Shown here: one piece after another, positions 1 through 46,412 of the stretch
Position numbering within the stretch: the stretch's first letter is position 1
How the letters are laid out: each line of letters opens with the position of its first letter
Origin: a virus
Length of the DNA: 46,412 nt
IMG/VR virus record: IMGVR_UViG_3300025849_002676
Span: 1 to 46,412 of that record
Strand: one strand, 5' to 3'
Translations under genes and position numbers: made by a program
Notes under the pieces: model-generated
What the model was told of the DNA's origin: nothing
Database searches by the model: none
Seen by the model: only the letters and a program-made list of their open reading frames with translations

Positions 1-1015
1 AGTCAGCATATCCACGTTCAGTACTCTTTGCAGCATCTGCTGTACTTACTTGCGCCTTTTTGATATAACGGCCGGCCATACCTTTTGAGATCTCGGCAAA
101 TGTTTTAACGCCCTCGTTGGTTTTTTTAACTGGTGCATCTTTTGACATAGAACCAGTCTTAACTACACCAGAGTTTTTAATTCTATTGATTAGTTTTAGA
201 TTTGCTGACTCTTCTTTAGATTCGATATCCAGAGTTTTAGGATAATTCTTATCACCGGGCTTAAGCTTTGGTTTACCAGCTTTACGACGAGCATGCATAT
301 TGGCCCATAGACCTGGCTTCTTGCCCTCTTTGACATCGTCTTTTTTATCTGCTTGACGTTTAGTTGTTGGAACCATACGAGTAACAAGCTTGCCATCAAC
401 ATTAACTAGTTCAGGTTTTTTGTCTGCACTCTTAACTTTAACATCTTCATTCGTTTCAGGCTTGTCATGCGTGTATCCCATTTTTTTCATACGAAGATGA
501 TCGGCTTCCTTTTCGGCTTTATAAGCTTTTCCAGTCTTAGGATCGTACATCATGTGAGGCTCAAATGATTCTTTCTTAGGCATACGTGCTGCAAGATCAG
601 CCGTTGATACACTTTTCTTTCCAGCTTCACGTTCTTTTCCTTGACGTTTCTTGGCCATCGCAGTGGCCTTTTGAACGTCAGCAATTGTTAGCTCGCTAAC
701 ATCTTCTTTTTTGTTTGCGCGTTCTTTATCCATCATTGCTCTGATTTTAGAAAGTTTATCTTTATCATCTGATGTGATTTTTGGTCTTTTTGTAAAAGCA
801 GTTTGTCCATCAGGAATAGTAGCTTCGTTCGTTGCATTGCAATCACAGCAATCAGCGTCTGCATCACACTTACATTCACCACCATCATTACATGAGCATC
901 CATGTTCTTCAGCAATATCTTCTGAACGGCACGGTGCTTTCTTGGCTTCTTTTGCTAAATTAGATTTTAGTTTTTCCATTGCCACTTCTGCAGCAAGTTC
1001 GTGAAATGACTTCAT
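1..1015 (-). CDS. Lys-rich structural-type protein with N-terminal Cys cluster (3' end beyond window)
   Basis: The minus-strand frame is open from the ATG at 1015 to the window edge, so about 338 codons are visible and the C-terminus is missing. The protein is very rich in Lys, Glu and Asp and looks mostly disordered or helical. Residues 29-59 hold eight cysteines (29, 40, 42, 48, 50, 56, 57, 59), a possible metal site. A central GLWANMHARRK stretch resembles a motif I recall from large virion-associated proteins of marine T4-like phages. Its start overlaps the stop of the upstream gene (ATGA), so the two are translationally coupled. Function is not recognised; a head or core role is inferred from the neighbours. 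Confidence 0.75.
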   Translation of the reverse strand, partial: MKSFHELAAEVAMEKLKSNLAKEAKKAPCRSEDIAEEHGCSCNDGGECKCDADADCCDCNATNEATIPDGQTAFTKRPKITSDDKDKLSKIRAMMDKERANKKEDVSELTIADVQKATAMAKKRQGKEREAGKKSVSTADLAARMPKKESFEPHMMYDPKTGKAYKAEKEADHLRMKKMGYTHDKPETNEDVKVKSADKKPELVNVDGKLVTRMVPTTKRQADKKDDVKEGKKPGLWANMHARRKAGKPKLKPGDKNYPKTLDIESKEESANLKLINRIKNSGVVKTGSMSKDAPVKKTNEGVKTFAEISKGMAGRYIKKAQVSTADAAKSTERGYAD

Positions 1016-2067
1016 GTTCGTATGCCTTTGTTTTTACGTAGCATATTTTGTCTGCGCGCTGCATCTAAAATACGATCGTGTTTTTTCTTATCTTTTTCTT
1101 TTTCTTTTGCTATCATATCGGCAGCCTGAGACTTATCCTTTTGAATAGTATCTCTAGCTGATGCCATAGGATCAGTCTCTTCGTTTGGAGTTAATTTTTT
1201 AGCTTTTTTGGTGGACTCATCTGTTCCCCAATCAGGCTTATCGGCGTACATACTTTTTCTATTGTCTTCTGCGATAGGCTCAACGGCATCAATCCATTTG
1301 CGGAGCTTCTTATCACCACATTCAATGATTAAATAGTTAGATCCTATTAAAACAATCTTACCAATTTCTTCTGATTCTTTAACTACAACAGTATCACCAA
1401 GTTCAAATAGTGTGCCTGTGACAAACTCTTCTCTGCGATCTGATACTTTATTAAGTTGAACATGATGCTGAAAAGTTGTATTTTCTTTAAGACCCAGTCC
1501 ACCACGAACTGAATTAAATAATTTGCGTGAATCGGTGTTCGTAATTTTATCGCCAAGTCCTTGACTAAATGCAACAAAATTATTTTGTACAGCTTCTTTT
1601 ATTGCCTTTGAACTATCGACAGTAATATTGCCTGCCGACACTATACTAATGCCATTCTCAAAATTATAAAAACCGTGAGATCCTTTTTTACCATTACCGG
1701 CATTCAGTCTAGCATTATATTCATTTACTCGATCTTTAGTAGAAACCATTACTACATTCTTGTAACCCTGGTCATACAGTTTAGTTAATACATGCTTCGG
1801 GGTTTTACATTTCTTATCTACTATAATAGATCGAGCATGTCTTGGAAACATTTTCCTTGCATATTTTATTTTATCTGAATATGATAGCGGATTTTTCTCA
1901 CCATCAGCACTATGTGACAGGTACACCATATATGAACCTTTACCGGCAGTTTTCGCTAACTTATCTAAAAGCTTTCCATCATTAATATGCGGCGGATTCA
2001 TAGTAGCAAATACAAAATATGCTACCCGTTCCTCTTCAACAAGATACTGTGTAAACCTACTAATCAT
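1012..2067 (-). CDS. nucleotidyltransferase-like protein (HIGH-type fold, degenerate motif), 351 aa
   Basis: Residues 17-35 (FATMNPPHIND) match the first strand and HxGH region of the cytidylyl/NMN adenylyltransferase superfamily, but the second His of HxGH is Asp here, so catalysis is uncertain. An alpha/beta region of about 200 residues is followed by a small beta-rich part (about 215-265) and a charged Lys-rich tail. Similar proteins sit beside structural genes in marine T4-like phages. The stop overlaps the next gene by 4 nt, and the basic 143-aa gene lies 2 nt upstream. A role in nucleotide or cofactor chemistry is not shown by the sequence. Confidence 0.65.
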   Translation of the reverse strand: MISRFTQYLVEEERVAYFVFATMNPPHINDGKLLDKLAKTAGKGSYMVYLSHSADGEKNPLSYSDKIKYARKMFPRHARSIIVDKKCKTPKHVLTKLYDQGYKNVVMVSTKDRVNEYNARLNAGNGKKGSHGFYNFENGISIVSAGNITVDSSKAIKEAVQNNFVAFSQGLGDKITNTDSRKLFNSVRGGLGLKENTTFQHHVQLNKVSDRREEFVTGTLFELGDTVVVKESEEIGKIVLIGSNYLIIECGDKKLRKWIDAVEPIAEDNRKSMYADKPDWGTDESTKKAKKLTPNEETDPMASARDTIQKDKSQAADMIAKEKEKDKKKHDRILDAARRQNMLRKNKGIRT

Positions 2068-2069
2068 TA

Positions 2070-2501
2070 TTATTTCCTATGGGCCCGGGCTCGAACAGTT
2101 GGCATTAGCTTTTTAGCCATCCTATTTACTCTTGGCTTCATCTTTGCTACTCGTTTCTCAAGCTCTGCCTTTTTGGCCGGAGTCAACTTATCTTTAGAAA
2201 CGCCTTTTGTCAATTTTTTATATATGTCACGCATAGCCTGCTTTTTAGCACGCTTCTTAATCCGCTCAGGATTAGCAACACGGTTCATAGCCCTTTTACG
2301 GCTTATAGCAAGTTTGTTTTTATTTTTTCGCATATCCATGCCACGCTTACGTCGTGTTTGCATGTTCAATGCTTCTGCCTCTAGTTCAACGGCTTCTTCG
2401 TCGTAGGTCTTACGTTTTTTCGCATTGGATTTTTCTTGATCGGTTGCGCCTGGCATCAGGTCAACAGAAAGAAAATCTTTAAACTTTAAATTCTTAGGCA
2501 T
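2070..2501 (-). CDS. small basic head-region protein, 143 aa
   Basis: Very basic protein with many Arg and Lys residues and repeated RxxxR(A/M)xxR patterns predicted to form long helices. Its composition suggests nucleic-acid binding or packing within a capsid. Marine T4-like phages carry similar short basic proteins next to the nucleotidyltransferase-like gene. It lies just downstream of an exact TATAAATA late promoter, in line with late structural expression. The ATG at 2501 has a GGGA ribosome binding site. The exact role is unknown. Confidence 0.7.
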   Translation of the reverse strand: MPKNLKFKDFLSVDLMPGATDQEKSNAKKRKTYDEEAVELEAEALNMQTRRKRGMDMRKNKNKLAISRKRAMNRVANPERIKKRAKKQAMRDIYKKLTKGVSKDKLTPAKKAELEKRVAKMKPRVNRMAKKLMPTVRARAHRK

Positions 2502-2531
2502 GCATCTATCCCGGGGTTATTCCATTTAATT

Positions 2532-2553
2532 AATAAAAAATTGCCGTGCAATT
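2532..2553 (-). terminator. terminator-like hairpin
   Basis: AATTGC (2548-2553 read on minus) and GCAATT form a 6-bp stem with a 3-nt loop, followed by T residues on the minus strand. It lies after the stop at 2615. It is also downstream of the late promoter at 2581-2588, so late transcripts would have to read through it. Confidence 0.5.
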
Positions 2554-2580
2554 GTCACAACATCACTACCAGTTATGTTA

Positions 2581-2588
2581 TATTTATA
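2581..2588 (-). promoter_or_regulatory. T4-type late promoter TATAAATA
   Basis: The minus strand reads TATAAATA exactly, the -10 box recognised by T4 gp55-type sigma factors. The window encodes a gp55 homologue. The box lies about 80 nt upstream of the 143-aa basic protein and directs transcription through the structural-type genes. Confidence 0.65.
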
Positions 2589-2614
2589 TCAATTATCTCT
2601 ACCATATTTACAAA

Positions 2615-3970
2615 CTATGCACTTTCTACCTTTATAAATGCGGAGCTATCATCAGTTTTTGATCCAGCTATGTTAATAGCATGCGATACAAATTCATTTT
2701 GTTGCGTTTTACTGTTACACGCCATCGCATGTAGTATATATGTAGCACTTAGGTTCGCGTGAATGCTATCATGAGTAGCTTCTGAAACACTTACTTGAAA
2801 GCCTCCATACTTAACATCAGAATGGATTTTCTTAACCATGTTCCAAAACATCTTTATTTGTCTTTTATTGCCTTTGTATATGTCTCTAGCTTCGGCTCTA
2901 ATTCTCATATTGTCCGGAATACTTACACCAAGAAACTTATCTGCTGCGGACCTGATTTGGGTCAACCCAACTTTACCACCGCGAGCGCCTTTACCTGAAA
3001 GTTCCATGTTGATAGCAGCAAATGGGTCAGCACAACGGACAGACATTTTCTTGGTTCTGTCATAGAATATAAACCCACCTTTAGAAGACCAAACGTCTGG
3101 GTTTCTTTCCGAAGTTTTAAGTGTTATTTTATTTAGTGAATGAGTTTCAGGAATGTTTGTTGCTATGTTGTACTCAGAGCCTTTGGCCTTTAGTTCTAAC
3201 TTAGCAATCTGTTTAAGAGAAACTGCAATACAGTCTCCGGCCAAAAAGGCATTCTTAATTTGTATGTTTAATGTTCTTACACTATCATTACTTAGGTGCT
3301 TTGGATTAAATGCATTTTTTATTGCCCATATATCTCCGGGATTCCATTTATCGTCATTCAACGGTTTTCTATTCTCAGACTTAAATGCTCTTTGCTTAGC
3401 AACATATATCTGAGTAACTTCTTTTGATTTATGATGGAATATATGCTGATTAGTTATATAACCTTTCTTTATGAGAAAGGCCGCAGTGGTATATGCTGAG
3501 AAGTGCCACTGCGGCGCAGAAGCAATCATTCTATTATATGGTACGTTGACCTTAATTTTTCTTTTATATTTTGCAAGAGTCTCTGTCGTAAAGTGAGCAA
3601 AGTTTTTATCTGTACCCTCTTGTACCATCGCCGCCAGATATAAGCAGTGTAAAGATTCTACAATATCCGTTATAAATCCTTGGGCGTTGCCTCTACCATA
3701 TCCACCAAAAACTGCTGACTTACCTATGTCAGTCGATATGATCTTGCCATTATCTTCGGTTATGAGTGTAAATGTTTTTTGATTATCGTCGTTACTGTAT
3801 TCATCAAGTATATCAGTATTTTCACGCGTGTTTTTAATATACACGTCTTTGCCTTCCCAATCAGAAATTGGATCACCATCCACGATAATATGCTTTAAAA
3901 TTTTTAAACGCGAATCACTAGTGCCAGTTCGGTTCTTTAACCAATCGGCCCTTGCCATTCTTATGAACAT
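2615..3970 (-). CDS. hypothetical protein, 451 aa
   Basis: Large conserved-looking soluble protein with mixed alpha/beta composition and no signal peptide or membrane segment. I do not recognise a domain. The N-terminal part has a Gly-rich GGYGRGNAQG stretch near residue 93, and residues about 350-400 are strongly basic. The ATG at 3970 is chosen because an AGGA ribosome binding site lies 7 nt upstream; the ATG at 3976 is too close to it. A TATAAATA late promoter lies about 30 nt upstream, so a structural or assembly role is likely, by context only. Confidence 0.7.
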   Translation of the reverse strand: MFIRMARADWLKNRTGTSDSRLKILKHIIVDGDPISDWEGKDVYIKNTRENTDILDEYSNDDNQKTFTLITEDNGKIISTDIGKSAVFGGYGRGNAQGFITDIVESLHCLYLAAMVQEGTDKNFAHFTTETLAKYKRKIKVNVPYNRMIASAPQWHFSAYTTAAFLIKKGYITNQHIFHHKSKEVTQIYVAKQRAFKSENRKPLNDDKWNPGDIWAIKNAFNPKHLSNDSVRTLNIQIKNAFLAGDCIAVSLKQIAKLELKAKGSEYNIATNIPETHSLNKITLKTSERNPDVWSSKGGFIFYDRTKKMSVRCADPFAAINMELSGKGARGGKVGLTQIRSAADKFLGVSIPDNMRIRAEARDIYKGNKRQIKMFWNMVKKIHSDVKYGGFQVSVSEATHDSIHANLSATYILHAMACNSKTQQNEFVSHAINIAGSKTDDSSAFIKVESA

Positions 3971-3999
3971 ATACATTTCCTAGCGTTATATTGTACCAC

Positions 4000-4007
4000 T
4001 ATTTATA
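4000..4007 (-). promoter_or_regulatory. T4-type late promoter TATAAATA
   Basis: The minus strand reads TATAAATA exactly, 30 nt upstream of the 451-aa gene. It directly abuts the T-tract of the terminator ending the preceding gene, a compact late promoter and terminator arrangement. Confidence 0.65.
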
Positions 4008-4008
4008 A

Positions 4009-4037
4009 TAAAAAAAGACCCGCACAGAGGCGGGCCT
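4009..4037 (-). terminator. rho-independent terminator
   Basis: On the minus strand a GC-rich stem (GCGGG with CCCGC, extended past one mismatch) with a 6-nt loop is followed by an uninterrupted T-run. It lies just after the stop of the 88-aa gene. Confidence 0.85.
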
Positions 4038-4063
4038 AGTTAGGAGAAAAATCTTATAATATA

Positions 4064-4330
4064 TTAGGAAGCGGAGCGCTCATAAATATAAGCGTCAACG
4101 CTATCAGAAAGACTCAATGGCAAAAACGTATTATATTTGCCGACGCGTTTTGTGCTACCGTCGCTTGAGCGCCCTTTGCATGAAACATAAAATTTCTTTC
4201 CAGAAATAGTGTTCATGGTTTTAACTGATTTTTTAATTTCGTCAAGGCGAGACATCTCGGCCTTACTAGAGAGAGTGTACGTACCAACATAATTTTGTGA
4301 TACGCGAGTAGTTTCAGTTTTAGTTGCCAT
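4064..4330 (-). CDS. hypothetical protein, 88 aa
   Basis: Small soluble protein with many Ser, Thr and Lys residues and no recognised domain. The ATG at 4330 is chosen over the upstream ATG at 4357 because an AGGAG ribosome binding site lies 8 nt before it. It is a one-gene unit: a near-consensus host-type promoter (4385-4413) lies before it and a strong terminator (4009-4037) after it, so early, possibly high-level expression is likely. Function unknown. Confidence 0.7.
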   Translation of the reverse strand: MATKTETTRVSQNYVGTYTLSSKAEMSRLDEIKKSVKTMNTISGKKFYVSCKGRSSDGSTKRVGKYNTFLPLSLSDSVDAYIYERSAS

Positions 4331-4384
4331 TAAATGGTCTCCTAGGTTTAGCTCCACCCCCGTGGTGAAGCTGTCAATATAAGT

Positions 4385-4413
4385 ATTATACGATAAAATG
4401 AGCTGGATGTAAA
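4385..4413 (-). promoter_or_regulatory. early sigma70-type promoter with inverted repeat at -35
   Basis: Minus strand TTTACA (4408-4413), 17-nt spacer, TATAAT (4385-4390). A GAGCTG/CAGCTC inverted repeat (4400-4405 and 4414-4419) brackets the -35 box. The repeat is also followed by ATTTTAT, so it could be an operator or a weak terminator for the upstream transporter gene. Confidence 0.75.
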
Positions 4414-4429
4414 CAGCTCATTTATGTTA

Positions 4430-4903
4430 CTAGAACTTACCGAGAAACTTTCCTATGTGACTAACAAACGGTAGTAACATGATTGCCATCATTAGATTCA
4501 TTCCTGTATGCGCCATTGCAATTCGTAGCGTATCGCCTTTTGGCATTCCATCAGATACAAAGAAGCCGGCTAACCAGATCGTGCCGGTTGTTCCGATGTT
4601 TGCTCCTAGCACACACGCAATAGCAGCTGGCAACGGCAACGCTCCTGAAGCAACTAATGCAATGATCGCAGTAGTTGATAATGATGACGATTGCCATAAG
4701 AGAGTCATGAATATTCCGCCGATAAACATGTATATAGGATTACCTAAAAAGAATTGCAAATGATCCATGTTACCCATCGACTTCATACCTCCTGAGAAAG
4801 TTTTAAGTCCGATGTAAAAAATTACTAGTCCGACTAATGCCGTGACTACAGGATTACCTAGATCCATTTTCTTTACCTTCTTCCAAAGTTTTTTATTTGA
4901 CAT
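4430..4903 (-). CDS. Na+/phosphate cotransporter-like membrane protein, single repeat, 157 aa
   Basis: About four hydrophobic segments. QSSS at residues 71-74 and GANIGTT at 100-106 are the signature elements of the Na+/Pi cotransporter family (PF02690). Cellular members carry two inverted QSSS repeats and are about twice this length or more; here only one repeat is present, so a working unit would need to dimerise. It lies 3 nt downstream of the DUF932 gene and probably shares its promoter. A role in phosphate uptake during infection is inferred. A decoy or regulatory role for a half transporter is also possible. Confidence 0.75.
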   Translation of the reverse strand: MSNKKLWKKVKKMDLGNPVVTALVGLVIFYIGLKTFSGGMKSMGNMDHLQFFLGNPIYMFIGGIFMTLLWQSSSLSTTAIIALVASGALPLPAAIACVLGANIGTTGTIWLAGFFVSDGMPKGDTLRIAMAHTGMNLMMAIMLLPFVSHIGKFLGKF

Positions 4904-4906
4904 GAT

Positions 4907-5866
4907 TTAGGCAGCAGTGGCATACGCCACTGCTTTCTCTGCTGCTTTCACTTTAGCCAGCTGGTTATAACCAAACCACTGATTATGCAAGCGGTTTTCA
5001 GCATTACGACCTTGAAGATGGTCAGTGTAGTAAGTTACACTGTTGAATGCTTGCCACCATGTACCAGGAGCGTACTGGGCGCCTGGCTGAACTTCAAGAG
5101 CATCATAACACATCTTTGCAGCTTTGCTAAGATCTTCGTATTTAGCAACTGGCGCCCGGTCTTGTGTTGAGCGTGAAGTTGATGGAAAGACTTCGTTGTA
5201 ATACTGAATAAGATTTTCAGCAGTTGCACCACGAGATCCGATGAACTGAGCCATTTCTTTATAGACCTGAAATTTCTCATGAGCGAGACCAAGAGTTTCT
5301 TTTACAGTGTCTGCATTAAACTCTGTACGGTGTCCAACTTTAGTCGAACGCTTAGCATCTTGATTTAGACTCATTGTCAGAGTGTTATTGCAGACAACAC
5401 GAATTGGTGTGAAACGTACGTCAATAGCTTTACCATACTGATGTGGATTACTAAAGAGAAGGAAAGACTCTACAGTGTCATCACCAAATACATCAAATGA
5501 CTCTTTAACTTTTGCAAGTGCCCAAACATTTGTTCCACCTTTGAGTGAACCAGCAGTGTGCATTTCCATATCACCTGAAGCAACAAACTCAGAGAAGAAT
5601 TCAAAAGCTTTATCATTCTGACAAGGTTTCCAATTAGCACCTACATTTGTGAGAATTTTTCCGTCAGTAGATCGAACAAGAGATTTTTGGCCAGTCGGAA
5701 CTTTTTGGCCGTTAAACTCAACAAACGATTCAACTTCTTCTACTGACCAATCAAGTCCAGCTTTTTTCTGCATTTGTGCAGGAGTCAGATCGTTACTAAC
5801 TTCAACACCGAGACCATGCCAAGGTAGTGCACCAGCGTAGGCCATTGTTTCAACTTCATGTGACAT
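4907..5866 (-). CDS. DUF932 / TIGR03299-type phage protein, 319 aa
   Basis: The N-terminal segment LPWHGLG, followed near residue 25 by LTPAQMQKKAGLDW, matches the DUF932 (phage/plasmid-like TIGR03299) family found in many phages and plasmids. Function is not established; links to DNA metabolism have been suggested because members sit among replication genes. The gene is the first of a two-gene unit with the phosphate transporter and has its own TGTACA-17-TAATAT promoter. Its length is normal for the family. Confidence 0.85.
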   Translation of the reverse strand: MSHEVETMAYAGALPWHGLGVEVSNDLTPAQMQKKAGLDWSVEEVESFVEFNGQKVPTGQKSLVRSTDGKILTNVGANWKPCQNDKAFEFFSEFVASGDMEMHTAGSLKGGTNVWALAKVKESFDVFGDDTVESFLLFSNPHQYGKAIDVRFTPIRVVCNNTLTMSLNQDAKRSTKVGHRTEFNADTVKETLGLAHEKFQVYKEMAQFIGSRGATAENLIQYYNEVFPSTSRSTQDRAPVAKYEDLSKAAKMCYDALEVQPGAQYAPGTWWQAFNSVTYYTDHLQGRNAENRLHNQWFGYNQLAKVKAAEKAVAYATAA

Positions 5867-5901
5867 AATATATTCCTCTTTGCTACATTGTTTATAAGAT
5901 T

Positions 5902-5930
5902 ATATTACTATGATACGATTAAGATGTACA
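5902..5930 (-). promoter_or_regulatory. early promoter for DUF932 gene
   Basis: Minus strand TGTACA (5925-5930), 17-nt spacer, TAATAT (5902-5907). It matches the window-wide early promoter pattern and lies about 35 nt before the DUF932 start. Confidence 0.65.
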
Positions 5931-5939
5931 CAGCTAAAT

Positions 5940-6251
5940 TCAAATTAAGTGAATTAAATTTTCTTTAGCTTCAGTCAGTGATGCAACTTTCTTTTCTAAC
6001 TCAAACAGATAAGACATTGTCCATTCGGTATCACTATTCAACTTTAATGTTGCATCTTCTAACTCAGTCTCAAGATCTTCATATGTCGCTACATGCTCTG
6101 TGTATGTATTTGAAGGCATGCCAAGAGCTTCAAGACGCTCTCTAATCATGCGACTAATATACAGTGGGTGAGTATGTGGCTGAACATCAATATCCAAAGT
6201 AAAATACTCAGGCTTTTGGGTTTTCATCATATATGTCTTAATATTCATCAT
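5940..6251 (-). CDS. hypothetical protein, 103 aa
   Basis: Small acidic protein whose second half is predicted to be a coiled coil (Glu/Leu-rich, residues about 55-103). No recognised domain. Two adjacent ATG codons (6251 and 6248) follow a GAGG ribosome binding site; the second has the better spacing. It lies 30 nt downstream of kdsB and may be the last gene of the Kdo operon. Confidence 0.6.
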   Translation of the reverse strand: MMNIKTYMMKTQKPEYFTLDIDVQPHTHPLYISRMIRERLEALGMPSNTYTEHVATYEDLETELEDATLKLNSDTEWTMSYLFELEKKVASLTEAKENLIHLI

Positions 6252-6281
6252 TGTACCTCTCTATGTTATAAACACAGTATT

Positions 6282-6971
6282 CTATTGAGAAGAAGTTGTA
6301 CACCATTTATTTGCATCTTCTGGAGAATTAATTTCAATGCCATTAAACTCACACGGGAAAACTCCAATATCGTAACCGTTCTTCAACCATCTCAATTGTT
6401 CTAATTCCTCAATACGTTCTTCTTTATAGCTACTTAAATTACGATACATTCCTAAAGCATTACGTCTATAACCATAGATGCCTAAGTGCCAATCGCCATA
6501 TCCTGTCATGCCTCGTCCAAACCACAAACATTTATCTGCAGCTCTTACAAGCTTTACAGTATTAGGATCATTCTGGCGTTCTTCGGGCATTGCCGTACAC
6601 ATAGTAGTAACCGAATAATGCGCTAGATGGCGTGCACATTCGTCAATCATCTCTTCTGTGACGTCAGGCATATCTCCCTGCACATTAATAAATTTACTAT
6701 ATTCGTTAAAAAAAGAATTTGTAATTGCATCAGCGCATCTTTCAGTACCATTGGCGTATTCTATTTCAGGTTCTATCCAACAGCTATGTGCATCAAATAA
6801 TTCGAATATGCGCATATCATCTGTAAGAACATATGTGTCGTATCCTGTTGCAAGGCATTTTTCGTACACGGTTTCAATCATGGTTTTATTGCCTAGTTTA
6901 GTAAGCGGTTTACCTGGAAATCGCGTGCTAGCATATCTAGCCGGTATTAAAATTGCTGTTTTAGTAGTCAT
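6282..6971 (-). CDS. kdsB: 3-deoxy-manno-octulosonate cytidylyltransferase (CMP-Kdo synthetase)
   Basis: Residues 7-21 (IPARYASTRFPGKPL) are the nucleotide-binding signature of CMP-Kdo synthetases, with NGTERCADA and NVQGDMPD further in. The 229-aa length is slightly short of the usual 245-255. The enzyme activates Kdo with CTP to CMP-Kdo, the donor for the lipopolysaccharide inner core and Kdo-containing capsules. The start overlaps the SPASM-like gene by 4 nt, and kdsA lies in the same operon, so the phage supplies two of the pathway's enzymes. Confidence 0.9.
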   Translation of the reverse strand: MTTKTAILIPARYASTRFPGKPLTKLGNKTMIETVYEKCLATGYDTYVLTDDMRIFELFDAHSCWIEPEIEYANGTERCADAITNSFFNEYSKFINVQGDMPDVTEEMIDECARHLAHYSVTTMCTAMPEERQNDPNTVKLVRAADKCLWFGRGMTGYGDWHLGIYGYRRNALGMYRNLSSYKEERIEELEQLRWLKNGYDIGVFPCEFNGIEINSPEDANKWCTTSSQ

Positions 6972-7249
6972 GTCATTTCCTTTACATTATTACCGCCACA
7001 ATAAATGTAGCATATAGAGCAACCAACACCTTTAGACAAATCTGCATAAAAGTTTAACCACTCGGTAGATTGTGTAATGTCTTCTACACTTTTTATAGTA
7101 TCTAATTTAAATTTTTCTTGTACAAGGTGCTTCATATCACTTTCAAATAAGTCAGGTCTATCTGCCCAACAACAAGGCAAAATATATCCACGAGCTGTGT
7201 GGCCTAATTGGTGATCTTCATTAAGACATTTTGGGGATACTGTTTTCAT
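6968..7249 (-). CDS. SPASM-like Cys-rich domain, split from the upstream radical SAM protein
   Basis: 93-aa protein with Cys at residue 8, a CC pair in ILPCCWAD, and CSICYIYC near the C-terminus, the layout of the auxiliary iron-sulfur (SPASM/twitch) domain that normally follows a radical SAM core. The frame is +1 relative to the radical SAM gene, and the two overlap by 29 nt over the same Pro-Lys region. A single base fewer in the CCCC AAAA run would fuse them. It may be a split gene, a +1 frameshift product, or a sequencing indel. Confidence 0.65.
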   Translation of the reverse strand: MKTVSPKCLNEDHQLGHTARGYILPCCWADRPDLFESDMKHLVQEKFKLDTIKSVEDITQSTEWLNFYADLSKGVGCSICYIYCGGNNVKEMT

Positions 7250-7844
7250 AATCTCTTGCTATAAAGTTTTTAGTTGGTTTATATGGATCATCTTGTTTGA
7301 ACCGACTTGATATAATTTGTTGAAAATTTACTCCAAGCGATTCTGCTATCCTCCTACAATCGTCAACGTGATCTTCATTATACTTAAAGATAATCATCCT
7401 CCAACTAGTGTCTAGTCCCATCTGAGCACATAGTTTCATGGCCTCAAATAGTTCATGTCCTTTTTGATTAACTCTATATATGCTGCTTTCTTCAGGGTAT
7501 CCATCTAGTCCAAATATCCAACGAGCATCAGGATTTGAGTCAAAAGCTTTCTTGTACCACGATAACTTTTTGCCTGTTGCTGCGTTATGTACCTCACATG
7601 ATATATCTCTTGTATAGTTTATTTTTAGAAAGTCTATAAACCATTTGTTCATAACTGGATCTGATATATTACCACAAAAGTTGATATGATCAAAATACGA
7701 TACGATTTTTTCATATTCTTCTATAGTCATATCATAACCAGGAACACGATAGCCTCTATGAGTGTACCACTTACGTGTACATCTTGGACAAGCTAGCGTG
7801 CACTTATTACTAATATCTAAATTAATAGCGGGAATGATGAGCAC
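7221..7844 (-). CDS. radical SAM enzyme core
   Basis: 207 aa with CTLACPRC (CxxxCxxC) near residue 15, the cluster-binding motif of radical SAM enzymes, followed by a partial TIM barrel. It ends just after the point where its Cys-rich C-terminal domain would begin, in another frame (see 6968-7249). It lies between kdsA and kdsB with overlaps on both sides, so it belongs to the Kdo operon; modification of a sugar or of a peptide are both possible. The substrate cannot be told from sequence. Confidence 0.85.
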   Translation of the reverse strand: MLIIPAINLDISNKCTLACPRCTRKWYTHRGYRVPGYDMTIEEYEKIVSYFDHINFCGNISDPVMNKWFIDFLKINYTRDISCEVHNAATGKKLSWYKKAFDSNPDARWIFGLDGYPEESSIYRVNQKGHELFEAMKLCAQMGLDTSWRMIIFKYNEDHVDDCRRIAESLGVNFQQIISSRFKQDDPYKPTKNFIARDYENSIPKMS

Positions 7845-8598
7845 TCACTATATCAGATACTACCTTTTCAAAGTCTTTTAGATACACCATATTTGGCCCA
7901 TCACTCGGAGCATTGTCAGGATCAGGATGCACTTCTAAAAAGAAATTACTGACTCCCAAAGCAGAGGCAGCACGAGAAAGGCCTGGAACATAATCACGAT
8001 TACCACCAGACGATTTGCCGTTTCCCCCAGGTTTCTGACATGAGTGCGTTGCATCAAATACGATCGGTACATCATAATTATCAAGCATGTACTGAATGCC
8101 ATTAAAATCGACCACAAGATTGTTATATCCAAAGCTAGTTCCTCTCTCTGTTATCCACACTTCTTTTGCGTCCTGGGTTTTACTTAAAATACCTTCGACA
8201 TCCCACGGTGCAAGGAATTGACCCTTTTTAATATTAATAATTTTATCTGTAGCGCATGCTGCTTTAATAAGATCTGTTTGTCTACATAAAAATGCTGGAA
8301 TTTGTAATATATCTACTGAGTCATTAAACTCTCTGGATATACGCTTCGCCTGAACGTAATCATGCACATCCGTTAATGTATCACACCCAACCATAGACTT
8401 AATAACACTAAGACAATCCATAGTATAACTCATGCCCATACCACGAGTGCCATCAACATTAGTACGATTTGCTTTATCGTAACTAGCCTTAAAGATATAT
8501 TCTATTCCAAGTTTACTACACACTTCGGCACAATGCTCTGCAATCTTAAATGACATTGAAAGATTTTCGTGTTGACATGGTCCTGCAATAATTCTCAT
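7822..8598 (-). CDS. kdsA: 3-deoxy-8-phosphooctulonate synthase (Kdo-8-P synthase)
   Basis: 258 aa matching KdsA throughout: GPCQHEN at the start, KASYDKANR, TDVHDY, QIPAFLCRQTDL, NIKKGQFLAPWD, TERGTSFGY, FDATHSCQKPGG and LEVHPDPDNAPSDGP. It condenses arabinose-5-phosphate with phosphoenolpyruvate to Kdo-8-phosphate. A few residues are missing at each end compared with the usual 270-280, but active-site segments are intact. It overlaps the preceding 55-aa gene (ATGA) and the following radical SAM gene (23 nt). Kdo-8-P phosphatase would be needed to link it to KdsB; a HAD phosphatase is encoded at 29105-29443. Confidence 0.93.
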   Translation of the reverse strand: MRIIAGPCQHENLSMSFKIAEHCAEVCSKLGIEYIFKASYDKANRTNVDGTRGMGMSYTMDCLSVIKSMVGCDTLTDVHDYVQAKRISREFNDSVDILQIPAFLCRQTDLIKAACATDKIINIKKGQFLAPWDVEGILSKTQDAKEVWITERGTSFGYNNLVVDFNGIQYMLDNYDVPIVFDATHSCQKPGGNGKSSGGNRDYVPGLSRAASALGVSNFFLEVHPDPDNAPSDGPNMVYLKDFEKVVSDIVSAHHSRY

Positions 8599-8762
8599 TT
8601 AAACTTTCCCCTATCCACAATTGGTATAGTCGACACACCTTCAATAACACTGCCATCGCCACAATGGTCTGTTGTTTTTACATGTTTGGTCATAATATCA
8701 TCAGCAGCAATGTAGTAAGTAATGACTTCTTGCCTTACCACTTTACCATTAAAATTATCCAC
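8595..8762 (-). CDS. small protein, 55 aa, GTG start
   Basis: Open frame from a GTG at 8762, with an AGGA ribosome binding site upstream, to a stop overlapping the kdsA start (ATGA). Codon use and tight coupling support a real gene. There is no recognisable domain; the middle has a CGDG turn. It is the first gene of the kdsA-radical SAM-kdsB operon as far as the sequence shows. Confidence 0.6.
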   Translation of the reverse strand: MDNFNGKVVRQEVITYYIAADDIMTKHVKTTDHCGDGSVIEGVSTIPIVDRGKFK

Positions 8763-8784
8763 TTTTTATTATTCCTTGATCATA

Positions 8785-8798
8785 TGTTAGCACTAACA
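8785..8798. repeat. 14-bp inverted repeat between divergent genes
   Basis: TGTTAG and CTAACA arms separated by CA lie in the short region between the divergent 55-aa gene (minus) and 82-aa gene (plus). Placement suggests an operator or shared regulatory site; no regulator is identified. Confidence 0.4.
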
Positions 8799-8834
8799 TT
8801 TTATACATAGTTGCATAATTAAATGGAGGTTCTA

Positions 8835-9083
8835 ATGTGTTCGCCGTTTATGCGTAAAGAAGCCAACCGTTATTTTTGGTTGGTTAAAGGTCACCTGATT
8901 CCTAAGGTTGAATCTGACGAAATTGTAGAAGGCTATTATAATAGTTATTTCAAACGTCTGTGGAATAACGAATCCCAATGCTTAGATGCATATGAGGAAG
9001 GATTCGAAGCTGCCTACAAAATTCGCGAAGCCGAGGTTATTAGTGACGAGCTGGACAATGTTGCAGTCTTAGGATACGATTAA
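8835..9083 (+). CDS. hypothetical protein, 82 aa
   Basis: Start at 8835 is chosen over the ATG at 8823 because GGAGG lies 5 nt upstream of it. The sequence is acidic and mostly helical, with an aromatic-rich N-terminal half. No recognised family. It is transcribed against a putative long minus-strand leader from the promoter at 9188-9216. Confidence 0.65.
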   Translation: MCSPFMRKEANRYFWLVKGHLIPKVESDEIVEGYYNSYFKRLWNNESQCLDAYEEGFEAAYKIREAEVISDELDNVAVLGYD

Positions 9084-9187
9084 CATCCATAGGCCTATAA
9101 CTAACAAAACTGACATAGTGTTCGACAAAAGGTTGATCATATAATTTTTCATGCTTTTCTCACATTTACATTTAACGTTTCCATATA

Positions 9188-9216
9188 AAAGTAACACAAA
9201 TCAAAAGACTTGTACA
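9188..9216 (-). promoter_or_regulatory. putative early promoter, antisense to the 82-aa gene
   Basis: Minus strand TGTACA (9211-9216), 17-nt spacer, TACTTT (9188-9193). The -35 region sits in a 19-nt block that recurs with one mismatch at the plus-strand promoter at 35566. Transcription would run across the 82-aa plus-strand gene into the Kdo operon. The -10 box is weak. Confidence 0.45.
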
Positions 9217-9253
9217 CGCTTATTTTCATATTATTAAAAATATATATAACGTT

Positions 9254-9865
9254 ATGCATAATGAAAAATATAAGCTATTCATACCAGATAATATAGATCA
9301 GGCTAAAATCTTAGATTATGGTTGTGGTAACGGAAACCTAATAGATTGGGGAAAAATAAGGAAAGAACAATATACAGGATTTGAGATAGAAAAATCCGCA
9401 CATGAATATTGTACATACACCTATCCTGACTTCAATTTCATATATCAAGATATATACAGCCCAGTTTACAATAAGAACGGAAAGCAGGATTTCCCGGAGT
9501 TAACTGAAAAGTATGATGTGATTTTTGCGTACAGCGTATTCACGCATACAACATACGAATACTTTTTGCAATGTATGAATATATTTAAAAGCCATTTAAA
9601 TGAAGGTGGTTATATATTATGTTCCATGATTTTATTTGACAATTATCGTATGCTTAAATACTTTAAACATAAGCGAATCCAGTCGTATGGATCTTGTGAT
9701 GATATAACACCAATGAATGTCGGATATTTGTACAATAATAAGTATGATAAACCATTAGAATCGTATAGCGAATTTGTTTCTATATATGATAGATCATTTC
9801 TATCCTTACATGGTGATATGATCACAACATCTATGAATCAAGATATATTGAGAATAGGATTATAA
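9254..9865 (+). CDS. class I SAM-dependent methyltransferase-like protein, 203 aa
   Basis: Residues 18-29 (KILDYGCGNGN) are motif I, the SAM-binding loop of class I methyltransferases, followed by an acidic residue (FEIEK) for the ribose and VIFAYSVFTH at the motif IV position. The protein is about the minimal methyltransferase domain size. Target unknown; nearby sugar and oxygenase genes suggest a small molecule or glycan. It starts the plus-strand block that runs to 12306. Confidence 0.8.
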   Translation: MHNEKYKLFIPDNIDQAKILDYGCGNGNLIDWGKIRKEQYTGFEIEKSAHEYCTYTYPDFNFIYQDIYSPVYNKNGKQDFPELTEKYDVIFAYSVFTHTTYEYFLQCMNIFKSHLNEGGYILCSMILFDNYRMLKYFKHKRIQSYGSCDDITPMNVGYLYNNKYDKPLESYSEFVSIYDRSFLSLHGDMITTSMNQDILRIGL

Positions 9866-9868
9866 ATA
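9861..9868 (+). promoter_or_regulatory. TATAAATA late-promoter match upstream of the SGNH gene
   Basis: Plus strand TATAAATA spans the methyltransferase stop codon and precedes the SGNH-like gene by about 60 nt. It matches the late box exactly but lies in AT-rich sequence, so chance is possible. Confidence 0.4.
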
Positions 9869-9925
9869 TGTACAGAAGAATATTAGCGTACATACGGTTT
9901 CGTTATTTTATGAAGAAGGATCATT

Positions 9926-10612
9926 TTGTTTATGAAGAAGATCGTGATACTAGGAACAAGCCATAGCACTATACGGTATTCGCCAAGTTTGACCACGACT
10001 CTACAAACCGTAGCAGAGGTTGAGAATCTAGCAGCTTACGGCCACGGCATTGATACATACTTTCCTAGAGTAATGAGTCAGGCTGGTGCGGGCATTTTTA
10101 TTATAGAAGCACCACATCATACTCGCTATACTGAATTTATGAATGAAGGTGCTTATGTCAAAGGCGCGTATAGTACACCAGAATTTTGGACAAGTAAACA
10201 GTATATGAAGCATTTGGCTTTTTATTCTAAAACTGTTTTATTAGAAACAAATGATTATGATGAAGCATTACGATCAAGTAGAAATGATTTAAAGGCATTA
10301 CAGCGAGTAAAGCTTTTAGCTAACCAGCAACTTGAATTAGAGGACAACATCATAAAATGTTGTATGTTAGACGGGTTTTTAAAGAACAGAGGACATAAAG
10401 TTCTTTGGTGGACAGCAAATAATAAGTTGCTACATACGTATAATTATCCATTTAACCTTATATTAGATAAGCCACTATTTGATAACTTCGAAGATAAAAA
10501 ACTATTTTCTGACGGTTATCATTTGGACGATCAACATTTTCAACCGTATGTTGAAAACCATTTTTTAAAAGAGGTACACAATGAAACAGCAGACATATAC
10601 TATCCGATTTAA
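9926..10612 (+). CDS. SGNH/GDSL-type hydrolase-like protein, 228 aa
   Basis: ILGTSHS near residue 10 fits block I of SGNH hydrolases (nucleophile Ser in GxS), and SDGYHLD near residue 195 fits block V with the Asp-x-x-His pair. These enzymes hydrolyse or transfer acyl groups, often acetyl groups on glycans. A TTG at 9926 follows AAGGA by 5 nt; the ATG at 9932 is the alternative. It overlaps the next gene by 32 nt. Confidence 0.65.
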   Translation: MFMKKIVILGTSHSTIRYSPSLTTTLQTVAEVENLAAYGHGIDTYFPRVMSQAGAGIFIIEAPHHTRYTEFMNEGAYVKGAYSTPEFWTSKQYMKHLAFYSKTVLLETNDYDEALRSSRNDLKALQRVKLLANQQLELEDNIIKCCMLDGFLKNRGHKVLWWTANNKLLHTYNYPFNLILDKPLFDNFEDKKLFSDGYHLDDQHFQPYVENHFLKEVHNETADIYYPI

Positions 10613-10892
10613 TAGAACATTTGATACTGCACTAGATGCTATCAGAACAGTCGGTTCAGCTATTCATCAAGATTTGCGTGACTATATCGAAGAAGGTTTA
10701 ATTGCCGGAGAAATTACTGATGAATCACTCACGATAAATGAAGGTGGAAATGAAGTTTCTGTGGTTAGAAACTGGGAAGATGCATCCCATGCCGAATTTA
10801 TTGCACTTTCTACTTATAGTGGAATGACCGCAGCAATCGAGGCGGCAACCACCGTGGATTCTTTAGTATCATATACTTTTGCTGATGCATGA
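10581..10892 (+). CDS. hypothetical protein, 103 aa
   Basis: Acidic protein preceded by GAGG 6 nt from its ATG. The ATG lies within the end of the SGNH-like gene, and the stop overlaps the next start (ATGA), so the three genes are coupled. No recognised domain; the Ala/Thr-rich C-terminal half suggests a small helical fold. Confidence 0.65.
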   Translation: MKQQTYTIRFNRTFDTALDAIRTVGSAIHQDLRDYIEEGLIAGEITDESLTINEGGNEVSVVRNWEDASHAEFIALSTYSGMTAAIEAATTVDSLVSYTFADA

Positions 10893-11281
10893 GACTGGGA
10901 AGATTAAACGCCTCACTAATACTCGATGAGGTACAGGAATATATGAATGTAGACAAGCATGTGCTTTTGCAAAAAAGTATAGATCCTGTTTATAACATAC
11001 CATATACAAATTCTTTGTTTGAAAAATACCAGATGTATTCTAGTCGAATAATGTGCCTAAGCCCAAAGACTTGTTATACAGTACACACAGACCAAACTCC
11101 GCGTATCCATTTTCCTATTATTACTGATAAAAGATGCCTGTTTATCTTAGAAGATCATGCGTTTTACATGGAAAAGGGATGGGCTCATTATGTAGATACC
11201 ACTAAATCGCACAGCGCTTTGAATGGCACTATGGATTTATTCAGATATCATATTGTAGGAAAGACTAATGAAATACTTTGA
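10889..11281 (+). CDS. aspartyl-hydroxylase-like 2OG-Fe(II) oxygenase 1, 130 aa
   Basis: HTDQTPRIHFPI (from about residue 66) gives the HxD iron ligands and following strand of aspartyl/asparaginyl beta-hydroxylase-like oxygenases, and SHSALN near residue 107 supplies the distal His region. It is the first of three consecutive genes of this type, each overlapping the next. Substrate unknown: protein side chain, sugar or nucleotide are all possible. Confidence 0.65.
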   Translation: MRLGRLNASLILDEVQEYMNVDKHVLLQKSIDPVYNIPYTNSLFEKYQMYSSRIMCLSPKTCYTVHTDQTPRIHFPIITDKRCLFILEDHAFYMEKGWAHYVDTTKSHSALNGTMDLFRYHIVGKTNEIL

Positions 11282-11759
11282 CGTTGATACTTCGGTACGA
11301 GAAGACGATAAAAAATGGTTAATTGACATTGGCAATAATATCTCAGAACCGGCATGGACAATTAGACCATACAAATTAAATGAAGAAGAGATGAATAGGA
11401 TTTCATATATATGGAAAGACCTACCAGTGCCTTCATATGCTGCAGTGATTATGGTACCAGCTAACACAATATGTAAAACACATGTGGATGATAAGGCAGA
11501 AGCAAACGGAGTTCGTCAAAGAATTACAGCAATTAATATTCCGCTGGCAGTCCATCCAACTTCTACATTCCAATACATGGAGGGCGAGCCTGGCCGATAT
11601 AATGTAGTTGATAGCATAGATTTGGTGTCAGCTAAATGCTGGAGGGTTGACATTCCACATAGAGTGAATAATGAATTTAGCCCATTTAATAGAGTTGTGT
11701 TGAGCTTATCTTATACGGAGACTATTGATGAAATACATAAGAGAATTAAAACATCTTAA
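11268..11759 (+). CDS. aspartyl-hydroxylase-like 2OG-Fe(II) oxygenase 2, 163 aa
   Basis: THVDDKAE gives HxD, RITAINIPL the following core strand, and IPHRVNN with NRVVLSLSY the distal His and 2OG-binding Arg. This is a complete double-stranded beta-helix core for the family. AGGA lies 7 nt before the ATG, and the gene overlaps both neighbours. Sequence similarity to the next gene suggests duplication. Confidence 0.72.
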   Translation: MKYFDVDTSVREDDKKWLIDIGNNISEPAWTIRPYKLNEEEMNRISYIWKDLPVPSYAAVIMVPANTICKTHVDDKAEANGVRQRITAINIPLAVHPTSTFQYMEGEPGRYNVVDSIDLVSAKCWRVDIPHRVNNEFSPFNRVVLSLSYTETIDEIHKRIKTS

Positions 11760-12306
11760 CTATAGCAAGGCAAAATGTGAAGAGTTTATAAAAAATGCTA
11801 ATCTAGATTATAAAGCACTTGAGAAAACTAAGCAGTGGCACAATAACGTAGATGCCACCCCTCATTTAATAGGACACTTTGGATCTATTACAGAACATCT
11901 AAAAGATGTGGTTTTAATCTTAAGCTTATTCCCAGGAAAGCAAATTAATATTCATGCTGATGGTGCTGGTACAAAACTCGATAACACATATAATGTTAGT
12001 ATCAATATACCTGTAAAAAATTGTACGCCACAAACCAAAACTGTATTTTGGGATTTTCCTGATGAGCGTGAAATTAAATATATTCACCATGAAAAATTAG
12101 GAACACGCCAAATCATCGATAAGGATCAATTGGAGCGTAAGTTCGAATACGTATTTGATGATACTGCTGTACTGTTTAGGAATGAATATCCACACAGTGT
12201 AGAAAATGAAAGTGCCGATCTGAGGCTTATGTTGTCTTGGAGATTTAAACCAGAATACTCGTGGGATCAGGCTCAGGAATTATGTGAGCGTCATTTCCTG
12301 ACATAA
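11728..12306 (+). CDS. aspartyl-hydroxylase-like 2OG-Fe(II) oxygenase 3, 192 aa
   Basis: NIHADGAG gives HxD; SINIPV is the core strand; YPHSVENES with LRLMLSWRF gives the distal His and Arg. The pattern repeats that of the preceding gene. The ATG at 11728 has GGAG 7 nt upstream, within the end of the preceding gene. The last 62 nt overlap the convergent sulfotransferase-like gene. Three paralogues in a row suggest related but distinct substrates. Confidence 0.72.
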   Translation: MKYIRELKHLNYSKAKCEEFIKNANLDYKALEKTKQWHNNVDATPHLIGHFGSITEHLKDVVLILSLFPGKQINIHADGAGTKLDNTYNVSINIPVKNCTPQTKTVFWDFPDEREIKYIHHEKLGTRQIIDKDQLERKFEYVFDDTAVLFRNEYPHSVENESADLRLMLSWRFKPEYSWDQAQELCERHFLT

Positions 12307-12694
12307 CGTAATGAGCAGATATTTTCCATTTTGAATACTCTTCCATTGACCGTTTGTAAACATCATCGTATAAATCCTTACCGGTTATTTGCAACAAAGA
12401 CTTTTTAACTAAATGCTTCTGTCGGTGAGAGCACACAATAGTATAGTTTTCTTTTACAAAATCGTATATTTCTGAATCTAGTTGGTTTAAGCTATGCCAA
12501 TGCCCGTGTAATATATGATTTTGCCCAAACACAATATCTTTTACATTGTAATCATTCTTTCCTAAATACTCAGGCTTATGTAGAACACCGTGCGCAGGTA
12601 GCTTACTATGTTCTTTTGCCATATAATCAACTAGTGCTTTAGAAGCTGTTCTTGGAAAACTGATTACTGCTATATTAGAAATTGTGTTCTCCAT
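12245..12694 (-). CDS. short sulfotransferase-like protein, 149 aa
   Basis: SFPRTASKAL at residues 12-21 matches the phosphosulfate-binding loop of sulfotransferases, and SHRQKHLVKKS near residue 89 resembles the 3'-phosphate-binding segment. The protein is about half the usual sulfotransferase length, so it may be a minimal or degenerate form. Its 3' end overlaps the convergent oxygenase gene. PAPS would be the donor; an APS-kinase-like protein is encoded at 20015-20452, but a link is speculative. Confidence 0.55.
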   Translation of the reverse strand: MENTISNIAVISFPRTASKALVDYMAKEHSKLPAHGVLHKPEYLGKNDYNVKDIVFGQNHILHGHWHSLNQLDSEIYDFVKENYTIVCSHRQKHLVKKSLLQITGKDLYDDVYKRSMEEYSKWKISAHYVMSGNDAHIIPEPDPTSILV

Positions 12695-13368
12695 AATAAT
12701 CTTTTTCCTTCAAAGGCCGAGCGCTTATGGATCATCTTTAAGTTGTCCCATAACAATATATCATTATCTTCCCAATGATGGATGTAAGAGTTTTCTTCAA
12801 TCCACTCTCGTATAGGCTCAACATTATATTCGTTGTTTCGCATAGTTGCTAGGCTGCAATACAGAATCTTTTCACCAGTAATATGGTGTTCTATATTAAA
12901 TTTACGCGTTATCTTTTGCTTGTTAAGAATCCGCAATTGCTTTTCTGTAAAACATTGTCCATGTAAATGTGTAGGAGGATAGTATTCTCCTTCGGCGTCT
13001 TGATACATATATCTAAGAGAATCTGGTGCCTTAGACATATCACAGAACCATGTAGGAGATCTCTGAGCATTGTTCACATTATAAAGTATAGTTCCAAAGT
13101 AATTGCCTCTACCATAACTCCAATCATGATGCCAATCTACTTCGCCATCACCAAACAAACCAACATCACTTAACTCTTGAACTGTTCGACCTTCGTTTAA
13201 AACATGTTTGTCAGTAACCAAGGGTTTACCAAGACTTTTAGTAATTGCTTCAAACTGTTCTAAGTTAAGAGGCTTCGGACATGAGACTTTCACAAGTCCA
13301 TTCTTCAACAAACTCTGCCTTAGGTCGTAGGCAGATTCCAGCTCTCCATAATTCACGGTCTCCAACAT
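12670..13368 (-). CDS. TauD/TfdA-like 2OG-Fe(II) dioxygenase (canonical HxD), 232 aa
   Basis: WHHDWSY gives the HxD iron ligands, and DNLKMIHKRSAF with LLWR gives the distal His and 2OG-binding Arg, the TauD/TfdA pattern. The ATG at 13368 is chosen because GAGGG lies 6 nt upstream; it still overlaps the upstream TauD-like gene by 104 nt. The overlap and shared fold suggest a duplicated pair. Substrate unknown. Confidence 0.75.
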   Translation of the reverse strand: MLETVNYGELESAYDLRQSLLKNGLVKVSCPKPLNLEQFEAITKSLGKPLVTDKHVLNEGRTVQELSDVGLFGDGEVDWHHDWSYGRGNYFGTILYNVNNAQRSPTWFCDMSKAPDSLRYMYQDAEGEYYPPTHLHGQCFTEKQLRILNKQKITRKFNIEHHITGEKILYCSLATMRNNEYNVEPIREWIEENSYIHHWEDNDILLWDNLKMIHKRSAFEGKRLLWRTQFLI

Positions 13369-14125
13369 ATGCATCCCTCTTATGTAAACTATGATGTTGG
13401 TCACTTAGTACAATATCATATGCATCCCACGTATGTGTAGAAGTATATTGTAAAGTATGTGATTTTAACATATAGTATAAATCGTGTTGTTCTTTATGAT
13501 CTAATCCGGTAAATCCTCGGATTACACTCCAAGGAAAGTACAGCCCTTCTTTTCCATTGATAGGATGCTTTGTTACAAGGTCCTTACGTGGGGTCTGTTT
13601 TTCAAAACTTGTCTTTCCATCAATGTCGCGAAACTCCATCATAGTTTGCTCATCACTAAATACATTTTTGTAATGCATTTTTTCTAATTTCATTGTAGCA
13701 TTATATGTCACTACTTTAGATTTTAATTTGCGGCAAAGATCTTTTGTCTCGTCATCTAAATCTTGCCAGGCACTTTGATGATCAGTAAAGTGGGTGTCTC
13801 CGCCAGATTCTGCAGGCTGATTCATATACATTGCCACAATATCATCATGGCCGGTTCTATTCATACCAGCGCTATGCCACTCAAGCTCACCATCATCTTT
13901 GCCAGCAAATAATCCATTCTGCCTTACTCTAACCAACTCACCGGTTGCTATAGTTCCGGTAACCTTATCATTTTGTTTTACTACATTACCAAGTTCTTTA
14001 TAAAAGGCAATAAGCTTTTCTGGTGAAACCGGATTTTTATTTTTTATGACAACCGTACGATGCTCGCCAACAAGCTGTCTAATACTAGAAGCATTGACTT
14101 CATCAATATTATTTACGACATGCAT
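13265..14125 (-). CDS. TauD-like 2OG oxygenase with HxA motif (halogenase-like or inactive), 286 aa
   Basis: TauD-like fold throughout, with the distal His at 248 (LHKR) and Arg at 257/261. The first iron-ligand motif reads W83-H84-S85-A86: the Asp/Glu of HxD/E is replaced by Ala. In Fe/2OG halogenases such as SyrB2 the same replacement frees a coordination site for chloride. It may therefore be a halogenase, an oxygenase with altered chemistry, or a non-catalytic paralogue of the next gene. It overlaps both neighbours. Confidence 0.7.
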   Translation of the reverse strand: MHVVNNIDEVNASSIRQLVGEHRTVVIKNKNPVSPEKLIAFYKELGNVVKQNDKVTGTIATGELVRVRQNGLFAGKDDGELEWHSAGMNRTGHDDIVAMYMNQPAESGGDTHFTDHQSAWQDLDDETKDLCRKLKSKVVTYNATMKLEKMHYKNVFSDEQTMMEFRDIDGKTSFEKQTPRKDLVTKHPINGKEGLYFPWSVIRGFTGLDHKEQHDLYYMLKSHTLQYTSTHTWDAYDIVLSDQHHSLHKRDAYVGDRELWRAGICLRPKAEFVEEWTCESLMSEAS

Positions 14126-14634
14126 ATTTCTTTCTCCATAATAAATTCGTTACTGTTTAGCGGAGTCCACATGAGATGTTGATAAACTGACAAACCATCG
14201 CTTCTCCATGCAATGTATTTATCGTCTGTTACGTGCCAACTTTGTGGCAAGAATTTCTTATAATGAAGAAAGGCCTGAGTCTTAGTTTCGCGACTCATAA
14301 AGGCGCAATCAAAATCTAGTATCTTGGCTATATCTAATTGTTGTTGAATCATATCTAAAGTGGTTTGAGATACTTTTCTTTTTTCATTTTCAAATCGTGC
14401 ATCAGGCGTTTTGTAAAATCTATTAAGAATTCGACAATTGTTTTCCCATATTGAACGATATGAAATAGAAGAAAATCCATTTTCGAACAAAGAAATTGCA
14501 ACCCAGTCTTCAGTATGTAAATTTTTATATCCATAGTTTTGTTTTAGTCTACCGTCAGGTATTTTTGATACCATCTGTTTAACGGCATCTAATGCAGTAC
14601 TAAATTTTGGATCAGTTCTAATAACCGTATTCAT
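14113..14634 (-). CDS. hypothetical protein, 173 aa
   Basis: The start at 14634 (MNTVIRT) lies 17 nt inside the end of the radical SAM gene; an upstream extension would overlap that gene far more. Mixed alpha/beta, soluble, rich in Lys and aromatic residues. I recognise no catalytic motif; an acetyltransferase-type fold is conceivable. Coupled to the TauD-like gene downstream by a 13-nt overlap. Confidence 0.6.
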   Translation of the reverse strand: MNTVIRTDPKFSTALDAVKQMVSKIPDGRLKQNYGYKNLHTEDWVAISLFENGFSSISYRSIWENNCRILNRFYKTPDARFENEKRKVSQTTLDMIQQQLDIAKILDFDCAFMSRETKTQAFLHYKKFLPQSWHVTDDKYIAWRSDGLSVYQHLMWTPLNSNEFIMEKEICMS

Positions 14635-15553
14635 GTTTTTTAACGTGCTCAAAAAATGGTGCAATAGTAAAATCTTCAGTAAGTCTTCCACGATTCGGAT
14701 TGTCGTGGTCAATAACTCCATCGTCATCAGTCTGCCAATCGATCAGTCGAATAAGGATTGTGCCGGCCTTTGATTTATATTTAAACATATATGAAGTTAA
14801 AGCTTCACCCGATTGTGGTCCAGCCTTCACTACTCCGGCAGATGTTTGAGACATATCAGATCTATTAACGCCAAGTTGACTTATACACAGATCAATTAAT
14901 TCATCCATATCGTAAGAAGAATTCTCCATGTACCGACCAATGGCTCCAACGGATTTCATCCTAAGAACCGGAGTTATTCTATTGTACGGAGTTGTTGTAT
15001 CGAAGTTGATACCATTTGCTATAGCTCTTTCGGCAAATAGCTCTATCTGTCTACCTAGCGTATGCTCATTGACGCCTTTAGCAATGATTGTACCAGTATT
15101 AATGGGTAATCGTTCAGCAAATATATTATCTAATGCTCTAACCTTAACAGTAGCCCAATTACCATTGTCAAGTTCTTTATAGGTTGCATTATTATCAGCG
15201 CCATTCATACTGTGAAGCAATAGGCGAAGCCCTGAATCCTTTAGCTTCTTAACATATGATCTATTAGCAAGCTTTAATCCGTTCGTCGTGACGCTAGGTC
15301 TATGGCCAAGTTCTTTTACTTTAGTAATAATTTCTGGTAAGTCTGTGCGCATAGTTGGTTCTGCACCAATTAAACGAATATATGTTCTTTCTGGAAGTCT
15401 CGATAAAAAATCATATAATCGATCTTTATCTAAGTCAGGCACATCCCTGTTTGGAATATAGCAGTTAGCACATTCCATATTACACCTGTGGGTTAGATCT
15501 ACCACAATATTAGTAAACGTGTTTTCTTCAGGTGTTAATTCAAAATAATTCAT
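14618..15553 (-). CDS. radical SAM protein, 311 aa
   Basis: CNMECANC (CxxxCxxC) near residue 29 is the radical SAM cluster motif, followed by RLIGAEPTM (GGE-like SAM-binding motif) and SVTTNG, a standard partial-barrel layout. Near residue 140 GTIIAKG continues the barrel. The C-terminus lacks a Cys-rich SPASM domain. It begins a minus-strand operon with the 173-aa protein and the TauD-like pair, a set able to do several radical oxidations in sequence. Substrate unknown. Confidence 0.88.
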   Translation of the reverse strand: MNYFELTPEENTFTNIVVDLTHRCNMECANCYIPNRDVPDLDKDRLYDFLSRLPERTYIRLIGAEPTMRTDLPEIITKVKELGHRPSVTTNGLKLANRSYVKKLKDSGLRLLLHSMNGADNNATYKELDNGNWATVKVRALDNIFAERLPINTGTIIAKGVNEHTLGRQIELFAERAIANGINFDTTTPYNRITPVLRMKSVGAIGRYMENSSYDMDELIDLCISQLGVNRSDMSQTSAGVVKAGPQSGEALTSYMFKYKSKAGTILIRLIDWQTDDDGVIDHDNPNRGRLTEDFTIAPFFEHVKKHEYGY

Positions 15554-15561
15554 ACTTTACC

Positions 15562-15593
15562 TTAATAAAAAGCCGGGCTAACCATGGCCCGGC
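15562..15593 (-). terminator. rho-independent terminator
   Basis: Minus strand GCCGGGC and GCCCGGC form a perfect 7-bp stem with an 8-nt loop, followed by TTTTTATT. It ends the transcript of the outer-membrane-type gene. Confidence 0.88.
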
Positions 15594-15639
15594 ACGGATC
15601 TATTAAGCGATCAACCTAACCATACTAATATCTATAACA

Positions 15640-16020
15640 TTAGAATGAGAAGCTTAGGCCCATAGAAATTTCTCCACGAGTACCGTCTTCAATATCATAC
15701 GATGTTTTGGCGTATGCTTCTAAAGAGTTCATCAACATCATTGATGCTTCAAGATCCAAAATAATATCATCAAATGCATTGTTTGCTACGAATTCATCAT
15801 CATATAGTTCTAAGTCAGTAGACATTGTAAAATCAATGTCTCTACCAAGAGCGAGTGTATAACCAACCTCAGGGGTAAGTGTAACGTTCATGTTTTCTGC
15901 GTCATATGTGTATTCAGAAACGATTTCACCACCAGCCGAAAAGCCCATGCCAAGATCAGCCGCAGATACAGCAGTAGTTGTTAGAAGAAGTGCGACAGAA
16001 GTGGCAACAAAATTTTTCAT
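15640..16020 (-). CDS. small secreted outer-membrane beta-barrel-type protein, 126 aa
   Basis: A 20-residue signal peptide with a VSA cleavage site (after Ala20) is followed by alternating polar and hydrophobic strands and a C-terminal LSFSF ending in Phe, the signal recognised by the outer-membrane assembly machinery. The mature part (about 106 aa) is short even for an 8-strand barrel. AAGGA precedes the ATG. It lies directly after the tmRNA terminator and before its own terminator. A role in altering the host surface, such as blocking superinfection, is inferred. Confidence 0.7.
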   Translation of the reverse strand: MKNFVATSVALLLTTTAVSAADLGMGFSAGGEIVSEYTYDAENMNVTLTPEVGYTLALGRDIDFTMSTDLELYDDEFVANNAFDDIILDLEASMMLMNSLEAYAKTSYDIEDGTRGEISMGLSFSF

Positions 16021-16039
16021 GTTAGTTCCTTAAGTTTGT

Positions 16040-16079
16040 AAAAAAATATGTGCCACTTTTCTGTTGCTAAGCAAGTGGC
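16040..16079 (-). terminator. terminator at the end of the tmRNA
   Basis: GCCACTT and AAGTGGC form a 7-bp stem (16073-16079 and 16052-16058) followed, after a few bases, by seven T residues on the minus strand. Confidence 0.8.
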
Positions 16080-16224
16080 CAGCTCCCTGTGATTATGCGG
16101 CTAGCGCAAATCCAGAAGGTGCAAAGTTATTGTTTGCAGTTAGTAGTTTTGACCAATAACGCAGTCATCCGGTAAACTCCACTTTCATCTTCACACCTGT
16201 CGATCCTATTTCAGCCCCATCAAA

Positions 16225-16269
16225 TTTACTCTACAAAGTAAATTATCAGTTTTTACTCTACAGAGTAAA
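16225..16269 (-). repeat. tandem hairpins in the tmRNA intervening segment
   Basis: Two 18-nt units (16252-16269 and 16225-16242) differ at one base; each folds into a TTTACT...AGTAAA hairpin. They lie exactly between the CCA end of the acceptor piece and the first G of the coding piece, where maturation must cut. Confidence 0.75.
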
Positions 16270-16350
16270 TTTGGTGGAGCTGCTGGGTACCGCCCCCAGG
16301 TCCAGAATGTGTCCACGTTGCTTCAACGTTTACGATTTATTTATTTAAAC

Positions 16351-16379
16351 TATCTAGATGTTCTGGGTATTTTTGTACA
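16351..16379 (-). promoter_or_regulatory. promoter of the tmRNA
   Basis: Minus strand TGTACA (16374-16379), 17-nt spacer, TAGATA (16351-16356). The predicted start lies near 16344, just ahead of the acceptor piece. Confidence 0.65.
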
Positions 16380-16409
16380 ATGTTCTTGGTTTGTAATATT
16401 ATAATCACA

Positions 16410-16643
16410 CTATTCAAACCAGAGTAGGAATTCCATACTTCCTGTAATCTTGTATAATACAAACATCAACATACAAAACCATATAAACCAAAACAAACCA
16501 AACCCTAAAGTTCGATATACCTTTTCCATTGGAAGATATTTTTCAAATAAGGTTTGAATGTCCCATACATATCTAAATTGTATGAACCAACAAAACCATC
16601 TTACATATTTGTTTGGCGTATTCTCTGGTGTTATCTTAGTCAT
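16410..16643 (-). CDS. small membrane protein, 77 aa
   Basis: One or two hydrophobic segments rich in Phe and Trp (about residues 45-72) after a basic, aromatic N-terminal part. The start overlaps the preceding stop (ATGA). It follows the SleB-type hydrolase and a DUF3310-like gene. A role in lysis, for example as a holin-like protein, is possible from the context, but it has no diagnostic motif. Confidence 0.65.
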   Translation of the reverse strand: MTKITPENTPNKYVRWFCWFIQFRYVWDIQTLFEKYLPMEKVYRTLGFGLFWFIWFCMLMFVLYKITGSMEFLLWFE

Positions 16644-16939
16644 AACGCTTCATCTTCACTATCATGGATATATAATTGGATAAGCGCATAATGGAGCACT
16701 TTCATTAAATCTTTTCTGGCATCAGTACGTGTACCTTTTTTACCATAACGATTAGAGTATTTGTCAACATTGCCCATACAGAAACCAGTTCCGTGACCAC
16801 GTTCAATAATAACTTCAGTTGATTGAAACTTGCTTTGTGAGTAATGTCCAGAATATGTTTTATCAATATACTCTTGGAACTCGGTAATAAGTTCACCCTC
16901 TCTAAATTTGTAATCAATGTTTTGTTTACTCAATTTCAT
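16640..16939 (-). CDS. DUF3310-like small protein, 99 aa
   Basis: The C-terminal half, GFCMGNVDKY followed by GKKGTRTDARKDLMKVLHYA, resembles the phage DUF3310 family, whose members are often near nucleotide-metabolism genes. Function is unknown. It shares its boundary base with the upstream sleB-type gene and overlaps the membrane protein downstream, so it belongs to the same operon. Confidence 0.6.
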   Translation of the reverse strand: MKLSKQNIDYKFREGELITEFQEYIDKTYSGHYSQSKFQSTEVIIERGHGTGFCMGNVDKYSNRYGKKGTRTDARKDLMKVLHYALIQLYIHDSEDEAL

Positions 16940-17505
16940 TATTTACTTCCCTTTGCTCTATAAAATATGTGGCTGCCAATACGAGCAACACGATCCAAAG
17001 TAGGAGCCCAATATGGTTTCACATATGATGCATGATAATGAGTAGAGCCTTCTGTTACTCCACGATATTTACTATGTATTATCATGTCACTAGCAAACTT
17101 CATTGCTCTATCCCAAGCTTCTGTATCTTTAGGATTATCTGACTTGCCATCACAATACCATGAAAATTGGCACTTGTTTTTTGCTGGCTTACCATTAACT
17201 AATACAGAATCATAAACTACTTCGCATACACTATTAGGATAGTCATTAGACGCAACTCTATTTAAAACAACATCTGAAACTGACATTGCATCTGCAAGAG
17301 ATACCGAACGTGTTTCAAAATATATGTTTGTTGCCATACACTGAATCTGCTCCTGACGTAGTGCATTGGCTACGCTCGCACTGATATCTATTTGAACTTG
17401 TTGCTTTTTAGCAATATCTTCTTGTATTGCCAAAGTACCGCCGATTGCTATTCCTGATAGGAACATGGCGTTAAATGCTATACTAGCTACTGTTATAAAT
17501 TTCAT
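16939..17505 (-). CDS. SleB-type cell wall hydrolase, putative signal-anchored endolysin, 188 aa
   Basis: The N-terminal 26 residues form a signal-anchor helix. The catalytic domain matches Hydrolase_2 (PF07486): ATNIYFETRS with Glu64 as catalytic acid, SVSDVVLNRV, QFSWYCDG, GSTHYHA and IGSHIFYR. Such enzymes are lytic transglycosylase-like and cut peptidoglycan glycan strands. The helix suggests export by the host Sec system. The GAGG ribosome binding site lies inside an inverted repeat that also encloses a promoter (17506-17564), suggesting timed translation. It is the most likely lysis enzyme in the window. Confidence 0.85.
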   Translation of the reverse strand: MKFITVASIAFNAMFLSGIAIGGTLAIQEDIAKKQQVQIDISASVANALRQEQIQCMATNIYFETRSVSLADAMSVSDVVLNRVASNDYPNSVCEVVYDSVLVNGKPAKNKCQFSWYCDGKSDNPKDTEAWDRAMKFASDMIIHSKYRGVTEGSTHYHASYVKPYWAPTLDRVARIGSHIFYRAKGSK

Positions 17506-17564
17506 ACTTCTGCCTCATTATTTTTTTATATTATAATTATCATATATTATAATGAGGCAGAAGT
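17506..17564 (-). promoter_or_regulatory. inverted repeat hiding the sleB ribosome binding site, with internal promoter
   Basis: Perfect 16-bp arms at 17549-17564 and 17506-17521, with a 27-nt loop. The downstream arm contains GAGG 7 nt before the ATG at 17505. In transcripts reading through from thyX the arms can pair and hide the ribosome binding site. A promoter with TTTACT (17562-17567), 17 nt, TATGAT (17539-17544) would start within the loop, giving RNA without the upstream arm. T4 gene e (lysozyme) is controlled in this way. Confidence 0.75.
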
Positions 17565-17569
17565 AAACA

Positions 17570-18214
17570 CTAAACTGGAAATATTTTACTAATAACTTTA
17601 GCAATCTCATGTGCCAACAGAATATGTTCTAACTGAGTCCCATCAGCCTGACGAAGCTCAAGATAATGAATCCAGCTACGAATAGTGCCATTAACATATA
17701 GTCGAGATATGGTATTACCTTCAGGCAGTACAACACGAGCCTGTTCTTTAGCAATACCATTATCAATAGCCCACTGGTAAGCCAATTTTGCTTCATGAAT
17801 AATTTGCTCTTGCTTAGCAATCCAAGTTTTTTTAAGTAATTCATCGTCCGTTTTAATTGAATTCTGCCTATTAGCATTGTCTTGAAGCCTAGCTTCCCTC
17901 AGTACGAAAGTATTAGCCATATCATTAGGATTAGCATAACGCTGAGAAAACTCTTGAAAGGAAAAGGAGCGATGCCTGAGGAATTGTCGGGCAATGTCTC
18001 TTGTTGTTTCGACTTCAAGCGTGGCTGAGCACATTTCAAATGGGGACCAGTGCTTGTGCCGTTTAAGGTAGGCAAGTAATTTGGGGGCTGTTTCGGAGTT
18101 AACTTGGGCCGATGGATTGGAGACACGGGCGCAATACGCGATGATGTCTTCAGTGGTATCGAGGCCGATGTGGTGTTCTGTAGATTGAGTGTAACCAATT
18201 AACCTAACCTTCAT
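17570..18214 (-). CDS. thyX: flavin-dependent thymidylate synthase
   Basis: RHRSFSFQEFSQRY near residue 79 is the ThyX signature (RHRxxS). The protein is 214 aa, normal for the family. It methylates dUMP to dTMP using FAD, NADPH and methylenetetrahydrofolate. With ThyX supplying dTMP, the gp42 homologue is free to be a hydroxymethylase. GATAAATA lies just upstream, a weak match to the late promoter box. The stop lies 5 nt before the inverted repeat controlling sleB. Confidence 0.95.
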   Translation of the reverse strand: MKVRLIGYTQSTEHHIGLDTTEDIIAYCARVSNPSAQVNSETAPKLLAYLKRHKHWSPFEMCSATLEVETTRDIARQFLRHRSFSFQEFSQRYANPNDMANTFVLREARLQDNANRQNSIKTDDELLKKTWIAKQEQIIHEAKLAYQWAIDNGIAKEQARVVLPEGNTISRLYVNGTIRSWIHYLELRQADGTQLEHILLAHEIAKVISKIFPV

Positions 18215-18236
18215 TTGTACGTTCCATTCTATTTAT

Positions 18237-19604
18237 CTAAATTTTAAAGTCTTTAAAACGTTCGTTGATTTCGCTCTTATCAAACGTCGGCGTATCATCG
18301 GTCAATGTCTGTTCTGATTCATCGACGTCAAACAGTCTCATCTTAGCTCTATCTAGGCCTACAACAAAACGTTTCTTAATACCAATATCGTTGTATCTAT
18401 TCTTTAATTGCTTAACCATCATTTGACCTGATTGCTCAAGCTCTTCGGTTGATATAAGAGCAAACATTAGATCTGCTGTTGCGGGTAATCCAAAAGACTC
18501 GGACGTATCTTCAAGCCCAACATCTGAGTTACCATAACCACTACGAGTCGTCTGCGTTGCAGAGATGATCGGTACGTCGAACTCGACAGCAAGTCCACGT
18601 AATTCCTCAGCGATTGCTTTAATAAGATTATACGAATTGATAGATCCTCCCATGCCCTTCATACGAGATGATGCACAAATATTAAGATAGTCGATACAGA
18701 TAATATCAGGGACAAATTGCTTCTTAAGTTTTAACTCACTCAACAAAGCCCTGAAGTGTCCAGCGTGAGCCGAACCAGTAGGATATTCTTTCACAATGAG
18801 TTTACCACCAGTGCTACGTTTGATCTTAGCCACCTTTTCAGTAAACATATCCTTAGTCATCTTATCAAGTTGATCGATCGGAACATTTAACAAGTTAGCG
18901 TCAATACGCTCAGCAATACGTTCTTCACTCATCTCCATAGTGAGATATAGTACATTCTTTCCCTGTGATAATGCCGCTGCACTTACGTGGCACATGAACA
19001 ATGATTTACCAACGCCGGTTCCGGCAAGAGCAATATTCAATGTTTTATTTGGCAAGCCGCCTTTAGTAATTGTGTTGAATGATTCAAGGTCAAATGGCAC
19101 TCGTTCTTCAGCTAGGTTATAAAAATCAAATCTTTTTGCTGCGTCATCAAGATAATCGTGACCAATGTTAGGATCAAAGGATATAGACAGAGCTTTTGTT
19201 AGAACATCAGGAATAGCATTCTTCGTAAGAGTTTCATGTTTACCATCAATAATATGAATGGAGTCCATAATAGCATTATGAATTGCTCTGTCTTGGCACC
19301 ACTTCTCTGTAGTATCAATAAGCCATTCGTTATCAGTCTGTTCAGCCTTAAAGATCTCCGGCATGATTTCAATAGCATGCCGGTATTGCTCATCAGAAAA
19401 CGTATCTGCTTGATCAATTTCAATCTTAAATGTTTCGGCCGAAGGCAGCCTATTATATTTTGCTACGTATTTACCAACTTCTTTATAGAGTTGACGATAT
19501 ACACCTTCAAAATATTCAGGCTTAACGAACGGTAGAACCTTACGCATAAACGGCTCGTTCACAAGCAGATTACGTAGGATAGTTTGTTCAATGTTTATAT
19601 TCAA
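18237..19604 (-). CDS. 41: replicative DNA helicase gp41 (DnaB-like)
   Basis: 455 aa. An N-terminal helical domain is followed by a RecA-like core with Walker A GTGVGKS near residue 205, Walker B IICIDYLNI, and SATQTTRSG. This is the hexameric 5'-3' helicase that unwinds ahead of gp43. The start overlaps the nucleotidyltransferase gene by 4 nt. It is separated from thyX by 22 nt. Confidence 0.93.
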   Translation of the reverse strand: MNINIEQTILRNLLVNEPFMRKVLPFVKPEYFEGVYRQLYKEVGKYVAKYNRLPSAETFKIEIDQADTFSDEQYRHAIEIMPEIFKAEQTDNEWLIDTTEKWCQDRAIHNAIMDSIHIIDGKHETLTKNAIPDVLTKALSISFDPNIGHDYLDDAAKRFDFYNLAEERVPFDLESFNTITKGGLPNKTLNIALAGTGVGKSLFMCHVSAAALSQGKNVLYLTMEMSEERIAERIDANLLNVPIDQLDKMTKDMFTEKVAKIKRSTGGKLIVKEYPTGSAHAGHFRALLSELKLKKQFVPDIICIDYLNICASSRMKGMGGSINSYNLIKAIAEELRGLAVEFDVPIISATQTTRSGYGNSDVGLEDTSESFGLPATADLMFALISTEELEQSGQMMVKQLKNRYNDIGIKKRFVVGLDRAKMRLFDVDESEQTLTDDTPTFDKSEINERFKDFKI

Positions 19605-20011
19605 AGAAGTCCCTCATCTCTCATTTTAGCACGAATCTTAGTGGCAGAAATATTATGAATATCTTCGCCAAGATCGTGCTCTGTGAATGTATAACCTACA
19701 CCACGTCCATAACTAATATCTACAATGTTCGGTACTTCCATTATAACATAATCTATATTAACTGTATACCCTTGATTTGACAAGGCAGTAATTATTTGTT
19801 GAGAGACAAAAGTAAAATCAAATGGATTATCAACTTGCTCGTTTGTCCTACCTCCACCAGCATCCTGACCAACAATTCCACCTACATCACGGATCATAAT
19901 AGCAACTTGTCCAGTTAGGTTATGTGCCTTACGAAACAATTCTGTATGGCCTTTATGCCAAGGCTGCCAACGTCCTAACATTTGAGTTGTAGGCGCTTTC
20001 CAATCGAACAT
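19601..20011 (-). CDS. HIGH-motif nucleotidyltransferase, 136 aa
   Basis: GRWQPWHKGHTELF near residue 13 is the HxGH nucleotide-binding motif, and ISATKIR near residue 123 is the matching ISxTxxR motif; both are intact. The minimal length fits adenylyl or cytidylyltransferases such as NadM or TagD. Its neighbour is an APS-kinase-like P-loop protein. Candidate products are an activated sugar phosphate, NAD or an adenylylated anion. AAGGAG precedes the ATG. Confidence 0.8.
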   Translation of the reverse strand: MFDWKAPTTQMLGRWQPWHKGHTELFRKAHNLTGQVAIMIRDVGGIVGQDAGGGRTNEQVDNPFDFTFVSQQIITALSNQGYTVNIDYVIMEVPNIVDISYGRGVGYTFTEHDLGEDIHNISATKIRAKMRDEGLL

Positions 20012-20014
20012 GCT

Positions 20015-20452
20015 TTATTCTCCTTTGTTTTTTATGTCAATATGCCTATGAATAGCATCAACTAGTTTTTCATCCGTGTCATCAAACCACTTAGAAACGT
20101 GGTAGTTAACATCCTTCTGAGGTGGACTCTGAAACATCTTGTTAGTATCATTGAATCGACCTTCTTTGATTGTATCCATCCATACAGTATAGTCAGCATC
20201 AAAAATAGCTCTAGTAACTTCAGTCGGACAGACAAAATCACATATAACCGTACGATCGTGATACTTTTCATGGTTAGCAATAGATGCCATTCGATGTGCT
20301 TGGCGATATCTGGCAGCTTCGGAAAACTCCCAGTCATTAGCCATCTCACGAACTTTATCGGCATTGAACCATGCGCAATCTAATCTTTTTTGCAACCTTT
20401 CTGCCAACCAAGTTTTGCCAGAACCTGGTAATCCCATAATTAAAATTTTCAT
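20015..20452 (-). CDS. P-loop kinase, adenylylsulfate-kinase-like, 145 aa
   Basis: GLPGSGKT at residues 7-14 is Walker A. NADKVREM and the following helix resemble the APS-binding region of CysC-type kinases, and DRTVICDFVCP the second strand. It is shorter than CysC. In T4-like phages such kinases can act on nucleotides or modified nucleotides, so an HMC-related role cannot be excluded. It lies 3 nt upstream of the nucleotidyltransferase gene and is probably in the same transcript as uvsX. Confidence 0.75.
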   Translation of the reverse strand: MKILIMGLPGSGKTWLAERLQKRLDCAWFNADKVREMANDWEFSEAARYRQAHRMASIANHEKYHDRTVICDFVCPTEVTRAIFDADYTVWMDTIKEGRFNDTNKMFQSPPQKDVNYHVSKWFDDTDEKLVDAIHRHIDIKNKGE

Positions 20453-20459
20453 TTATTCC

Positions 20460-20768
20460 TCATGTTTTATCTGTTAATTGCACTTCGCCCTTACTAATAC
20501 CCATTTCAATAATATCGTGTAGGATCTCACCACACCAGACTTGCAATGCCTGATTGTCAGGCGATAAGTCAGGATCAGGTGATTCAACTACAGTAAAATT
20601 AAAATGAATAGCCTCATCTTTACCATCGATGCTCAGATTACCAAAAGACAAAACTGTCTCTGGAAATGGTCCGGTCAGGCATCTAACGTGCCAAGCCTGC
20701 TCATTATTATTTTGTGCGGGGATCAACTCATAGTCGAGCCCCTCAGAAACCTTATTTACATTAATCAT
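20460..20768 (-). CDS. conserved small protein, 102 aa
   Basis: Acidic protein with a beta-rich first half and a C-terminal helix (LQVWCGEILHDIIEMG). The start overlaps the uvsX stop (ATGA). Marine T4-like phages carry similar proteins after uvsX, as far as I recall. No function known; coupling suggests a role in recombination or replication. Confidence 0.65.
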   Translation of the reverse strand: MINVNKVSEGLDYELIPAQNNNEQAWHVRCLTGPFPETVLSFGNLSIDGKDEAIHFNFTVVESPDPDLSPDNQALQVWCGEILHDIIEMGISKGEVQLTDKT

Positions 20769-21808
20769 TGAACTAGTTCATCCATATCAATATCCGATTT
20801 ATATCCGATTGTATATTGTTTCTTAACAAACTCTTTAAAGTCCGTACCATCAAAGATAGGATCCCAGAATTCTTTATTAAGGGTTGCAGACTCTCTAACT
20901 TTATTTTCGCTAACTTCGCCTGTATTCCGATCGACATGTGCATACCAACCATTCGAAGGTTTTGTAACATATCCACCAGCAAGGGCTACTTCAAGCAGCC
21001 CGCTATAAGTTTCTACGCCACCTTCCCATGATACTGTAATTGGGATCTTAGATTTTTCTTTAACAAATCGAGATTTTTCGATGTTGATAACAAAATCATA
21101 ACCTGCAATTTCTGTACCTTTCTTATTTTGGCGGCGGCCAAGAATCCAAATATTATTTGCTGAATAGTAAATACCTGTACCACCAGAAACAATAGCCTTT
21201 GGATACAAACCAATCTCTTGATATGTGTGATTGATAGCAAGTAATACAATGTTTTTCATAGCAAGATAAGGCGTTGTCATTCGGAACAAACCTTTTAGCG
21301 CTTTAGCACGAGACATATCAGCAACTGATTTCTCGTTAATTGTGTCTTCCATTTCTTTCTTAGAAGCCAAATTACCGATAGAGTCGATAACAACAATGAC
21401 ATTATCTTTAGTATCAAGTGCTTCAAGCTGCGCAATCAAATCGAATTTTAATTCTTCGACATTGGTGATTGGAGTATGAAGGACACGACTTGTATCAATA
21501 CCAAATTGTTCAAAGTATGCCTCAGGAGAACCAAACTCTGAATCATAGAATAACATCACAGCATCGCTATGTTTTTTCATATAAGCGGCGGCCATAAGTA
21601 AAGCAAACGAGGTTTTAAAGTGTTTTGATGGCCCGGCAAGAACTGTCAAACCAGGATTTAATCCACCGTCAATAGAACCCGACAAAGCAACGTTTATCAT
21701 AGGGACAGATGTTGATGTCATATCTTTATCATTAAAGAACTTACTTTCAGATAACACCTCAGTATGTTTTAGCTTAGAGTTTTTCTTTAGTTTATCCATT
21801 ACACTCAT
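20765..21808 (-). CDS. uvsX: RecA-like recombinase UvsX, 347 aa
   Basis: AGPSKHFKTS near residue 60 is the Walker A form typical of T4 UvsX, followed by VVIDSIGNL (Walker B) and INHTYQEIG. It polymerises on ssDNA and performs strand exchange for recombination-dependent replication. The ATG at 21808 is chosen because GAGGAG lies 6 nt upstream; a start at 21853 would overlap the epimerase gene. Confidence 0.93.
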   Translation of the reverse strand: MSVMDKLKKNSKLKHTEVLSESKFFNDKDMTSTSVPMINVALSGSIDGGLNPGLTVLAGPSKHFKTSFALLMAAAYMKKHSDAVMLFYDSEFGSPEAYFEQFGIDTSRVLHTPITNVEELKFDLIAQLEALDTKDNVIVVIDSIGNLASKKEMEDTINEKSVADMSRAKALKGLFRMTTPYLAMKNIVLLAINHTYQEIGLYPKAIVSGGTGIYYSANNIWILGRRQNKKGTEIAGYDFVINIEKSRFVKEKSKIPITVSWEGGVETYSGLLEVALAGGYVTKPSNGWYAHVDRNTGEVSENKVRESATLNKEFWDPIFDGTDFKEFVKKQYTIGYKSDIDMDELVQ

Positions 21809-21818
21809 GCGTGTCTCC

Positions 21819-22739
21819 TCAATAATATGATTTATACCAGGATACAAATTCACTTATCCCAGCTTCAACAGTGGTTTTAGGCTTATAGCCTAGGGTTTTT
21901 ATCTTAGTAATATCAGCTAAAGTATTTTGCACATCAGCCGGATGCATAGGTGCCATAATCTTTTCAGCTTTAATTCCTAAGTTGTCTTCAATAAGTTCAA
22001 TAAACCGTAAAAGTTGTGTAGACTTGCCGGATCCAATATTGTATATATCGTGAACATTATTAACTATCGTCTCATCTATTAGCAATAGTATACCATTTAT
22101 GATGTCTTGTACATAAGTAAAATCTCGCGTCATGTCTCCATGATTATTAACTGTAATAGGTTTACCATTCATAATATTATCTACAAATGTATATAGTGCC
22201 ATGTCAGGTCTACCATAAGGTCCGTACACAGTGAAAAATCTAAATCCCGTGGATGAAGTCAATTTGCTATGTTTAAACTGACACTCATTAACATACTTGC
22301 TCCAAGCGTATGGATTACTTAAATGTTGGAACGGGGCATCCTCAGTAAAGTTTTGTCCGCCATATACAGAAGAAGACGAAGCATAGACAACTGGCGTATC
22401 AGATTCTTCGGCCAGCTTAATCACTTCTGCGGTTGCGATAACATTATTGTCAATGTACAACTGTGGATTGTCTAAAGAATATCTTACTCCGGCATAAGCG
22501 GCCAAGTGTACTATAAGATCAGCACTATGAGCATTTTTTATAAGACCAATATACTTTACATCTTGTACATCAACTCTAATCTGACGTTGATTCAAAATAT
22601 TTGTTCTATCAGCTTTCAGTTCAGGATCGTAGTAATCGTTATAATCATCCATTCCAGATACATCATGGCCTAGAGCCTGTAGATCTCTAGCTAAGTGATA
22701 TCCGATAAATCCGGCAATTCCTGTTATGAATACTTTCAT
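21819..22739 (-). CDS. NAD-dependent nucleotide-sugar epimerase, 306 aa
   Basis: GIAGFIGYHLARDL (GxxGxxG) is the NAD-binding motif of the extended SDR family; YASSSSVYGG and YAWSKYVNE give the Ser and YxxxK catalytic residues. Overall it resembles UDP-glucuronate 4-epimerases and related epimerase/dehydratases. It directly follows UDP-glucose dehydrogenase, so UDP-glucuronate to UDP-galacturonate, or a pentose route, is a natural reading. It is 10 nt from uvsX and overlaps the dehydrogenase gene by 4 nt. Confidence 0.88.
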   Translation of the reverse strand: MKVFITGIAGFIGYHLARDLQALGHDVSGMDDYNDYYDPELKADRTNILNQRQIRVDVQDVKYIGLIKNAHSADLIVHLAAYAGVRYSLDNPQLYIDNNVIATAEVIKLAEESDTPVVYASSSSVYGGQNFTEDAPFQHLSNPYAWSKYVNECQFKHSKLTSSTGFRFFTVYGPYGRPDMALYTFVDNIMNGKPITVNNHGDMTRDFTYVQDIINGILLLIDETIVNNVHDIYNIGSGKSTQLLRFIELIEDNLGIKAEKIMAPMHPADVQNTLADITKIKTLGYKPKTTVEAGISEFVSWYKSYY

Positions 22740-23587
22740 CGTTCATTCACATGTGCTATTTCGCCAGTCATATTATACTGGATATTTTGTTCTTTTTCAC
22801 GATCATCTTTATCGTACACAGATCTGTATTCGTTATTGCGTTTCATAACATATTCCAACATACCGGCCTGAGTTGTAAAGTTAATAAAGGCCGACACATC
22901 TTTAGGGAAGCATGCACCACCAAAACCACGTTTGCCATCAAAACCAGGAACACGAGTATGGGAATCACCAATTCTAGGATCTGTTCCAATCGCATTGGCA
23001 ATCTTGCCATAGTTTCCGCCAAACTCTTTTACTGCATCATAGAATTCATTAAAGAAAGTAAGCTTAGCTGCCAAGAAGGCATTTATTCCGTACTTTACAA
23101 AACTAGCATCCGTCGCTGACATGTGATATGTGGGGCATGGTTTGCATATACTATATTCTTTGTAGTAGCGCTCTAACGTTTCTGTGGTGGTCTTATCCCC
23201 ACCTAGAATCTGTATGAATGGATTAACGATATCTTCGTTTGCATTCCGCTCTGTTAAAAATTCTGGATTATAAACTATCCTCTTAGAAGAAGACCCAGAT
23301 ACAAGTGCTTTAACCTCGTCTGGCGGAACGGTAGATTTAATTACAATTATGCCACTCATGCGATGTTTTATTTCATCTAAAACGGACTTCAATATTGAAG
23401 TGTCGCATTTACCATCTTTACCCATAGGGGTTGGAAGACATACGAATGTGAGATTTGCATTTAACGAAACGTCTTTTAAATGCACTCCTATCTTAGGATC
23501 TATGATTTGTTTTTCTACGCCATCCTGGAATGCATAGTCAACTGCTTTGCCTACAAAACCGTGGCCAATGATTGTAATTTTTAACAT
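22736..23587 (-). CDS. UDP-glucose 6-dehydrogenase-like protein, short form, 283 aa
   Basis: GHGFVGKAV at the N-terminus binds NAD; STVPPDEV, YNPEFLTER and GFGGACFPKD (catalytic Cys) are the family signatures. Cellular enzymes are about 390-450 aa; here most of the C-terminal UDP-binding domain is missing, so the substrate could differ. The ATG at 23587 is chosen over a TTG at 23614. The promoter at 23594-23622 ends only 6 nt before the ATG, which implies a leaderless mRNA. It overlaps the epimerase gene by 4 nt. Confidence 0.85.
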   Translation of the reverse strand: MLKITIIGHGFVGKAVDYAFQDGVEKQIIDPKIGVHLKDVSLNANLTFVCLPTPMGKDGKCDTSILKSVLDEIKHRMSGIIVIKSTVPPDEVKALVSGSSSKRIVYNPEFLTERNANEDIVNPFIQILGGDKTTTETLERYYKEYSICKPCPTYHMSATDASFVKYGINAFLAAKLTFFNEFYDAVKEFGGNYGKIANAIGTDPRIGDSHTRVPGFDGKRGFGGACFPKDVSAFINFTTQAGMLEYVMKRNNEYRSVYDKDDREKEQNIQYNMTGEIAHVNER

Positions 23588-23593
23588 GATTTT

Positions 23594-23622
23594 ATTATAC
23601 CATAAATTGGTCAAGTTGTAAA
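23594..23622 (-). promoter_or_regulatory. promoter inside the end of the preceding gene, for a leaderless transcript
   Basis: Minus strand TTTACA (23617-23622), 17-nt spacer, TATAAT (23594-23599). The predicted start falls at or next to the ATG at 23587. Confidence 0.75.
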
Positions 23623-24611
23623 CCTATTACCGGAGGTTTACCTTGCCTTTGTTCCCACCCAGACGTCCATCCAGATGCATTTGATAGTGTTGATGGAATA
23701 TGATCAAACGTCCCATTACCTCGTGGAACATAGTTTTGCCCAAATCTCACAAAATCACACATAACATCTTCAAGATCTTTTGGCTTACCGTTGGTTCGTT
23801 CTCTCAGTAGATCCATGAAGTCGTCATCTTTCCAGCCTTTAGATAATTTCTTCATGCATCGTACCGCGTTGTTTCCTAAATATGTATGAGAATCCACATC
23901 AGCGTGTTCAGGAAAATAGTCAGAGCAATCCATAGAGAAAGCAGCGTACTGAAAATTAAATTTACGATGACCTGCTTTTTTATTATGCTCATTTAGGTGA
24001 TCTACAATTTCTTTATGACCTCTTTTTTTTAAGAGAAGAAAATCTGTAAATCTATTAATAACTTCTGGCAATTCATTTACCATAAAGTCAACATTACTAA
24101 CTCCCTTCTTAGGAGCTGGAGGTTGATTGCCGATAGACGTAAACAACGGTTTTCCAGAGGCTTTAGTCTCCACCAAATCCTCTGCCATATCTTTAATGTC
24201 TCTATGCTTACCCCAATGTTGAATTACATTATTACGATAGCCATGATCATTTTCAAACGAAGCTCCTGACCCAGTAATACGATGGCAAAGAAATGTATAT
24301 AACCACGTTTCAATAGACCAACTAATATCATCGTTTGATGCCGAGATCTTACGTCTATCTTCTTTCTGCCATCTCCACTTAGGAGTTTTAGATCCGAACC
24401 TCAGATCTTGTAATACATTTGAGAAGCCTGCAGCGTTTCTTGTTTTACAATCATAGATGTCAATCTTTTGTAAGAGAGGGTCGTTAACGATTTTATTTGC
24501 TTCCGGTCCTTCATAATCTAGCGGTCCCCAGTTTACATTGTCTTGTAGCCATCCTGCTTTTGGATAGTAATAGTTTACGAGAACATCAATTGCTTCTTCG
24601 TTAAGCCACAT
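23595..24611 (-). CDS. candidate DNA base-modification enzyme (aGPT-Pplase/ADDT-like helical fold), 338 aa
   Basis: Largely helical protein with HRITGSGASFENDHGYRN near residue 110, and a C-terminal segment with SHTYLGNNAVRC (about residue 245). From memory this layout resembles the glycosylase-fold amino-acid:DNA transferase and alpha-glutamyl/putrescinyl thymine pyrophosphorylase families that act in phage thymine hypermodification. That assignment is tentative. The context supports it: it lies between a PLP enzyme and sugar-nucleotide genes, downstream of dCMP hydroxymethylase. The ATG at 24611 is preferred over a TTG at 24638. Confidence 0.5.
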   Translation of the reverse strand: MWLNEEAIDVLVNYYYPKAGWLQDNVNWGPLDYEGPEANKIVNDPLLQKIDIYDCKTRNAAGFSNVLQDLRFGSKTPKWRWQKEDRRKISASNDDISWSIETWLYTFLCHRITGSGASFENDHGYRNNVIQHWGKHRDIKDMAEDLVETKASGKPLFTSIGNQPPAPKKGVSNVDFMVNELPEVINRFTDFLLLKKRGHKEIVDHLNEHNKKAGHRKFNFQYAAFSMDCSDYFPEHADVDSHTYLGNNAVRCMKKLSKGWKDDDFMDLLRERTNGKPKDLEDVMCDFVRFGQNYVPRGNGTFDHIPSTLSNASGWTSGWEQRQGKPPVIGLQLDQFMV

Positions 24612-25506
24612 TTTTTTCCCAATCTCTATACGAATCAATAGTTTCTGGCAAATTAAGATTTTGTAGTACTGGTTCTTTACCTACATTCCAAAACAGAATA
24701 TCTCTACCAGTATTCTTAGGAATATATTTCCAAGCTTTACCGTCATAAGTATCTATTGTAGGGAATGGTGGCAGGTTCTCTTTCTTTTCGGCCGAATGAA
24801 ATCCTAATGGTTCTGACACGGCTTCGGCTATTCCAAGTTCACCGGCTTTCATATTGCGAGATACACAAACAGAAGTGAATTTAGTATTAGGCCAAGCTAT
24901 TTGAAGCCCCCGTGTGAGCACACCCGTGGAAGTGGCAATGTATACTTCTTCTGGTGCCGTTATATTTGAAGCTACCTTTACTATTCCAGCTGTTACCATT
25001 TCATGCTTAAGACCTAGAGGAATGAAGAAAACATTTTTTCTTTCGTCTGACCACTTCTTCGCAATAAGGTTTAAATTTGGCATTGCAGCTATTCGATGAA
25101 AGCTAGTTTTAGCTCCTCGCTCAATACAACAGGCTTGATGATCTGAGATTCGTTTTGAAGACGGCATAAAAAGCATGACGTCTTTGTCGTGCCGTTTAGC
25201 CACATCAAGAATACTAACACCAGCAAGGCCGCTACGAGGTTGAACATAAGCGATAGTATCAATGTGATCGGGTAGACTACTAATAAGACAATCACCACCA
25301 CGAACTTTAGAGCCAACCAAAAAATCATCACGAATAACACGAACGCCATCATGTTCAGTAATAACGGGTTCTCCATATGGATCCTCCCAATTCTTCGCAA
25401 GGTCTAAATAGTATTCCTTTGGATCTCCATAAAATGGATTAATGTCACGGTTTATTCCGTCTACTACGTGATTATTATGCGCCAAAGGGAGATACTCCCC
25501 AGTCAT
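24601..25506 (-). CDS. fold-type II PLP-dependent enzyme, 301 aa
   Basis: VIRDDFLVGSKVRGG at 57-71 supplies the PLP lysine (K67), RSGLAGVSI near 91-99 the Asn-loop-like segment, and ATSTGVLTRG at 191-200 the phosphate-binding loop. It is nearest to ACC deaminase/cysteine desulfhydrase or tryptophan-synthase-beta-like enzymes. In phage thymine hypermodification, PLP enzymes work on amino acids attached to DNA bases. It overlaps the upstream SGNH-like gene by 32 nt and the next gene by 11 nt, so the three are likely made together. Confidence 0.75.
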   Translation of the reverse strand: MTGEYLPLAHNNHVVDGINRDINPFYGDPKEYYLDLAKNWEDPYGEPVITEHDGVRVIRDDFLVGSKVRGGDCLISSLPDHIDTIAYVQPRSGLAGVSILDVAKRHDKDVMLFMPSSKRISDHQACCIERGAKTSFHRIAAMPNLNLIAKKWSDERKNVFFIPLGLKHEMVTAGIVKVASNITAPEEVYIATSTGVLTRGLQIAWPNTKFTSVCVSRNMKAGELGIAEAVSEPLGFHSAEKKENLPPFPTIDTYDGKAWKYIPKNTGRDILFWNVGKEPVLQNLNLPETIDSYRDWEKNVA

Positions 25507-26431
25507 TACGCCTATAGTATGGTGGAGCTATGTGGAAACTAGAACCATGCTCCATGTAAGTTGTTGCATATTTCTCGGCATCCATAGTATACCATTCCTT
25601 TGGTGGCATAATAACCTTGCCCTTTGATTCAGTATGTAGCATATCGATGAACTCGTTTGTAAGATTCCACCTGTCTTTCCAGGATCCATAAAATGGAGTT
25701 TTCTTATAAAAGCCGGACTTAGGAATACGTCGACCTTCAAATTCTACCGGAACAGGAGCAGTGAACCATACATCATCTGCTAATTCGTTGGCTTGTCTTA
25801 CATACTCTTTAATTGTATATTTTAAGGATACTTCGGGATGACGGAGAATATGATGTCTGATATCAATAGATCCCATACAAAATGTAATCTTACCAACAGA
25901 CTCTGTAATTTCTTTTTGTATCCCTTTATGTACAGTTCCATATAGGGTCTTACCATCAGTGCGATACACGCGGTCTCCAGCGCCACTAAACGCTATCGTA
26001 TGTGAATCTCCAAAGATAATAGAGTCAGTCTTGAGATCCTTTTGTTTCAGTGACGGGATACTCTTTATCCGATGTGATACGGCATCGCACCATGTTTCTG
26101 TAATACCTTCGTATGTAGTAGGAGCCTCAAGCCTTTTCTTTAGCATAGATCCATAGTCTGGCATATCCCAATCCAAAGATACAATATTCGGACATGACAT
26201 TACAAGATTAATCTTATTAAAGACCTCTTTGTTTGCTCCTCCGAAAAGATTTAGTGTTCCACCAAAGTTTGCACCATGTTCTATGTACACGATGTCAGAC
26301 TTCCTTATATGAGGACTGCACTTGTGATCTATAGATGCTTTTAGCTGGTCTCTCCATAATTGAGACCAGCCATGAACATGAGACTTCTCATTCTTTGGTA
26401 TGTTTGATATTGGATTGGTTATTACATTCAT
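25475..26431 (-). CDS. SGNH-like protein of unknown function, 318 aa
   Basis: IIFGDSHTIAFSG near residue 150 matches block I of SGNH hydrolases (GDS nucleophile); FCMGSIDIRHH near residue 190 lies where block III would be; GSSFHIAPP near residue 300 could give the catalytic His. The first 140 residues form a separate region with no recognised fold. It overlaps the dCMP deaminase gene (4 nt) and the PLP gene, placing it in the base-modification operon. It could transfer or remove an acyl group. Confidence 0.6.
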   Translation of the reverse strand: MNVITNPISNIPKNEKSHVHGWSQLWRDQLKASIDHKCSPHIRKSDIVYIEHGANFGGTLNLFGGANKEVFNKINLVMSCPNIVSLDWDMPDYGSMLKKRLEAPTTYEGITETWCDAVSHRIKSIPSLKQKDLKTDSIIFGDSHTIAFSGAGDRVYRTDGKTLYGTVHKGIQKEITESVGKITFCMGSIDIRHHILRHPEVSLKYTIKEYVRQANELADDVWFTAPVPVEFEGRRIPKSGFYKKTPFYGSWKDRWNLTNEFIDMLHTESKGKVIMPPKEWYTMDAEKYATTYMEHGSSFHIAPPYYRRNDWGVSPFGA

Positions 26432-26889
26432 TTCACAAACTCATATTTTACGCCAGCTTCGTCAAACATTTGTGCGGATAACATCCAAGAATCTTTCCAT
26501 CTAGGATTGCTAAATTGTGGAAGTTCCATAACTACACGCTTGACACCAACCTGAACAATACCCTTTGCACATTCAGAACAGCATGGCAATCCAGTTACAT
26601 ATAACACGGATCCTTCAAGAGATACACCACTAAATGCGGCGTTGAATATAGCATTCATTTCAGCGTGGACAATAAACTTGTATTTTTGATCTCTAGTATT
26701 TAATCGCTCTTCGGTATCGTCTACGCCACGAGCAAATCCGTTAAATCCCTGTGATAACACTTGTCCCTTATCACCAACAGCTACTGCACCAACTTTACTC
26801 GATGGATCCTTAGACCATGACGCAACTACGCTTGCTAGTTCTAAGTAACGCTTATCCCATTTACTTGACAAGATCAAAGTGCTTTTCAT
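26428..26889 (-). CDS. cd: dCMP deaminase, 153 aa
   Basis: HAEMNAIFNA (zinc His and catalytic Glu) and LPCCSECAKG (PCxxC zinc cysteines) are the deoxycytidylate deaminase motifs. It converts dCMP to dUMP, feeding ThyX. The ATG at 26889 lies 29 nt inside the gp42 gene; an upstream start would overlap more. The T4 counterpart, cd, acts in the same nucleotide complex as gp42. Confidence 0.93.
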   Translation of the reverse strand: MKSTLILSSKWDKRYLELASVVASWSKDPSSKVGAVAVGDKGQVLSQGFNGFARGVDDTEERLNTRDQKYKFIVHAEMNAIFNAAFSGVSLEGSVLYVTGLPCCSECAKGIVQVGVKRVVMELPQFSNPRWKDSWMLSAQMFDEAGVKYEFVK

Positions 26890-27535
26890 ACACGTGAAGA
26901 TTTTGTACTTGCCACATAATATCACCAGTATCAACATTTAAATCTTGTGCAAGTGTATTAAGAACAAATTGCTGCCATGCATAATCATTCTTATATCCAT
27001 AGACAACATCATTAGATCTCATCTGAACAACACAACTTAGTTTCTCATCACGAATATAATAAGTTACGGCATTGGTACAGATAAAATCATTCTTACCATT
27101 TTCTTGAAATTCAACTTGGATTGATGGGCGTTGGTAGATCATAGTAGCACGACGGCTATCTGGATTATTTTCAAGTTCGATTAACGCACTTTCATATTGG
27201 CGGAAGTACTTGTCAGCATATATGAGATAGCCATAATTAGAATTGATCTCACCATGGTCGTTGGCTGTGTATTGCCAAGCCTTTGGTGGTTCTTTACCTG
27301 ACTCTAATACGTCGCCATATATGTCATTGATATTAGTGGATAGGCCTAAGTACCAATCAATTTCTTTACGTACATATTCTTCATTAACAGTGCCAAAGAT
27401 AGAAGGCTCGGTAGCAATAAAGCTAGCGCCAATCATTTCTATTGTTTTAGCGCCGGTCTTGTCTATAGTAAAACGCTTATTAGCTAGTTCATTAATAAAA
27501 ATGCTGCGAATATCAGTTACTGTCAGTTCGTGCAT
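26861..27535 (-). CDS. 42: dCMP hydroxymethylase gp42
   Basis: 224 aa of the thymidylate synthase superfamily. Long identical blocks with T4 gp42 as I recall it: KTIEMIGASF, GEINSNYG, NPDSRR, RSNDVV and NDYAWQ. Cys153 is the nucleophile. At the position that is Asn in thymidylate synthases this protein has Asp184, 31 residues after the Cys exactly as in T4 gp42 (Cys148/Asp179), which selects dCMP over dUMP. It makes 5-hydroxymethyl-dCMP, so phage DNA probably contains HMC or a derivative. It is slightly shorter than T4 gp42 at the C-terminus. Confidence 0.93.
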   Translation of the reverse strand: MHELTVTDIRSIFINELANKRFTIDKTGAKTIEMIGASFIATEPSIFGTVNEEYVRKEIDWYLGLSTNINDIYGDVLESGKEPPKAWQYTANDHGEINSNYGYLIYADKYFRQYESALIELENNPDSRRATMIYQRPSIQVEFQENGKNDFICTNAVTYYIRDEKLSCVVQMRSNDVVYGYKNDYAWQQFVLNTLAQDLNVDTGDIMWQVQNLHVYEKHFDLVK

Positions 27536-27944
27536 GTTCTGCCTCCATCACACGTTTACGTAGATCGCTAGTGCTAAATCTATGGTCACGCTTGTTAAAA
27601 TATATTTGAATGCCACGTTTGCGACATTCATCACGGCCAGTAAATTCTTTATCTTTATATTCGACGCCAAGAATGCGTACGTCTATATGATACATATTGA
27701 TTATATCAAGTAAATCATCTTCTGTACAATAAATAATTACTTCATCTACATATTCAATAGCATTTAATTGTGCCTGACGCTCTACTATAGACTGGACTGG
27801 TGGGTTCTTTTTTTTCCTATCAATACTTGGATCAACCTGTAATCCACATATTAGATAGTCACACTGTGTCCTGGCTTCACGTAGCATAGAAATATGTCCG
27901 GCATGAAGCAAGTCAAATGTCGATGCCGTGAAACCAATAATCAT
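27513..27944 (-). CDS. cytidylyltransferase-like protein (TagD-type), 143 aa
   Basis: TASTFDLLHAGHISML near the N-terminus is the HxGH motif, and RFSTSDLRKRV near the C-terminus is the RxxSTxxR-type motif of glycerol-3-phosphate/ethanolamine-phosphate cytidylyltransferases. Both motifs are intact. It activates a phosphorylated alcohol or sugar with CTP. The start overlaps the aldolase stop (ATGA). Together they may make an activated three- or more-carbon unit. Confidence 0.82.
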   Translation of the reverse strand: MIIGFTASTFDLLHAGHISMLREARTQCDYLICGLQVDPSIDRKKKNPPVQSIVERQAQLNAIEYVDEVIIYCTEDDLLDIINMYHIDVRILGVEYKDKEFTGRDECRKRGIQIYFNKRDHRFSTSDLRKRVMEAEHARTDSN

Positions 27945-28738
27945 GACGCTGCTGCTTTAATTTTTTGAATATTAGAAGCCAACTTAATATTGAACTGATT
28001 ATCGTTTTGACTGATTGTAAGACCTTCGGTCAAAGCCCTACTGAAGCTGGCACCCATAGAAGTATTTCGTTTTAATTTGTAACAAGCAACATCAGTAGAA
28101 TATCCACCTGATAATCCTACAGTTTTAGCTACACACTTATACATAGACAAATTTACATACAGGTTTTCTCTTTCAGGCAATGTCAATTTAAGAATTAGCT
28201 TCTTTTTGAATGTGCTCAAATAGTGTGGTAAAGCTTTGGCAAGACTATTTTCTAATGCCTCTTTTTCAGGACTGTCGATAGGAATCTCAGGTTCAACAAT
28301 TGGAATCAATCCACGGCTAGCAATATGACCAGCAAATCTAAATTGCTGTTCTAGTACAGGCCAAAGTCCATCTTGGCTTTTAATAATCGATCGCATCTTA
28401 GTACCAACAATATTGTGGGCCCTGGAATAATCGCACATACCATCAACATCAAAGGGTTTAAGCGTGCCGTCTTGTTCACATCCATTATCAATCTTTAAAT
28501 ATGGTGTGATTCCTTTTTTTCGTAGAATAGGAACTATACCACGCTCAACGGTGTCTTTATATAAGATAGCACCTGAAATAGCGTCAGATGTAAATGCTGG
28601 GCAAGCAAGCATACGCAAACGCATAGCATGAACTTTGTCCATCTTGTTTGATTCGGTATATTCTTGTCCGTAGCGTTCTAATACGCCGCCAGTCGAACCA
28701 CCACTGTGATCCATCGCTGCAATGAATTTACTCATCAT
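27941..28738 (-). CDS. class I fructose-bisphosphate aldolase-like protein, 265 aa
   Basis: AAMDHSGGSTGG at the start and LILKLTLPER near residue 170 (Schiff-base Lys region) match the bacterial class I aldolase family. It is about 30 aa shorter than cellular members. It splits fructose-1,6-bisphosphate to triose phosphates or performs the reverse reaction. Its position next to the cytidylyltransferase suggests it supplies a sugar phosphate rather than central metabolism, but either is possible. Confidence 0.88.
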   Translation of the reverse strand: MMSKFIAAMDHSGGSTGGVLERYGQEYTESNKMDKVHAMRLRMLACPAFTSDAISGAILYKDTVERGIVPILRKKGITPYLKIDNGCEQDGTLKPFDVDGMCDYSRAHNIVGTKMRSIIKSQDGLWPVLEQQFRFAGHIASRGLIPIVEPEIPIDSPEKEALENSLAKALPHYLSTFKKKLILKLTLPERENLYVNLSMYKCVAKTVGLSGGYSTDVACYKLKRNTSMGASFSRALTEGLTISQNDNQFNIKLASNIQKIKAAAS

Positions 28739-28922
28739 CTACCTCCGTCTCCCAATACCTACAGTAAAAATGTTTACCACATGCATCAACCTCTGCTTGT
28801 GGATAGCCTTGCTCTAACAACCAAGGGATTATACTTTCGTTCTTAGGCAAGTCCGCTGGTAACGGTTTAGGAAATCCATACTTCCATCCGCTGGGTGGAT
28901 CACACATTAAGACTTTACTCAT
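28728..28922 (-). CDS. conserved small protein, 64 aa
   Basis: Starts MSKVLMCDPPSGWKYGFPK, which I recall as a common opening of a small protein family in marine T4-like phages. A mixed Pro-rich and Cys-containing sequence with no known function. The ATG at 28922 lies 8 nt inside the end of the upstream gene. Confidence 0.65.
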   Translation of the reverse strand: MSKVLMCDPPSGWKYGFPKPLPADLPKNESIIPWLLEQGYPQAEVDACGKHFYCRYWETEVDDE

Positions 28923-29112
28923 AACTTTTAATTCCATGCTTATCAATGTCGGCAAGAATCATTTGAATTGACTTCTTAACATCCTCAACATCATCCCCAA
29001 CAATACTAATTGGTTCTATGGTCCAACCCGCGGCCCTATCACCCGGATAGTATTCGTGTACTGCAAGGCTTTCATCTTTGTGGCGCATTAGTTGATAGTG
29101 CCAGCTACTCAT
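28915..29112 (-). CDS. conserved small protein, 65 aa
   Basis: Starts MSSWHYQLMRH, continues with EYYPGDRAAGW and a C-terminal amphipathic helix. Similar small proteins occur in marine T4-like phages. Start 29112 lies inside the end of the HAD gene; upstream extension would overlap it further. Function unknown. Confidence 0.65.
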   Translation of the reverse strand: MSSWHYQLMRHKDESLAVHEYYPGDRAAGWTIEPISIVGDDVEDVKKSIQMILADIDKHGIKSYE

Positions 29113-29443
29113 AGCTTTCTCCTGTCTCACGAAAAAAGTTTTCACTCCAAAAGGCTTTATCGTCAATCCAGATGTCGTAGTTTTCTTTTTCACCAACGCT
29201 TAGTTCATGATGCTTCGCACCCCATTCCACTAGTTGATTGTGTGTTAGTCTATAATAGTCTACACCACTTACACAACCACGTGCTGTCATATACTTAATT
29301 GTGTGTCCTGCATCATACAATGCATTTACTTTTGCAATACGCTCGGGCATTGGAATGTGGTTGGCATAATCTTTCTTACCACCACTATCGGGAATAATTA
29401 CTTCCTTACATATAGTACCATCAATATCAATAACGTACTTCAT
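29105..29443 (-). CDS. HAD-superfamily phosphatase, 112 aa
   Basis: VIDIDGTIC at the N-terminus is HAD motif I (DxDGT), MTARG is motif II, and DIWIDDKA is motif IV. The minimal size without a cap is like capsule-biosynthesis phosphatases and Kdo-8-P phosphatase. It could supply the missing KdsC step between the phage KdsA and KdsB, but the genes are 20 kb apart and this is untested. The start lies 1 nt after the cupin gene stop. Confidence 0.8.
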   Translation of the reverse strand: MKYVIDIDGTICKEVIIPDSGGKKDYANHIPMPERIAKVNALYDAGHTIKYMTARGCVSGVDYYRLTHNQLVEWGAKHHELSVGEKENYDIWIDDKAFWSENFFRETGESYE

Positions 29444-29444
29444 T

Positions 29445-29786
29445 TCACGCGTGACCTACAGTTTCACGCTTAATATCGTTGTGGTTAAACTCGGCCCAAT
29501 ATAATTCAAACGCAACACCCGATTGGATACATTCAAATTGATGGTATACGCCTGGTGGCACTTTGTGATATTGACCTGGACCAATAATAGTTTCATCGAC
29601 TAAATCATAAGAGTTTTGCCAAACAAGAACTTTCATAATACCCGATTCAACGTAAAAACCGTTCCATTTAAATTCGTGTAAATGCTTAGAGCATGTGCCG
29701 CCTTCGTTCATCTCAATACGATGAAACTCTAAAGCTCCGTTTGCTTCTAAGAGTTCTGTTTGTCCCCATACTTTACCAGCTATCAT
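29445..29786 (-). CDS. cupin-fold protein, 113 aa
   Basis: [17 protein letters not shown] and [14 protein letters not shown] are the two cupin motifs, with metal-binding His residues. It resembles the small sugar isomerase-type cupins (mannose-6-phosphate isomerase C-domain). GAGGAG lies 7 nt before the ATG at 29786. With phosphomannomutase at 38155-38904 it could serve mannose nucleotide synthesis; other substrates are possible. Confidence 0.72.
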
Positions 29787-30030
29787 TTGTGTTCTCCTCA
29801 TTGCGATTGCGTTGTGATTGCAATAACATTTCATAGTTATAAAACAACTGTTCAAACTTCCATTGATATACTTGCTGTATACCAATTAAAGCATTCATAA
29901 GCTCATCTTCTGTCGGTACACGTTCACCATCACCTATTTGCTTAAATACTGTTTCCAAATCATTACAAACACTCCAACAATCCATTATCATTGGCTCAAG
30001 ATCGTGTAATCTCATTTTACCATCATTCAT
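29773..30030 (-). CDS. conserved small helical protein, 85 aa
   Basis: Acidic helical protein with a Gln-rich, Asn-rich C-terminus and no recognised domain. The ATG overlaps the upstream stop (ATGA), and its own stop lies 14 nt inside the cupin gene. Part of a run of small overlapping genes typical of T4-like early regions. Confidence 0.6.
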
Positions 30031-30218
30031 TTTAACATACCCTTAAACATATCTTTTCGGCCTTCAATGCCAAGTTGAGCATCAAAAATATCTTTGATAC
30101 TAATAAGCATCATTGAAGCCAACATTAGTATTTCTTCGCGGTTGTCACACATAAGAATTGCTTCATCAATAGGACGATTTAATTCCATCATCTTATTTTT
30201 TACATTAGGTTCATTCAT
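30027..30218 (-). CDS. small helical protein, 63 aa
   Basis: Met-rich, fully helical-looking protein. The ATG at 30218 lies 8 nt inside the end of the upstream gene. Function unknown. Confidence 0.6.
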
Positions 30219-30522
30219 TTTTATATCTATCATCCATGTTATTATGACCATCAGCAATGTGTTGCATCAATATGATAAGTTGGGTACATGCATGTGCTAG
30301 ATGAGTATTTCCAGATTCAGGATCTAAATCTTCATTGTTATTCCAAGAGGTGAGGTGGCGTTGTATAGATGAGTACGTACGAGACCAGCTAGTGGTTGCA
30401 CCGTCATCACGCCAGTTATTACGACCGTACTTATTAGCGCCAAAGCCAAGTACTTCTGCAATTGCATTGAGTTGATCAGATGGGATTAGATCTAATTGTG
30501 GTTTACCAGTATCATATTTCAT
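30211..30522 (-). CDS. DUF5664-type dNTP pyrophosphohydrolase-like protein, 103 aa
   Basis: KYDTGKPQLDLIPSDQL, FGANKYGRNNW, RHLTSWNNNEDLDPESG and HLAHA match the family annotated as dATP/dGTP diphosphohydrolase N-terminal region (DUF5664), an all-alpha NTP-pyrophosphatase relative. It probably hydrolyses or senses a deoxynucleotide. With the MazG-like protein it may shape the dNTP pool in a phage with modified cytosine. Confidence 0.75.
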   Translation of the reverse strand: MKYDTGKPQLDLIPSDQLNAIAEVLGFGANKYGRNNWRDDGATTSWSRTYSSIQRHLTSWNNNEDLDPESGNTHLAHACTQLIILMQHIADGHNNMDDRYKNE

Positions 30523-30998
30523 AAGCTGTCCTCTTGAGTTTTAACAATTATACCATTACCCAAGTTAATTGTACACCCACAAATACTAGTGTTGTCGCTT
30601 ATAGCACGTAAAATATCATCGGTAGAAATGTAATCTAAAACATCGTATTTTATAATATCATTTTCTGCTAGATGCTGTTTCCAATTTCTGTCTACAAATT
30701 TCCAAGTAACTATATGCTCTATGATGCCTTTACATAATTTGTCATAGATGTATTTTGAAATATGTATTTGTTGTTTTGCATTCACATGCTTAAAATCGCA
30801 ATTGCCAAAAAAGTTATGTGTCGTATCGTACTCAAAGCCTTCATATAGAACATGGCCATTATTTAAAGAGGCTTGATGATATTCAGGGAATTCAAAATCC
30901 CATTGTCTAGTTGCTGAGTGAAAATCTCGTTTGTCCTTTTCAACTTTAACATCGCGTTGCCGAATAAATTCTGCCGAAACTTTTCCATTATATATCAT
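30519..30998 (-). CDS. hypothetical protein, 159 aa
   Basis: Soluble mixed alpha/beta protein rich in Asp, His and aromatic residues, with a Cys pair (CGC) near the C-terminus. No recognised domain. The ATG directly follows the primase-type gene stop and the stop overlaps the DUF5664 start. Confidence 0.6.
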   Translation of the reverse strand: MIYNGKVSAEFIRQRDVKVEKDKRDFHSATRQWDFEFPEYHQASLNNGHVLYEGFEYDTTHNFFGNCDFKHVNAKQQIHISKYIYDKLCKGIIEHIVTWKFVDRNWKQHLAENDIIKYDVLDYISTDDILRAISDNTSICGCTINLGNGIIVKTQEDSL

Positions 30999-31928
30999 TT
31001 ATGAATTCCTATACACATATTCTAAAGCCCGATCTGCTTCAACTGTTAAAGGCCTATTCTCATACCAATTGCCGTGCTCGGCATCAAATTCACGACATAG
31101 CTGTGCAATTTCATTTGATGTTATTGGATATTGACGTCTAATAGCACTCGATGATATTGCAACCATCATCTGATACATCTTTGAGTACCAACCAGTATTA
31201 GATATGATTACATATTCTGCAGCTAGCTTACGTGGCCAGAACGGGCAATTTCGGTAACTACTCCAACTTACAGACGTATTATCTAACTTACTTTTACGAT
31301 ATTCAATTACCTGCTTCTGTAATTCTTCGGGCAATCTATCTAAGAAATTGTTTGAATGCTGTCTATCATTATACGGATGCTTGGCGATAAGAGATGCCAC
31401 GTCAATAGAATCACCACCCACATCAAAATAAAAGTTGTTAGCACCGTCATATAATGCTGGAATGTAGTACATTCGACTAAGGTCTTTAGTTTGCTTATCT
31501 CCCATTTCCCCAAGTTCGGTGTTAAGGGCATACCAAAATTGTCTGATTCTTTCAGATTCAATGTCTTCATCAAGTCTGAAGACGAGTCTAAACTTCGGTT
31601 GATCTTTTGTAGAACTAGCAGTTGAATAACAGATATAACCCCAGTTAGGGATAGCGCGAGCCAAAGCATCTTTTAATTCTCCTTCAAATTTCCAATCATC
31701 AACGTCAACAGCACACCAGCCTGACCAAGATAAAACATTCTTGTTGGCTCGTGTAGTTCCATCTTTATAATGAGCCGGTGAAATAAGTTCAGCATCTCGT
31801 TTACTACCTTTTGGTTGTTTAGACAAATCACATAATAGCCCTGAAAACTGTTGCCAGTTATCAAGATCCATTGTGCGATGAGTTTTGTTATCAAATTGGC
31901 TTTTAAATAATGTTAGGGATATTGCCAT
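30999..31928 (-). CDS. PrimPol (archaeo-eukaryotic primase)-like protein, 309 aa
   Basis: AVDVDDW near residue 75 gives the DxD metal motif; ICYSTAS about 25 residues later and PKFRLVF are the following elements; DLSRMYYIP and GGDSIDV complete a pattern like the BT4734-type primase/replication proteins. A helical C-terminal part follows. It is next to gp43, and no gp61-type primase is seen in this window, so it may prime lagging-strand synthesis. The ATG at 31928 has GAGGG upstream and overlaps the MazG-like gene by 26 nt. Confidence 0.6.
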   Translation of the reverse strand: MAISLTLFKSQFDNKTHRTMDLDNWQQFSGLLCDLSKQPKGSKRDAELISPAHYKDGTTRANKNVLSWSGWCAVDVDDWKFEGELKDALARAIPNWGYICYSTASSTKDQPKFRLVFRLDEDIESERIRQFWYALNTELGEMGDKQTKDLSRMYYIPALYDGANNFYFDVGGDSIDVASLIAKHPYNDRQHSNNFLDRLPEELQKQVIEYRKSKLDNTSVSWSSYRNCPFWPRKLAAEYVIISNTGWYSKMYQMMVAISSSAIRRQYPITSNEIAQLCREFDAEHGNWYENRPLTVEADRALEYVYRNS

Positions 31929-32313
31929 GATTTCCCTCATGTGTTGGGGCTTTCCAACCCTCAGGCTTTAATAGATCTGGTAGGCCAAATGGGTTTGGAC
32001 GGCCTTCTTTAATTCCTGGCGATTTAGTCATATTAGCTTCGTAGACTTTATCCCATGCTTTATTGGCATCAACACCTAATACATCTAATGTACCAATTGC
32101 AAAAACACATAGGTCAATAAGACCATCAACGATCTCTTCAGGGTCTTCTTCCTTGGCCGCAATAAATGTTTCATCAAGTTCTTCTTGACACATAGCAATG
32201 CGAAAATCAAGATACTTTTTCATAAGCTCTTTATCGTGCTTATTTTCTTCAAACCACTTGTGCACACCAAATTTGTTGTGCATCATGTAGATGTCATTAG
32301 CCCAGTCGCTCAT
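31903..32313 (-). CDS. MazG-like NTP pyrophosphohydrolase, 136 aa
   Basis: All-alpha NTP-pyrophosphatase pattern: EELDE in the first helix pair and EEIVDGLIDLCVFAIGTL (ExxxD) in the second. It hydrolyses NTPs to NMPs. In T4, gp56 removes dCTP so that only HMC is used; this protein could have that role, but substrate is not shown. AAGGA precedes the ATG at 32313, 10 nt after the gp43 stop. Confidence 0.78.
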   Translation of the reverse strand: MSDWANDIYMMHNKFGVHKWFEENKHDKELMKKYLDFRIAMCQEELDETFIAAKEEDPEEIVDGLIDLCVFAIGTLDVLGVDANKAWDKVYEANMTKSPGIKEGRPNPFGLPDLLKPEGWKAPTHEGNHGNIPNII

Positions 32314-32323
32314 AATATATTCC

Positions 32324-34861
32324 TTATCCGAAAAATTCATCTAGTGTTCCGCTGTTATCATAGTTGATAAACCAGCCTGTAGCATCGATCACAGATTTTA
32401 GTGGATCGATAAAGGTTTTTTCAAACTGAATATCATAGTTTATATACTTATGTAAATTCAGTTCATCTGGTAGGTAATCAGGAAAGGCAATAACATTCTC
32501 ATGTATTGTATTTGGAGTTCGTAAGTAGCAAAACTTAACCTTCTCCCCATCACTGATTTTAGTATATTTTTGTGCAAGTCCTAATTTATCTATAAGGCCA
32601 TTATACAACAAAGCCCCACGGATGTGAATAGGCGTTCCACCTTTATATGACTTTTTACTACCTTTATCTTTGTTAGTCCATTTACCCATAGTACTATCAC
32701 CAAACCCTACTCCACGAGGAAATGATATTTGTTCTGGTGATAAGGTTCTAAATGTGTTATAGAAGTCCGCAATAAAATCTTGTGTAAGTTTCTCATCACC
32801 TCGAATAATAATCTTAAATACCTCACGAAACTTTTCACGTACGACCTCAGGAGTTGAAGACTTAATTGCTTCAATTCCCATAATCTTTAACTTAGGCTCA
32901 GCATATTGTACACCTTCGTTATTATGCACGTTAAGAATATATCTTTTCTTTGCTGTCCATATGCCTTTGTCAGAGATGCCTTCACGTTCCATGACCATAC
33001 GATTTTTATATGCATTCATACGTGTGGAAAGTTTATCGTACGCGACATTAAGGTTGTCTTGAAAATGCTCACCGCATATCTTATCAAGAAACTTAACTGG
33101 ATCCTTAGGTGCGAATTTTTTTACAAGCGGGCCGAAGTTAACATAAAGTGAATCTGTATCCATAGCGATAACATAGTCAACCTTTTCGGTGCCCATAATC
33201 TTATTCATCTCAGTATTAACACAACGCTCAGACCATTTGATTGCCAGCTGTCCTGACAAAGTAATACCTTCTGCCATGCGCATATCAAAATAACGGAACC
33301 ATCTGTTACCAAGGGCTCCATATAGAGAGTTAAGCAAAATCTTAATTGCCATTTGGCGATTGTTTAATTGGTTAATTTGCTTCTCAAGGTCTTCAGTTTT
33401 ATTGAGTTGGTATGCACGCTCTACGTCAAGCATCTCTCCTTTGATTTCTTTTCGTTCGGCATAATAACTCTCAATGATACTAGGAATAATGCCTTGAAAA
33501 TCTTTACGGTAAGAAGATCCGTTAGCTGCAATAGCAATATCTTTACCAGCAGTATCGGCATCATTGTCCATATAATGATCAACACCATGCCGGTAAGCTC
33601 CGTTTAGTAGTGTCTCGGGTGACATGTTATATTGTACAATTAGATTAGGATATAGTGAATTAAGATCGAAAGATACTACCCAATCATGCATGCCAACATG
33701 TGGCTCTTTTACATAACCACCTGGATATGGATCCTTTGTCTTAGTCTCATTAGGAAGCAGAGCAATACGTTTCTTGTTTAGCTCACGATATATAATTGCA
33801 TCCCATATGGCAGTGGTACCAAATGTATCGCTTATGTTTACACCTGCTTTGTATGCCATAGTCTGGCATAATTCAATAAGACCCATCTTGTCATCAATAC
33901 GCTGAACAAGCTGAACATCTTTAATATTATAATCAATAAACTTCTGATGATCTTTCTCGTACAAAGTAAATAAGCTGCCGTGCTCTTCATAGGATAGTTT
34001 TTTCTCATTAAGAACAGTATAAGCAATTTGGTCTAGCTTATATGATTCTTGTGGACCATATGAATATCCAAACTTTTTGAACAACTCGAGATAATCAGCT
34101 TGTTGGATACCAAGGATCTCATAGCCGTGTTGAACCTGAGATCCTTTCATACCGCGAGAAGTATCAAATGCATTTAATATTCCCCAAGGAGAAAGCTTAT
34201 TGGCGGCCGCTTCGGTGCCAACACGTTTAATACGATTAATAAGATACGGAATATCAAAGTAACGAATATTCCATCCAGTTAAAATATCTGGTCTGTTTTC
34301 ACACCAATATTTGTGGAAGGATGCAAGTAGTGCGGCTTCGCTATCAAACTTGCGATACTGAATTAGATCAGTTCCCATATCAAGTTGCGTTTTGCTATAA
34401 TCATATTCACCTAAACCCCACACTTCATAGACAGAAGACTTAGAAGATTTAAGTGCTATAGAAATGATAGGATGAAAAGCTTCATCCGGCTTTGGAAATC
34501 CTTGATCGGATGCAACTTCTATATCAAAGTTTACTACGTTTACATCACTAGGTTTAAAATCTATTTTATTTGGAAATTGTTGAGCAATATATTGTGCAGC
34601 ATAATTGGTATTGCCATATATTTTAAACTCATTCAGATCTTTATACTTAGCTAAGAAATCTTTAGCCTCGCGCATATCATCAAAGTTGATTGGTTCGACT
34701 CGCGTGCCATCCATAGCAATCCAGTCAGTCTGAGGTTTTTGGCTTTTTAAAAATAATTGTGGTTTAAATTTGATCTTCTTTTCAATACGTACACCGCTGT
34801 CATTATAACCGCAGTACATAAGTTGGTTGCCATATCGTTGGACAGATGTGTAAAACGCCAA
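32324..34861 (-). CDS. 43: family B DNA polymerase gp43, 845 aa
   Basis: 3'-5' exonuclease motifs (NFDIEV near 110; YFDIPYL; YNIKDV) are followed by the polymerase motifs DLNSLYPNL near 400, KILLNSLYGALG and MDTDSLYV near 570. It is the replicative polymerase. The start is TTG at 34861 with GGAGG 8 nt upstream, unusual for such an essential gene and perhaps a way to limit translation. A TGTACT-17-TATAAT promoter lies just before it, right at the end of the upstream gene. Confidence 0.97.
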   Translation of the reverse strand: MAFYTSVQRYGNQLMYCGYNDSGVRIEKKIKFKPQLFLKSQKPQTDWIAMDGTRVEPINFDDMREAKDFLAKYKDLNEFKIYGNTNYAAQYIAQQFPNKIDFKPSDVNVVNFDIEVASDQGFPKPDEAFHPIISIALKSSKSSVYEVWGLGEYDYSKTQLDMGTDLIQYRKFDSEAALLASFHKYWCENRPDILTGWNIRYFDIPYLINRIKRVGTEAAANKLSPWGILNAFDTSRGMKGSQVQHGYEILGIQQADYLELFKKFGYSYGPQESYKLDQIAYTVLNEKKLSYEEHGSLFTLYEKDHQKFIDYNIKDVQLVQRIDDKMGLIELCQTMAYKAGVNISDTFGTTAIWDAIIYRELNKKRIALLPNETKTKDPYPGGYVKEPHVGMHDWVVSFDLNSLYPNLIVQYNMSPETLLNGAYRHGVDHYMDNDADTAGKDIAIAANGSSYRKDFQGIIPSIIESYYAERKEIKGEMLDVERAYQLNKTEDLEKQINQLNNRQMAIKILLNSLYGALGNRWFRYFDMRMAEGITLSGQLAIKWSERCVNTEMNKIMGTEKVDYVIAMDTDSLYVNFGPLVKKFAPKDPVKFLDKICGEHFQDNLNVAYDKLSTRMNAYKNRMVMEREGISDKGIWTAKKRYILNVHNNEGVQYAEPKLKIMGIEAIKSSTPEVVREKFREVFKIIIRGDEKLTQDFIADFYNTFRTLSPEQISFPRGVGFGDSTMGKWTNKDKGSKKSYKGGTPIHIRGALLYNGLIDKLGLAQKYTKISDGEKVKFCYLRTPNTIHENVIAFPDYLPDELNLHKYINYDIQFEKTFIDPLKSVIDATGWFINYDNSGTLDEFFG

Positions 34862-34885
34862 GTGTATTCCTCCATGATTAGAAAC

Positions 34886-34914
34886 ATTATACCATATGGT
34901 GCGTCATAAGTACA
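34886..34914 (-). promoter_or_regulatory. promoter of gene 43
   Basis: Minus strand TGTACT (34909-34914), 17-nt spacer, TATAAT (34886-34891), immediately after the stop of the 197-aa gene and about 25 nt before the gp43 TTG start. Confidence 0.8.
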
Positions 34915-35508
34915 CTACGAATTATTATTTTTAAGATGTTGTGTATAGTTCTCGAAACCAAGGCCCATTTTGATAAAGTTATTTTTACTGCGTGATATGG
35001 GACATGGAAGAAACGCTTCAAGGTCTACGTACGCAAGGGTCCAAGGCATTGCATCAGCACTCAATCTTTTACCCTGATTGATAACAAAATTGTCTGGCTG
35101 AAAGTCATCAAACGCAAATCTTCTTTTTGTTTGACCATCTAAATGAGTAAGTAATACTTTGTTGTCCTTTTTATTGATAACTATATCATTCCAAATTTGA
35201 TCTGATATATGCGAGTTGTTTGCTATGTCAACAGTATTAAGTTGTCTACCGAAAAGAAATTCTATTTTATTTAAAATCGTGTTATCATCAATCCTCTCAA
35301 AATCAAACCTTGGAATACGGGTACTTCCAAAAAAATAGTTATTGTCCTCACATACAGATTTCAAGTGGGTGAGCGCATTATAATGGAAGTCACATAAACT
35401 ACCCCCGCCTTCCATATGTAGTTCAGGGTCGTATTTGGACAATTTAGTAATCATCATTTGAGTTTTTTGAAATTCTTTTTGATGTATTTCTGTATCAGTT
35501 ATATGCAT
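34915..35508 (-). CDS. protein-kinase-like fold protein of unknown function, 197 aa
   Basis: FDDFQPDNFVI near residue 135 and YVDLEAF near residue 160 resemble the catalytic loop (D...N) and metal-binding Asp (DxE) of the kinase/aminoglycoside phosphotransferase fold. The N-terminal half has no clear ATP-binding Lys motif, so this is tentative. It is a monocistronic gene divergent from the early plus-strand pair. Otherwise unrecognised. Confidence 0.55.
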   Translation of the reverse strand: MHITDTEIHQKEFQKTQMMITKLSKYDPELHMEGGGSLCDFHYNALTHLKSVCEDNNYFFGSTRIPRFDFERIDDNTILNKIEFLFGRQLNTVDIANNSHISDQIWNDIVINKKDNKVLLTHLDGQTKRRFAFDDFQPDNFVINQGKRLSADAMPWTLAYVDLEAFLPCPISRSKNNFIKMGLGFENYTQHLKNNNS

Positions 35509-35565
35509 GCTTTACCATCATCATTAAAATATTATATATTATTATTAAAAAAGTGAAAATAAGTG

Positions 35566-35594
35566 TGTACAAGACTTCTCAAATGTATTATTCT
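35566..35594 (+). promoter_or_regulatory. early promoter of the plus-strand pair
   Basis: Plus strand TGTACA (35566-35571), 17-nt spacer, TATTCT (35589-35594). Its -35 region is in a 19-nt block (35555-35573) found almost unchanged at 9209-9227 on the other strand. Confidence 0.6.
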
Positions 35595-35626
35595 AATTAT
35601 AGAAACAAACACTGAGGATTACTTAA

Positions 35627-35866
35627 ATGGCTACTACTTACTCACTTTATGAAGTTACAAAGTTTGATGCTCAAGCTATCGCAGAGATGCGTATTTATGG
35701 AATGGATCCTACCGCGCCAAAAGTATTATGCAAATATGACGGTGCATATAATGCTTGGAGTGCAGCCCGTAAGTTAACTCGTATACACAAAGAAGTTTGT
35801 GATGAGTTTGGTAAAGAAACATATAAGCGCTATGGCGTTTCAAGAAGCTTGGATATTTCAATATGA
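35627..35866 (+). CDS. hypothetical early protein, 79 aa
   Basis: Small basic-to-neutral protein with predicted helices. GAGG precedes the ATG. First gene of a two-gene operon with an early promoter upstream and a terminator downstream. The only plus-strand coding between 12.3 kb and the window end, which suggests host takeover or host modification functions, as for many early T4-like genes. No recognised domain. Confidence 0.7.
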   Translation: MATTYSLYEVTKFDAQAIAEMRIYGMDPTAPKVLCKYDGAYNAWSAARKLTRIHKEVCDEFGKETYKRYGVSRSLDISI

Positions 35867-36084
35867 ATGATGTTAATGTAAGAGTCACTATGAAGGGTGG
35901 CATGAAACGAGGTGTCATGGTATCCAATACATTTCGTATGGATCAGGATGAGGCTAATAGGTTTGTCCTAGGTATACAAGATTTGCCGCATATCGCTAAA
36001 ATTGATATGATTGATATTGGTGCAATACACGGCATGAGTGCCGAAAAAAGCACAGAGTTCGTAAAAATGTTAGGAGGTTTATAG
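35863..36084 (+). CDS. hypothetical early protein, 73 aa
   Basis: Starts inside the previous stop (ATGA). Small basic N-terminus with MKGGMKRG, then an acidic helical part. No recognised domain. The operon ends at the terminator at 36113-36138. Confidence 0.7.
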   Translation: MNDVNVRVTMKGGMKRGVMVSNTFRMDQDEANRFVLGIQDLPHIAKIDMIDIGAIHGMSAEKSTEFVKMLGGL

Positions 36085-36112
36085 AGAAGTTGAATACCTA
36101 TAATAAAGTAAA

Positions 36113-36138
36113 AGAGCGCCGTTGAGCGCTCTTTTTTT
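36113..36138. terminator. bidirectional rho-independent terminator
   Basis: AGAGCGC and GCGCTCT form a 7-bp stem with a 6-nt loop, followed by seven T residues on plus; the minus side also has a short T-tract. It separates the plus-strand pair from the convergent minus-strand genes. Confidence 0.88.
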
Positions 36139-36140
36139 AT

Positions 36141-36341
36141 TTAACTAAAATGTCTTTCTAACATTTCAATTCTATCGGTAGCCATTGCCATTTTGTCAAG
36201 TTCTTCTTGGATAGCTTCGACAATATCGCTATGCTCACCAATGCCAACACTGTTTTTCATATAAACCATAATGTTAGTTTTGGCACGTTCTAGTTCGCCT
36301 TCGGCGTGCATGCGTGCAGCCTTTACAAGTTGTTCTTTCAT
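36141..36341 (-). CDS. conserved small helical protein, 66 aa
   Basis: Single long amphipathic helix pair with MKEQLVKAARMHAEGELERAK at the start, a form common among marine T4-like phage small proteins. Likely a dimeric coiled-coil. Function unknown. Confidence 0.7.
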   Translation of the reverse strand: MKEQLVKAARMHAEGELERAKTNIMVYMKNSVGIGEHSDIVEAIQEELDKMAMATDRIEMLERHFS

Positions 36342-36360
36342 AATATCTCCAAGTAGTTAA

Positions 36361-36381
36361 AGAGGGCCATTACAGCCCTCT
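36361..36381 (-). terminator. hairpin with short T-tract
   Basis: AGAGGGC and GCCCTCT form a 7-bp stem with a 7-nt loop, followed by TTT on minus. It lies just after the 58-aa gene. The short T-tract makes it a weak terminator. Confidence 0.55.
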
Positions 36382-36390
36382 AGTATTAAC

Positions 36391-36567
36391 TTATTTACTA
36401 CGTAATTGCTCGACTTGTGTCTTGCAATATTTCGCTTCCTCGTGGAAACCCAATCTTCCGAGTTCCGCTGCCGCTCTCGTATAACCAATCACTTGGAAAT
36501 GCCGATCTAGCGAAGACCACAACCCCGACAATGGCGAGAAGGTATAAGACATTATTGCACTTGTCAT
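36391..36567 (-). CDS. small protein, 58 aa
   Basis: Starts MTSAIMSYTF. AAGGGG lies 8 nt before the ATG at 36567, which shares a base with the stop of the DUF1127 gene. The C-terminal half is rich in Ala, Gly and basic residues. Upstream gene is DUF1127; function unknown. Confidence 0.65.
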   Translation of the reverse strand: MTSAIMSYTFSPLSGLWSSLDRHFQVIGYTRAAAELGRLGFHEEAKYCKTQVEQLRSK

Positions 36568-36851
36568 TAAACCCACCCCTTAATGTTAGAGTTTGGCTCT
36601 ACCTTCGTTGAAATTTTATCTGAATAATCAGACATAGATTTCGAGTTTGCAATGGTGTAAATATCACCACGGCAAATACCTATATCTTTTAATTCAGCAT
36701 TACTTAGCCTATCCAATTCTTTAATAGTTTCTGTAACTTTTATTGAATATAGATATGAACTACGTAAACTTCCCAAAAAATTTATTACGAATTTAAAGAG
36801 TTGTGCGAGCTGTATGATTCCCGTTCTGGGCATCGTTAGTATTTGTGTCAT
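36567..36851 (-). CDS. DUF1127-family protein, 94 aa
   Basis: The C-terminal half contains ELDRLSNAELKDIGICRGDI, the DUF1127 (YjiS-like) signature. This family is most abundant in alphaproteobacteria, where members bind RNA or regulators and respond to stress. GAGGA lies 7 nt before the ATG at 36851, and the gene overlaps hsp20 by 59 nt. Acquisition from a host is likely. Confidence 0.82.
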   Translation of the reverse strand: MTQILTMPRTGIIQLAQLFKFVINFLGSLRSSYLYSIKVTETIKELDRLSNAELKDIGICRGDIYTIANSKSMSDYSDKISTKVEPNSNIKGWV

Positions 36852-37278
36852 TTGTATTCCTCGTTTGACCAATATTGATTTTACGAGGACGCTGATCTTC
36901 TGGGAGTTCATACTTCAATTCAATCGCAAGTATGCCATCCTGAATGTCTGCTCCATGCACGATAACGTGCTCGGACAGCCGAAAGGTTCGCTTAAATTTC
37001 TTTGTAGAAATGCCACGATGGATAAAATCTCTCCCTTTCGATATATGCTCACCAATCACAGTTAAGGTACGATCCTTAACTTCCACATTAATTTCATCCT
37101 GAGAAAACCCAGCAATAGCCAACTCAATGAGATAATCATCATCGCTGGTTTTAATAATATTATGTGGAGGGTAATGGTCATTTGAATGTTTAGCCGTATA
37201 TTCTAGCTCTTGAAACAAATGGTCGAATCCAACAAAGGATGCGCGTGGGAATAGTGAGTTTACGTTAATGCCTGTCAT
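36793..37278 (-). CDS. hsp20: small heat shock protein (Hsp20/IbpA-like), 161 aa
   Basis: An alpha-crystallin domain (about residues 37-130) with KTSDDDYLIELAIAGF, EINVEVKDRTLTVIGE and DGILAIELKYELPE. Hsp20 proteins are common in marine T4-like phages and hold unfolded proteins. AAGGAG lies 7 nt before the ATG at 37278; the upstream extension has no ribosome binding site. Its 5' leader contains a near-perfect palindrome (37309-37331). Confidence 0.92.
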   Translation of the reverse strand: MTGINVNSLFPRASFVGFDHLFQELEYTAKHSNDHYPPHNIIKTSDDDYLIELAIAGFSQDEINVEVKDRTLTVIGEHISKGRDFIHRGISTKKFKRTFRLSEHVIVHGADIQDGILAIELKYELPEDQRPRKINIGQTRNTNDTNTNDAQNGNHTARTTL

Positions 37279-37308
37279 GTTTATCTCCTTAAGCAAGCAA
37301 GATTTAAT

Positions 37309-37331
37309 GTAGTCGGAATATTCCGCACTAC
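37309..37331. repeat. inverted repeat in the hsp20 leader
   Basis: A CGGAAT/ATTCCG perfect palindrome, extended by GTAGT/ACTAC arms with one bulged base. It could be an operator or an RNA hairpin in the hsp20 5' leader. Confidence 0.6.
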
Positions 37332-37354
37332 GATAATATATATACGACTTAGCT

Positions 37355-37391
37355 AAATAGGAGCTATACTTTTTATGCATAGCTCCTATTT
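37355..37391. terminator. long inverted repeat after regA, bidirectional terminator-like
   Basis: Perfect 13-bp arms (37355-37367 and 37379-37391) with an 11-nt loop. T-tract strong on plus, weaker on minus. It lies 2 nt after the regA stop and before hsp20. Confidence 0.7.
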
Positions 37392-37393
37392 TT

Positions 37394-37804
37394 TTATTTA
37401 TTTCCGATATTATATTTCGGACATAGTTCCCATTGGTTTTTTTCTTTGAATGGGATAATTTTAATTTGTCGTAAAGGAGCTAAAGGTTTTGCCGACTCTT
37501 TATTCACAATTTCTATTAATCCCCAATCAGACATTAATACCGAGATCGTGTTACGCCTTCCAATATCATTTTCCTCAAGGTTTGCTTTCTTACCATCTAA
37601 CAGAAATAACTCCTTAAAATGGACAATGAAATACCTACCTTGTTTATGCAATATGTGGCAAGACTGGAATAGCTTTTTTTCTTTACGAGATGCCACACCA
37701 ATACGTGTGAGAGTCTCTCTAACCTTTAGAAAATCGTCTGGCTCTCTTAGTGTTACTTCCAGCATAAGATCTGGAACCCACTCTATAATTTTATTTTCTT
37801 CCAC
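37394..37804 (-). CDS. regA: RegA-type translational repressor, 136 aa
   Basis: Matches T4 RegA along its length: VTLREPDDFLKVRETLTRIGV near the N-terminus, FKELFLLDGK and the conserved NDIGRRNTI segment. RegA binds AT-rich leader regions of many early phage mRNAs and represses translation. It overlaps the gp62 gene by 14 nt, the conserved T4-like order 44-62-regA. Confidence 0.93.
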   Translation of the reverse strand: MEENKIIEWVPDLMLEVTLREPDDFLKVRETLTRIGVASRKEKKLFQSCHILHKQGRYFIVHFKELFLLDGKKANLEENDIGRRNTISVLMSDWGLIEIVNKESAKPLAPLRQIKIIPFKEKNQWELCPKYNIGNK

Positions 37805-38168
37805 CTGTATTAACCTTCTTCTTTAACCCATCGATTTGATGCGGTGACAGAAGAGATAATACTTGGCGGGCTTTTTCATTACTGTAGCCATAGTATAATT
37901 TAATCACTTCAATATCACTCTCAATTTGAGGTTTTAACCATTTAGAGAAACGTTTACGTTTCCTAATCATATTTATAAGAAAGTCAAATTGGAGTTTATT
38001 ATCAGTGTTATGATAACGATTCATTTCATTAGCAACAATAACAGTATCTTGAAAATACGATAAGCCACGATTTACCATAAAAGAATTATATTTCTTTTCA
38101 GTAATGTCGTCGACTATAATATTTTTCTTAGTGTCATTAATAGCATTTAAATAATCAAATGGTGACAT
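37791..38168 (-). CDS. 62: clamp loader small subunit gp62, 125 aa
   Basis: Starts MSPFDYLNAINDTKKN, the typical gp62 opening, with a largely helical body. It is shorter than T4 gp62 (187 aa), as in marine relatives. It joins gp44 in the 4:1 clamp loader that opens gp45. It overlaps regA and the phosphomannomutase gene, which splits the usual gp44-gp62 pair. Confidence 0.88.
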   Translation of the reverse strand: MSPFDYLNAINDTKKNIIVDDITEKKYNSFMVNRGLSYFQDTVIVANEMNRYHNTDNKLQFDFLINMIRKRKRFSKWLKPQIESDIEVIKLYYGYSNEKARQVLSLLSPHQIDGLKKKVNTGGRK

Positions 38169-38904
38169 TACTAATCCTTTCTATAAGTTCAAATGTATGA
38201 TCAGGGCTAGAAACGTGCCATGCTTTATCCAAAGGTCTACTAGCATCTGTCATAGCACATACAAATGGATAATCGTTTTCGCCTTCGAGACAATGATCAC
38301 CAAAGAATATAATTTCATTATACTCTGTTGATAGCTTTCTGTACACCTGGGATTTATCTTTATCTAGCATAGTAATATCTAGGCCTGTTGAACCTGCTAC
38401 TGCAGACTTATAATCAAACACACTAAACCTATCATTGAACAATCTAGATATGTGTTCGCGTTCAGAATTCATATTATCAAACTTGATATACTCAGCACGT
38501 TGATCGTTATTAGCATTGCGACCTAATACAGAGAAGTTTATTAGGCCTGATCTAATTTCCACATGGTTTCCAGTTTTAATAGCAAAATCACTACGATGCA
38601 CCACATAATTAAACCAGTCTAACATCTCTTCAGATATTAGTATATTATTAGAGTAGACACGTTCTCCTTTGACCCAGAGCTCGTTACCACTACACTGGTA
38701 GCTCCCGTGGCAATCATTCTGTAAACCGTGTAGTTGTTCATCAGTTTTTTCATAGTCAGAACCAGTCACAATATAAACATCATGGCCCATCATAAACTGA
38801 TATAGTATGTTAGCACGATCTTCATCAAGTTTTTGTCTAGCTGGCATAAGTGTACCATCTACGTCAAAAACATATGCTACTTTTCTTTTACTCGACTCCG
38901 CCAT
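38155..38904 (-). CDS. phosphomannomutase (eukaryotic-type, HAD IIB), 249 aa
   Basis: FDVDGTLMPARQKL (HAD motif I), CSGNELW, EIRSGLINFSVLGR, STGLDIT and FFGDHCLEGENDYP are the PMM (PF03332) signatures. It converts mannose-6-phosphate to mannose-1-phosphate for GDP-mannose. The family is mainly eukaryotic, with occasional members in bacteria and marine phages. It lies inside the replication cluster between gp62 and glutaredoxin, each overlapping, so it is expressed with replication genes. Confidence 0.85.
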   Translation of the reverse strand: MAESSKRKVAYVFDVDGTLMPARQKLDEDRANILYQFMMGHDVYIVTGSDYEKTDEQLHGLQNDCHGSYQCSGNELWVKGERVYSNNILISEEMLDWFNYVVHRSDFAIKTGNHVEIRSGLINFSVLGRNANNDQRAEYIKFDNMNSEREHISRLFNDRFSVFDYKSAVAGSTGLDITMLDKDKSQVYRKLSTEYNEIIFFGDHCLEGENDYPFVCAMTDASRPLDKAWHVSSPDHTFELIERISNVTI

Positions 38905-39136
38905 CTGAACCCAACCAATCTATTTCTTTAACTCTACTTGTAATCTGCTCAAGCGTGAGGTCCGTACTAGCACCAAGTTGAATATCGTGATGCTTATAAT
39001 ATAATTGTGGATAAGTTTTGTGCCCATCGGGCAAAGGTTGATTGTTTATCTTAGTGTATTTTATGCCCCAATCATCAAGCTTCTCTTCAAGAAAATGACA
39101 ATAGACACAATTATCTTTTGTAAATAATGTTAGCAT
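38888..39136 (-). CDS. glutaredoxin, 82 aa
   Basis: TKDNCVYCHFL contains the CxxC active site near the N-terminus, followed by KTYPQLYY with the cis-Pro. It can reduce ribonucleotide reductase or other disulfides. The start shares its base with the gp44 stop. Confidence 0.92.
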   Translation of the reverse strand: MLTLFTKDNCVYCHFLEEKLDDWGIKYTKINNQPLPDGHKTYPQLYYKHHDIQLGASTDLTLEQITSRVKEIDWLGSDGGVE

Positions 39137-40065
39137 TAGTTAAATTCTACGTTGGCCATAATTTCTGTCATACAAGCTACGACGTTTAATTCATGGTCTG
39201 CCACAAAGGCGTTCTTATACTGATAGTCAGCAAGTATCAATACAACTTGAGGAATAGAATGTGGTGCAACCAACTCATTCATAGAGTCATACACATTACG
39301 GAATATAGAAGTAGCATCAACATCCATATGGTTTGCAACCCATGCACGCATCTTTTTAAAGTCTTTGGTCTTTAGATGCGTTACTAAATCAGTAATACTA
39401 ACAGAAGCACTCACGTCATCAATGGTCATTCCATTAATACTGCGACGTTGGGCTTCATTTAAAACTCTTCGCCAATCTGGAGCATGCTTCATTACAAGAT
39501 CCGCTGCGGCTTTCTCGTTAGCTTCAATGCCTTCAGCCTTAAGGACATATAACAAATGCTCGTGAAAGAATGCAGCTAAGCGCGGCATATCTTTCTTAGT
39601 AGTATTAAATTCATATACACCACACCGAGAATGTAACGGTTCAATAATACGATTCTTAAAGTTACATGTAAGAATGAACCGACAATTATTACTAAACTCT
39701 TCAATAAACCCACGTAATGCTGGTTGTGTTGATTGTGGGTTAAGATAATCAGCTTCATCGAGTATGACAACTTTATAGCCACCTTGCAGAGAAACTGTTG
39801 ATGCAAACTGCTTGATCTTAGTACGAAGAGTATCGATATTACCTTCTTCAGAACCGTTGATCATAATATAATCTAGACTAAGCTCTTTGCATAAAGCTTT
39901 AGCTACCGTTGTTTTTCCAGTACCGGCAGTACCGGTGAAAAGCATATTGGGCAATTCACCGGTAGTAACCATGGCATTGAAAGTATCCTTAAGAGATTTA
40001 GGTAAAATCACTTCAGATATTGTAGTGGGACGATATTTCTCGACCCAAAGATATTCATTAGACAT
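39136..40065 (-). CDS. 44: clamp loader large subunit gp44 (AAA+), 309 aa
   Basis: WVEKYRPTTISE at the start, GTAGTGKTT (Walker A, about 44-52), LDEADYLN (Walker B, about 105) and LHSRC (sensor/Arg finger) are intact. With gp62 it loads the gp45 sliding clamp. A promoter TTTACT-17-TACTAT lies about 30 nt upstream, within the end of the preceding small-gene unit. Confidence 0.95.
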   Translation of the reverse strand: MSNEYLWVEKYRPTTISEVILPKSLKDTFNAMVTTGELPNMLFTGTAGTGKTTVAKALCKELSLDYIMINGSEEGNIDTLRTKIKQFASTVSLQGGYKVVILDEADYLNPQSTQPALRGFIEEFSNNCRFILTCNFKNRIIEPLHSRCGVYEFNTTKKDMPRLAAFFHEHLLYVLKAEGIEANEKAAADLVMKHAPDWRRVLNEAQRRSINGMTIDDVSASVSITDLVTHLKTKDFKKMRAWVANHMDVDATSIFRNVYDSMNELVAPHSIPQVVLILADYQYKNAFVADHELNVVACMTEIMANVEFN

Positions 40066-40092
40066 AGCTTAAACCCTCATTATATAAAGTAG

Positions 40093-40121
40093 ATAGTATC
40101 ACGTATGGGCAGGATAGTAAA
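40093..40121 (-). promoter_or_regulatory. promoter of gene 44
   Basis: Minus strand TTTACT (40116-40121), 17-nt spacer, TACTAT (40093-40098). Confidence 0.65.
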
Positions 40122-40124
40122 CTA

Positions 40125-40364
40125 TTAGTCTTGGTTTTGTGCCTGCTCCTGCTGATAATTTTCAGCCATTTGGATAAGACTTACACATTGATCACGAAGT
40201 TGTCCGATGGTAGAAAGCTCTTCACCTTTAAATGCACCGCGCTGAGTCATAGTATCAATAACAGCAATCATACTACGTGCTGCGCGATTTGACGTTTCAT
40301 AAATTTGTGCATTTGGATCTGTTGCATCTTCAGCTTCAGTTTTAGTTTCTTTTTTATCTACCAT
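40125..40364 (-). CDS. conserved small protein downstream of gp45, 79 aa
   Basis: Acidic protein, disordered first 20 residues, then helical (RAARSMIAVID...). Similar short proteins lie at this position in marine T4-like phages. It is 3 nt after gp45. Function unknown, perhaps replisome-associated. Confidence 0.7.
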   Translation of the reverse strand: MVDKKETKTEAEDATDPNAQIYETSNRAARSMIAVIDTMTQRGAFKGEELSTIGQLRDQCVSLIQMAENYQQEQAQNQD

Positions 40365-40367
40365 AAT

Positions 40368-41045
40368 TTAGGCTCCGATATAAGTTGATGTTTTTTCAAG
40401 TGCAATCCAGTACTGGATACCTGATTCTTTGTTAACAAAGTGCGAAATAAGTTTCGACGATATACTAACATCATAATCACCAGGAACCATCTTTAGATTG
40501 CTGATATTTATAATGAAATTAAACTCTTCTGCAGAAAATTCTCCGTCGAGATCAACAGAAAAGTTATTAGATGTGGCGTTTTGGCTATCAACAACGGACA
40601 TTGAAAGCTTATTTGATTTGCCAGTAATAGAGAGTTCGGTGTGGCCAAGAGTTGACGCTGCACGCTTAATACGGTTTAGCGTATCATTATCTAACGTGAA
40701 GGTAACCTCAGAAGAAGGCATTACAACATCTTTCTTAGGAGTTGTAAGCATTTCAGGATCAGAGAAGAAGTATTTGATTCGTGAACTACATGTTGAGTCA
40801 CTTACTACCACATAATCTTGTTCAAAAGATAATGTAGGTTCATCGACCAATGATATCACACCAAGAAACTCGTTAAGATCGTAAATACCAAATCCTTGTG
40901 GGAATTCATTATCAAGAGTTGCTGAAGACATAACGTTACGTGCCTCAGTCATAGTCTTGAGTTTATTGCCTTGTTCGATTACGATATTAGGATTAATACT
41001 AGCGTAATTCTTAAGGACAGAAATTGTTGACTCATTCAGTTCCAT
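40368..41045 (-). CDS. 45: sliding clamp gp45, 225 aa
   Basis: The length and layout match the T4 clamp: KNYASINPNIVIEQGNKL at the N-terminus, a beta-rich body and the ISKLISHFVNKE segment. It forms a ring tethering gp43 and, in T4, also activates late transcription with gp55. The ATG at 41045 is preceded by GGAG. Its promoter lies inside the 3' end of gene 46. Confidence 0.92.
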   Translation of the reverse strand: MELNESTISVLKNYASINPNIVIEQGNKLKTMTEARNVMSSATLDNEFPQGFGIYDLNEFLGVISLVDEPTLSFEQDYVVVSDSTCSSRIKYFFSDPEMLTTPKKDVVMPSSEVTFTLDNDTLNRIKRAASTLGHTELSITGKSNKLSMSVVDSQNATSNNFSVDLDGEFSAEEFNFIINISNLKMVPGDYDVSISSKLISHFVNKESGIQYWIALEKTSTYIGA

Positions 41046-41071
41046 AATATACTCCGTTTGTGAATAGTACA

Positions 41072-41100
41072 ATTATACCATATTTGTTTCTATTTGTACA
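41072..41100 (-). promoter_or_regulatory. promoter of gene 45
   Basis: Minus strand TGTACA (41095-41100), 17-nt spacer, TATAAT (41072-41077), overlapping the last codons of gene 46. Confidence 0.8.
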
Positions 41101-42815
41101 CTCTTGATTTTAGAAAAGTTTTTCTCTTTTACAAACTCAAGCTTTGACTTAAATTTACCATCGAGGATTTCTCCTTTGTGTGAGATAATAAAAGTATTAG
41201 TAGACTCATCTAGTGTATGTAAGATTTTAGTTAAGTTATCTACTCCGTCGTGGTCAAGGCTGGAATCAAATGTTTCATCTAAAACCAATAAGTTTGTAGC
41301 AACAGAGTTTTTCATCTTAGCAATCATCCGCCAAGTGAATAGTAATGCTAAATCTATTCGTTGTTTTTCTCCTTCTGAAAAGGAATCGTATGAGAACGAA
41401 TCTCTATGTCTAGATCTTATAGTTTCTTTAAAGCCTTCGTCTAAATCAAAATGCACATAGAAATCTAGAATTTGTAAATACTTATTAACTAGATTATTAA
41501 TAACTGGTATGTATTGTTTGATGATTTTAGTTTTAATACCTGTGTCCTTTAGCATTTCTGCCATGGCTGCATGATATGTATAATCTTCGTTTAGCACAGA
41601 CTTCATATCAACCAGAACATTACGTTGATCCTGCATGGATGTTAGATCAATATTCGCTTGACCTAAATCACCACCACTAGACTGTAACCTATTAATATCA
41701 GCACCAAGCTGATTAATTTGAGTTTGTAACGTTACAATTTCTCTATTGTTACCGCTAATGTCAGACTGGTTCTTACGAATCTCTTCTGCAATTTTACCAG
41801 CAGCTTCGAGTAAATCACTAATCTCTCTTGATCTTTCTTCAAGAGCTAGACTTTGTTTCGATAAGGCACGCGCCTGTTCTTTAAGTGACGAGATCTTATT
41901 TTCTTTAAAGGTAGCTTCAATTTTCTGCGTGCATGTTGGGCACTCGTCATTTTCCGCATAGAATTTTGAGTGTTTAACAATATCTGTAATGGCGTGTGCG
42001 GTAGCAGCTTTATCGTGTAATATGACTTGCTTACCATCGTTGCCTTTTTTGAGCTGAGATCTGACCTCTTCGGCATTTGCTTCAACAAAGCTCTCCAAGT
42101 CTTTATTGCTATCGTGTAATCCCTCGATCTCTTTATTGATGGAGATAATACTATTTTTTTTCTCATTGATTTCCGTTTCATTGATTTGAGCAATATCACG
42201 AATATACTTAGTTTGAGTCTCAATCTTATTCTTGACTAAATCCAACTCATATGAATTGTCTTTTAGTTTGTCTTTGATATCGGCAGTCTTTTGCTTAACA
42301 AGCTTACCCATTTTAGAGAAGACATTAATATCTAGAAGGTCCTCGATAACCTCACGCCGGTTGCCTGAAGCGAGCTGCATAAAGGGAATAAAGGAACTGC
42401 TACCCAATACGACGATTTGGTGGAACGATTTATGATTTAACTTAATGATGTTCTGCTCAAGGACCTTCTGATATTCACTGGCATGAGCGTTTTCATTTAA
42501 TATGACTCCGTTCTTCCAGATTTCAAAGATCGCCGGCTTTATGCCTCTAACGATCCTGTAATGTGCTGAACCACTACGGAACAACAATTCAACAATGCAA
42601 TCTTTATTATTAATAGTATTAACTAATTGTGGCTTATTTATATTACGATGTGGCTTTCCGAACAAAGCAAATGATAAAGCATCTAGCAATGTAGACTTGC
42701 CAGCTCCGTTAGATCCCACGATAAGCGTAGATTTAGTTTTATTCAAATCAATTGTAGTGAATTCATTACCTGTAGATAAGAAATTCTTATACTTAACTTG
42801 TTCAAATACAATCAT
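41073..42815 (-). CDS. 46: recombination nuclease ATPase subunit gp46 (Rad50-like), 580 aa
   Basis: Walker A GSNGAGKST near residue 36, coiled coils on both sides of a zinc hook (ECPTC, about 305), then SFSEGEKQRIDLA (signature) and LLVLDETFD (Walker B). With gp47 it forms the Mre11/Rad50-type complex that processes DNA ends and helps break down host DNA. It overlaps gp47 by 4 nt. Confidence 0.95.
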   Translation of the reverse strand: MIVFEQVKYKNFLSTGNEFTTIDLNKTKSTLIVGSNGAGKSTLLDALSFALFGKPHRNINKPQLVNTINNKDCIVELLFRSGSAHYRIVRGIKPAIFEIWKNGVILNENAHASEYQKVLEQNIIKLNHKSFHQIVVLGSSSFIPFMQLASGNRREVIEDLLDINVFSKMGKLVKQKTADIKDKLKDNSYELDLVKNKIETQTKYIRDIAQINETEINEKKNSIISINKEIEGLHDSNKDLESFVEANAEEVRSQLKKGNDGKQVILHDKAATAHAITDIVKHSKFYAENDECPTCTQKIEATFKENKISSLKEQARALSKQSLALEERSREISDLLEAAGKIAEEIRKNQSDISGNNREIVTLQTQINQLGADINRLQSSGGDLGQANIDLTSMQDQRNVLVDMKSVLNEDYTYHAAMAEMLKDTGIKTKIIKQYIPVINNLVNKYLQILDFYVHFDLDEGFKETIRSRHRDSFSYDSFSEGEKQRIDLALLFTWRMIAKMKNSVATNLLVLDETFDSSLDHDGVDNLTKILHTLDESTNTFIISHKGEILDGKFKSKLEFVKEKNFSKIKSVQIETNMV

Positions 42816-43873
42816 GCAATTTCCATAGCTTGAGCTTCAGTCAGCAAATTCCTCATGCTAATCTTTAGCCTGTCTTTATCCAAATCTGTTTCGACACTTT
42901 CCACATAAGAGTCAAGCAAAGTAGAAGTTTCTTCAACATCTATTTCACCATCCTCAACATTTTCGCCAGAAAACTCTTTAAAGTCTTCGGCAATTTTTAG
43001 TTCATGGATTGGCCTTGATTGGATTTTATCAACAAATTCGTCAAATGTAAACAAGTTAGATTTATTAAGCACAACTATTTTGACAAACTTATTATCTACT
43101 ATACTAAAATCAAAGTTTGAATAATCTTCAGTAGTATCATCATATTTGATTCGGTGAAATATAGTCTTGTCGTTTGGAATAGCCGTTAGCTCACGGGATT
43201 CTGTATCTAGTACATGGAAATACTTTTGATCATGTGCATCTGACCAAGTAAATTCCATCTGAGATCCAAGATATGTTATATTGTCTTTCTTAGACTTGGT
43301 ATGAAAATGGCCTGAATATACTTGTTCAAACCTTTCAAATATTCTATGATCCATACCACTATGTGATGGTACACCTTTAAGCACATCAAAGCCTTGTAGT
43401 TCTAAATGACCACCAAGAATATCAGCTTTACAGTTCTTAATAAAGTTTACACTGCTTTCGTAGTTTTCTTTATTAATCCATGGTACCAGTGCCATTTTAA
43501 GAGATCCGTACTCCATGACTGTTGGTTCCATCACTATATGTACTTCATTCATATAGTGGCCTAGTAATTCTTTTAGTGAATTCAAATCATTAGTATTTTT
43601 AAAGTATGTGTCGTGATTACCTGGAATAATATCCATAGTAATCTTGTTCTCTCTAAGTTTATCTAAAAACATAGATCGTGTACGATTAAGCACTTTAAAG
43701 TTAATGAATTTCCTTACATCATAGAAGTCACCAAGATGTACGATATGGCTAATGCCAGAGCGCAAGAGGTAAGGAAAAAAACAGTTCCCATAAAAATCCT
43801 CGGCATTATCAAGAAAAATATCAGAGCTGTTACGAACGCCTGCATGAGTGTCATTGATTATCGCAATCTTCAT
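42812..43873 (-). CDS. 47: recombination nuclease subunit gp47 (Mre11-like), 353 aa
   Basis: INDTHAG near the N-terminus, HLGDFYD, IPGNHD, GGHLE and SGHFH are the five calcineurin-like phosphodiesterase motifs. It is the nuclease partner of gp46. Start overlaps the gp55 stop (ATGA), giving the order 55-47-46-45. Confidence 0.95.
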   Translation of the reverse strand: MKIAIINDTHAGVRNSSDIFLDNAEDFYGNCFFPYLLRSGISHIVHLGDFYDVRKFINFKVLNRTRSMFLDKLRENKITMDIIPGNHDTYFKNTNDLNSLKELLGHYMNEVHIVMEPTVMEYGSLKMALVPWINKENYESSVNFIKNCKADILGGHLELQGFDVLKGVPSHSGMDHRIFERFEQVYSGHFHTKSKKDNITYLGSQMEFTWSDAHDQKYFHVLDTESRELTAIPNDKTIFHRIKYDDTTEDYSNFDFSIVDNKFVKIVVLNKSNLFTFDEFVDKIQSRPIHELKIAEDFKEFSGENVEDGEIDVEETSTLLDSYVESVETDLDKDRLKISMRNLLTEAQAMEIA

Positions 43874-44457
43874 TCCAAGAATCCAGTTAAGTCTGAGTCG
43901 ACCTTTTGGATTGGCTTCTTACGTTTCTTTTCTTTCTTAGCAAACACCTTAAGCTCAGAGTCGTATTCTTTTACTTTATCAATACGGTCTCTAAGAGTAT
44001 CAACAAAATGTCCGGCTACTCCAGCAGCAGCGCTACCAGCTTCGACCACGACAAACATATCTATGCCCGATTGGGAGATATATTTCATCTTCACGTCTTG
44101 TTGTTTTTTCTCTTTAGCAATACGGCGGAGAAATGCATACCATGATATTTGAGTGAAATATGAGAACGCATTAGGTTTACCTGTACGTGTAGCAGCATCG
44201 ATATTATAATTCTCAATAGCTTTAAGGCAATTCTCAACAGCATCCATTACCATTTCTTCACGGTATGTGTAACGAATAAAGTTTGACTTGTGTGAAAGGC
44301 CTTCGGCTATTTTAAGAAAACAAGTTGCTACGTAGTTTGTGACAACAGGTAGTTTAGTATTATTTTCTCTAGCTTCGTTTAGTGTTTTTACGTATTCAAC
44401 AACAGCATTAGAGAAATCTCTATTGTTGACGTAATGGGGCTTGTCCTGTGGTTTCAT
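43870..44457 (-). CDS. 55: late sigma factor gp55, 195 aa
   Basis: Sigma-factor region 2-like helices (AVENCLKAIENYN, SYFTQISWYAFLRRI) and the conserved gp55 arrangement before gp47. In T4, gp55 directs host RNA polymerase to TATAAATA with gp45 as activator; two exact boxes occur here before structural genes. AAGGA lies before the ATG at 44457. Confidence 0.92.
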   Translation of the reverse strand: MKPQDKPHYVNNRDFSNAVVEYVKTLNEARENNTKLPVVTNYVATCFLKIAEGLSHKSNFIRYTYREEMVMDAVENCLKAIENYNIDAATRTGKPNAFSYFTQISWYAFLRRIAKEKKQQDVKMKYISQSGIDMFVVVEAGSAAAGVAGHFVDTLRDRIDKVKEYDSELKVFAKKEKKRKKPIQKVDSDLTGFLE

Positions 44458-44481
44458 AATACATTCCTTAACATTGTCTAT

Positions 44482-44510
44482 ATTATACCGTGTATGTGAA
44501 TAGAAGTACA
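44482..44510 (-). promoter_or_regulatory. promoter of the gp55-gp47-gp46 operon
   Basis: Minus strand TGTACT (44505-44510), 17-nt spacer, TATAAT (44482-44487). Confidence 0.82.
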
Positions 44511-44543
44511 CATAATTTTTTTTCGGTATTCTTACATTAGGGG

Positions 44544-44572
44544 TTTACAATATCGCAATACAGTGGTATAAT
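44544..44572 (+). promoter_or_regulatory. strong plus-strand promoter with no plus-strand gene after it
   Basis: Plus strand TTTACA (44544-44549), 17-nt spacer, TATAAT (44567-44572). The transcript would be antisense to the genes at 44604-46412. Confidence 0.65.
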
Positions 44573-44603
44573 TAAAGAGTTAGCTTGAGGGTGGATGGAT
44601 ACC

Positions 44604-45047
44604 CTAGTGTAATATTGGTTTTGTTCTAAATTTCAAAATCTTACCAAGCTCACCACTCTCGTCTCCCTCTAAAATATTGTCTACTTTCTTTTCCATAGAA
44701 TCCATATGCTCTTTCATTTCTCTCCGCATTTTGTCTACAGATATATTACCATCTTCGGCATCTTCCATAAAAGTAGATAGTGCTTTAAAGTATTCTGATA
44801 ACATGTCATCGTGTGGATGGGTTTCTCCTAAAATGTGTTGCGCGCTTAAAATTTGAAATGAATCTGATTCTAGTTGATACATCATAAAAGGTCTAAAAGA
44901 ATAATATCTGTTTCCAGTTTCCATATTATCCATGCATACTAATTTTAAAGACTTTCTAATTACCAAAGCGTCATCTTCATCATGATATTCTACAACTTCG
45001 CATAAAAGCTCTTCGTTAGTCGTCAACTTGAAGTGTCTGATGTCCAT
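44604..45047 (-). CDS. conserved protein, Sm-like N-terminal part, 147 aa
   Basis: N-terminal strands (HFKLTTNEELLCEVVEY, ALVIRKSLKLV) look like a small beta-barrel such as the Sm fold, followed by a helical acidic C-terminus. A protein of this kind lies next to uvsW in marine T4-like phages, as I recall. The ATG at 45047 lies inside the end of uvsW. Function unknown; RNA binding is a guess from the fold. Confidence 0.65.
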   Translation of the reverse strand: MDIRHFKLTTNEELLCEVVEYHDEDDALVIRKSLKLVCMDNMETGNRYYSFRPFMMYQLESDSFQILSAQHILGETHPHDDMLSEYFKALSTFMEDAEDGNISVDKMRREMKEHMDSMEKKVDNILEGDESGELGKILKFRTKPILH

Positions 45048-46412
45048 GAATTGGTACCTCAATTAATTTAAATTTAAACTTCTCTTTTTTATATATCTTC
45101 ACTCTTTCTATCGAGTGGAGCATCGCATAGTTTTGGTGGCCTTTGTAGTGGAGGTCGTCCGATATATCATACAAGGTAGTAACTTGTCCATTATCAGATT
45201 TTCTGAGTCCTCTGCCGATAGACTGAAGAACTTTGATTTGGGACTTAGAAGGTGATGCAAAAATAATATTATGCAAGTTGCGAATATTAATTCCAGTGCT
45301 AAAAGTCCCAAGAGAAGCAACGATAATAGCATCTTTTTCACCCTCCGTAATTTTTCTAATCGATTCACGATCTGACGTTTCAACTTCACCTGATACGTAA
45401 AATACTTGCCTATTATCACCAGCTTTATCTTTAATCAATTCATATAATGGTTTACCATGCTTTTCAACGAAATTAAATAACACCAGAGTGTTACCTTTTT
45501 GATCAACTGCTAAGTTACGGATAAAGTTGTTTCTAGCCTTATTATCCACTATCCAAGCAATCTCATCCTGATAACTTTGTTTTCCGAATGCCTTTCTAAT
45601 GCTTTCATCATACTTCAATACTAATATATTTATATCAAGATCTGCTAATGTATTATTATCTTGTAGCTTCCTGGTTGTTGTAACCCTATGTATTTTACCA
45701 AACAGTCCCTGTAGGACAAGGTGGTGGACCTGGGCATTGTCCAGGGTGCCAGTTGTACCATATCTATACTTTGCGTTCACGCACTTAGTCATAATCTCAG
45801 TAAGAGATTTAGATTTAAATCCGTGGCATTCATCTCCAATAACTATACCAAACTGTTCATACCATTCTACATCTAGTTTGTAAATAGACTGCCATGTTGA
45901 AATAACGATAGAGGCTTGTATATTATCTTTATCTCTTCCACTATAAATTCTATGACATTCTTTTTCTACATCTAACCCGTAGTTCTTAAAGTCATCATAC
46001 ATTTGTTCTACAAGAGATGTTGTAGGAACAATAATCAATGCCTTCATTGGATATCTATCGTCATTAAGCATAGCATGATAATACTGTGTCAATACATAAA
46101 TGATAAGAGACTTACCAGAACCAGTAGGGCTTAACAACACACAGCGATTGATATCTAAAGCCTTTGCTATAGCATCAAATTGATAGTCACGAACTTCAAT
46201 AGACTGTCCGTTATTTTGCAGGTTAAGAGACTTTATAAATTCGTTAAGATCTTTTGGTTTAATTTTATCAGTATCTAGTAAAGATCCAAATTCATTTGAT
46301 TCGGTTTCTATGGTGTAGTTATTACGCTTGCAAAATTCAACAACAAACGGATATAGGCCAGCCGGTAACTCACGTGTCTGTAGATTAAAGAGGCGGATTT
46401 TACCATCCCACA
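45016..46412 (-). CDS. uvsW: UvsW-type DNA/RNA helicase (5' end beyond window)
   Basis: The frame is open to the window edge, so the N-terminus is missing. RDYQFDAIA (Q motif), SPTGSGKS (motif I), GDECHGF (motif II), GTTGTLDN (III), SLGTFSTGINI and QSIGRGLRK (V and VI) are present. UvsW unwinds branched DNA and origin R-loops and is expressed late in T4, helping the switch to recombination-dependent replication. Confidence 0.95.
   Translation of the reverse strand, partial: WDGKIRLFNLQTRELPAGLYPFVVEFCKRNNYTIETESNEFGSLLDTDKIKPKDLNEFIKSLNLQNNGQSIEVRDYQFDAIAKALDINRCVLLSPTGSGKSLIIYVLTQYYHAMLNDDRYPMKALIIVPTTSLVEQMYDDFKNYGLDVEKECHRIYSGRDKDNIQASIVISTWQSIYKLDVEWYEQFGIVIGDECHGFKSKSLTEIMTKCVNAKYRYGTTGTLDNAQVHHLVLQGLFGKIHRVTTTRKLQDNNTLADLDINILVLKYDESIRKAFGKQSYQDEIAWIVDNKARNNFIRNLAVDQKGNTLVLFNFVEKHGKPLYELIKDKAGDNRQVFYVSGEVETSDRESIRKITEGEKDAIIVASLGTFSTGINIRNLHNIIFASPSKSQIKVLQSIGRGLRKSDNGQVTTLYDISDDLHYKGHQNYAMLHSIERVKIYKKEKFKFKLIEVPIHGHQTLQVDD

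Follow-up and report, generated by a model that had tools for sequence, protein, structure and literature searches.

Does a marine bacterial virus that carries a split tmRNA gene make use of the segment that separates the two RNA pieces, and if so, for what? The question is raised by a locus in IMG/VR record IMGVR_UViG_3300025849_002676 (positions 1 to 46,412, the whole stretch being referred to here as the window), in which a sequence-only reading had placed a complete permuted two-piece ssrA gene of the alphaproteobacterial type on the minus strand. The call was borne out by ARAGORN, which reports a permuted tmRNA at 16002-16366 (-) with the tag ANNNFAPSGFALAA, and by two Rfam covariance models. 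The alpha_tmRNA model (RF01849), proposed in that reading as a check, matched at 16384-16049 (-) with 106.3 bits (E 3.6e-28; threshold 50), and tmRNA_permuted (RF04321) matched at 16333-16093 (-) with 120.9 bits (threshold 47).

The predicted anatomy also held in its particulars (Table 1). An acceptor piece ending in CCA comes first, followed by an intervening segment of exactly 53 nt and by the coding piece, which begins with GGGG; CAGCTCC and GGGGCTG pair at all seven positions and include the G3-U70 alanine identity pair; and the tag frame has a resume codon, a hydrophobic ALAA end, and a stop codon. Piece order, T-loop, acceptor stem, and tag position are those of the alphaproteobacterial two-piece tmRNA described by RF01849, from which the window gene differs in its lower score, a post-tag region shorter than the model's, and a phage-specific tag.

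Table 1. Features of the tmRNA locus and its immediate neighbors in the window
Feature	Coordinates	Strand	Basis
DUF3310 protein gene	16640..16939	-	Pfam PF11753; syntenic in many loci
77-aa single-pass membrane-type ORF, just upstream of the tmRNA	16410..16643	-	tblastn, dN/dS
Acceptor piece (T-arm, 3' acceptor strand CAGCTCC, ACCA; the 3' half, tRNA-like domain)	16272..16333	-	RF04321 start 16333 (mature 5' end approximate); CCA end 16272
Intervening segment, 53 nt, presumed excised	16219..16271	-	Sequence, fold
Coding piece (5' acceptor strand GGGGCTG, GAAAUAGGAUCGAC, pseudoknot region, resume codon, tag, 3' hairpin)	16049..16218	-	RF01849 match end 16049
Tag reading frame GCA...TAA, ANNNFAPSGFALAA plus stop	16093..16137	-	ARAGORN
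3' hairpin GCCACTT...AAGTGGC of the coding piece	16052..16079	-	Sequence, fold; aligns with RF01849 3' end
126-aa protein, signal-peptide-like start, directly downstream of the tmRNA	15640..16020	-	Homologs

One further contig (L281) has a tmRNA gene identical to that of the window, and close variants of the tag occur in many viral contigs. Across the viral loci the 7-bp acceptor stem covaries, with the reservation that pairs 1 to 4 were partly fixed by the search pattern; among the viral relatives, the T-stem shows compensatory changes and the pseudoknot region a GAC/GUC to GAU/AUC covariation. An LAA end was found in 177 of the 205 viral tags read with a procedure that demanded a final AA. 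Since pairing and tag are both conserved, comparative evidence argues that the window tmRNA works in trans-translation.

Several accessory claims of the sequence-only reading fared less well. The T-loop, described as abnormal for its lack of TTC, reads GGCGGUA, which is the RF01849 consensus, and the supposed anomaly was therefore rejected. A promoter of the gene's own received no support: sigma-70-like sites were no commoner than in shuffled sequence, and the T4-like late motif TATAAATA was not enriched and was absent upstream of the tmRNA gene, so that neither candidate rose above chance. As regards a terminator, the hairpin and the U7 run are indeed present (T7 at 16046-16040, 5 nt beyond the 3' hairpin), but the hairpin lies within the conserved 3' part of the alpha-tmRNA, gave no terminator call, and is followed in the sibling contig L304 by a broken U-run, making a dedicated terminator doubtful. 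The idea that the phage runs its own ribosome rescue was overstated, because no SmpB gene was found in the 46-kb record, itself a fragment; host SmpB is presumably used.

The assignment to a T4-like phage was supported by genes in the window for DNA polymerase, sliding clamp, SbcC/D-like recombination nuclease, late sigma factor, and DnaB-like helicase. At the protein level the nearest annotated relatives are the marine myophages Phage C48C1, Melnitz, and HTVC008M, all labeled Kyanoviridae; a pattern search of the 80-125 kb region of HTVC008M found no permuted tmRNA. The gene order helicase, thymidylate synthase, cell wall hydrolase, DUF3310 gene, tmRNA is repeated in many divergent viral contigs, the DUF3310 gene being a frequent upstream neighbor of the tmRNA in this phage lineage. 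Homologs of the 126-aa protein likewise lie downstream of the tmRNA in four other contigs (L039, L221, L229, and L261); the protein had no match in Pfam or PHROG. Beside the tmRNA region, at 12245-15553 (-), two TauD-family dioxygenases and a radical SAM protein are clustered, possibly for the modification of phage or host molecules.

A permuted tmRNA in a phage is not in itself the novelty it had been taken for. Two-piece forms have been reported from marine phages, including Melnitz, and make up 53 of 133 unique phage tmRNA structures, 50 of the 53 being from marine or aquatic phages (PMC9004378); the tmRNA database holds 79 unique bacteriophage tmRNA sequences (PMC11915505). The window gene is thus a further case of a reported type. 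What looks new is the spacer.

The 53-nt spacer of the window consists of two tandem copies of a self-complementary unit, AATTTACTYTGTAGAGTAAA, and folds into a single hairpin of 20 bp with UGAU behind it (minimum free energy, -17.4 kcal/mol; z -5.4). This hairpin is continuous with the acceptor stem (z -7.0), and its perfect helix could serve as an RNase III substrate; owing to the two copies of the unit, a pair of smaller hairpins is also possible. The spacer contains no ORF, and the cargo in the window phage is thus the hairpin only, in contrast with L304 and many other relatives, in which a gene is nested at the same place.

The comparison with L304 is evidence that the contents of the spacer are exchanged. 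The flanks of the two phages match at 96.4% over 4.26 kb on the upstream side and at 96.8% over 0.93 kb on the downstream side, and their coding pieces are 100% identical, whereas the spacer of L304 is an unrelated sequence of 140 nt that contains an ORF of 45 codons. Compensatory changes separate the two T-stems (CUGGG/CCCAG versus UCGGG/CCCGA). Cassette replacement has thus taken place between near-identical phages. The same pattern recurs more widely: of the 78 pairs whose coding pieces reach 93% identity or more, 46 have spacers less than 60% identical, although many of these pairs share members and hence do not represent independent events. The converse is found in L015 and L020, with spacers 99% identical and coding pieces 63% identical.

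The 77-aa ORF upstream of the window tmRNA illustrates both positions that such a gene may occupy. It lies outside the spacer in the window, L303, and L304, and in tblastn searches its homologs sit exactly between CCA and GGGG in L305-L320 and L086; dN/dS against relatives is about 0.06-0.14. The string TAGTGTGATTATAAT after the window ORF was considered as a vestige of a former spacer end, an idea abandoned since in L304 this string stands ahead of a different small ORF. In L304 part of the DUF3310 gene's 3' end is repeated downstream of the 77-aa ORF (L304:4243-4287), a mark left by local recombination next to the tmRNA.

To place these cases in a wider frame, we collected 287 viral loci with both tmRNA pieces, comprising 208 distinct intervening segments; the contigs were gathered by short conserved motifs and by a query with the neighboring 77-aa ORF and are not a random sample. 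The spacers are hypervariable, ranging from 5 to 499 nt (median, 80 nt; n = 208). An ATG-initiated ORF fills 52 of the 87 distinct spacers of at least 90 nt (start no more than 30 nt from CCA, at least 25 codons, at least 60% of the spacer covered), compared to 4.7 expected from dinucleotide shuffles, and 44 of 77 when the loci fetched by the ORF query are left out. In this reduced set, a Shine-Dalgarno-like motif precedes 35 of the 44 ORFs, and the stop codons fall at recurrent positions: 1 nt before the spacer end in 13, 12 nt before it in 9, and inside the coding piece in 12, where they coincide with the conserved UAG of GAAAUAG at 13 nt. Pairwise dN/dS was about 0.04-0.39 in the six spacer ORF families tested, a range indicating that these families are under protein-level purifying selection. 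All seven acceptor pairs are retained at 75 of the 76 loci whose long spacer contains an ORF, a count to which the reservation about pairs 1 to 4 applies. The same spacer ORFs also occur as normal genes elsewhere in related phages; the 120-aa spacer ORF of L030, for example, is an ordinary gene elsewhere in Melnitz. A search of the nested small-ORF families against PHROGs gave no useful match, and no intron or homing-endonuclease family was seen among the spacers searched.

Since Melnitz (MZ577097) is a phage in culture whose genome is complete, the spacer ORFs are not solely an effect of metagenome assembly. As in the window, its ssrA is a permuted two-piece gene of alpha type in a T4-like marine myophage, with a similar RF01849 score (106.7 bits) and a spacer closed by an inverted repeat (TAAACAC...GTGTTTATGAT). 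It differs from the window in the glutamine riboswitch that lies downstream and in the content of the spacer, which is 142 nt long and holds an unannotated 54-codon ORF (L326:3254-3480) in place of the 53-nt hairpin. This ORF (MFKWLSKTRLVVITRDYFRERNRKADAKIPKYLSG...; peptide MFKWLSKTRLVV...) begins in the spacer and would continue into the coding piece; the text of the Melnitz paper makes no mention of spacer content, the word "intervening" being absent from it (PMC9004378). A 62-aa gene directly upstream of the Melnitz tmRNA has homologs inside the spacer in L225, L231, L240, L279, L289, and L035. Other cultured phages have spacers without a clear ORF: RcXuper, vB_RpoS-V10, MAL1, and Phosso span 98-410 nt, with 98-111 nt in the roseophages and the Rhodobacter phage RcXuper and 410 nt in the Sinorhizobium phage Phosso. 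In the roseophages MAL1 and vB_RpoS-V10, a GOLLD RNA (RF02032) was observed upstream of the permuted tmRNA at a distance of a few hundred bases (L122:2403-2866 and L462:552-985).

Outside the ORF criterion there are 99 distinct viral spacers of at least 40 nt, forming 59 sequence clusters, a few of which carry later-starting ORFs (the L069/L085/L096 family). Some of the ORF-less families recur with different tags. With the closing helix removed, the folding signal of the ORF-less spacers is weak on average (mean z -0.5), and most are therefore not shown to be structured RNAs. No known Rfam family was found in a spacer in the scanned loci; at gathering thresholds, 15 spacer-bearing loci gave only tmRNA, tRNA, and GOLLD matches, none within the spacer. 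Relaxed ARAGORN runs returned only scattered low-grade tRNA matches, and the MAL1/MD18 spacer has a T-arm-like hairpin and no convincing tRNA.

Host spacers were examined for comparison. Most were 7-57 nt long, with a few longer. In a motif-selected set their median was 27 nt, and in 23 further alphaproteobacterial genes, chosen to include the three longest among the matches listed from a 240-genome survey, most measured 9-67 nt and three 104-232 nt. No clear small ORF was found in the host spacers examined. A closing helix, initially considered a phage-only feature, was dropped as such because similar helices occur in some host spacers.

Taken together, these observations make it very probable that the phages carry an alpha-type two-piece tmRNA whose spacer is a slot for exchangeable cassettes, with CCA on one side and GGGG on the other. 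In the model we propose, a single precursor would be transcribed through acceptor piece, intervening segment, and coding piece, and would fold by pairing of CAGCUCC with GGGGCUG, the intervening segment forming a long helix stacked on the acceptor stem. By analogy with Caulobacter, host tRNA-processing enzymes would then excise the segment, RNase P cutting before GGGG and 3' maturation taking place at CCA; the characterized two-piece tmRNAs on which this analogy for cleavage and spacer release draws are cited in PMC9004378 and PMC11915505. The two base-paired pieces would receive alanine, associate with SmpB and EF-Tu of the host, and add ANNNFAPSGFALAA to nascent proteins on stalled ribosomes. 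The contents of the slot are a 20-bp hairpin in the window, small protein genes starting just after CCA in some relatives, and segments of 40-130 nt without an ORF in others. On the most parsimonious view, cargo is simply tolerated in the spacer: an insert at this place would be absent from the mature tmRNA, and selection on the tmRNA would thus not oppose it. The nested ORFs may be translatable from the precursor or from the released fragment.

A stronger version, in which expression of the cargo is coupled to tmRNA maturation, is possible but doubtful. For the ORFs that stop at the conserved UAG (12 of 44), the RNase P cut before GGGG would remove the stop codon and leave a nonstop message, whose product would be tagged by the same tmRNA in an autoregulatory loop.

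The simplest alternative to a cargo slot is that the gene is an ordinary phage copy of host ssrA, acquired by recombination, with a spacer of neutral filler in which ORFs are chance or passing insertions. tmRNAs are common targets of recombination and integration, the window spacer has no ORF, and host spacers too are variable in sequence. Filler is nevertheless hard to reconcile with the excess of ORFs in long spacers (52/87 against 4.7), their dN/dS values well below 1, their occurrence as normal genes elsewhere in related phages, and the conservation of some spacers across divergent tmRNA bodies, and we consider this account unlikely. Still less can be said for a decaying or nonfunctional relic. 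The covariance scores of 106-121 bits, far below those of host genes (about 230-312 bits among those listed), and the shortened post-tag region would fit decay, but the tag, acceptor stem, G3-U70 pair, and CCA are intact, the T-stem changes are compensatory, the coding piece is 100% identical in two phages with flanks 3-4% apart, and the location is conserved across divergent phages; a relic is accordingly very improbable.

A comparably slight chance attaches to the gene being an inhibitor or decoy that titrates SmpB instead of rescuing ribosomes. The precedent is the RNA of mycobacteriophage DS6A, which consists of the tRNA-like domain only and titrates SmpB (PMC4131195, PMC11915505). The window gene does not belong to such a class, because its coding piece is complete and includes both a stop codon and a conserved tag.

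The reading of the spacer as a cargo slot has few parallels. The nearest precedent, and the sole spacer cargo of such kind that we found in the literature, is a permuted tmRNA whose intervening sequence contains a tRNA-Ala gene, in GCA-2688965 sp002688965 (PMC11915505). There the cargo is a tRNA in a nominally archaeal genome bin, whereas the phages described here carry protein genes as exchangeable cassettes. Group I intron tmRNA genes that carry homing endonuclease genes (PMC11915505) likewise have protein genes inside a tmRNA gene that are absent from the mature RNA; in that case a self-splicing intron interrupts the T-loop, while the phage insert lies in the natural spacer of a permuted gene. 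In open-access full texts, to which the search was confined, we found no description of a swappable spacer slot for small genes.

If the cargo-slot reading is correct, phages can house small genes within a split RNA gene with next to no cost in genome length, and the output of small proteins may be tied to maturation of the ribosome rescue RNA. It would also explain why standard tools miss these genes, as with the unannotated Melnitz ORF and the many spacer-bearing viral loci at which ARAGORN called no tmRNA. The nested small proteins are candidate host takeover or lysis factors, and the noncoding spacers are candidate new phage RNAs.

The searches also yielded observations on other contigs. 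Four Acidobacteria-labeled bins (L148, L165, L167, and L185) contain a tmRNA with a Hyphomonas-type tag, ANDNFAEGELLAA, which suggests misbinned alphaproteobacterial contigs. Six Saccharibacteria-labeled contigs (L125, L129, L136, L178, L184, and L187) match the T-arm pattern with the permuted coding piece absent nearby; these are probably one-piece tmRNAs with the same T-arm. Lastly, the tags of L041, L120, and L118 are unusually long, at 29-31 codons, yet retain a YALAA or FALAA end, for example, AKATINNGEFTFVNFGALNDFAVNEDFALAA.
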